In this document: piece by piece, positions 1-43,484 of the stretch
How the letters are laid out: each line of letters starts with the position of its first letter
Numbering within the stretch: position 1 is the first letter of the stretch
Origin: Phycisphaerae bacterium
GTDB taxonomy: Bacteria; Planctomycetota; Phycisphaerae; UBA1845
Direction: 5' to 3'
NCBI GenBank assembly: GCA_028282665.1
Contig: JANQHN010000246.1
Coordinates: 1 to 43,484, forward strand
DNA: 43,484 bases
Notes under the pieces: model-generated
Databases searched by the model: none
Told to the model about the DNA's origin: nothing
Seen by the model: only the letters and a program-made list of their open reading frames with translations
Program-made: the position numbers and the translations under genes

Positions 1-1523
1 CTGGCTCGCCCCTTAGCCATACCCAGGCCTAACGTTGACCCGGCACTTGTTTGTTCTCCAACAAACTGTTTCGTTGTCAGCAGTGCTCGGGCGTAAGCAG
101 CCCTGCCGCGCGGCAGAATCCACGTCACCCAGGCGTCGCAGGACAACTCCGCCTCAAAATCAAGCCGACGACGAATCCACCAAACCAGCGGATGCCACCA
201 GTAAATGCTTCCAATCCAAAACTCGATCCAACGCACGAAGTGATCGCCGCGACGGAGATGGGCCAGTTCGTGGCAAATCACGGCCTTGCGGCTTGGCTCG
301 TCCAACTGCGACCACAATTCCTGCGGTAAAAGAAGTACTGGTTGACGATCGCAGCAAATCATTGGCGAAATGCGTGAATTACTCGTCATCACAAGAGGTA
401 GACGCTGCAACCCAAGCTGCTCGCCAATTTCGCGTACTGCAGTTTGTATTTCGCTGGATGCTCCCTGCGCTTTTGCCAAAAGCCGCCTTAAACGCAACAT
501 TCCAATCAATTTCGCACTTAAGCAAAGTGCTATGCCGATTATCCATATGCTCGAAGGCAATGCGGGTAAACTGCCCAAGGCATCCCTTACCCGCAGCATA
601 CCCAAGGCGTATGCCTGGATCGTGTCACTGGCCAGGATCCGTTGCCAGAGGATTGGTTGCTCTAGATTGGCGGGCTTGGACGCGGGCACGGGAACGAGTT
701 TGGTTGTTTCTTCCTCCCGCGGAGCATCCGTCGCCCCTCCCCCCGGCGAAAGGGCAACGGGCGCGGTCAAAGAAAACTGCGACTCAACCTGCTCCTTCAT
801 GCGGCGCGAATCGAACCACTTTCCGTCCCGATCCCGATACGCGTAACGCCCACGATCCTCGGTGAACCATGCTGATCGGTCCATCAGGCGACTGAAGCCC
901 CGATCCAATTCGCGACGCAGAGGCTCAAGCCCTAGTTCAACTTCTGTCGAATCCTGAAACTCTTTCGTAGTGTTTGATCCAATCGGCCATTGGTCGATGC
1001 CCAGCGGACCCGCACCTGAACCGGTCATCCGGGCGAGCGGATTGGATGAGCGCGGTTCAAGGTGGGGGCCTCTGTTGGAGACCGTCGTTGTATCCGCAAA
1101 ATCCGGAATCGAGGGCACAGCTCGAAGAGGGAGGTTTTCCATCCGCCTTGACCCCGGATCGAATTCAATTTCGTGCTGGCCGCTTTCAAATTCCAGGTTT
1201 GATATGGACGATAGAGGTTCGGAATGGCCGACAGGCGCCCAAATTAACGGCGGTTCTGAATACGTCGGCTCAAGAACAGCCGGTTTTTCTGCGTTGGAAT
1301 GGTCAGCAAGTGAGGCAAACTGCTCGCCAGTCGGATCGGGTGCAAGATTCAAGCTGGGCAAACATGGGGAAACAACCAGCCAGACGAGAACCATAAGCCA
1401 CAGACTGTGTCGCGTCGGCGCCCTCATAGGAAGAATCGCGCAAACAGCAGCGACAATCAAGGCAAGCGGGATTGCAGCGAGTGCTCCTCGCCACAAGTAA
1501 TCAACGAACTGTGTTTCCCACAT
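1..1523 (-). CDS. BlaR1-like M56 family metallopeptidase/antirepressor, C-terminus truncated at window edge
   Basis: Manual reverse-strand translation from ATG at 1523 (MWETQFVDYLWRGALAAIPLALIVAAVCAILPMRAP...) stays open to base 1. It contains the M56 zinc motif VICHELAHLRRGDHFVRW and ...FEAELSCDAWV. It lies directly downstream of a BlaI gene. It is absent from the ORF track because it has no stop inside the window. Confidence 0.88.
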   Translation of the reverse strand, partial: MWETQFVDYLWRGALAAIPLALIVAAVCAILPMRAPTRHSLWLMVLVWLVVSPCLPSLNLAPDPTGEQFASLADHSNAEKPAVLEPTYSEPPLIWAPVGHSEPLSSISNLEFESGQHEIEFDPGSRRMENLPLRAVPSIPDFADTTTVSNRGPHLEPRSSNPLARMTGSGAGPLGIDQWPIGSNTTKEFQDSTEVELGLEPLRRELDRGFSRLMDRSAWFTEDRGRYAYRDRDGKWFDSRRMKEQVESQFSLTAPVALSPGGGATDAPREEETTKLVPVPASKPANLEQPILWQRILASDTIQAYALGMLRVRDALGSLPALPSSIWIIGIALCLSAKLIGMLRLRRLLAKAQGASSEIQTAVREIGEQLGLQRLPLVMTSNSRISPMICCDRQPVLLLPQELWSQLDEPSRKAVICHELAHLRRGDHFVRWIEFWIGSIYWWHPLVWWIRRRLDFEAELSCDAWVTWILPRGRAAYARALLTTKQFVGEQTSAGSTLGLGMAKGRA

Positions 1524-1573
1524 GGCCTACCCCATCCTCTCCGAAATCCAAATGCGGCAATCAACCAAATCAG

Positions 1574-1954
1574 CTATTCGCCATCATTCAGATCATTAAT
1601 GAGCTTTTGGAGCTCTTCTATTTCATCGTGCGTAAACCGCTCCGTTTTCACGAGTTGTAATACCAAGGGGCCCGCTGCACCGTCGTAGAGTTGACTGACT
1701 AAGTTCTTAAGACGCGATCGCGTTACCTTGTCGCGCGTAACCCGAGCACGGTACACAAACGCTAATCCTGACTTGTCACTGGTCACGAAGTTCTTCTGTT
1801 CCAAACGTGTCAAGAGTGTCTGAACGGTTGTGTAAGCAACACGCTTGCCTCGATCATGCAAGTGCTTGAGGACCTCACGAACGGTCGCCGGACCAACCTC
1901 CCACAACGCCCGAAGCACTCCAAGTTCTGCTTCACCTAGTTCGTATTGTTTCAT
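1574..1954 (-). CDS. blaI: BlaI/MecI/CopY family winged-helix repressor
   Basis: 126 aa, ELGEAELGVLRALWEVGPATVREVLKHL...VAYTTVQTLLTRLEQKNFV; paired with M56 peptidase. Confidence 0.93.
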   Translation of the reverse strand: MKQYELGEAELGVLRALWEVGPATVREVLKHLHDRGKRVAYTTVQTLLTRLEQKNFVTSDKSGLAFVYRARVTRDKVTRSRLKNLVSQLYDGAAGPLVLQLVKTERFTHDEIEELQKLINDLNDGE

Positions 1955-1983
1955 TTCGGTTGATTATTCCGACAGGTTCGGTG

Positions 1984-2025
1984 TCCTACTACATGAGTAG
2001 GAGGCATCCTACTACACGTGTCGGA
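1984..2025. promoter_or_regulatory. Two BlaI-type operator boxes upstream of blaI
   Basis: TCCTACTACATGAGTAGGA (1984-2002) and TCCTACTACACGTGTCGGA (2007-2025). Both contain the BlaI/MecI half-site TACTACA in a dyad and lie 30-71 bp upstream of the blaI start. Confidence 0.75.
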
Positions 2026-2432
2026 GAGATGCAACCGCTTCGCCACCAACTCGACATTTTCATACAAACACCCGCCTCCATGGTCCGATAATATCTTCCG
2101 CGAGTAAAACAATCACAGCGTCCGCACTCACCTCCGATTGATGCAAAAACAATGAACTCGAAAAGCCATTCCTCACAAGTAAAGTGATCAATGAATCGTG
2201 TCTCCGCGTTGCCGTCTTCCATGCTTTGCCTTGTACGCCGGATGGTGTCGAAATGTTGCAAAAGAACCTGTTCGTTCACACGGCGCGAGTTGGATGTGAC
2301 GCCCGTGATGCAAATCGTGGCTTCTTTAATCTTGATTGTTGATCGTGTTTCCGCTACACGTGGTCTTCCTTCGGGCAATCAACCTATCACGCGACGAAAC
2401 AAGAAGTTATAAGCGCGTGCAGCCTGTTCAAG

Positions 2433-4235
2433 GTGACGACCGTTGATCTTTGGGAGCCGCTTGGCGTGAATGAAAATCTTCTAATGACCCTACTGCGGGC
2501 GTTGGGCTCTTTACGACTCGCCGCCGCCCTGCTCATCCTTGTACTCGTAGCGATGGGTTTTGCCACCATCGCGGAGAAAAACCAAAGCACCGAATACGCC
2601 CTGGCCAACTACTATTTATCAAGTTGGTTTATTGCCTTGTTGACCATTATGTGCGTCAACATCCTCGCCGCCGTCATCGTTCGTTATCCGTTCCCTAAGC
2701 ACAAGATGGGTTTCATCATCACTCACCTGGGCATCATCCTGACGCTTGGTGGAGCGCTAATGACCTATTTTCTAGGCGTAAACGGGAATATTACCCTTGC
2801 GGAGGGCGAGCAACGGAGTGAGTTCGTCTTGTCGGGCGACCAGCTCAACATCTACCGAGGCAACACACTCATTTCGAAGATTGATCTGGGCGAGTACGGC
2901 ATGGGCGGGTTCGAGAGTGAGGACAACCTGTCGATCGAGCCGATCGCTTTCGCCGAAAACATGGCTATTGAGCCTTTGGCCTACCTGCCCCACTCGAAAC
3001 CGCGTAGCGTCGTCACCAACAACGCCCCACGCGAATCTCACGCTCTGCACGTCAAATTCATTCTCGGTGCGCACGAGCACGAAATGTGGCTTTTTGAAGA
3101 TCGTAAAGAAGTGGTTGATGGGTTAGGCGCTACTTACGTCGTCGCCAAGGATGACATCGAACTCGGACAACTTATGAGCCGGAAAGCATCAGGCGACGGC
3201 GTGAGCATAGGCCATGTTTACGTGACGATCAGCGGTAACCGGTACAAACTGAACGTTGAAGAATGCATGGATACTCCCAAATCCATCGAACAGACAGGCT
3301 ATTCGATTAAGGTTTTGCGCTACATGCCACAGGCGCGGGTAGCCGCTAAAGGTGGAGTGGAAAACGTCTCGGATAAACCGATTAACCCGGCTATTGAAGT
3401 CGAGCTAACCAGCGATCAGAGCAACGAAAAACGCATCGCTTTCGCCAAGTACCCAAATCTAGGTTCGATGCACGGCGAGGAAGATCCCGAGATTAAGGTT
3501 GTGTTTGAAGCAAGCGGTGCGTCGATGCCCGACTCGCCAATCGCCATCGTGCAAGGCCCGAACGGCGACCTGTACGGCCGTTTCACTCTTTCGCGCGGAC
3601 AGGTGGTGACGGCCGAACTGCCCCGACAAGAGCGCGTAAACACGCCGATTTCAGCGGTCAGCCTCGAGGTGCTTCAGCAATTCGATCGAGCGATGGCTGG
3701 TATTGAGATGGTAGAACCGGAAGGCATAGTCAAAAACCGCGTTCCCGCCGTGCAGGTGCGGATCACAGCGGGCGAGAATCCGCCATCCGAGTTGTGGCTT
3801 CGCAAATATCGCGCCATGCCCGTCAATATTGACGGTGTTTCGTACAATTTTGCTTACTTAACCAAACAGGCGGACCTGGGTTTTACGATCCGGTTAAATG
3901 ACTTCAAGAAGACCACGTACCCCGGTACGGGTGCTCCCCGATCTTTCGAAAGCAACATTACCATCATTGACCCCAGCAACGGAGAGGAGGAGACCCGTCT
4001 TATCAAAATGAATCACCCGACCGAGTACGGCGGATATACATTCTTCCAATCCAGCTACGACCAGTCACGGGATGCGGAAAGGTCGACACTGAGCGTCGCA
4101 CGCGACCCCGGCATGAACGTTGCCTTCGCCGGCTACATCGTGCTGATTGCCGGCATGATTATCGTCATGCTGACCCGGGCGCAGGAACATAAATTAGAAA
4201 TGGAACTTCTTGAAGCGATGGATCAAGGCGATTAG
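2433..4235 (+). CDS. resB: ResB-like cytochrome c biogenesis protein (System II)
   Basis: 600 aa; N-terminal SLRLAAALLILVLVAMGFATIAEKNQSTEYA... with several TM helices, large soluble loop, C-terminal TM; followed by CcsA. Confidence 0.85.
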   Translation: MTTVDLWEPLGVNENLLMTLLRALGSLRLAAALLILVLVAMGFATIAEKNQSTEYALANYYLSSWFIALLTIMCVNILAAVIVRYPFPKHKMGFIITHLGIILTLGGALMTYFLGVNGNITLAEGEQRSEFVLSGDQLNIYRGNTLISKIDLGEYGMGGFESEDNLSIEPIAFAENMAIEPLAYLPHSKPRSVVTNNAPRESHALHVKFILGAHEHEMWLFEDRKEVVDGLGATYVVAKDDIELGQLMSRKASGDGVSIGHVYVTISGNRYKLNVEECMDTPKSIEQTGYSIKVLRYMPQARVAAKGGVENVSDKPINPAIEVELTSDQSNEKRIAFAKYPNLGSMHGEEDPEIKVVFEASGASMPDSPIAIVQGPNGDLYGRFTLSRGQVVTAELPRQERVNTPISAVSLEVLQQFDRAMAGIEMVEPEGIVKNRVPAVQVRITAGENPPSELWLRKYRAMPVNIDGVSYNFAYLTKQADLGFTIRLNDFKKTTYPGTGAPRSFESNITIIDPSNGEEETRLIKMNHPTEYGGYTFFQSSYDQSRDAERSTLSVARDPGMNVAFAGYIVLIAGMIIVMLTRAQEHKLEMELLEAMDQGD

Positions 4236-4351
4236 ATCGAGTTTTATCGCGTGTAGTATTCAGCATCGCGTTTTGCACAGTACCAAATCGCCTTTGGGCG
4301 CTACGAATTGATTGCAACGACCAATAGACCAGGGTCGAACGGACATAGACC

Positions 4352-6250
4352 ATGAAGCACACGATAACGATGATCGCTCTTTTCCCGGTGTTTCTTGCGT
4401 TTGTCGGATTTGCGATTGGGCAGTCCGCCACCCCGGAAGTGCCAGCAGATACAACCGCCAAGACCGTAAATGCCGGTCCGACCATTCCGAAGAGTATCGA
4501 TATCAGTCCTCTCCGCGACCTGGTCGTTCAAAGCAGCGGGCGCTATCCCCCTCTCGACACGGTCGCAAGAAATTACGTATGGCGGATCACGGGCACGGAA
4601 ACTTTCCGCGGGCACGACGCCATCACCATTTTGCTCTCATGGACGTTTAATCCGGCCATCTGGATGGATGAACCGCTGATCAAAATTGGCAGTAAAGAAC
4701 TGCGAGGCTTGCTTGAACTGCCCTTAGACGAGCGCGTATTCTCGTACAACAAATTGATCAACCACCCCAAGTTTCTCGAGCTCCATCGCGAACGGATGCA
4801 GCATAGGGGCGAAAAACAGTCCAATCCGCTGCACAATAAAATCGACGAAATGAGCGAAAAACTCGTCACATTACAGTCAATCTTTGAGAACCGGGTCATT
4901 GCGCCGATCCCCAATTCCAACGACGCGAGGGGAACGTGGTTCCGTATCGCGCTACGCAGCAACGAGGGTGCGGCGTTTCCAGGATCGCCCGAGGACGCGT
5001 GGATGAAGATGCGTGACGCGTTCCTGGCAGATGACAACACAAAGTTCCAGGTACAGACTGCCCAGCTTAAGCAAGGGATTGGGCGTTTCGGCGGTGTATA
5101 CCGCCCGTCGCCCGAGCGAATCGCAACGGAATTGCGATTTAACAAAATTCAACCGTTTCGCACGGCTTGGATACTTATGGTCGCCGGGGCAATCCTCTCG
5201 GCCATCGCTTGCAGCGTCAGGAAAGGCTGGTTCGATTTTGTGGCTGTGTTGGGTCTCATCGCAGGCTTCGGCGTACTTTCATATGGACTGTATATGCGGT
5301 GGCAGATCGCCGGGCACATCCCCGCCTCCAACATGTATGAATCACTGCTGTTCCTCAGTTGGGGCATGGGTTTTTTCGCCATTTCCGCCATGCTGTTCAT
5401 TCGTAACCGTACCGTGCCTTTGACGGCTTCAGCCCTGGGGGCGGTTTCATTGATGCTCGCAGACATCCTACCGATGAACAGCTTTATCAAGCCTACACCA
5501 CCTGTGCTCCTCGACACTATCTGGATGTCGATCCACGTACCCATCATCATGGTTTCCTACTCGGTGCTTGCGCTCGCGATGCTTATCGCGCACGCCCAGC
5601 TCTTCATCATGGCGTTCAATCCGGGCGCGAAGAAGCTGATCCGTTCGGTCGACAGCTTTCATTACTGGTACGTTCATGTCGGCTCCTTGCTGCTTTTGGT
5701 GGGCATCATTACCGGCAGCATGTGGGCAGCTTCTTCGTGGGGTCGTTACTGGGGCTGGGATCCCAAAGAGGTATGGTCGCTGATCGCCTTCATGGCGTAC
5801 ATGTGCGTGCTGCACGTACGCATTGACAGGGAGAAAACGCCAACCTGGATCTACGTTTTGAGCATTCTTATCGGCGTATCCGTGTTTGCGTTATCGATGC
5901 ACTATTTATTCACACCGATGGGGGGACTAAGCCCACAAGCGATGGGAATCGTAGCGATGGTCGCCATCGTGGTGATTCTATTCATCGTAGCGGAAGGTCC
6001 TTTCGCCACCGCGGTGAAAAGTATCGCGGCGTTCTGGATGATTGTAATGACCTACGTGGGCGTGAATTACGTGCTGGGGATTGGCATGCACAGTTACGGT
6101 TTTGGAACCGGCGCAGTTGCGCGGTATATGCTCATTATAGGTATCGTCGAGTTCGCGCTGGTGTTCGTGTTGGCAATCGTGTACGGCATCCGCATGCTGA
6201 TGCAACCGAACACCCCAAAGCCTGCTAGAGCAAGCTCTAGCCAAGTGTAG
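4352..6250 (+). CDS. ccsA: CcsA/ResC-like cytochrome c biogenesis protein (haem handling, System II)
   Basis: 632 aa; WWD-type signature WGRYWGWDPKEVWSLIAFMAYMCVLHVR and multiple TM helices. Confidence 0.92.
   Translation: MKHTITMIALFPVFLAFVGFAIGQSATPEVPADTTAKTVNAGPTIPKSIDISPLRDLVVQSSGRYPPLDTVARNYVWRITGTETFRGHDAITILLSWTFNPAIWMDEPLIKIGSKELRGLLELPLDERVFSYNKLINHPKFLELHRERMQHRGEKQSNPLHNKIDEMSEKLVTLQSIFENRVIAPIPNSNDARGTWFRIALRSNEGAAFPGSPEDAWMKMRDAFLADDNTKFQVQTAQLKQGIGRFGGVYRPSPERIATELRFNKIQPFRTAWILMVAGAILSAIACSVRKGWFDFVAVLGLIAGFGVLSYGLYMRWQIAGHIPASNMYESLLFLSWGMGFFAISAMLFIRNRTVPLTASALGAVSLMLADILPMNSFIKPTPPVLLDTIWMSIHVPIIMVSYSVLALAMLIAHAQLFIMAFNPGAKKLIRSVDSFHYWYVHVGSLLLLVGIITGSMWAASSWGRYWGWDPKEVWSLIAFMAYMCVLHVRIDREKTPTWIYVLSILIGVSVFALSMHYLFTPMGGLSPQAMGIVAMVAIVVILFIVAEGPFATAVKSIAAFWMIVMTYVGVNYVLGIGMHSYGFGTGAVARYMLIIGIVEFALVFVLAIVYGIRMLMQPNTPKPARASSSQV
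6224..6241. other. Perfect inverted repeat overlapping the ccsA 3' end
   Basis: GCTAGAGC-AA-GCTCTAGC ending 9 nt before the end of the stop codon; no clear T tract. Confidence 0.5.
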
Positions 6251-6270
6251 CGTCCGACACCGTGTTTTGT
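6245..6270 (+). repeat. Short dispersed repeat, copy 1
   Basis: GTGTAGCGTCCGACACCGTGTTTTGT, similar to copy at 25554. Confidence 0.45.
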
Positions 6271-6498
6271 ACTGCCGGAAAGTGGACATTCAGCGCTACG
6301 TTTGAATTGAAACTGCTATAAAGCCTAGGCCGCCTGGTTGTTGAACCGCTTACCGATCTTTGAATCGCCAGGGTTAGCTCGCCATTTAGAATACCAAGCC
6401 AACACAGGTCGCAAGATCATCGCTTTGGATGCTAAGCGCATCATCGCTGTTCAGGCAAAATCGGCCACAAGGATTAGATTTTCGCTTCGAGACCTCGA

Positions 6499-6669
6499 TC
6501 AATCGGCGAGCGCGTGATCGGTGGTTTCGACGTCAATCTCCTGTTCGGGCAGGTCTTCCAATTGGCGAAGGTAATCATGGAGATCAGTCATGGAGAATTC
6601 CGCGAGGAAATCGGGTCTGGCAGAGGGGTTAAGTTTGCGGATGGCCTCAATCGTTTCGGTCTTGGACAT
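6499..6669 (-). CDS. Small hypothetical protein
   Basis: MSKTETIEAIRKLNPSARPDFLAEFSMTDLHDYLRQLEDLPEQEIDVETTDHALAD, using an internal ATG of the 109-aa track ORF; amphipathic, plausible protein composition. Confidence 0.5.
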   Translation of the reverse strand: MSKTETIEAIRKLNPSARPDFLAEFSMTDLHDYLRQLEDLPEQEIDVETTDHALAD

Positions 6670-7095
6670 TAGTGCGTACCCGTACTTTGGCTGACCCTGG
6701 CGCCACGAATCGGTCATGGCAAGACAGCTGCGAACCGATCCAGGAATACGCCGCGAACTGACAAACCGAGCAATCGGCCGCGCGATCCACTTCCGCGCCC
6801 TTTCATTTCGGCAGCTTTTGAACTCCATCTTGAGCCACTCATCGAATTGTGTGCGGCAGGTTTCGCGCGTTGTTTACTCTTTTTCGTGCGATTGCTGCGC
6901 GATGTCGATCGATCTCCACCTCACACCGCATCAAAGAGGCACCTTGAATCTCCTTTCGTGTTGGATCAAGCTGAGATTGCACTTGGGCTTTTGCCCAGGG
7001 TGCCGTGCATCCTGTTTGCGAGGACGAGGTCTGAGGGATTCCTGGCAGCGGTTCGAAAATGTGTGGCCGGTTGACCCCAACCCAAGACAAAAGCT

Positions 7096-7875
7096 ATGAT
7101 CTCGACCGTTATGGCTATTCAGTTTTATTGTGCATCCTGTCGGCAGCCCATTGAGATCGACGACGAATGGGCGGAGAAAAATGTGGTCTGTCCGTACTGC
7201 CGCCACACGGTGTCCGCTCCGGCGATTTCGCAAATCGGGGAAGCACCTCCACCACAGGCAAGCGGCACGGATCGTGACACCGATATGCCAAGACCGGAAA
7301 CGTCCGGTTTAGAGGCACCCCAACACCTGATGACCGCGCCTTCCCCACCGCACTACGGCGAATACCCGCCCCAAACGGCCGTCCCCAAGCCGGCCCCTCA
7401 GGGCAACGCCATCGGATGGGTAGGTTTGTGTCTCACCATATCAGCGCTAATGCTGACCTTTGCGATGTTCGGGATCGCAGGTGCGAATTCCGACGAATTT
7501 GCCCAGTTCGCTACGGCACAGTCCGCAGAGCAAGAACGTCCCATGGCTGAGTTCGAGGAATCGTTTCCCGGCTGGTTCGTAGCCATGAGCTTAACGATCA
7601 TGGCAATAGTTCCTCTGTGGTTGGCGGGTTTAATCTGCTCGATCATCGGCGTCACGTCCCCGCACAAACAAGGCCCGGCTGTTATTGGCGTGATCCTTGC
7701 GTCTTTGTTGCCCATTTTTTTCTGCGTGGGACTCTCGATCATCGCCGCCATCGCTCGTGAACCTGCCGAACAGAACGGCTCCGCCCCCATCAAGGAATCC
7801 GCCTGCATCGACCACTGGGATGATCAGCGCGCAGCCTATAACCCCTTTTTGGTTTCCAAACACGACACTGTTTGA
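7096..7875 (+). CDS. Membrane protein with N-terminal zinc ribbon
   Basis: 259 aa; FYCASCRQPIEIDDEWAEKNVVCPYCRHTV then Pro-rich linker and TM helices. Confidence 0.8.
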   Translation: MISTVMAIQFYCASCRQPIEIDDEWAEKNVVCPYCRHTVSAPAISQIGEAPPPQASGTDRDTDMPRPETSGLEAPQHLMTAPSPPHYGEYPPQTAVPKPAPQGNAIGWVGLCLTISALMLTFAMFGIAGANSDEFAQFATAQSAEQERPMAEFEESFPGWFVAMSLTIMAIVPLWLAGLICSIIGVTSPHKQGPAVIGVILASLLPIFFCVGLSIIAAIAREPAEQNGSAPIKESACIDHWDDQRAAYNPFLVSKHDTV

Positions 7876-7903
7876 TTTTTACGAAAAAATGTTGGCGTGA
7901 TAA

Positions 7904-8110
7904 CTAGGCGTCTTTGCCGGATTCCGCGCTTTCCGGCTGTTTGGTACGCGGCTTTTTGTTATTGGTTTCCGAAGCTTGTGGCGCTGGGACGAAAAAAGCG
8001 ACCCCACACTCGGGGCACCGTACCTTTTTTCCGCGAACCCTGTCCGGGACGCGCAAGATTGCACGACACGTCAGCTTCGGGCATAGAAGTGTTACCGGCA
8101 TGAAAGCCAA
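7904..8110 (-). CDS. Small zinc-ribbon protein
   Basis: 68 aa; LLCPKLTCRAILRVPDRVRGKKVRCPECGVAFFVP, Cys-X4-Cys/Cys-X2-Cys pattern. Confidence 0.65.
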   Translation of the reverse strand: MAFMPVTLLCPKLTCRAILRVPDRVRGKKVRCPECGVAFFVPAPQASETNNKKPRTKQPESAESGKDA

Positions 8111-8438
8111 CTCTCAACATTAGACAGGGACGTACAGATACCTGACGTCATCCCAATCCGTATCGACCGTCGTGTGAGAGCACTTTACCTCACCAATTTG
8201 GACTTGCGTACGAGAACCTTCATTAACTGCTTACACCGCCGGAACAGACGTGTCCGATAATAACGACCGGCTCAAATCAAGCCAGGGTGAGCTTCAGGTA
8301 GTTTTGTACCCGCAGGCATGTCATACGGTATTAATTTGAAAAACCGCCGAATACGTCAATTCGTTCAGCTTATGGGACTTGCACGAGGAAGTGGCGTATT
8401 GACAGCCTGAACGGTCTACGTTCACCCGATCGAATCGA

Positions 8439-8852
8439 TCACCGGCCAAGGTGAACTACGATCTTGCGATTTCCACCATTGTACCTGTGCTCCCACACGT
8501 AAATGCCCTGCCAAATTCCCAAACACAACCGACTTTGCTGAAACGGAATGGAGAGTGTTGTGGAGGTGAGTGCAGCCTTGATGTGCGCCGGCATATCGTC
8601 AGGGCCCTCTGACGTGTGGGTATACAACGGATCGTTGGGTTTGACCAATTGATCAAGCCAAGCTTGTAGGTCATGCTTCGCACTGGGGTCCGCGTTTTCC
8701 TGAATGGTCAAGCTTGCGGAAGTGTGCTGGATCAGAATCGTACAAAGGCCTGTACAAATTCCCGATTCGCAAACTACGTCCTGAACACGATCGGTGATCT
8801 CAAACAACCCCGCACCGGTTGTTTTACATTGAAAGCGTTCGATCACTAGCAA
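8439..8852 (-). CDS. yjbQ: YjbQ/UPF0047 family protein
   Basis: 137 aa; LCTILIQHTSASLTIQENADPSAKHDL...HTSEGPDDMPAHIKAALTSTTLSIPF...QGIYVWEHR. Confidence 0.92.
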   Translation of the reverse strand: MLVIERFQCKTTGAGLFEITDRVQDVVCESGICTGLCTILIQHTSASLTIQENADPSAKHDLQAWLDQLVKPNDPLYTHTSEGPDDMPAHIKAALTSTTLSIPFQQSRLCLGIWQGIYVWEHRYNGGNRKIVVHLGR

Positions 8853-8884
8853 CCCACCTCCAGTACCATGACCGTCATATTAGA

Positions 8885-9964
8885 CTAACCGCCGCCCATA
8901 CCCCACGCCTCCAACGAAGGTCCGAGCGAGACTATCAACGCACCGGTAAACGCAAGCGTCAGCGCAATCACCTTGCGAAGCGTAAGCGCCTCTTTCAAAA
9001 TCAAGGCCGCAAAGAGCGTTGCGAAGATCACCGACATCTGGTTCAACACCGACACGACCGAAGCAGGTGCATACTTAAAACCAGCGACCCAAAACAACAT
9101 AGCCACATATGTCCCCAGAACCGACGCCGGCACACTTACGCGCCAACTGGCAGACGGTCTAAATGACTTCCAAAGCGCACTGCGATGCGGCGAGCCTGCC
9201 ATGTAAATTGCCAGCGCGATCGACCCCGCCCCCAAACGCATCGTCGTCGCCCAAACTAGCGGATAGTCTCCCCCCTCTAAAACAAGCTTGGCTGCAACAA
9301 TACCGATTGCCATCAGCGCCATGGCGAGCGCTCCAAGCAGGATGCCGGCGATGAGTTGTCCTTTAGTGCGATTGGGAGGAGGTGTGTGGCGCGATGAAGC
9401 AAACACACCGACCAGGATCAACGACGCACCAACAACCAGCGAAAGGCTAAGGTACTCCGGCAGAATAAGCAGTGAGAATAGAATCACGAACGGACTGTAA
9501 AGACAGTCCACGATCGAGAGGATACCAACTCCCACCAGATCGAGTGCATGGAGAAAGAGCGTATCCGCTAGCGCAATTCCGATTACACCGCTGACGATCA
9601 AGATGGCGTGATCGGTCAGAGGATGAGCCATGACAGCAGAGATGGACTCGCTAGTCCAAAAGAGTGGTGCGAACGCGAGTGTTGCGATAAGAAGGACTAG
9701 TCCAACGACGTTCTTGAATAGGTTCAGTGCGATCGGGCTTAGGGATTCGGTGCTCTTCTTGAACAATACCAGTGCCATCGCCCACGTGACGGCAGTTAGG
9801 AATGCACAAGCTTTTCCGATGATGCTTAGACTGATCAATTCAAAACCCAAGAGCTCTCCCGCCTTTTGCAACGAACGCCACAACCAAATTACGCAGCTGT
9901 TTAGCTGTACGCCAATTCCCGTCAACCCACGCCAGCCTGGGCGCGGGGTAGCTTTTTGTGGCAT
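8885..9964 (-). CDS. EamA/DMT superfamily transporter (start uncertain)
   Basis: Ten-TM drug/metabolite transporter pattern with duplicated EamA halves (AFLTAVTWAMALVLFKKS...; ...VSVLNQMSVIFATLFAALILKEALTLRKVIALTLAFTGALIVSLG). Confidence 0.85.
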   Translation of the reverse strand: MPQKATPRPGWRGLTGIGVQLNSCVIWLWRSLQKAGELLGFELISLSIIGKACAFLTAVTWAMALVLFKKSTESLSPIALNLFKNVVGLVLLIATLAFAPLFWTSESISAVMAHPLTDHAILIVSGVIGIALADTLFLHALDLVGVGILSIVDCLYSPFVILFSLLILPEYLSLSLVVGASLILVGVFASSRHTPPPNRTKGQLIAGILLGALAMALMAIGIVAAKLVLEGGDYPLVWATTMRLGAGSIALAIYMAGSPHRSALWKSFRPSASWRVSVPASVLGTYVAMLFWVAGFKYAPASVVSVLNQMSVIFATLFAALILKEALTLRKVIALTLAFTGALIVSLGPSLEAWGMGGG

Positions 9965-10182
9965 GGAGCATACCCGAGGGTAGGCGAGATTCCAGGCATA
10001 CGAAAGTCGTGGCGTCTAACAAGTCCGCCAGGAGCAGGCTGCCGGACGATTTTTCCATCGCGCAACCGTATGTAACCATGGCGCAACCCATCCAGTCCGG
10101 GTGCAATTGGAATCCCGTTTAGTTACAATGTTCAAATTGGTTGCATAACTTCGTCGATGAATTGGACGGAGTAAGCACGATC

Positions 10183-12684
10183 ATGTTGGTTGCCTCTGAC
10201 CGAGGCTTTCGAGGACTACTTACCATGTTGTTGAATCATCCGGATCCGGGCAGGTGGAGCGTCCGGTTTTGTCTCGTTGCGGTCTTAAGTACGTTTGTTT
10301 ACGGATCAACGGCTTTTGCACAAGCGCAGCGGTCCAGTCAGCGGGGAGCTTCCCAAAAAGCACAGGCGACTGCGCCTGCTAAAGCCGCTCAACCCGGAAA
10401 GGGGAAAACCGCAGCAAAAAACAACAAAGAAAAAGGCTGCGGCCCGAAGGCTACCTCGAACGAACCGATTACACCCAACCCTGAAGCCAAGTACTCCGTT
10501 CCGCAAGATACCATTGTGCACGAGCCCGTGTGGGAAGGCGAGAAGCTTCGTTTTTCCTTCCCAATTACAAATAAAGGGACGGCACCGTTGCGAATCCGCG
10601 CCAAAGGCGGGTGAGGCACGACCATTCTCGGTCAGGCTGACCGAACCATCGCTCCTGGTGAAACTTCCAACCTCGAAATTGATCTTAAGTCCACATCCCG
10701 GTTGGGCATGGTAAATCGCAAGATCGTCGTGAACACGAACGATCCTAAGAACGATCGCGCGATTCTCACGTGCAAAAGCAGAGTTCTCTCGCCGTTCAAA
10801 CTCGAACCGAGGATGTTGAAATTTCAGCGAATAAAACGCTCCTCCGAGAAAGCGACCTCCGAAATCACGATCAAGCGCGGCGACGGCGATCCGATTAAGC
10901 CGACTGTCGAGGGCGGTCTCCGAGCTGGGTTGCAGGCCGAAATTGAGGAAATTGCTGCCGGTGAAGAATACAAACTCAAGGTCACGCTGACCAAGCCCTG
11001 GCCCGCCCGCGAACTGCGAACCTCGCTCAGATTAGGCACGGGAATTACTCGTGTTCCTCACCAGAATGTGACCGTTTATGCACAAGTCGAACCGATCGTC
11101 AGTACTTCACCTGGAGTTATCAGTATCCCACCGAAACTAACGAGGGATTTCACGCGCGACATCAAGTTGTATTGGGCGACTAAAGAGCGTCCCAACATTC
11201 AAAGCGCGCGATGCACTTCTGAGGAAATCAAAGTCGAAATTAAGGAAGACGAATCGGGCGAGCAGTTTATTTCGCTGTTTGTCCCCGCAGATACGACGTT
11301 TAAAAAAACGTACGCATCGATCATCATACGAACGGATTACGCAGAATTCCCGGCTGTAACGGTGCCCGTTCGCGTTCAATCTTCGTTGCGATTTCCAAAA
11401 CGCGGAAACAACTTAAAGCGCTCCAGATCCATAACAAGCCCCAAAGCGACTCCGGTCAAGACTCGCAAACCTGCAAAGACGCCCGAAGATCCCCAGAAGA
11501 AATCAACGCCTGCGTCCCCCAACAAGCAGGCACAGCCCCCCGTTAAGGGCACGCCTCTTACTTTGCTCGACGAGGCACCCGGTAACGATCCCGAGCCGAT
11601 GGTTCACCTTGCTTCGTTTAACGTGCGATCTCAATCACCACAGCCAACTCGACCCGCGCCCGGCCCTGGAAAGGATAAGGAAAAGTGTGGTGCGGCTGAC
11701 GACGAAACGCCAGCAACCCCCAGGCCAGCCGAGCCGGGAACGGTGCCGGTTTTTGCCTGCCAAGCTCCGGCTTTCACGGCCAAACCCGTCTGGCTTGGAC
11801 AGCCCGCTTATTTCTCCTGGAAGGTAAGCAATCCCGGCACGGCTGATTTGCACTTACGCTTAAAAGGCGGGTGAGGCATGCGCATCATCGGTCGGTCCGA
11901 CCGAGTCATCAAGCCCGGGAAAAATGACGAAATCAAAGTCTCCATCACAACGTCGTTCAAATACGGCGAATTCTCGAGGCACATTCAGGTCACTACGAAC
12001 GATCCTAACAACGAAGTCGTTAGGCTCGAAGGCAAGGGTAAGGTGCTCGTGCCCATCAACGTGAAACCTCGCGCGCTCAACATGGGTAACATCGATCCGG
12101 AGTCCACGGTCTCCAAGGCATCCGTCAAGTTGCTTCGCGGCGACGGCGGACCGATCAAACCCGAGCTGAGCGATTTGGGCAAACCGAACATTGAGGCGAA
12201 GATCGAAGAAGTCAGGCCGGGCGAGGAATACAACCTGACGGTCACGGCCACCCCCCCTTGGCCCGCCAAGCCCATTCGACTCAGACCAAGCCTCAAAACC
12301 GGCGTCAAGGAAATGCCCAACCAATCCCTCTCGCTCTACATTGGGGTAGCCCCTCCCATCAAGGTGATCCCCAATCGTGTTCTTTTCCGCAAAGGCCTGG
12401 ACGAGGCGCAACCGCGCACTGTTCGCATCCAATGGCGAGGCAAACAGTTCTTCCGCATCACCAACGTTGAACTGGGTGACGCCAATCTCGATGTTACTAT
12501 TGTCAACGAAGGAACACCGGCACAGCGACTCGTCATCACGGCGCCCGCCAATTACAACCCTTCGTACGAACGCAATACGTTAACGATCTACACTGAGGAT
12601 CCGGAAAACCCAACCATTAAGGTTCCGCTCCAATTCCTCAAACCGTTGCCGAAGGCTAAAACGATCAAAACGAAGCGGGGCTAG
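10183..12684 (+). CDS. Candidate secreted selenoprotein with two DUF1573-like domains; in-frame TGA (Sec) at 10612-10614 and 11872-11874
   Basis: ORFs 10141-10614, 10702-11874 and 11878-12684 are all in frame 1 with no stop except the two TGAs. Both TGAs follow homologous text (GTAPLRIRAKGG-U-GTTILGQADRTIAPGE and GTADLHLRLKGG-U-GMRIIGRSDRVIKPGK) and are followed by the DUF1573-like pattern ...PG....G......v.TNDP. Start could be 10141 (TTG), 10183 (ATG) or 10225 (ATG, giving a signal peptide MLLNHPDPGRWSVRFCLVAVLSTFVYGSTAFA). Confidence 0.82.
10628..10644 (+). promoter_or_regulatory. Candidate bacterial SECIS hairpin 1
   Basis: TCGGTCA-GGC-TGACCGA, 7-bp perfect stem starting 13 nt after the TGA; loop begins with GG. 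Confidence 0.75.
11888..11904 (+). promoter_or_regulatory. Candidate bacterial SECIS hairpin 2
   Basis: TCGGTCG-GTC-CGACCGA, 7-bp perfect stem starting 13 nt after the TGA, same register as hairpin 1; loop begins with G. Confidence 0.75.
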
Positions 12685-12825
12685 CCATGCAAACAGCAAA
12701 CGGTCGTGCAATGGGCCGGCGCCTACCGCCTATGCTTCCGCAACAAATCCGCTTCGTGTAGGGAATCAACTTGCTGATGACGTCGTTGAGAATCAGTGAT
12801 GCCCTCTTTTTTGAACCCGCTATCC

Positions 12826-14106
12826 TTATTTCGACCAGCGAAAGGTGCGCATGCCCAGCCCGAAGAACAATATGCCCACGCCGATGAGCACGGCGATCGG
12901 AGTGAACATTTCCCCTGCGGAGTAGTTGCGCCAAATCGCCCCTTCGAGCGCAACGATGCCCCAGCGCACCGGACTTATGATGCTGATCGCCTTCATGAAC
13001 CCTGGCATGAACACCACCGGAACCATGCCCCCACCGATCATCGCCATGATGAGCAATACCGCCCACGCGATGCTGCCCGCGGCCTGTTCGGTCTTGCCGA
13101 GGGTGGACAGGAACAACATAAGCCCCGAAAAGCATACACAAACAGCCCCTGCCGCGAGAAGAAGCAATGCGTAACTATCAGGCCTGACCTTAAACACAAT
13201 CATACTAAAGAGCAGCAGTAAAATGATCATGCCAAGCGTCGTCACGAAACAGGCGAGCATTTTCCCTGCTAAAATTCTCATCACACCGACCGGCGTCATG
13301 CGCAGTCGCACAAGCGTACCGTTGGTTCGCTCGATCACCAGCGACAACCCGAATGCCGCTGTACATCCGAGCACACCCCAGGCAATTCCTTGAGGAAAGG
13401 TGATTTCGAAGGAAGAGTTAGGCTGTCCCGTGCGATCGCGCTTGATTTCGGCGCGTTCGATCGAAGCCGGTGTTGCACCACCGATCTTGTTCAAATCTTC
13501 CGTCGGCGTCGTCTCGATGAACGCACGCAAAGCGGGCAGGAATGCCTGCATCGTTGCCTTCGTTAGTGGATTGACATCCTCGGATTCTGCCAAATTATCG
13601 AGTGAATCATCGATCATGCCCGACATTTTGTTTTTGTCCAGCAAAGACTCTTGAGCGTTGGCATAGAGATGCCGCGCCAGCAAACCTTCCAGCATTGCGC
13701 CTTCGGCACCCCGCGCAGGATCAATACCGACTTCGATGCTGGGTTTACCGCCAAAGAACACACAATCAGCCTCGACACCGAAATTCTCACCGAGAATGAC
13801 GTACGCAGCCCCCCCTTTACCACGCCTTACCGCGTCTTCTGCTTTTGCCCGATTCATCAGATTTACTTTAAGCTCTTCCGATGCTTCCAGCTTCGCGATA
13901 AATGCGCGCGAACCCTCACTATTATCCTCGTCGACAACCGCAACCTCGATTGCACTAAGCGCCTTGCCGCTACCTATGCCACTGAAAATCATGCCGAAAA
14001 AGGACGCATAGATCAGCGGGAAGAAAAAAGTGAAAAAGAAGCCCGCCTTGTCGCGCAAAAGCAGCCGAATGTCCTTACCTGCCAGAATGAACACGCTGTG
14101 CATCAT
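12826..14106 (-). CDS. ABC-2 type transporter permease
   Basis: MMHSVFILAGKDIRLLLRDKAGFFFTFFFPLIYASFFGMIFSGI... plus C-terminal TM bundle; downstream of the ATPase gene. Start moved to the internal ATG at 14106. Confidence 0.88.
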   Translation of the reverse strand: MMHSVFILAGKDIRLLLRDKAGFFFTFFFPLIYASFFGMIFSGIGSGKALSAIEVAVVDEDNSEGSRAFIAKLEASEELKVNLMNRAKAEDAVRRGKGGAAYVILGENFGVEADCVFFGGKPSIEVGIDPARGAEGAMLEGLLARHLYANAQESLLDKNKMSGMIDDSLDNLAESEDVNPLTKATMQAFLPALRAFIETTPTEDLNKIGGATPASIERAEIKRDRTGQPNSSFEITFPQGIAWGVLGCTAAFGLSLVIERTNGTLVRLRMTPVGVMRILAGKMLACFVTTLGMIILLLLFSMIVFKVRPDSYALLLLAAGAVCVCFSGLMLFLSTLGKTEQAAGSIAWAVLLIMAMIGGGMVPVVFMPGFMKAISIISPVRWGIVALEGAIWRNYSAGEMFTPIAVLIGVGILFFGLGMRTFRWSK

Positions 14107-14215
14107 GTAAACCTCGTTGCGGTCTATAACCGTTTTAGTCCAGGCGTAGTGTTCCAAGATGATTTTGGACAGTGCGAAACGCGGTGTCCGACGCGACATC
14201 CGGTTAGAGTTGGCT

Positions 14216-15067
14216 CTAATCGCGAAGCTGTTTGCCGGTCAGATTCAGAAAAACGCGCTCCAGATCTGGTCGATCCACCTCGAACCTAATCAAGCCATCC
14301 GCCTGCTGCGCTTTAGTGAGCGCTGCGACCGGATCATCCGTCTCGATCGCTCGCTTGCCCCGCGAATCCTCGATGCGAACGACGCTCCTTCCGCCGTGCG
14401 CATCGATCAGGGCACTGACCGTATCAAGAGCGAGAAGTTTACCCTTATCTATAATGCCCACACGATCGCAAAGTCGCTGCGCCTCCTCCATGTAATGCGT
14501 GGTGTAGACTACCGTACAGCCGTCAGCACGGAGCGCCTCAATGTTCTCGAAAATAGCGTTGCGGGATTGGGGGTCCACACCGACGGTGGGCTCGTCCAGA
14601 ATGAGCAACGGCGGATTGTGAACGATGGCGATCGCAAGATTCAAACGCCGTTTCATTCCGCCCGAGTACGTCCCTGCTCGATCTTTCGCACGATCCATGA
14701 GTCCAACGAATTCGAGTGACCGGGCAACTCGCTCGCGAAGGCATTGACCTTTCAAGCCAAACATACCACCAAAGAATCGCACGTTTTCCTCACCGGAAAG
14801 CTCTTCATACAAAGAAAGAGCTTGCGGCGCTACACCGATTTTGCTCCGTACCGCCGGATTGGTCGGACTACCCAAACTGACGAGTTCGACGTCGCCTGCG
14901 TCAGGAGACAACAAACCGATCGCCATGTTGACAGTCGTGGTCTTCCCCGCGCCGTTCGGCCCCAATAACCCGAAGACCTCGCCACGCTCAATAGTGAACG
15001 TCAGGCCATCGACTGCCGTGATATCACCAAACGCTTTTCGCAGACCTATCAATTGCAAAATCGCCAT
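14216..15067 (-). CDS. ABC transporter ATP-binding protein
   Basis: 283 aa; Walker A GLLGPNGAGKTTTVN, signature YSGGMKRRLNLAIAI, Walker B LLILDEPTVGVDP. Confidence 0.95.
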   Translation of the reverse strand: MAILQLIGLRKAFGDITAVDGLTFTIERGEVFGLLGPNGAGKTTTVNMAIGLLSPDAGDVELVSLGSPTNPAVRSKIGVAPQALSLYEELSGEENVRFFGGMFGLKGQCLRERVARSLEFVGLMDRAKDRAGTYSGGMKRRLNLAIAIVHNPPLLILDEPTVGVDPQSRNAIFENIEALRADGCTVVYTTHYMEEAQRLCDRVGIIDKGKLLALDTVSALIDAHGGRSVVRIEDSRGKRAIETDDPVAALTKAQQADGLIRFEVDRPDLERVFLNLTGKQLRD

Positions 15068-15238
15068 CGCTCGCCTCTACCTTGTGGGCTCATTTCACGA
15101 GTACGAGACTAGGTGGTGTAAGGAGTTTGAGCAAGCGTTGAGGCGAAAGCTGACGGAAGATTACACGCAGCCACTCCAAAAGCGCACCGCGACGGCAAAC
15201 CGCAACGCGGCGCGCACATGACATTGAGCTACGCAGCC

Positions 15239-16846
15239 CTAGCGCGAAGGTACGTACCTTTCGTAAGTGTACGCAATCGTCTTCTTCTCTTTCGGTGCGA
15301 GGGTGAGATTCCATCTTACGATGCCCTCTCGATCCTCGAGGCGTAGTTTGAGCGGATTGATAAGCAGCATTCCATCATCGGATGCGTCGACAGGCTTGCC
15401 GGGAACAACCGCGTCAATAATGATGCTCGTCTCCGTATCCTCAAAATTCTTCAGCTCAAGTTTACCTTTCAGCGTAACCAGATCCAGGAATGAATGGGGA
15501 TAAGGTTCGTGCGCCTTTAGCAAGCGGCCGTCTTCAGTTTCCGTCTTTGCGTGTGCCACGTTGATTGCCGTTGTAACCTCGACCTCACACTGTCCGCCCC
15601 TGGGCGTATACAACAACATCTGTTCGCTAAGTGGATTTTTGCCGCTAATCGTGAGTGCAGGCCCTGTGGTCCACGCCGTAGGCGTGTCGTTTTGCAATGT
15701 GAAGAAGTGACGCATTCGTTCCGGCGGCGACCAGCGGTACACGTGTCCGTATTTAATCTGACGGGTGAATAACGTCACGATCGCCTTCTCGCCGCGACGA
15801 ACCGTAAGGTCGTGCTTGGTATAAACCGTGTAATCCGTCCCCCCCGTTTCCGAGAAGGCAGGCAGGTTGCCCAAATCCGCGTTGCTCGAGCTACCAAGGG
15901 CCTCTGAAAACTGATCGGCTCCATCGCGGTTAGTCAAAGAAACAAAGCTGTTGCTGAACTGACTCTGCAAGAACGCCGGCGCAGTCGCGCTGCCGATAGC
16001 CCGTATCGCCTGTCCAACCGAAATAGGCGCGAGGTACTCGGTGTGCAGGAAGTTGGGCACACCAACCACAAAATGAACGTCACCGTGTACGATATCCTCC
16101 GCCTCGTTAATGAGTGTACCGCGCAAGCTGAGCTCTGCGGTTTCATCATCGATGATGCGAATGGTGTATTCAGGAACCCAAGTGATGCCTTTGCGTAAAT
16201 AGGCGATTCCAAGCCTGGATCGTCCTCCGGTATCACCATCTTCTGCGCTGACGTGAATTCGTAATGGCATCCCCTCATACTGTACCGATCGAATGGTAGC
16301 AATAGGAATGGCGACTGGCTTTGACCCGCTTTCCAAAATGACGTGCCGTTGTTCAACTGATGAAAGCTTTCCCGCATCCGTTTGGTACAGGCCGTTATAC
16401 ATGTAGGCGATTCGCACTTGCAGGTTGGTTAGTTTTGTCAAGCGTTCCCGCTTGGTTGCCTCATCACTCGCTGCGTCCACATCATCAAACTCGATCTTGT
16501 GCCCATCGCCCGCACCAACGATATCAACCGTCTCATTCTCGTCGTGAGAAAAGATAGCGAGTGTACCGAACACAGCGGGCGGAATTTCCCTCGCGCTGCA
16601 CCACCCATCGTCAAGATTAACCTCGCCTTCGCGCATGAAGAAACCAAGTCCATTCTTGAAGACCGCAACGGAGGTTGGCTTCGTATCCAGGACGTATTGG
16701 TTCCCATCGATTTCGTCGGATGCGGCGTTTGACGCCAATGCCGGCAAGGCCGGAACCAGCGCCAAAGTTACACCGGCCATCGCAAGAACGATTCTTGCTG
16801 TGTTACAGGTACTAATCAAACCAATTCGAGGCGTGAATGGGAACAT
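15239..16846 (-). CDS. Exported protein, DUF4139-like
   Basis: 535 aa; signal-like N-terminus; VAVFKNGLGFFMREGEV... and YLRKGITWVPEYTIRIIDDETAELSLRGTLINEAEDI resembles DUF4139 proteins. Confidence 0.65.
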   Translation of the reverse strand: MFPFTPRIGLISTCNTARIVLAMAGVTLALVPALPALASNAASDEIDGNQYVLDTKPTSVAVFKNGLGFFMREGEVNLDDGWCSAREIPPAVFGTLAIFSHDENETVDIVGAGDGHKIEFDDVDAASDEATKRERLTKLTNLQVRIAYMYNGLYQTDAGKLSSVEQRHVILESGSKPVAIPIATIRSVQYEGMPLRIHVSAEDGDTGGRSRLGIAYLRKGITWVPEYTIRIIDDETAELSLRGTLINEAEDIVHGDVHFVVGVPNFLHTEYLAPISVGQAIRAIGSATAPAFLQSQFSNSFVSLTNRDGADQFSEALGSSSNADLGNLPAFSETGGTDYTVYTKHDLTVRRGEKAIVTLFTRQIKYGHVYRWSPPERMRHFFTLQNDTPTAWTTGPALTISGKNPLSEQMLLYTPRGGQCEVEVTTAINVAHAKTETEDGRLLKAHEPYPHSFLDLVTLKGKLELKNFEDTETSIIIDAVVPGKPVDASDDGMLLINPLKLRLEDREGIVRWNLTLAPKEKKTIAYTYERYVPSR

Positions 16847-17030
16847 ACTAAGACTCCTTTACAACGATCCGGAAAGAGCGCCTTAGCGAGCGTGCACTCG
16901 CATTGATACAGTCTACCTTCAGGCAAGTGTCTTGCGCGCGTACCAAATTAGTAACGCTAAGGTTGTAACCGTTTGGTATTAGTTTTGTTCAGGCAATAAG
17001 ATTCTACATGCAAGACCAACCGCCAAGATA

Positions 17031-19010
17031 TTACGATCTTGTTTCCACCAGATCGACGAGCGACTGCACTCGTTTGGCGAGCCGGTTAGTGGGTGGCGTG
17101 TTCGCAATGGCCCGGGCAGCGGATAGGTTTTGGTCGCTTTCACGTACCTGGCTCGTCTCACGGATCAACTCACGCAAATCGGTAAGGCTTTCCTTGCTGC
17201 TGTCGATCAAATGGGCGAGGCGTTCCACTCTACCGGTACGTCTGGGGGGACCAACAGGAAGCACGACTTCCTGCTGCAACGCCGCTTTCTCCTTGATAAT
17301 CCGTTCCTGTTGTTGAGCTTGCTCACCACGCTCTTCGATGCGATCAAGGATACGGCGAAGCACTGCCGTAAGTCGACCGGTACGTTCTGACTGCTTAGCA
17401 AGATTTGTCGTGATTTCCTTGGAGCGGCTTTGCGCTTTTTGGCTTGACTTTGTTTCCACTGCCAGACTTTCGAGAGTTTTTTTCGTATCGCCCAACATGG
17501 AACGAGCGATCTCCACGAGCGTTTTTACCTGTTCCTCTCGTTTGTTGAGGTCAGCGGAAACCTTAACGAACTCGCTGATTGACTCCCCAGCTGATCGGCA
17601 CATCAGTTCAAGCTGTGCTTTTAGCTCCTGTCCTTCCCGTAAATTCTTTTCAAGGTCATCGATGGGACGATCAACCGAGGCCAATCGTTCGCCCATCGCC
17701 GACAGCCGAGCGTTGATTTCCATTTGGGCAGCACGTAATTCATCACGTTGTACAGTGTTCGTTCCATTGCGATCAATCTTGTCGACACGGCGCGCCAGGA
17801 CGGTGATATCGCCGGTTAGTTCACGGCGCAATTCGCGGAGCGCTCCGCGGTCGCTATGATTCACTCCCGAACGTTCCATGCGTTCGACGCGGCCCGCAAG
17901 GTCTCTTAGCGTCGCAAGAATATCCGCTGCCTGCTCACGACCCAAACCACCTCCGCCTCCTCCGGTTATGTCTCGGCGGAAGAGCACACGGTCCAGCCGG
18001 TCTTCGATCATCAGCAAACGAGATGCGAGCGTGTAGTAGTCTGACGATCGACCGACCTGCGGCGAAGCGTCATGATCCTGCTCCGTATAGGCATCGTCAC
18101 AATGACGATCGCGGAGCCGATCCTCGCGAACTGCATTTGACAGCGAAGCGATCACGCGCGTCGAGGAACGCATCGACGGCACTTCGCCTCCCGCGGGCGA
18201 GCCTATGGTCATCATCTGATCGACTACCGAATCGACAAACCCGCCGTCGATCTTGTGGCGATCCGCCGAGTAGGCGCTGAGCATCGCGTTATCACAAATA
18301 GTGTTAATGACGCGCGGCAGTCCTTGCGATTCCTCATAGATACGATCGATGGCCGATGTCGTGAAGATGCTCAAATCGGTTGCGCCCGCCACAGACAGGC
18401 GGTGCTTGATGTAACCTTCCGCAAGCTTCCTACTCAATTGTGGCAGGTGAAAGCTGCGAAAGATGCGCTGTTTGAGCTGGCGCAATTCGCGCGATTCGAA
18501 TGTCGTGCGCAGTTCAGGTTGGCCTAGAATGACGATTTGCAACAGCTTTGCGTCATCGGCTTCGAGGTTCCCGATCATGCGCAATTGATCGAACACAGCG
18601 GGGGGTAGGCTTTGCGCTTCATCCAACACCAGCACCGTGGGCGTGTTTTGCGCGAACTGCGCTAACAAGTAGTCGTGCAGGATGCGAACCATCTGCGCAT
18701 TCGTTGCGTCTTCAGGATGTTGCAATTCGAACTCTGACAGGATGGTTTCCATCAGGTCAGACGGATCAGTCGTCGCGTGGTTGATCGTTGCGAAGCAGAT
18801 TTTCGTCCCAAAATGCCGGAGCATAAGCCTGGAGACCAGTGTCTTGCCGGCTCCCACTTCACCCGTAAGCAATACGAATCCTTTGCGTTCACTAACCGCA
18901 TAGATGAGTGACGCGAGCGCTTCCTCGTGATCCGGCGTCGAGAAAAAGAAACGCGGATCGGGTGTATTATTGAAGGGCAACTCCCGGAGTCCAAAAAAGT
19001 CCGCATACAT
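17031..19010 (-). CDS. ExeA-like AAA ATPase of the PEP-CTERM/EPS-locus type, with long coiled-coil C-terminus
   Basis: MYADFFGLRELPFNNTPDPRFFFSTPDHEEALASLIYAVSERKGFVLLTGEVGAGKTLVSRLML; Walker B TVLVLDEAQSLPP; Lys/Glu/Arg-rich heptad-like C-terminal half. Confidence 0.88.
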   Translation of the reverse strand: MYADFFGLRELPFNNTPDPRFFFSTPDHEEALASLIYAVSERKGFVLLTGEVGAGKTLVSRLMLRHFGTKICFATINHATTDPSDLMETILSEFELQHPEDATNAQMVRILHDYLLAQFAQNTPTVLVLDEAQSLPPAVFDQLRMIGNLEADDAKLLQIVILGQPELRTTFESRELRQLKQRIFRSFHLPQLSRKLAEGYIKHRLSVAGATDLSIFTTSAIDRIYEESQGLPRVINTICDNAMLSAYSADRHKIDGGFVDSVVDQMMTIGSPAGGEVPSMRSSTRVIASLSNAVREDRLRDRHCDDAYTEQDHDASPQVGRSSDYYTLASRLLMIEDRLDRVLFRRDITGGGGGGLGREQAADILATLRDLAGRVERMERSGVNHSDRGALRELRRELTGDITVLARRVDKIDRNGTNTVQRDELRAAQMEINARLSAMGERLASVDRPIDDLEKNLREGQELKAQLELMCRSAGESISEFVKVSADLNKREEQVKTLVEIARSMLGDTKKTLESLAVETKSSQKAQSRSKEITTNLAKQSERTGRLTAVLRRILDRIEERGEQAQQQERIIKEKAALQQEVVLPVGPPRRTGRVERLAHLIDSSKESLTDLRELIRETSQVRESDQNLSAARAIANTPPTNRLAKRVQSLVDLVETRS

Positions 19011-19325
19011 GTTGCATCTCTCTTGCGCGCAAAGGACTCGACCGGCCCGCAGGGGGCCTACCTGAAGAATATCGGTCCCAATGCAGCGATCCTTAAACAC
19101 GGTGAATGCAGTCGATCAGAGAGTGATCAGAGTTTATTCGGACCTTAGGGGTAGCTGAAATGTGCGCGCGGCACTTATTATCGCCCAGGTCTGAATAATC
19201 ATGCTCCGATAGATTCAGGCGTCCCCCTGGTAACCCGATAAGTCGAGCGTGGAGAAAGCAAGCCGATAACGTGCGGGCACCGGTCCGCGCACGGATCTTG
19301 ATGAATGCGTTGATCGGAGGCGATC

Positions 19326-20120
19326 ATGACTGTCAAGCTTTGGTGGTTGCTGGCTTTAGCTGTGCCTGTCATGGCGGCCACAGGATGCGCCCCCTCCAAT
19401 AAAGATATGCTCCAATTTCTTCGTCAACATGAACACGAAGTCTCCGCCATCGAGTACCGGCTCGGAATTCCGGATGCGGTAGAGATTTCCGCACCGCGCG
19501 TGCTTGAAATCGACGGGCAATCTCAAACCCTCCAGCCTGACGGTAAGATCACACTCAAATTGTTAGGTGAGGTAAAAATCGTAGGGATGACCGCGAGGGA
19601 AGTCGCCGCCAAGCTAGAAGTTCTCTTAAGCAGGTACTATGTCGATCCCAAAGTTAGCGTGCGCGTCGCGGCCTACGCGAGCAAATCTTATTACGTATAT
19701 GGTCCGACGATTTCGGGCGGAGAAAAACCCTACACCGGCCATGATACTCTACTCGATGCCGTGTTGGCGTCTGGTGTTGATTATCGCGCATGGACAAGCA
19801 GGATCGAAGTCATCCGACCGACAGTCGACGCGGAAGATCCGAAACGCATCGTTGTGGATGTGAACAGGATGATCCGTGAGGGGGATTGGCGTCAGAACAT
19901 ACTGCTTGAACCGGACGATGTGGTCTACGTTCCACCTACACCGCTTGCTTGGGTCGGGCTTAAGGTGCGAGAGTTGCTCGATCCGGTATCGCCCGCGATA
20001 CAGGCTTATCAGGCACCGGCTACGCTGATGAATGCGAACGATGTGTACAATGATGACGACGATAACAACAATGCCTACCGGACGCGAGGCGCACGGTCTG
20101 TCATACGCAGATTGCGATGA
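19326..20120 (+). CDS. Polysaccharide export lipoprotein (Wza-like)
   Basis: 264 aa; lipobox-like VMAATGC; YRLGIPDAVEISAPRVLEIDGQSQTLQPDGKITLKLLGEVKIVGMTAREVAAKLEVLLSRYYVDPKVSVRV. Confidence 0.88.
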   Translation: MTVKLWWLLALAVPVMAATGCAPSNKDMLQFLRQHEHEVSAIEYRLGIPDAVEISAPRVLEIDGQSQTLQPDGKITLKLLGEVKIVGMTAREVAAKLEVLLSRYYVDPKVSVRVAAYASKSYYVYGPTISGGEKPYTGHDTLLDAVLASGVDYRAWTSRIEVIRPTVDAEDPKRIVVDVNRMIREGDWRQNILLEPDDVVYVPPTPLAWVGLKVRELLDPVSPAIQAYQAPATLMNANDVYNDDDDNNNAYRTRGARSVIRRLR

Positions 20121-20194
20121 TTTTCAGAAAAGGGACAGGTGCCGGATGGTAAGACCGTTTCGCAATGAGGTAGTTTTAGGTGAGGTAGCCGTAC

Positions 20195-21112
20195 ATGGGT
20201 AGAATTGCCGACGCATTGAAACGAGCAGAGGAGGAACGGCGGCGCTCCACGGAGGATGTGATCCAAAAACCGAGCGGCGCTACGACCACCATGCTACCGC
20301 TCGAACCCGGCAAGTCACCGGAACTAAGCGCGGTGGATAACGACCTCGCGAACGATGAGGACGAACAGCCGGTTAAGTTGATCGACAGTATGAGCGAGGC
20401 TCTGGTTCCTTATTACGAACCCTCTTCGCTCATCAGCGAGCAGTACCGCGGTTTGCGAACGCGTCTTTTAAGCTCCAATCCACAGTACGAACACCGGATT
20501 GTCGCAATCACCAGCGGCGCTCCCAAAGAAGGCAAGAGTGTTACGACCCTTAACCTCAGTTCGATTCTTGCAGAAATACGCCACCTGAAGGTATTGGCGG
20601 TCGACGGTGACTTTCGGCGATCGAGCCTCGCGAAAATGCTGGGTCTGCCTGGCAAACCCGGACTCGCAGACGTGCTGGATGGACAGGCGACGTACGAAGA
20701 AGTAATTCAGGAAACGCCGATCCCTAACATGTACCTTATGCCTTCAGGCAGCAGAGGCGAACGGTCTGCGGCGGAATTGCTTTCGTCAACCAGCACGAGG
20801 CATATCTTCCGCCAGATGCAAAACGACTTTCATTACACCGTTGTCGATACGCCACCCGCAACCACAGTGACGGACGTAGGCATCATCGGACAGATGTGTC
20901 ACGGCGTCATCGTAATCGTGCGCATGAACAAATCACACCAGGCCGTCGCCAAACAGGCAGTGAAACTCCTCCAGGTAAACAACATTCCGATCCTTGGTTG
21001 TTTGGTCATCGGTCGGGATTCACCGGGCTCTCGCTATGGCTACGGGTACGGATATTATTATCGACGTTACTACAATTATTATAATTATTACAACAAACCG
21101 TCAAGCGACTAA
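20195..21112 (+). CDS. BY-kinase (CpsD/CapB family tyrosine autokinase)
   Basis: 305 aa; ISEQYRGLRTRLL, Walker A SGAPKEGKSVTTLNLS, LAVDGDFRRSSL, VVDTPPATTVTDVGI, terminal Tyr cluster YGYGYYYRRYYNYYNYYN. Confidence 0.93.
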   Translation: MGRIADALKRAEEERRRSTEDVIQKPSGATTTMLPLEPGKSPELSAVDNDLANDEDEQPVKLIDSMSEALVPYYEPSSLISEQYRGLRTRLLSSNPQYEHRIVAITSGAPKEGKSVTTLNLSSILAEIRHLKVLAVDGDFRRSSLAKMLGLPGKPGLADVLDGQATYEEVIQETPIPNMYLMPSGSRGERSAAELLSSTSTRHIFRQMQNDFHYTVVDTPPATTVTDVGIIGQMCHGVIVIVRMNKSHQAVAKQAVKLLQVNNIPILGCLVIGRDSPGSRYGYGYGYYYRRYYNYYNYYNKPSSD

Positions 21113-21220
21113 TAAACGTCGAACGTGGATGGCTAAAGGGCAATCATAGCCTAGCGGCTTTACCAACGCGCAACAGCCAATTCGGCCCGAGCGAACATAC
21201 GCCCTGCTGGAGGAAAAATC

Positions 21221-22528
21221 GTGATTGAAGGACGCGTCATAATCTGTCTCGCAAGCTCGTGGGACTACGACCCCACAAGTAAGCATCAGATTATGAAGAT
21301 CCTCTCAAAGCGTAACTTTGTCCTTTGGGTCAACTACCACGGTACGCGCCCTCCCAAAGCCAACCTAAAAGACGCTCGCGCGTGTATCAAAGCACTAAAG
21401 CGTGTTTCGCAAGGACCTCGCCCAATCCACGAAACCATGGTGCAGTTCACGCCCCTAGTATTTCCCGGGGCGTCATCTGCACCTGTCCGGTTTGCCCAGA
21501 AGCACTTGCTGGTCACTCAGTTGAAGCGGGCGATTCGCAAGCTGCCCGTCCCGCGATCCATGCCTATCCAGATCTGGTCTTTTGCTCCCGATGTACCTTA
21601 TTTGATAGGCAGCCTCAACGAGGAACGGTTCGTCTATTATTGCGTGGACGAATACACCAAATTCGAAGGCTTCAACACAGACGCCATCCGCCGAGCTGAA
21701 GCGAAAATGCTCACCAACGCGGATGTCGTCCTAACAACATCGCAAAGCTTATACGAATCAAAAACCAAGGTCCGCCCGGACACCAGACTCGTCCGTCACG
21801 GCGTGGACTTTGAGCACTTTGCGAAAGCGTGGCGAGAGGACTTGAGCACGCCTGAAGACATCACGCACATCTGCGGGCCCGTCTTTGGATTTTTTGGTTT
21901 GATTCACCATTGGATTGACGTCGCGCTTATTGCCCGGGTGGCACACCTCAGACCCCAATACAATTTCGTACTCATTGGTGATTCAGGAGTGGATGTTTCG
22001 ACACTGGGCGATCTGCCTAACGTACATTTACTAGGCCGTAAACCTTACGAAATGCTGCCCGCGTATTGTGCGCATTTTGACGCCGGCCTCCTGCCTTTCG
22101 TGCGGTCAGAAATGACCGAAAACATCAACCCGATTAAGATGACCGAGTACCTTGCAGCCGGCCTGCCTATCGTATCGACCTCTCTACCGGAAGCGCGTCG
22201 CTATGGAAAAGCGATTCGGTTCGGCGAATCACCGGAGTCTTTCGCCAACGCCTGCGATCATGTTCTCGTAAATCAACCAAGTGACAAGATTCGAAGAACA
22301 CGCCGTCGGGAAGCAATCAGTAAGACAGTCCAAAACAACTCCTGGTCGGCTACCGTAGAGCAGCTTTCAGCTATCATTCTATCCGGCAGCGCCAACACGA
22401 AACAGCATCGCATTACCAAGAGGCTGCACACAAGCGCGTGGGAATTCGGCAATCCGGAACTATCTAACCTCACAGACCAAACAATGCAAAAACCGGAAGA
22501 AAAGCTCACTTCCCCGACGAATCGCTAG
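21221..22528 (+). CDS. Glycosyltransferase (GT-B, group 1-like)
   Basis: 435 aa; FGFFGLIHHWIDVALIARVAHLRPQYNFVLIGD...LPNVHLLGRKPYEMLPAYCAHFDAGLLPFV...INPIKMTEYLAAGLPIVSTSLPEAR. Confidence 0.88.
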   Translation: MIEGRVIICLASSWDYDPTSKHQIMKILSKRNFVLWVNYHGTRPPKANLKDARACIKALKRVSQGPRPIHETMVQFTPLVFPGASSAPVRFAQKHLLVTQLKRAIRKLPVPRSMPIQIWSFAPDVPYLIGSLNEERFVYYCVDEYTKFEGFNTDAIRRAEAKMLTNADVVLTTSQSLYESKTKVRPDTRLVRHGVDFEHFAKAWREDLSTPEDITHICGPVFGFFGLIHHWIDVALIARVAHLRPQYNFVLIGDSGVDVSTLGDLPNVHLLGRKPYEMLPAYCAHFDAGLLPFVRSEMTENINPIKMTEYLAAGLPIVSTSLPEARRYGKAIRFGESPESFANACDHVLVNQPSDKIRRTRRREAISKTVQNNSWSATVEQLSAIILSGSANTKQHRITKRLHTSAWEFGNPELSNLTDQTMQKPEEKLTSPTNR

Positions 22529-22761
22529 AACAAGCGCCAGCCGGGCCAATGCCCTACATTGTGTTTTAATTGCTGCAATTTCGCCTAAGATTCGATTGAA
22601 ACGGCCATAGACGTCACAATCCCTAAAACACCTGTTTAAGTTCCTTCGGCACTTGTGTGCAAGAAAATCAGCCCGGTCCACCGATGTAGAGAGTAGAGAT
22701 AATCCAGGTGTGCCTACTCCTTGTGGAGCGCGGGTAGCATCATAAGTTTCGCGCAAACGGA

Positions 22762-25176
22762 TTGAAAATGACTGGCACCGTATCGATAGGCCATTTTCGC
22801 GACCAGCTGCGGCAACTCCTCGCAACCGGAAAAACAGACGAGTTTATCAACCGGGCTCTGCCTTACGTGAATCAAATATCCGACGACCCTGAAATCCGAC
22901 TGTTGCTCGCTCAGGAACATCTCCGTATCGGATTGCTGGGACCCGCAGCCGATCTTCTTGGTGCCGAGGGAGTGGATTGGTCTGACGAAGTTATCTCGCT
23001 CCGCAAAAAGTTAGCAGCGCTGTCAACAGGATTGAAAACCTGGGATTCGCTATCAGCCATTTACGAAAGCAACCTCACAGCCCTGGGGAATCGCGGAGTG
23101 GATGTCGAGCTAGTCGAAAATTGCTGGGACAAAAGCAAGTGGCAGTACGAATTGTACAAAGACACTATGGGGCGGATTCATTTACGCAAACTCGGTCAAG
23201 AGGGACAGTGGCAGTGGGTGCCCACGTTTGGAGATCAGCACGCCATTGCGCAGCAAAACGATCTGCCACCTGACATCGACCAACTGCAACCCGGCCCCTA
23301 CTTGTTTGAAGGCGTGGACCTAGGGCACTATTTCGCGCGTGTTTACGAGCAAACGCTGGATACCTTCCTTGGATATAGCTGTGCTTTGTTTGTTGTCGAG
23401 CCCGATCCCGTAGTGTTTGCGATTGCGATGCACATCATGGATTGGCGAAAGATGCTAGCCGACGAAAGAGTTTATTGCTTCGTAGGCAAAAACGCGGCAA
23501 TGGACCTTGTCCGCGCTTTTGAAACGAACGTCAATCTTCCCTTTCCAAGCCACGCTTTCCAGCGAAGCCTGTTCCGCGATGAAACACCACCGAAAGCGGC
23601 GGAAGCACTAATAGACTTAGCGGAAAAACGGCAAGAACAGATTCGCAGATCAAAGGAGGATCTGGAGCAACTCTACGACGGGCGAGATGTCACGTATTGG
23701 GCAAACCGCTGGGAGGAAGCCTTAAAACCGGATGGCTCGAAACTGCGCATTCTCAGTTCCGTAAGTATACATACTTCATTTCTCCAGTACTCGATGCGTG
23801 ACGCAAAGCGAGCTTTCGAGAAGCTCGGGCACACGTGTGAAGTCATCACGGAAAAAACGAATCACGACGTAGTGGGCATTCTTACCTTGCACGATGCAAT
23901 CCGAAGATTCAAACCGGACCTCCTCTTCGTATTGGATCATCTTCGTTCTTCGTACCAGGGGATTGCACCCACGAACCTGCCCATTTTCACTTGGGACCAG
24001 GACCAACTACCGCACGTATTCACAAAGGAGAACATGAGAAAGATTTTCGAACACGATTTCATTGCGGGATGCTCCAAGGCTGTGTTTATCGGCGCCGGAT
24101 GCGACAAAAGGCAATACCTCGCCACGCGCATCCCTACCTGCCCTGAACAATTTGCCTTGACGGACTTAACGGACGAGGAGTGGCAGCGCTACGAATGTGA
24201 CGTATCTTTCGTCAGTCATGCCTCACAGACCCCCGAAGCATTTCACAACGAGCAGCGTGACGCACAAAATAACCCGCAAATTCAAAAGCTGCTTGACGTA
24301 CTGTTCGAACTCCTGCCTGATGCCCTTGTCGAGCATCGCGTCGTCGGTGCGGCTGTGCCCAGTATATTGTTAGCGGAAGCCTGTCGAAGATGTGGGATCG
24401 TTAGCGTGGACGATGCGCTAAGAAACTGGCTGGCCACTTGGTACTTATGGCGAGCGGGTGACCGAATGTTTCGCCATGAAGCGCTCGAGTGGGTCGCGTC
24501 GTGGGCGAAGCGCACGAACCGGACACTCCGTATCTATGGAAACGGCTGGGATAAACACCCGACACTTTCTGAATTCGCAGCCGGCCCGGCCGAGAACGGA
24601 CGCGAACTCGTTTGTATCTACAGAGCGTCCAAGATTAACCTTCAACTCATGCCTGCGGGCTTTATTCACCAGCGAGCGTTGGACGGACTCGCTTCAGGCG
24701 GCCTGTTCCTTGCCAGGCTTTCACCGCACGATCTAAAAGGCAACCTGCTCAAATCGCTCATGCATCGCTGTCGAGAATTGAACGTCGACAGCACTGAGAA
24801 ATTGCTTACCAGCAACGATCCGCAAATTCGCGACTTACTCAACCAATACGTCGGGCCTAGCCTTCAATACCTGTCACCAACGAACCCTCATTACTTCGCC
24901 AAATGCCTCGAAAACTCGGAGCTTTCGTTCCCGGATGAACTGTTTCCGCGTTTTGAAGAGATCGTGTTTGACAACACTCAGGAATTCGAACAAAAAGCGG
25001 ACCGCTTCCTGAAAAACCGGGAGTATCGAGAATCGATTGTCGAAGAAATGCGGAAAACCGTGCTAGATTGTTTCACGTACGAATCAACGATGAAGCGTTT
25101 CCTACATTCCATGCGTAACTACCTTCGGACCAAGGCCGATGAATGCGATAACTTAAACGAAAGCCCCGGCGATTGA
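22762..25176 (+). CDS. Large CgeB-like glycosyltransferase
   Basis: 804 aa; CDVSFVSHASQTPEAFHNEQ..., LRIYGNGWDKHPTLSEF..., YRASKINLQLMPAGFIHQRALDGLASGGLFLAR matches the CgeB/GT1-like C-terminal pattern. Confidence 0.75.
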   Translation: MKMTGTVSIGHFRDQLRQLLATGKTDEFINRALPYVNQISDDPEIRLLLAQEHLRIGLLGPAADLLGAEGVDWSDEVISLRKKLAALSTGLKTWDSLSAIYESNLTALGNRGVDVELVENCWDKSKWQYELYKDTMGRIHLRKLGQEGQWQWVPTFGDQHAIAQQNDLPPDIDQLQPGPYLFEGVDLGHYFARVYEQTLDTFLGYSCALFVVEPDPVVFAIAMHIMDWRKMLADERVYCFVGKNAAMDLVRAFETNVNLPFPSHAFQRSLFRDETPPKAAEALIDLAEKRQEQIRRSKEDLEQLYDGRDVTYWANRWEEALKPDGSKLRILSSVSIHTSFLQYSMRDAKRAFEKLGHTCEVITEKTNHDVVGILTLHDAIRRFKPDLLFVLDHLRSSYQGIAPTNLPIFTWDQDQLPHVFTKENMRKIFEHDFIAGCSKAVFIGAGCDKRQYLATRIPTCPEQFALTDLTDEEWQRYECDVSFVSHASQTPEAFHNEQRDAQNNPQIQKLLDVLFELLPDALVEHRVVGAAVPSILLAEACRRCGIVSVDDALRNWLATWYLWRAGDRMFRHEALEWVASWAKRTNRTLRIYGNGWDKHPTLSEFAAGPAENGRELVCIYRASKINLQLMPAGFIHQRALDGLASGGLFLARLSPHDLKGNLLKSLMHRCRELNVDSTEKLLTSNDPQIRDLLNQYVGPSLQYLSPTNPHYFAKCLENSELSFPDELFPRFEEIVFDNTQEFEQKADRFLKNREYRESIVEEMRKTVLDCFTYESTMKRFLHSMRNYLRTKADECDNLNESPGD

Positions 25177-25285
25177 CGGCCGATCGGCAAGCGCAAGGGC
25201 GAAGTAAACAATTGCCACACGAACAGGCCTTCACTACAATGCCCTCACGAGTAGACCATACCCTCCACAGGATGAGCGATACGCC

Positions 25286-25537
25286 ATGAAACGAACGAAT
25301 CCGACATTTTTTCTGCTTAGCGGCCTCGCGCTTCTCCATCCCGGATGCGTCATCGGAATCCCTCAAGGAAATCAGTTCCCCGACGCTATCCGCGCGAATG
25401 ACGGCAGCATCATCCTTCGCGAAGATCTCGAGGAAATCGCCAATGACGAAGACCTCACCGAGGAGGACAAGCGTCAAGCCATTATCGACCTTGGTATTGA
25501 AGATCCGGATCTGATTGAGGCGATTCTTGAACTGTAG
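25286..25537 (+). CDS. Small exported acidic protein (possible lipoprotein)
   Basis: 83 aa; hydrophobic N-terminus ending HPGC, then acidic helical tail. Confidence 0.55.
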   Translation: MKRTNPTFFLLSGLALLHPGCVIGIPQGNQFPDAIRANDGSIILREDLEEIANDEDLTEEDKRQAIIDLGIEDPDLIEAILEL

Positions 25538-25553
25538 AACAAGTTCTGATCGG

Positions 25554-25578
25554 GTGTGGCTCCGACACCGTATTTTCC
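25554..25578 (+). repeat. Short dispersed repeat, copy 2
   Basis: GTGTGGCTCCGACACCGTATTTTCC; shares CTCCGACACCGTxTTTT core with 6245-6270 and a GTGT...ACAC hairpin. Confidence 0.45.
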
Positions 25579-25825
25579 CATGATAACATTTCCTCTTGCA
25601 GGCGAGGTTCGTTCGTAAGACAATGGGGGGAGCATCACAAAAGAACCTCGTACTTAAAATCGGCATCACGGCCTTTTGCGGTACGTTCCTCCACTTTGGC
25701 GCAGCCAGCCACTTCAATTCTGATACAATAAACCGTGTTGATACATGATCAGGCCCCGTGATTGTACTCACGCATACTCTATATGCCTGTGTGAACCGGG
25801 TTCGATGCTGCCCTAATCGAACATC

Positions 25826-27907
25826 ATGAAACGGGAAAAAGACTTCACCTTCGACGATCAGCTCAAAGACACGCTGCTCCTGGCCGCGACGAGCTTAGGA
25901 GAAGTGCTTGACATCAAAATTGTTGTCGAACGTTTGCGAGAAATATTGTCCAGCGTGCCCGGCTTGCATCAGGGAGGCTTGGGCGTGTACGACATCGAGC
26001 GTAAAACGGTCACACTTTACAGCTTCAAACCAACGCAAGCCGCAGGTACCAAATCGAACGATGATCCGATCGAAGTTCGTGAAGAAGCGGGCGCAGACGC
26101 GGGTATTCACTACGTTGACCATCCCCCTGAGCTATATCTTTCTCCCGATCTTGTTTCGTTACGCACCCTGCCATTACAGGACCATTTGTTCGAATGCGGC
26201 GTGCGTCGCTATGCCAACGCAACCCTCATGGTCGAAAACCAATTGCTAGGAAGTGTCTACATCGGTTTTGCCGATTCTACATCATTGCAACAGGAAGTCG
26301 TCGAGTTTCTAAAACGCTTGGCGAAAATTCTCTCGCCGATATTGTGGAACTGCGAAAAACATATTCGCTTCAGTCACGGCGACGTTCGGCGCGACGCACT
26401 TATTAGGCTTGGCGATGCCATCAACCAGTCGCTGAAGATCGACACGATCCTCTCGTCCGCTCGGTCTGCCATAAAAACCCTCTCAGGGCACGTGCTCAGT
26501 TCCATCAACCTCCTCGTCAAGAATGGCGAATCGTTTCTCTCCTATGTCGACATCACCGGACCGACCGAGAAAAAACCAGGCGCAGAAACCGTAAATGTCG
26601 CTGGCACCGTTCTCGAATGGATTCAGAAGAATCGAGCGACCTACGAATCAGAGGATCTCGAAAAACAAACCGCGTTCGACCATGATACGTGGCTTGCTTC
26701 ACGTGGCGTGAGGCGTTACGTGGCTGCACCGATGTTCGTGCGCGGCAGGATCATTGGTTGTTTTCTGATGGGTTGCGCCGATCCCAGAAAAACACTGCAC
26801 ATCGATATTTGGCTTTACGAAAACATCGCCTTGCAACTAGCGCTGGCCATCGACAACGCCAGTCAACTGGAAGAAGTACAGCGCCTATCTTCCCGTCTCG
26901 CCCAACAAAATGTCTATTTGCGGGAGGAGATTGAGAGCGAGCATAACTTTACCGCCATGGTCGGTGAAACCCCCGAGATGCGCGCGATTCAAGAAACGGT
27001 GCGAAGGGTCGCCCCCACCAACTCCACCGTCCTAATACTTGGGGAAACCGGTGTGGGCAAGGAACTTGTCGCTCGCGCGATTCATGAGGCGAGTGACCGT
27101 TCGGCATCACCTATGGTGAAAGTCAACTGCGCCGCGATTCCCGAGGGCATGGTCGAAAGTGAGTTATTCGGCCACGAAAAGGGCGCATTTACCTCAGCCA
27201 TCCAGCGGCGCATCGGCCGGTTCGAACTCGCCCATGAAGGTACGATCTTCCTTGACGAAGTCGGCGAATTGCCATTGGCGGTGCAATCCAAACTGCTCCG
27301 CGTGTTGCAGGACATGCAGTTCGAACGCGTCGGCGGAACCAAAACCCTCACTACAGATGTCCGAATCATCGCCGCCACGAATCGCAACCTCCAAAAAAGC
27401 TCCGAACAGGGCACGTTTCGTAGCGACTTGTACTATCGACTGAACGTCTTTCCAATCACCGTTCCACCACTGCGCGATCGTGCAGGTGACGTACCGCTGC
27501 TGATCGAGGCTTTCATCTCACACTTCAATCGCCAAATGGGTAAGCGTGTCGAAAGCATCAGTCCCGAATCCCTCGAACTTTGCCTGCGGAAAGATTGGCC
27601 TGGCAATGTCCGCGAACTCCGCCACGAGATCGAACGGGCGATGATCCTCTGCGACGGCACGACCCTCACTCTTCGGCTGGACCAGTATCAGTCCACCCAA
27701 TCGGCGGTACCGCCCACGATCACCACATCCGACAAACTGATGACCCTAAGCGAAGCAGAAGCTGAGCACATCCGACGAGCTCTCGCCCATACCAACGGTG
27801 TGATCGAAGGACCGGGCGGGGCGGCTGCCCTTCTCGACATCAACCCATCCACACTGCGCTTTCGAATGAAGCGACTGGGCATCCGACGAGACAATTCTAA
27901 CCCGTAA
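25826..27907 (+). CDS. Sigma54-dependent transcriptional regulator with GAF-like sensor region
   Basis: 693 aa; AAA+ motifs LGETGVGKELVARAIHEAS, ELFGHEKGAFTSA, GTIFLDEVGELPL and C-terminal Fis-type HTH; two GAF-like stretches upstream; no receiver domain seen. Confidence 0.93.
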   Translation: MKREKDFTFDDQLKDTLLLAATSLGEVLDIKIVVERLREILSSVPGLHQGGLGVYDIERKTVTLYSFKPTQAAGTKSNDDPIEVREEAGADAGIHYVDHPPELYLSPDLVSLRTLPLQDHLFECGVRRYANATLMVENQLLGSVYIGFADSTSLQQEVVEFLKRLAKILSPILWNCEKHIRFSHGDVRRDALIRLGDAINQSLKIDTILSSARSAIKTLSGHVLSSINLLVKNGESFLSYVDITGPTEKKPGAETVNVAGTVLEWIQKNRATYESEDLEKQTAFDHDTWLASRGVRRYVAAPMFVRGRIIGCFLMGCADPRKTLHIDIWLYENIALQLALAIDNASQLEEVQRLSSRLAQQNVYLREEIESEHNFTAMVGETPEMRAIQETVRRVAPTNSTVLILGETGVGKELVARAIHEASDRSASPMVKVNCAAIPEGMVESELFGHEKGAFTSAIQRRIGRFELAHEGTIFLDEVGELPLAVQSKLLRVLQDMQFERVGGTKTLTTDVRIIAATNRNLQKSSEQGTFRSDLYYRLNVFPITVPPLRDRAGDVPLLIEAFISHFNRQMGKRVESISPESLELCLRKDWPGNVRELRHEIERAMILCDGTTLTLRLDQYQSTQSAVPPTITTSDKLMTLSEAEAEHIRRALAHTNGVIEGPGGAAALLDINPSTLRFRMKRLGIRRDNSNP

Positions 27908-27931
27908 TATACTACGGCCGCCCGCCAAATA

Positions 27932-27950
27932 CTGCGGATTGAATCCGCAG
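27932..27950. promoter_or_regulatory. Palindrome, candidate activator-binding site
   Basis: CTGCGGATT-G-AATCCGCAG, perfect 9-bp arms, about 115-135 bp upstream of the candidate sigma54 promoter. Confidence 0.5.
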
Positions 27951-28065
27951 CATGTTACGGAATTGGTTGGTTCAGGCCAAGTAATCCCTCAAACAATGCC
28001 AACAAAAATCGCGTTTCAAATACTAAAATGGCGATTTTGATGTCTTTTTTGTCCGAATTCGGCCG

Positions 28066-28081
28066 TGGCATCCCCATTGCA
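28066..28081 (+). promoter_or_regulatory. Candidate sigma54 promoter (-24/-12)
   Basis: TGGCATCCCCATTGCA; GG-N10-GC spacing, close to consensus TGGCAC-N5-TTGCA. Confidence 0.65.
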
Positions 28082-28230
28082 TTTTTTAGAAAGGTGTCGA
28101 AGCGGCGAGTAATCGCTTCGATTCGCATCGCGGCGGAGTCACCCCAATTGGAATAATGAATCCTGGGGTGGATCAGTTCATGGGGTGATTCCCCCGTGGG
28201 CGGTTGGACAGAGAGTAAGAGTGCGTCCTT

Positions 28231-29511
28231 TTGAATATTGAGGAGGTAATGATGAAAGCACAAGGAACAAGGCGAATTGCGTTAATGGCGATCCTGGGTC
28301 TGTTGGCAACGAACACAGCATCTACAAAGGCTGACGATTTTTCGTTCTCGAAGAAAAAAGCTGTTGCTCCGAATTTCAGTGTTCTGCGAATCGACGAACT
28401 GAGAAATGCTCAAACCATCCCCCTCGCTCTGAACGACAAGGGGGTCACCACGGGTCGTTCACAGGTGTATTACACCAACAACGCATTTCTAGCGCTATCC
28501 AATGGTGACATCGAAAACATTCAAACGGAAGAAGTCGAGTGGAGTTTAGGACAGGTCATTAACATCGCCGGTCAGGTTGGCGGATACATGGGGGTGTGGG
28601 AAAATGGGACGATCGTCAAGCGGCCTTTCCGATACAGCGAAGATGAAGGCATGATCGACTTGGGAACTCCCGAAGGCACAAATGCCAGCATCGTGGATAT
28701 CAATGACAAGGGCGAGGTATTAGGCTATTTCACCGAAATTGGTTCGCATTGGCCTCGACACGGGTTTATCTACACTGACGACGATGGCTTTCAGGCACTG
28801 GGGACGCTTCGCCAGAACGGTTCGACACAAGTCTTTGACATCAATAATCACGGTGACGTTGTCGGCACGACTACCGGTCCGAATTGGGAGACGCACGCAA
28901 TTCTGTGGAGCGGTGGCCAGATGATCGACCTTACCGATCTGGGCATGCCCGGCTACGTCACCACAATCAACGACAACGGTCTGATGGCAGGTACGTTCAA
29001 GATCGACTGGGCTTACACCCAGGCGATGACCTATTCACTGACTGAGGGGCTGAGCGTAATCCCCCTGCCTGAATGGGCCAACACCTCCGAAGCGAAATCG
29101 ATCGATGCCAACGGCACCGTTTACGGCGAGGTCAATTCTTCGTTTGACCACGACGGGTTTTACTACAACGAAACGGAGGGGTTCGTCCGGATGAACCTGC
29201 GGGAAAAAAACCAGTCGCTGTTCGGTGTGGCCATCGTAGGTAAAAACGGTTGGGTCGGGGCGCATCTCCATGACGGCACGGCGTATTCGACAGGACTGAT
29301 TTACTCGAAGGATTTCGGCGTCCACCGTCTGGATGAACTTGTAGGCGACCAGATTCCTAGCTCAGAAATGGAAATCGTGGGCATCAACGCCTCAGGTCAG
29401 ATCGCATTGAAGGTCTTTGACTTCGACAAAAACCAATGGACGGCGTTCCTTTTGACACCTCATGCCGAACCATCGATTAGCTCATCTCACAGGATAAACA
29501 ACCGCCGCTAA
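28231..29511 (+). CDS. Exported HAF-repeat protein
   Basis: 426 aa; signal-like N-terminus; repeats such as ...VDINDKGEVLGYF..., ...FDINNHGDVVGTT..., TINDNGLMAGTF, GINASGQIALKV; SD GAGGAGGT upstream. Confidence 0.75.
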   Translation: MNIEEVMMKAQGTRRIALMAILGLLATNTASTKADDFSFSKKKAVAPNFSVLRIDELRNAQTIPLALNDKGVTTGRSQVYYTNNAFLALSNGDIENIQTEEVEWSLGQVINIAGQVGGYMGVWENGTIVKRPFRYSEDEGMIDLGTPEGTNASIVDINDKGEVLGYFTEIGSHWPRHGFIYTDDDGFQALGTLRQNGSTQVFDINNHGDVVGTTTGPNWETHAILWSGGQMIDLTDLGMPGYVTTINDNGLMAGTFKIDWAYTQAMTYSLTEGLSVIPLPEWANTSEAKSIDANGTVYGEVNSSFDHDGFYYNETEGFVRMNLREKNQSLFGVAIVGKNGWVGAHLHDGTAYSTGLIYSKDFGVHRLDELVGDQIPSSEMEIVGINASGQIALKVFDFDKNQWTAFLLTPHAEPSISSSHRINNRR

Positions 29512-29599
29512 CGAAAGCTACCTCCTCACCTCTTGCTGGGCGAACAAGATCATCAAACGAGGAGGTGATCACGAATCGCCCGACAAAGAGGCACCAAAG

Positions 29600-29640
29600 A
29601 AGGGACGAACCCCATCATGCAGGTTCGTCCCTTTTCTTTT
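29600..29640 (+). terminator. Rho-independent terminator
   Basis: AAGGGACGAACC-(10 nt)-GGTTCGTCCCTT followed by TTCTTTT. Confidence 0.9.
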
Positions 29641-29664
29641 GTTCGGTCGATGCCGACTGCCAAA

Positions 29665-31035
29665 CTACGCCTTCACGACGTTTTTCTTTGCACCGCGAAC
29701 ACCGTCGGTCGCGTTGCGGGTGTCGATGACCAGTTTCGAGTTTTTAACGATAAAATCGTAGTCATAGGACGTGTGATTCGTTGAAATCAGTACAGCGTCG
29801 TACGATTTGAGCATCGCAGCCGAAAGCTTCTTGCTTGCCATCCGCAAATCGTGCTCGCGCTGTTTGTGCGTACGTGGGATGTGCGGATCGTTGTAATCGA
29901 CTTTCGCACCGTGCTTCCGCAACAGCTCGATCAGTTCGATCGACGGCGATTCACGCAAGTCGTCAACATCCTTTTTGTAGGCAAGACCGAGAACGAGAAT
30001 TTTCGAGCCGTTGATCGGCTTTTTATGGTCGTTGAGTGCGAGGCTGAGCCGCTCGATGACGTATTCGGGCATTGACGTATTGACCTCACCGGCGAGTTCG
30101 ATAAACCGCGTCGGCATGCCGTATTCCTTCGCCTTCCACGTCAGGTAAAACGGATCGATGGGAATGCAGTGCCCGCCAAGACCCGGCCCCGGGTAGAACG
30201 CCTGAAATCCGAATGGCTTGGTTTTGGCAGCCTCGATCACCTCCCACACGTCGATACCCATTCGATCGAAGAGCATCTTTAGTTCGTTGACCATGGCGAT
30301 GTTAACCGCGCGGTAAACGTTTTCGAGGATTTTGGCTGACTCGGCGACTTCGCAACTGTTCGCACCGTGCACATTTGAAATCGCAGCCCCGTACAGCTTC
30401 GTGGAAACTTTGGTGCTTTTCGGCCCAAACCCGCCAACGACTTTCGTGATGGTTTCGGTCGTAAAGTCGGTGCGACCTGGATCTTCACGTTCGGGCGAAA
30501 ACGCGAGGAAGAAATCTTTCTCAGCCTCCAAACCCGATTTCTCGAGGATAGGCTTGACGAGTTCCTTGGTGGTTCCGGGATAAGTGGTGCTTTCGAGAAC
30601 GACAAGCTGACCCGGTCGAAGCTGCTTCGCAATCATTTCCGCCGTACTTACAACATAACTCATGTCCGGGTCGCGCATCTTCGTGAGCGGGGTGGGTACG
30701 CAGATCAGAATCGCGTCCACCTTGCGAAGGGTTTTCGGGTCACAGCTCGCTTCGAACATCCCCTTGCCCCGCATTTCCTTGATGAGTGAAGGCGGAATGT
30801 GCTGGATGTAGCTTTTGCCGGCGTTCAACGCCTTAACCTTTTCTTGATCAATATCAAAGCCGAGACACTTGAACCCCGCACTGCAAAACGTTCGCATAAG
30901 CGGCAGGCCTACGTATCCCATGCCGATGATACCAACGCGCGTCTTGCGATCTTCGATGTCCTTGACGAACGCGTTCGCATCCGCCGCTTTCGTGGTTTTG
31001 CGTGCTTTCTTGTTGCCTGCTGCTTTCCTGGCCAT
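29665..31035 (-). CDS. Nucleotide-sugar (UDP-) dehydrogenase, WecC/WbpA-like
   Basis: 456 aa; VGIIGMGYVGLPLMRTFCSAGFKCLGFDID; GPGLGGHCIPIDPFYL; LVLGLAYKKDVDDLRESPS. Confidence 0.94.
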   Translation of the reverse strand: MARKAAGNKKARKTTKAADANAFVKDIEDRKTRVGIIGMGYVGLPLMRTFCSAGFKCLGFDIDQEKVKALNAGKSYIQHIPPSLIKEMRGKGMFEASCDPKTLRKVDAILICVPTPLTKMRDPDMSYVVSTAEMIAKQLRPGQLVVLESTTYPGTTKELVKPILEKSGLEAEKDFFLAFSPEREDPGRTDFTTETITKVVGGFGPKSTKVSTKLYGAAISNVHGANSCEVAESAKILENVYRAVNIAMVNELKMLFDRMGIDVWEVIEAAKTKPFGFQAFYPGPGLGGHCIPIDPFYLTWKAKEYGMPTRFIELAGEVNTSMPEYVIERLSLALNDHKKPINGSKILVLGLAYKKDVDDLRESPSIELIELLRKHGAKVDYNDPHIPRTHKQREHDLRMASKKLSAAMLKSYDAVLISTNHTSYDYDFIVKNSKLVIDTRNATDGVRGAKKNVVKA

Positions 31036-31363
31036 CTTTCGTTGATCCTTTTCTTCAGGTGACGCACGCCTGCCATCGCCGATTCACGAACCACACCAAC
31101 AGTCACCGCAGTGATGAATTGTGCATTCGCAGCAGCGTTTTTTTCCGATGATTCGGAAAGGCGTGCTTGCTTAGGCCCGCGCCTGCCTCTGCCGCACAGA
31201 ACGAGCAGCCCGGCTAAAGGCCAATGAAACCAACGCGGAAGACCGATAAGATCGCCGCGTGAAATCTCCACCGCCAGTCATATCGACGGGGGGCGTCGAA
31301 TACTATAATGTTCGCCTTCATTCGTACACGAGTTTTTGAAGGCTTTTTCGGGAATTTAGCGCT

Positions 31364-32488
31364 ATGCCCAAGTACGACATCCCACTAGCCCGCCCTAACC
31401 TGACCAACGCCGAAACCGACGCCGTCGTCTCGGTTCTCCAGACACCCTACCTTAGCCTCGGGCCCAGGGTCACCGAGTTCGAGGAGGCATTCGCCCAGTA
31501 CTGCAAAACCCGATACGCCGTTTCCTGCTCCAGTGGGACCGCGGGCCTGCACATGCTGGTTACCGCAATGCATATTGGACAGGGGGACGAGGTCATCACC
31601 ACACCCTTCTCCTTCGTCGCTTCCGCCAATTGCGCTCTTATGGCCGGGGCGGATATCGCCTTCGCGGACATCGACCCGGAAACCTGGTGCATCGACCCGA
31701 AACGGTTCGAAGAGGCCATCACCGAGAACACCAAGGCGGTCATCCCGGTGGACGTATTCGGCGTCATCGCGGACATGGACTCCATAATCGACACCGCCCG
31801 TCGTAACGATCTCCGTGTGCTTGAAGACTCCTGTGAGGCGCTGGGCAGCGTGTATAGGGGCAAAATGGCTGGTGCTGTCGCGGATGCGGGCGTCTTCGGC
31901 TTTTATCCCAACAAACAGATGACAACCGGCGAAGGCGGAATGATCGTCACCGACGATGAAGAACTCGCGAATCTCTGTCGCTCGCTCCGCAATCAAGGCA
32001 GGGACACGATGGGCGGCTGGCTTGTCCACCCCAGGCTCGGCTTCAACTACCGTATGTGCGACATCAACGCGGCCTTGGGCACTGTTCAACTCTCTCGAAT
32101 CGAATCCATCAAAGCAGAGCGAACCCGTGTCCAAGATCTGTACCGCGCCCGCCTCGCAGACGAAAAGCGAATCCTGATGCAAAGAATAACCCCCGGCTGT
32201 AAGAACGTGAGCTGGTTTGTCTTCGTCATTCGATTGGACAACCGCTACTCGCAGGAGGACCGCGACAAAATCATCATATCGCTGCGCGAGATGGGCATCG
32301 GAGCGGCTAACTATTTCGCCCCTATCCACCTTCAGCCGTTCTACATGGAACGGTACGGCTTTAAAGAAGGCGATTTCCCCGTCTGCGAAGCGCTCGCCGC
32401 CCGCTCGATCGCCCTGCCCTTCCATCACCAGATGAACGAAGAAAAAGTCGACATCGTCTGTACGGAATTGCAGAAACTGTTGGATTAA
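31364..32488 (+). CDS. DegT/DnrJ/EryC1/StrS aminotransferase
   Basis: 374 aa; GDEVITTPFSFVASANCALMAGA, VLEDSCEALGSVYRGKMAG, GFYPNKQMTTGEGGMIVTDD, LGFNYRMCDINAALG. Confidence 0.96.
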   Translation: MPKYDIPLARPNLTNAETDAVVSVLQTPYLSLGPRVTEFEEAFAQYCKTRYAVSCSSGTAGLHMLVTAMHIGQGDEVITTPFSFVASANCALMAGADIAFADIDPETWCIDPKRFEEAITENTKAVIPVDVFGVIADMDSIIDTARRNDLRVLEDSCEALGSVYRGKMAGAVADAGVFGFYPNKQMTTGEGGMIVTDDEELANLCRSLRNQGRDTMGGWLVHPRLGFNYRMCDINAALGTVQLSRIESIKAERTRVQDLYRARLADEKRILMQRITPGCKNVSWFVFVIRLDNRYSQEDRDKIIISLREMGIGAANYFAPIHLQPFYMERYGFKEGDFPVCEALAARSIALPFHHQMNEEKVDIVCTELQKLLD

Positions 32489-32538
32489 GACACAACCTCG
32501 AATCTGCGACCGTTGACTTTTGCAAGACTATACACGAG

Positions 32539-33603
32539 CTATTTGGCCGTCTTGGTTTTTTCTTCTTCCGCAAGCTTCACGGGGTTGTAGTTCCGTGCGT
32601 GAAGATAGTCCGCCAAAGGGCGTTGCAGATGACGCAGATCCTCATGGGTAATGACAATCGCACGAGCCATTTTCTTCATAAACGGCGTAAGCTCCATGTC
32701 GCCGCTCTCCGTCATCACGATGATGCGATCGCGCACACCGGGCATGCGACGACGCACGCGATCCGGCGTACCCAACCCGTGTGAGACGTGCCCCGCACCG
32801 AGAATCACCACAACGACGCGATCCCGACCTTCTGGTGATTGCAAAAACTTCACAAGTCGATCCGCCATTGTCTCGTCGCGCGCCATTTGGGCTTTAGTCA
32901 CTCGGTCCATGAATGACTCGTCCATCGTCGCATGCACCATCATCTGCTTATTGAGGTGCTTCACGTACATCGGATCGTCAAAGACCATCTCTTCCGGAAG
33001 TTCCGCCCGCATCTCCTCGTCGAGCCCTTCGATTCCCTCGCGACCGATCGCCCGAATCGTTGCGGAGCGGGCATTTAACCCCACGATCGGAGCACCCGCC
33101 TCATGGGCTGCCTCCACCACGCCGCGATAGTCCAAGTAGTTATTCCACACCTTGCCCCAATTGATTTTCTCCGCAAGCGTTTCGAAGTCGATCTCGCCGG
33201 CGCTGTACTGGTCAAGCGTATTTTGGTGAACAAACTCCAACTGCTCCATAGCAACCGCCAACTCCACATCCCGTTTCACCAACTCACGCACAATTTGCTC
33301 CTGAATCGCGTGATGACGATCCAATGTGTGCGTCTCGCCCAAATAAATCACGCGAGACTCCGCCAAGTCCTCGATCATCTCGTCAAACTGAACCGGCTCG
33401 CCGCGATAGAGATCAATCCAGAACTCGCATCGATTTCGCTCCTGAGCAGGGCATACCTTCATCCTTGGGCAAACCTCCGTTCGCCGAGACTGACACCCCA
33501 TCGCTGCGATTAAAGGAACGGTCACTGCAATCGTAAGTAACAAGCAAGTCCCACGCGACATGACGCAATCTCCTCGATGCCGTTTTCCAGTAAAGCAATT
33601 CAT
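32539..33603 (-). CDS. ChaN-family lipoprotein
   Basis: 354 aa; SRVIYLGETHTLDRHHAIQ..., VVVVILGAGHVSHGLGTPDRVRR; lipobox-like IAAMGC. Confidence 0.85.
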   Translation of the reverse strand: MNCFTGKRHRGDCVMSRGTCLLLTIAVTVPLIAAMGCQSRRTEVCPRMKVCPAQERNRCEFWIDLYRGEPVQFDEMIEDLAESRVIYLGETHTLDRHHAIQEQIVRELVKRDVELAVAMEQLEFVHQNTLDQYSAGEIDFETLAEKINWGKVWNNYLDYRGVVEAAHEAGAPIVGLNARSATIRAIGREGIEGLDEEMRAELPEEMVFDDPMYVKHLNKQMMVHATMDESFMDRVTKAQMARDETMADRLVKFLQSPEGRDRVVVVILGAGHVSHGLGTPDRVRRRMPGVRDRIIVMTESGDMELTPFMKKMARAIVITHEDLRHLQRPLADYLHARNYNPVKLAEEEKTKTAK

Positions 33604-33720
33604 ATGAAATCGCCCAAAATTTTACCGCGATTTTTAGAGAAGACTAGTAAATAGGCGACGTGCGGACAAATCGAATGAAAATGGATTGGACTGCGCAATC
33701 GCGTCTTTTGATAATCAAAG

Positions 33721-34542
33721 TCATGCCGCCGGCTGGCAAGCCGGGCAAACGAAGCTTGAACGGCCCGCTACTTTGATCCGTTCGATCATCGTATCGCACC
33801 CTTTGCACGCCTGTCCCTCGCGATGATAGACACGGTGATACTTTTGGAAAGAGCCAGGCGCTCCCTCGGCCGAACGGTAGTCCATAAATGTCGTCCCGTT
33901 GAATTTGATCGCGCGTTTAAGGATCGTTTTAATGCTCCGCAACAGCTTGTCCCGCGCAGCGGGGTCCAGCGCCTGGGCGACTGCCGTCGGATGGATGCCG
34001 GCGCGATGCAGGGATTCGTCACAGTAGATGTTCCCGAGCCCTGCAATAATGGTTTGATCGAGTAGCAGCGCCTTGATCTGTCGCTTGCGATCGAGCATCG
34101 CGCGAAACTTCGCGGGTGCGAGTTCCAAAGGCTCCGCTCCAAGTCGACCAAGACGCCTGCCTACATGCACCTCGCCCCCATTGTCGAACCACACGCCGCC
34201 GAACCTGCGCGGGTCGCGAAAACGAAGTTGTTCGCTTCCCCCGCTAAGATCCAGGCACAAGTGCGTGTGCGCCTCTAGCGAATCTTCCTGCGGCACAAGC
34301 GTTAACCGACCGGACATACCAAGGTGAAATACCAACGACCCGCGCGGACTCAACTTCAGAAATATCCGCTTTGCCCGCCTGCGTACACTTTGAACCCGCC
34401 TGCCTTTGAGCAGCGCGCACAACGGACCGGGCTCGCCGTGCAGTATGTCTCCGCGATGCAGAAAGACATCCACCACACGCCGACCGCTGATTCGTTCATC
34501 CAGTTGCCGGGCGATGGTCTCAACTTCGGGGAGTTCAGGCAT
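33721..34542 (-). CDS. mutM: Formamidopyrimidine-DNA glycosylase
   Basis: Mature start MPELPEVETIARQLDERI; C-terminal zinc finger CKGCDTMIERIKVAGRSSFVCPACQ. Confidence 0.97.
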   Translation of the reverse strand: MPELPEVETIARQLDERISGRRVVDVFLHRGDILHGEPGPLCALLKGRRVQSVRRRAKRIFLKLSPRGSLVFHLGMSGRLTLVPQEDSLEAHTHLCLDLSGGSEQLRFRDPRRFGGVWFDNGGEVHVGRRLGRLGAEPLELAPAKFRAMLDRKRQIKALLLDQTIIAGLGNIYCDESLHRAGIHPTAVAQALDPAARDKLLRSIKTILKRAIKFNGTTFMDYRSAEGAPGSFQKYHRVYHREGQACKGCDTMIERIKVAGRSSFVCPACQPAA

Positions 34543-34941
34543 ATCGATGGACGATTGGAAAAAACACACAATAACCTGTCGCGAACTCCGCAACAGCAAG
34601 ATTTCGGAAGCGAACCTGGTGAGGGCTGGCCTTTGTCACCTCCACCCTACATCTTAGAATACTCAGCCACCCTGATACAACCCCATCCAAATCCGTTGCG
34701 ATTGAATACGTCAATCTGTGATCGCGCCGACAACCTGACGGCTTAAGCTCTTGACGCCCGATTTGCGTTTCTCGATCATCGCTATGGTAAATTCTCCAGG
34801 AGTGTCACGATACCGAGCGGATACCGCCTTTCACGAGATCCAACCATCGTGCCACTCCAAAAGGTAAACAGGCTCTCACTGCCCGAACCATCAACAGACC
34901 TGTCCATCGGGTGAGAATCGGCAACTGGAAAGGAACGCTGG

Positions 34942-36678
34942 ATGAATCCGATAACCATCGCAAAATGCACAAGCCAAGCCATGTTTGCGCTAGCACTCTT
35001 CGCGCCGGTTCTAAAGGCCTTGGGCAATGAAGCGTTCGAGATTGAACACAGACCGATTTCCTTCGAACTTCAAGGAGTTCCCACCGAATCCCTCCTTAGC
35101 CTGGACGGCAGCCGGTTCGCAGTCGTTTGCAAGCAGGACGATAAGCAGACCCTCTACCTGGACGGCAAGCCGATCAGAACATTCGATGAACTCGTATCTT
35201 CGCGACTTACGCGAATCCCCCGGGAATTCAGAATTTGGTTCTTCAGCGAGGACAACGAGTCCTTTGCGTTCGCCATTCGCGATGGGCAGGATCAGGTCAT
35301 GATCCGTGATTCGAAGGCAGGACCGCGCTACGAGGAAATCCAAACGCCGGCTAACTTCCTTCCGGGTACTGACAAACTCGCCTACCGCGCAAAGAAAAAT
35401 GGCCAATGGGGATTCGCGGTGGATTCACCGGGCAAATCGATCTTCAAAACGATCAAGCAAGATGAAACGCGAACCGTCATCGAAGATTCGCAGCGCATGA
35501 CAGCAGACGCAGTCACCCATATCTACGCCGTGCAGGCCTCAACTCCAGCAAAAGACCAGACCACGCCATCTAAGCGCGTGCAGATTCCCGTCGTCAACGG
35601 CGTGGACGGCCCGGTAATGCAAGAAGTGAAAGGAACGCTGGTCGCACCCCAAGGAGGCAAATACCTCATCCACGCCATTCAGCTCGAAAAGGACACGCCC
35701 CTAAATCGCGCCGCCATGAACGAGATTCTATTCGACGGAAAAAGCACATGGCGATTCCGGCAATTAAAATACTCACCCAAGTTCAGTGAGGACGGCAAGC
35801 ACTGGTGCGCCGCCGTCGACACGTTCCCCGCTGAGGCTAAGAAGGGCAAGCCAATGATGCGGACGCACCTACTTATGGACGGCAAACTCATCGGACCTTT
35901 CGACGACCTCGCTGATACGGATATCACGCTTTCCCCATCCGGTGGGCACTACGCGATTACCGTGCTCCATGAAACGAAAATCAACGGCAGCCGCCAAAAG
36001 CAGTACTTTGTCATTCATAACGGGAAAAAAGCCGGACCTTACAAAGCAGTGTTCCCGCACGTCTTCAGCCCCAACGGAGAACGACTCGCCTACGTGGCCA
36101 AACCCTGGGATTCCCCCAAATGGGTTGCGGTCATCGATGGCCAACCCGGCCCTGAATACGAGAGAATCCACTCGCCGATCTTCAGCGAAAACTCGAAGCG
36201 TATCGCGTATCAGGTGGAAACGCGCAATAAACAGGCGGTAGTGGTGGACGGCCGACTCGGTGATCCGGAAGAACACATCTTTGAATTCAACGGTCGCACC
36301 GGCGTATTCTTCAGCCCGGATGGAAAACGCTACGCCTACACGGCCGCGGACAAATCGCAAAACGTTTCACTCATCGTAGATGGCAAACAACGTATTAAAA
36401 CCGGACTTAGAGGCGGATGGAACGTACGGTTCACTGAAAATTCAAAACACATTTTCATCATCGAATCCAGATCCGGCGGGCAGTACCTGCACTTTAACGG
36501 AAAACAACTCGAACTTGGCGAACACAAATTCGTCGCACCGTTGCATGAGGTACTAAACACCATCACCCAAATGCCCGACGGCGGGTACTCGCTGATGACC
36601 TGGACAAAATCACACGGCGAAGGCCTGCAATACTACAATACTTCCATCAAACCGAAATCAGCCATGCCGACGAAATGA
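34942..36678 (+). CDS. Exported WD40/TolB-like beta-propeller protein
   Basis: 578 aa; repeated F/SPNGERLAYVA...VVIDGQPGPEYERI...FSENSKRIAYQV...VVVDGRLGDPEE; signal-like N-terminus. Confidence 0.75.
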   Translation: MNPITIAKCTSQAMFALALFAPVLKALGNEAFEIEHRPISFELQGVPTESLLSLDGSRFAVVCKQDDKQTLYLDGKPIRTFDELVSSRLTRIPREFRIWFFSEDNESFAFAIRDGQDQVMIRDSKAGPRYEEIQTPANFLPGTDKLAYRAKKNGQWGFAVDSPGKSIFKTIKQDETRTVIEDSQRMTADAVTHIYAVQASTPAKDQTTPSKRVQIPVVNGVDGPVMQEVKGTLVAPQGGKYLIHAIQLEKDTPLNRAAMNEILFDGKSTWRFRQLKYSPKFSEDGKHWCAAVDTFPAEAKKGKPMMRTHLLMDGKLIGPFDDLADTDITLSPSGGHYAITVLHETKINGSRQKQYFVIHNGKKAGPYKAVFPHVFSPNGERLAYVAKPWDSPKWVAVIDGQPGPEYERIHSPIFSENSKRIAYQVETRNKQAVVVDGRLGDPEEHIFEFNGRTGVFFSPDGKRYAYTAADKSQNVSLIVDGKQRIKTGLRGGWNVRFTENSKHIFIIESRSGGQYLHFNGKQLELGEHKFVAPLHEVLNTITQMPDGGYSLMTWTKSHGEGLQYYNTSIKPKSAMPTK

Positions 36679-37100
36679 TCGTTCCACAATGGTAGTGCGC
36701 TGGATTCGCTGTGCGGACTGAAAGTGTCGGATAGGCCGGCATTGAACGAAAACCGCCTTACCGGTTCCGTGACCCGCGAAACTCACCACGCTGCTTTGCG
36801 CAAACAGCCGCCATATCCAACGATAGTGGTCATGACATTTCCCTCCGCTCACTATTTTCTGGGATTTTCTGAAAGATCCAGCGGCCAAACGTGACGTACG
36901 TACGCAACGACCAGCGGTAAGTAACACTTGTTGCTCCGTGCAACCTCGAGGTGTCCGGGATGACATTGAACGCTTAACCGCCTCCGTAAAGCAGTAGTGA
37001 ATTCACTCCCGCAATGGCGAATGGGGAACTTGCGCGCTTACGGAGACGCCGCCCTCATATGCGGCATTGCCGCCTCTTGCGCTCCAGAGGAGAAGTAATC

Positions 37101-38198
37101 ATGAATTCTGCAAAAAGACAACCTGTTCGAACGCTGTGTTCCGCGTTCACGTTGATAGAATTACTTGTAGTCATAGCTATAATCGCATTGTTAATTTCGA
37201 TCCTGCTGCCATCCTTGGAGAGAGCACGCAATGCCGCAAAGCGGTCAACCTGTCTCTCGCGTCTTAAAAGCATCGCCTCGACCAGCAGGGTCTACGACGC
37301 TGACGACCCCGGCGGGTTCTGCATTCCCGTGCATCCACTGCAACATGAACAGGATCCGGTAAACCCGACTTACATCGGCGCGTACGAATGGGGAGGCAAA
37401 AGTGGCATTGGCCGCGACGATTACCTGACCGGGCAGTCGGGGGATTCACTCAACAGCAAATACGGGACAAAAGCTGGTTTCGGACCGGCAGCCCGCCCAC
37501 TGAATGTCCTTCTTTACAAAAGCGGATTTAAGGACAATCTCGACGACGACAATACGGATGGCATGCTCCGGGATACGAAGCTGGACCTGGACTTATTTAA
37601 GTGCCCCGCGGACACCTTCCCGCCGCGCGGAGGCCACTGCCCTTCCTGGATCGCGAACCCGGAGCGATCCTCGTACGATCACTTCGGAAACAGCTACGCC
37701 GCCAATATCTTCATGACCGCAAAGAGATGTGGCGGATATATGTACAGCAATTCTCCCTATTTGAGGCCGACGACTCGTGTTCCTGCTCCGGCGCGCACGC
37801 TTTTGTACGAGGAGAACATCGGTCGATGGGCTTGGGCGTCGTACCGGGATCCATGCAATACGGTAGCAGGCATCGATCCCGGACCGACCAAAACCATTGA
37901 CGGGTGGCACGGTGATGCATGGACCTACAATCGCGCCTTCGTCGATGCACACGCCGAATATCAGCCTGTGATTATTCTTGGCACCCGCGATGAAAATGGC
38001 TATTACGAGCACTATCGCTCGGAACTGGTCGATAACATCGGCGAACCGGGGCAAGATTGCATATCGTTTAAGTGCATCATCGTTCGTGGTCCAGGCTGGG
38101 CCAAAGACTGCCTGCCCGCAGCGCGCATCTGGACGAACTTGCCTTATCCCGGAGGCCAATCGGGACGTCCCTCGTACGAGGATTGCGTCACGCCATGA
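37101..38198 (+). CDS. Type II secretion pseudopilin-like protein (DUF1559-like style)
   Basis: [58 protein letters not shown]; internal ATG preceded by AGAGGAGAAG. Confidence 0.88.
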
Positions 38199-39164
38199 TC
38201 AACGCCGACGGATAAGAACAAACCAGCACGCACCGAGCAGCACGAATGTGCCAGGCTCAGGAATCGATGCAATCGTGTCGTCGATCCAGTCGTTGAATAG
38301 GGAAAGACGCATACCGGCTGTGGAGCCAAAGTAATTCGGTGCGCCGGACTGGAAGCTCGAAATCCCCATAAGCTGCATCTCGCCCTCGACATCGATATAC
38401 CACCCGCCGCCGGAATCCCCCGGGATTCCAATGCCACCCAGAGGTTGATACGCCGGGTGACCCGGCGGAACGAACCGCATCACCGCGAAGTGCTCGGCAG
38501 CGCCGAAAGGCGGAAAGCCGAATTCGGTAAGTAAATTCTGACATGCACGTAGCCGGCCTGGGTCGTCACCCACACCTCCCGATGGCGTGGCGTCAACGCC
38601 GAAACCCGCCATGTCGATAAGGTTGCCGATCTGGTCCGTTCCACGGAAACGGGTTGCAGGTTCGACGCCCACGATCGGATCATCAAAGTAGAGGAGAGCC
38701 AGATCAACACCGGTAACGGTGTAGTCCCAATCGGGATGCGAAAACCACTGGTCAGCGACGAAGGTTTGCCCCGGGTCGTCCCAGACGTGCGTGCCCGTGC
38801 CGATACGCGCCCCTATATGCTCGAACTGATTATCCTCATCGAAAAGCGTGTGGGCCGCAGTCAGCGCCCAATGCGGATCAATCACGACGGATGAGCCCTT
38901 CCAAACGTCACCGTCATCGTTGATGCCGGACAACCAAACCATCGAACTGAAATTCAGGCCGTGTTGCCGGTAGAGCAGATCATCCACGCCATCATGCCGC
39001 CCGATCCCCAGGCCGGCCGGAACAAACACACCCATGGAGAACCAAACCACCATAACGGTTCCAATCCGGGCGTAACGCTCAAAAGCGATTTTCCGGCAGT
39101 GCCAAACACGGTGTTGGAGGCTGGCTGGAGCTTGCTCTGGAAGAATTTTTGTTGGTGAATGCAC
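38199..39164 (-). CDS. Trypsin-like serine protease with PEP-CTERM anchor
   Basis: LTAAHTLF (His), DLALLYF (Asp), GIPGDSGGGW (Ser); C-terminal SIPEPGTFVLLGACWFVLIRRR. Confidence 0.92.
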   Translation of the reverse strand: MHSPTKILPEQAPASLQHRVWHCRKIAFERYARIGTVMVVWFSMGVFVPAGLGIGRHDGVDDLLYRQHGLNFSSMVWLSGINDDGDVWKGSSVVIDPHWALTAAHTLFDEDNQFEHIGARIGTGTHVWDDPGQTFVADQWFSHPDWDYTVTGVDLALLYFDDPIVGVEPATRFRGTDQIGNLIDMAGFGVDATPSGGVGDDPGRLRACQNLLTEFGFPPFGAAEHFAVMRFVPPGHPAYQPLGGIGIPGDSGGGWYIDVEGEMQLMGISSFQSGAPNYFGSTAGMRLSLFNDWIDDTIASIPEPGTFVLLGACWFVLIRRR

Positions 39165-39520
39165 AACCCCACTCCTTGCTTTTTGGAATCTGTTTGCACC
39201 CCGGAAAGGAAAACCCGACTTACGCGCAGTATAGCAAATCGATTTTCGAATCAGAAACGATCCGATGCGTGAACCGCCACGCGAAGCATTAACTGCTTAA
39301 TTCAGAAGAGCTTAGAAAGCGCAACCGACGTTTGGGAGGACGTAGACGTTGTTTGCCGCCCATCCGGAGGGTTAATGGCGTAGCACCAGGCTAAGGTTTT
39401 GCGTCCCAAAAGGTCGGGTGCCTAGGATACGCTTCCCCGCCCGCGAGGATTCCACACACAAGATGCCGCTTGACCAGGATTTGACGGCGTTAGTCCAGGC
39501 AAGATTTTCCGCCCGAAAAC

Positions 39521-39658
39521 CGGGTATCGAAGACGCGCTGTCCCACCCAAGGGGTCGAGTATCGACGATGCGCTTCTCCGCCTGAAGGTCAGGTATCGAA
39601 GACGCACCTCCCCGCCCAAGGAATCGGGAACCGAAGACGCGCTTCCCCGCCCGGAGGG
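39521..39658. repeat. Degenerate 34-35 bp tandem repeat (4 units, probable fifth diverged copy at 39416-39450)
   Basis: CGGGTATCGAAGACGCGCTGTCCCACCCAAGGGGT / CGAGTATCGACGATGCGCTTCTCCGCCTGAAGGT / CAGGTATCGAAGACGCACCTCCCCGCCCAAGGAAT / CGGGAACCGAAGACGCGCTTCCCCGCCCGGAGGG. Confidence 0.75.
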
Positions 39659-39673
39659 CGGACGACGTTAGCC

Positions 39674-39701
39674 AGGGGCGCGGCGAAGCAAGCCCCTGGT
39701 T
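39674..39701. repeat. REP-like hairpin
   Basis: CCAGGGGC-(12 nt)-GCCCCTGG, followed by a second hairpin CCGCCC-GGCA-GGGCGG near 39722-39737. Confidence 0.6.
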
Positions 39702-39807
39702 AGCGGGTGTGTTAAAAAACCACCGCCCGGCAGGGCGGACGAACCGTTCGTAATGATTCAAGCGTCCGGCCTTCCGATCGACCGAACCAATCCTCTATGA
39801 TGCCATC

Positions 39808-40302
39808 ATGGACGAATTGAACATACGCTCCGCGGCCGCATCCGACGCGGCGGCGATCGCAGCGATCCTCAACGACGCGATCCTGCACACCACCGCCAGC
39901 TTCTGGACCACGCCGCGCGCGGACGCCGACATCAAGACCGCCCTCACCCAGGCAGGCGATGCGTATCCCTGGGTCGTCGCCGAAGCGGATGGCGAGGTCG
40001 TCGGCTTCGCCGAGAGCAAGCCGTGGAACCCAAGGCAGGCGTATCGCCGTACGGTGGAGGTCAGCATCTATGTCATCCGTTCGCATCAAGGACGGGGCGT
40101 GGGCAAGCGGCTTTACGGCGATCTGATCGAGCGCCTGCGCACGCTCGACTACGGACAGGCCCTCGCCGGTATTGCCCTGCCCAACGAAGCCAGCACCCGC
40201 CTCCACGAATCCGCCGGCTTCAAACCCGTCGGCATTTTCAAAAACATCGGCCACAAGTTCGGCCGGACCATCAGCGTAGGGTACTGGCAACTGGAACTGT
40301 AA
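39808..40302 (+). CDS. GNAT acetyltransferase, phosphinothricin acetyltransferase-like
   Basis: 164 aa; IRSAAASDAAAIAAILNDAILHTTASF...VSIYVIRSHQGRGVGKRLYGDLIERL...LHESAGFKPVGIFKNIGHKFGR. Confidence 0.92.
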   Translation: MDELNIRSAAASDAAAIAAILNDAILHTTASFWTTPRADADIKTALTQAGDAYPWVVAEADGEVVGFAESKPWNPRQAYRRTVEVSIYVIRSHQGRGVGKRLYGDLIERLRTLDYGQALAGIALPNEASTRLHESAGFKPVGIFKNIGHKFGRTISVGYWQLEL

Positions 40303-40592
40303 AGAGCGGATACGGAACCGGCAGCCACGAGAAAGCTTCCACGCTTCGCCCGACCCCGCCGAAACGGCATGCGGACTTTCTTCCACCTATTCGACTGGCC
40401 GGAACCGCCGCCATAATTGGAATAAGACGCCGTATCGTCGTTTTCGAGCAGTTCGGAATTCAGACCAAACCAATTTGTATTCGCCAAAGCACATACCCAT
40501 AATAAGGGTAGTCTATCCATTTGCTGGAAACCGACTTCGCGTCGCTTCTATGGATGTGGCAACTTCACTTCGCACACAGGACTCGAATCGGG

Positions 40593-43484
40593 ATGAACAA
40601 AGAAACCAGTCCTTTCTATCCATACATTCGCGCCATCGCCAAAGCACTGGAATTCCCCGGCACGAAGATCGGCCTGAGCGTCCTGACGGACCTTCAGGAC
40701 CAGCTCTCGCAAGACGAACACAATAAACGTGTCATCGCCGCCCTCGACGAAATCACCACCAACACCGCGGCCATCCACACGGAATTAAAACGCGACAACA
40801 TCACGGTCGCCGAAGCTGACCTGACCGCCGCCGGCCTTGAAATCGCCGAAGCGTTTTACCTCGATCAGGTCGCAAAGAAATTTCTCTATGCCGATTTCAA
40901 AGGCATGCTGGATTCCACGAAGGCGATCCCGCTGAAGCTCGATGACATCTTCGTGGATCTTCGCGTCGTGCGGGAGCGATCGTCGCGTGAAAGCCTGGAC
41001 AAAGAATCCGTGCTTCGAAAACGCTGGACACTGTTGGACGAAGAGGAGATGGACGGCGTCGAAGAGGAGATGGGCGGTGTCGAAGAGGAGATAGCCGAAC
41101 TCGATGCGGAACGCAGTTACGGCTACTTATCCGGCGGCGCAGAGGAAACGATCGACAAAATCCTCGCCGAACCCGGCGGCTTCGTGCTCTTGGGCGGCCC
41201 GGGCTCGGGCAAAACCACCCTCGTCAAACGCCTCGCCCGCAGCCTCGCACTGGGGCGCGAAACGTCCGCGAAACGTTACCCGCAAATGCCGTGGGCCTTC
41301 CCGTACATCAGCGCCGCTGCCCGATTCGACGATCAAAAAAACACCGAGTCGCTTTACGATTTCATCAAGGTGGACATGCGGGAATCCGGCGGCGAAGCAC
41401 TTGTCCGAAACTTCGAAGAGCATTGGGTGGCCGGCAGTTGCCTGATCCTGCTGGACGGCCTGGACGAAATCGCGGACACGGGACGGCGCATCCAATGCGC
41501 TCGCGCGGCGGAGGACCTCATCAAGTCCGCCGGAGACAACCGCGTCCTGGTAACGTCCCGACCGGTCGGCTACAGCATCACGCGCCTGTCCGTACCCGCG
41601 ACCCACGTCCACGTGCAGACCTTCGCGCGGGACGACATCGAAACCTTCGTTAGACAATGGCACCTCGCCTATGAAAAACAAACGCACGAGGAATCTCCGG
41701 ATTTAGCCCAGGCCGAGAAGGAAGCCGGCGAGCTTTTCGATGAAATCACCTCCAACCCGCGCGTCGAATCCCTCGCCACCAACCCGCTCATGCTGACCAT
41801 CATCGCGCTCATCAAACGGGCGCACGTCATCCTGCCGCAGCGACGAGCAAAGCTTTACGAAACCGCGCTGACCGCCCTCATCGACAGTTGGAACAAGGCT
41901 CGCAGCATGCACCGCCCCATCGGTCGCGAGCTGAGCGTCGAGGAAATGAAAAAAGCACTCGAAGAGGTCGCTTTCTGGATGCACGAAAACAAGACCACTG
42001 GCACCTGCCCGCGCGAGCAGTTGCAGGACCACCTTGTCGAATGGCTCAAAAACAAGATGAACATGAAGGAGATGGAGGCGACGAAAACGGCGGAAGGGTA
42101 CATCCAGACCGCCGCCGAATACGCAGGGTTGCTCGACGAACGCGGTCCCGGCGTTTTCGCCTTCATGCACCAGACCTTTCAGGAATATCTCGCCGCCCGC
42201 CACCTGGCCAGACAGTATAACAAGGAGCCTCAGAGTGTAATGAAACTGGAGAATGATCCGCGTTGGCACGAGGTCATCCGCCTCACCGCCGGCTACATCG
42301 GCGTAGTAAATGAATATGACGACGTGGCCTCGGAGTTGATCGAGGCCATGATTGATGAGCGTGAAGAGAATGATCCGCTCGAACCGTTTCTTTGCACGCG
42401 CCTTCGCCTCGCCGCGTCCTGCGTGGCGGACGACGTAGGTGTGTCACAGGAGGTGGCGGATCGCGTCGTCGCGCAAATCGCGGAACGAATCGTCGCTTCG
42501 CCTTATGAGCAACTTGTCAAGGGTCTGAATAACGCCCTGGCTTCTTTAACTTCGTATTGCCCTGGCAACCACGACACCCTGAACGGCCTCATAGACCTAA
42601 CTACGCACAATAACTGGTCTGCTCGAATGGAAGCGGCGCGTCTTTTGGCCCGCCGCGAAGACACGGAAGGACGGGTTGTGGGTACGCTTAGTCGCCTCTT
42701 TGAGGAAGATTCCGATCCTGATGTGCGAGCACACGCTGCCGTCGGAATCTGGCGTACAGGTCTACGTATCGATGCCCCGATCATGAATTCGATATTCCGG
42801 GGAATGGCAAGTGATAGCGCTAATTTGCAGATGTCGGCAACGGATGAACTCGTCGCTGCTGCGTTGAAGCTGTTGGAGGATAGAGATGCATATGTTCGCT
42901 TGGCTGCGGCAAAAGTTCTAGGTAGGTGGGATATTCCGTTCGAGGCGTTGTCGGCGTTGCTGAAGTTGTTGGAGGATAGGGATTTGAATGTTCGCTGGCG
43001 TGCGGCGGCAGTTCTGGGCGAGTGGGATCTTCAACCCGAGGCGTTGCCGGCGTTGCTGAAGCTGTTGGAGGATGAGGACACATATGTTCGCCAGCGCGCG
43101 GCGGCAGTTCTGGATAAGTGGGATGTTCAGTCCAAGGCGTTGCCGGCGTTACTCAAGCTGTTGAAGCATGAGGACACGCATGTTCGCTGGCGTACGGCGA
43201 CAGTTCTGGGCGAGTGGAATGTTCAGCCCAAATTGTTGCCAGCGTTGCTGAAGCTATTGGAGGATAGAAATGCGAATGTTCGCTGGCATGCGACAGCTGT
43301 TCTGGGCGAGTGGGATCTTCAGACCGAAGCGTTGCCGGTGTTGCTGAAGCTGTTGGAGGATAGGTATGCGTCTGTTCGCCGGCGTGCGGCGGAAGTTCTG
43401 GGCGAGTGGGATCTTCAGCCCGAGACGTTGCTGGCATTGCTGAAGTTGTTGAAGGATGAGGACGCGTATGTTCGCCTAAATGCA
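40593..43484 (+). CDS. NACHT-domain STAND NTPase with C-terminal HEAT-like repeats (bacterial NLR-like), truncated at window edge
   Basis: Manual translation from ATG 40593 stays open to the window end. Walker A FVLLGGPGSGKTTLVKRLA, Walker B SCLILLDGLDEIAD, VLVTSRPVGY, then helical region (FMHQTFQEYLAARHLA), then tandem HEAT-like units. Absent from the ORF track because there is no stop in the window. Confidence 0.9.
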   Translation, partial: MNKETSPFYPYIRAIAKALEFPGTKIGLSVLTDLQDQLSQDEHNKRVIAALDEITTNTAAIHTELKRDNITVAEADLTAAGLEIAEAFYLDQVAKKFLYADFKGMLDSTKAIPLKLDDIFVDLRVVRERSSRESLDKESVLRKRWTLLDEEEMDGVEEEMGGVEEEIAELDAERSYGYLSGGAEETIDKILAEPGGFVLLGGPGSGKTTLVKRLARSLALGRETSAKRYPQMPWAFPYISAAARFDDQKNTESLYDFIKVDMRESGGEALVRNFEEHWVAGSCLILLDGLDEIADTGRRIQCARAAEDLIKSAGDNRVLVTSRPVGYSITRLSVPATHVHVQTFARDDIETFVRQWHLAYEKQTHEESPDLAQAEKEAGELFDEITSNPRVESLATNPLMLTIIALIKRAHVILPQRRAKLYETALTALIDSWNKARSMHRPIGRELSVEEMKKALEEVAFWMHENKTTGTCPREQLQDHLVEWLKNKMNMKEMEATKTAEGYIQTAAEYAGLLDERGPGVFAFMHQTFQEYLAARHLARQYNKEPQSVMKLENDPRWHEVIRLTAGYIGVVNEYDDVASELIEAMIDEREENDPLEPFLCTRLRLAASCVADDVGVSQEVADRVVAQIAERIVASPYEQLVKGLNNALASLTSYCPGNHDTLNGLIDLTTHNNWSARMEAARLLARREDTEGRVVGTLSRLFEEDSDPDVRAHAAVGIWRTGLRIDAPIMNSIFRGMASDSANLQMSATDELVAAALKLLEDRDAYVRLAAAKVLGRWDIPFEALSALLKLLEDRDLNVRWRAAAVLGEWDLQPEALPALLKLLEDEDTYVRQRAAAVLDKWDVQSKALPALLKLLKHEDTHVRWRTATVLGEWNVQPKLLPALLKLLEDRNANVRWHATAVLGEWDLQTEALPVLLKLLEDRYASVRRRAAEVLGEWDLQPETLLALLKLLKDEDAYVRLNA
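42852..43484 (+). repeat. 96-bp (32-aa) tandem HEAT-like repeat array, at least 7 units
   Basis: Units start at 42852, 42948, 43044, 43140, 43236, 43332, 43428; consensus LPALLKLLEDxxxxVRxRAAAVLGEWDLQPEA. Confidence 0.92.

What the first reader, a model, noticed from the sequence alone, without database searches (positions are those of the whole stretch)
42852..43484. Near-identical HEAT units with clustered variable positions, suggesting a diversifying recognition surface
Seen: exact 96-bp period with very similar framework (LPALLKLLED....VR..AA.VLGEWD.QPEA). Differences cluster at unit positions about 11-14 (RDLN, EDTY, EDTH, RNAN, RYAS, EDAY), 17-18 (WR, QR, WH, RR, LN) and 20-21. Established: high internal conservation of repeats with a few hypervariable sites is known in fungal NLR-type allorecognition genes. 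Inference: concerted repeat exchange with selection on binding residues. Such arrays are also prone to copy-number change.
Basis: partly seen in the sequence, partly recalled or inferred. Interest (0 to 1): 0.7.

Follow-up and report, generated by a model that had tools for sequence, protein, structure and literature searches.

The report
Bacterial NLR-like protein with HEAT array
A bacterial immune-receptor-like protein ends in a row of recently duplicated HEAT repeats that differ mostly at the known binding-surface positions; this is the usual pattern for this repeat family, so it looks like a sensor domain but does not by itself show rapid diversification.

Summary
The repeats are real. An ORF at 40593-43484 (+), cut by the contig end, encodes an N-terminal helical region, a canonical NACHT NTPase and a C-terminal alpha-solenoid ending in seven 32-aa (96-bp) HEAT units (the seventh incomplete). 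"Near-identical" is overstated: full units share 41-81% of residues (mean 62%) and 60-88% of bases, well below the 85% criterion for high-internal-conservation NLR repeats. DNA identity (0.78) still exceeds a synonymous-codon null (0.64-0.68), so recent tandem duplication or homogenisation is supported.

Clustering of differences is also real. It falls on unit positions 13, 14, 17, 18 and 21 (weaker at 25), all on predicted helix B. These match the randomised binding positions of alphaRep, designed binders built from natural HEAT-like repeats. But the same positions vary in unrelated HEAT arrays, including proteins without NACHT. pN/pS there is about 1.07 (column bootstrap 0.71-1.94) against 0.48 in the framework, so relaxed constraint suffices and positive selection is not shown. 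No second array, allele or reverse transcriptase was found.

Most likely: the sensor of a bacterial NLR-related (bNACHT-type) protein, probably anti-phage. A new member of a known kind; active diversification is possible but untested.

The parts
40593..43484 (+). Open reading frame of the NACHT-HEAT protein (964 aa from the first likely ATG; 3' end missing, cut by the contig end)
   Evidence: ORF list, translation; window is the whole contig C19. The frame is open further upstream (TTG at 40521), so the start is a guess.
40593..41159 (+). N-terminal helical region, possible adaptor or effector; no family match
   Evidence: Pfam without significant hit; no homologue in 398 genomes of the class or in plasmids; low-confidence mostly helical model
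41184..41663 (+). NACHT NTPase domain with Walker A GGPGSGKTT and Walker B LILLDGLDE
   Evidence: Pfam PF05729 E=2.7e-15, own-genome search 61.3 bits, motifs invariant in the alignment A1
41664..42851 (+). Post-NACHT helical region (with FMHQTFQEYLAAR motif) passing into divergent HEAT-like helices
   Evidence: Alignment, helices in the models, weak HEAT_2 match at residues 663-716
42852..43484 (+). Array of seven 96-bp HEAT units (starts 42852, 42948, 43044, 43140, 43236, 43332, 43428; last one cut)
   Evidence: TRF, unit alignment, Pfam HEAT_2, alphaRep matches
42984..43022 (+). Helix B of the second unit (unit positions 13-25), example of the variable surface; the same stretch recurs every 96 bp
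   Evidence: Model helix 140-152 of window 42567-43484; variable columns 13, 14, 17, 18, 21

Best explanation
The array is the C-terminal ligand-sensing alpha-solenoid of a bacterial NLR-related (NACHT, STAND-class) protein. Each 32-aa unit is two helices. Helix B of successive units lines one face of the superhelix, and its exposed residues (unit positions 13, 14, 17, 18, 21, 25) together form the ligand surface, while the framework keeps the fold (by homology to alphaRep). The array grew by fairly recent tandem duplication (shown at DNA level), after which the surface positions drifted or were selected apart (cause not resolved). Binding of a foreign or stress-related protein, most plausibly from a phage (inferred from characterised bNACHT and Avs proteins), would release the NACHT domain to bind ATP and oligomerise, activating or recruiting an effector through the N-terminal region (inferred).
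For: NACHT and HEAT domains with intact nucleotide-binding motifs; best structural relatives are alphaRep binders, by sequence (E to 8e-50) and by fold, with the same variable positions (PMC3754942); amino-acid differences concentrate there; DNA identity above the synonymous null; relatives share the plan with swapped N-termini, e.g. Mrr nuclease in L006; weak partial match to antiphage NACHT protein EruA; bNACHT proteins with this tripartite plan defend against phages (PMC12169576).
Against: No ligand, effector or defence activity is known for this protein. The N-terminal region has no homologue. No defence genes were recognised beside it. PADLOC gives only weak partial hits. The 3' end is missing.
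Confidence: 0.65

Rival explanations
1. Actively diversifying sensor: units are exchanged and duplicated by recombination and surface positions are under positive selection, as in fungal het-d/het-e NLRs, giving strain-specific recognition.
For: Recent duplication at DNA level; pN at the surface columns over array-wide pS is 1.46, bootstrap 1.01-2.33; unit duplication also in relative L035; a 288-bp higher-order period.
Against: pN/pS at the columns themselves is 1.07 with interval 0.71-1.94; identity is below the high-internal-conservation criterion; no second gene to exchange with was found; no alleles available.
Confidence: 0.2
2. Ordinary HEAT array: tandem duplication with relaxed constraint on solvent-exposed helix-B positions; the solenoid serves as a fixed binding or scaffold domain (possibly regulatory, not immune) and its sites vary as in any HEAT-like protein.
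For: The same columns vary in 56 units of seven other arrays (rho 0.76), including HEAT proteins without NACHT; pN/pS about 1.
Against: Fusion to NACHT with variable N-termini in relatives is typical of conflict systems; fresh DNA-level duplication is not needed for a fixed scaffold. This rival differs from the best explanation mainly in role, not in anatomy.
Confidence: 0.14
3. Retroelement (DGR) hypermutation makes the variable positions, as in some STAND sensors.
For: DGRs diversify STAND-NTPase sensors in multicellular bacteria (PMC10907252).
Against: No reverse transcriptase match in the assembled genome (88% complete). Known targets there are C-type lectin folds. Codon differences are not confined to adenine-derived sites.
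Confidence: 0.01

Closest known systems
Bacterial NLR-related NACHT proteins (bNACHT; e.g. bNACHT25, PMC12169576)
   Same: Central NACHT domain, C-terminal presumed sensor, N-terminal presumed effector or adaptor; relative L006 even has an Mrr-type (PD-(D/E)XK-class) nuclease as bNACHT25 has a PD-(D/E)XK one
   Different: Sensor is a HEAT array, not the NCH1 or SNaCT domains described for bNACHT25 and clade 14; N-terminus is an orphan; defence not tested
alphaRep artificial HEAT-like binders (PMC3754942; PDB 4ZV6, 6FSQ, 4XL5 and others)
   Same: Same repeat type and fold; the variable positions correspond one to one
   Different: alphaRep is a designed library with 31-aa units; here the unit is 32 aa, natural, fused to NACHT
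Fungal NLRs with high internal conservation (het-d/het-e type; PMC4986451, PMC12222747)
   Same: NACHT protein with tandem similar repeats whose differences fall on the binding face; array breaks the assembly
   Different: Mean unit identity 62%, below the 85% criterion; positive selection and length polymorphism not shown; HEAT, bacterial
DGR-diversified STAND sensors (PMC10907252)
   Same: STAND NTPase with a putatively diversified C-terminal sensor
   Different: No reverse transcriptase found; not a C-type lectin fold

Membership tests
Bacterial NLR-related NACHT (STAND) proteins | NACHT domain with Walker A and B motifs | tested here: met
   Pfam E=2.7e-15, above the cut-off; motifs invariant among relatives
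Bacterial NLR-related NACHT (STAND) proteins | C-terminal superstructure-forming sensor | tested here: met
   HEAT array; sensing itself not tested
Bacterial NLR-related NACHT (STAND) proteins | N-terminal effector or adaptor domain | tested here: inconclusive
   No family match or homologue; low-confidence helical model
Bacterial NLR-related NACHT (STAND) proteins | Anti-phage activity | not testable with these tools
   Needs experiment
High-internal-conservation NLR repeats (fungal type) | At least 85% identity among repeats over at least 100 aa | tested here: not met
   Mean 62%, maximum 81% between units (criterion)
High-internal-conservation NLR repeats (fungal type) | Positive selection at a few surface codons | tested here: inconclusive
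   pN/pS 1.07, bootstrap 0.71-1.94; few units, low power
High-internal-conservation NLR repeats (fungal type) | Repeat number polymorphism among strains | not testable with these tools
   Single incomplete copy; no allelic relatives found
HEAT-like repeats of the alphaRep type | Two-helix unit with VR..AA..LG framework and variable positions 18, 19, 22, 23, 26, 30 (alphaRep numbering) | tested here: met
   Sequence matches, paper, unit alignment, helix register
DGR-diversified sensors | Reverse transcriptase encoded in the genome | tested here: not met
   No PF00078 match in the own genome, which is 88% complete

The most novel reading that the evidence does not exclude
A bacterial NLR whose HEAT sensor is rebuilt by ongoing unit duplication and exchange with selection on the inner-helix residues: a bacterial counterpart of fungal het-d/het-e sensors and a natural equivalent of an alphaRep binder library.
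Probability: 0.18. Interest if true: 0.65.

Novelty: new member of a known kind. Interest (0 to 1): 0.3.

Why it matters
If such arrays turn over within bacterial populations, bacteria would have an allelic, repeat-based way to change immune-receptor specificity without a reverse transcriptase. The exact match to alphaRep variable positions gives a ready structural prediction of which residues bind. As it stands, the case mainly shows that apparent hypervariable sites in HEAT arrays need a family-wide control before selection is inferred.

Tried and rejected
Second array copy or contig continuing the array in the same genome: none. Allelic relatives: closest NACHT relatives are about 30-38% identical, too distant to compare unit by unit. 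Array peptides in viral contigs: none. Plasmids gave only distant NACHT or HEAT proteins and phages two weak matches. N-terminal domain homologues: none. DGR: no reverse transcriptase. Adaptor shared with the nearby trypsin-like gene: no similarity; that protein ends in a PEP-CTERM-like sorting signal and is probably exported. Foreign origin of the sensor half: codon usage shifts (TTG is 51% of Leu in the array, 9% in the rest of the gene; GTT 88% of Val vs 7%), but the fit to contig codon usage is only modestly low (60-codon windows -1.18 to -1.38 against contig mean -1.146, sd 0.091) and duplicated units are not independent, so this is not pressed. Papers on EruA: none found; the Kibby et al. 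2023 bNACHT paper is not held. A model of the N-terminal half from three sequences was too weak to name the N-terminal domain (pLDDT 60.5).

Full report
What is there. The window is a whole contig (C19, 43,484 bp) of a 4.46-Mb, 446-contig assembly. The last ORF on the + strand, 40593-43484 from its first likely ATG, runs off the contig end. Pfam finds a NACHT domain (E=2.7e-15) and C-terminal HEAT repeats (E=1.7e-51). Walker A (GGPGSGKTT), Walker B (LILLDGLDE) and the FMHQTFQEYLAAR motif are present and shared with relatives from Deltaproteobacteria (L029) and Elusimicrobia (L030).

The array. Seven units of 96 bp begin at 42852; the seventh stops after 19 aa at the contig end. Tandem Repeats Finder reports periods of 96 and 288 bp. 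Full units share 41-81% of residues (mean 62%) and 60-88% of bases (mean 76%). They are similar, not near-identical. Among the second to seventh units the DNA identity is 0.78, while re-drawing synonymous codons for the same proteins gives 0.64 (rest-of-gene usage) or 0.68 (array usage), and no replicate of 1000 reaches the observed value.

Where the differences lie. The best solved-structure matches are alphaRep proteins, designed binders built from natural HEAT-like repeats. Their library varies positions 18, 19, 22, 23, 26 and 30, and in the A3 complex all A3 interface residues are randomised positions (PMC3754942). Aligned on the invariant VR, these are our positions 13, 14, 17, 18, 21 and 25. 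Using the first five as a set fixed from outside the data, pN is 0.435 against 0.135 elsewhere, reached by 0.03% of random column sets, while pS is not raised (22%). An AlphaFold2 model of the solenoid (single sequence, mean pLDDT 72, pTM 0.48) puts helix B at unit positions 13-25 in the regular units. The sites therefore lie on one helix, spaced as one face (inference).

What this does not show. pN/pS at the five columns is 1.07 (column bootstrap 0.71-1.94) against 0.48 (0.27-0.88) in the framework. That is what relaxed constraint gives. Scaled to array-wide pS the ratio is 1.46 (1.01-2.33), so weak positive selection is not excluded; with six or seven related units the test has little power. 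The same columns are the variable ones in 56 HEAT units from seven other loci (Spearman 0.76 with the window profile). These include L018 and L019, which show only HEAT/ARM-type families and no NACHT in Pfam. The pattern is thus a property of the repeat family, not a mark of this receptor.

Relatives. No close orthologue was found: the best are about 30-38% identical over the NACHT part. L006 has the same plan with an Mrr-type nuclease N-terminus and a HEAT array of low DNA identity. L035, from the same family of genomes, has a different N-terminus, NACHT, and about five 93-bp units (TRF 84% matches), of which three are 91% identical in DNA and nearly identical at the 'variable' positions. So unit duplication recurs in NACHT-HEAT proteins of this family, and fresh duplicates start out alike at the binding positions. 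L029 also ends at its contig end just as HEAT-like sequence begins. This is consistent with such arrays breaking short-read assemblies, as reported for fungal NLRs (PMC12222747), though the longest exact repeat inside the window's array is only 24 bp, so repeat-driven breakage here is an inference.

How it probably works. Shown: domain order, intact NACHT motifs, recent repeat duplication, and concentration of amino-acid differences on positions homologous to a proven binding surface. Inferred: the solenoid binds a ligand, ligand binding drives NACHT oligomerisation, and the N-terminal region acts as effector or adaptor. Characterised bacterial NACHT proteins defend against phages with this tripartite plan (PMC12169576). 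A weak, partial match to NCBIfam's antiphage NACHT protein EruA fits. The neighbourhood does not help: the upstream genes are a probable GNAT-like acetyltransferase (by eye) and, on the other strand, a probably exported trypsin-like protein without similarity to the N-terminus.

Comparison with known systems. It meets the sequence criteria of bacterial NLR-related NACHT proteins. It fails the stated criterion for fungal high-internal-conservation repeats (at least 85% identity over 100 aa; PMC4986451). Retroelement hypermutation, known for some STAND sensors (PMC10907252), is unlikely because no reverse transcriptase was found in the 88%-complete genome.

Verdict. A real feature, mostly ordinary: a new member of a known kind. 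The claim of a diversifying surface remains possible (about 0.2) and needs alleles.

Noticed in passing
window 40593-43484: Codon usage changes within the gene: the NACHT half has GC3 0.65-0.85, the pre-array solenoid about 0.5, and the array uses TTG for half its Leu and GTT for most Val (7-9% in the rest). Might mark a sensor half of different origin.
   Followed up: partly
L035 3559-4116: A NACHT protein of the same family of genomes carries about five 93-bp HEAT units, the inner three 91% identical in DNA, in an array that is not cut by a contig end: a better test case for unit turnover than the window.
   Followed up: partly
L039 3806-4927 and 7270-8368 (Scytonema sp. NIES-4073 plasmid): Two 99-bp HEAT arrays of about ten units each, annotated as NACHT signal-transduction or hypothetical proteins, with transposase genes between and beside them.
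   Followed up: no
window 39523-39652: Imperfect intergenic tandem repeat of about 69 or 35 bp (ATCGAAGACGCGCTTCCCCGCC-like) between the trypsin-like and acetyltransferase genes.
   Followed up: no
window 38199-39164 (-): Trypsin-like protein with a C-terminal PEP-CTERM-like signal (IPEPGTFVLLGACWFVLIRRR); the contig also encodes a match to the XrtA/PEP-CTERM-associated ATPase at 17031-19100.
   Followed up: partly
window 41039-41092: Short 21-bp in-frame tandem repeat (EEEMDGV / EEEMGGV) in the linker before the NACHT domain.
   Followed up: no
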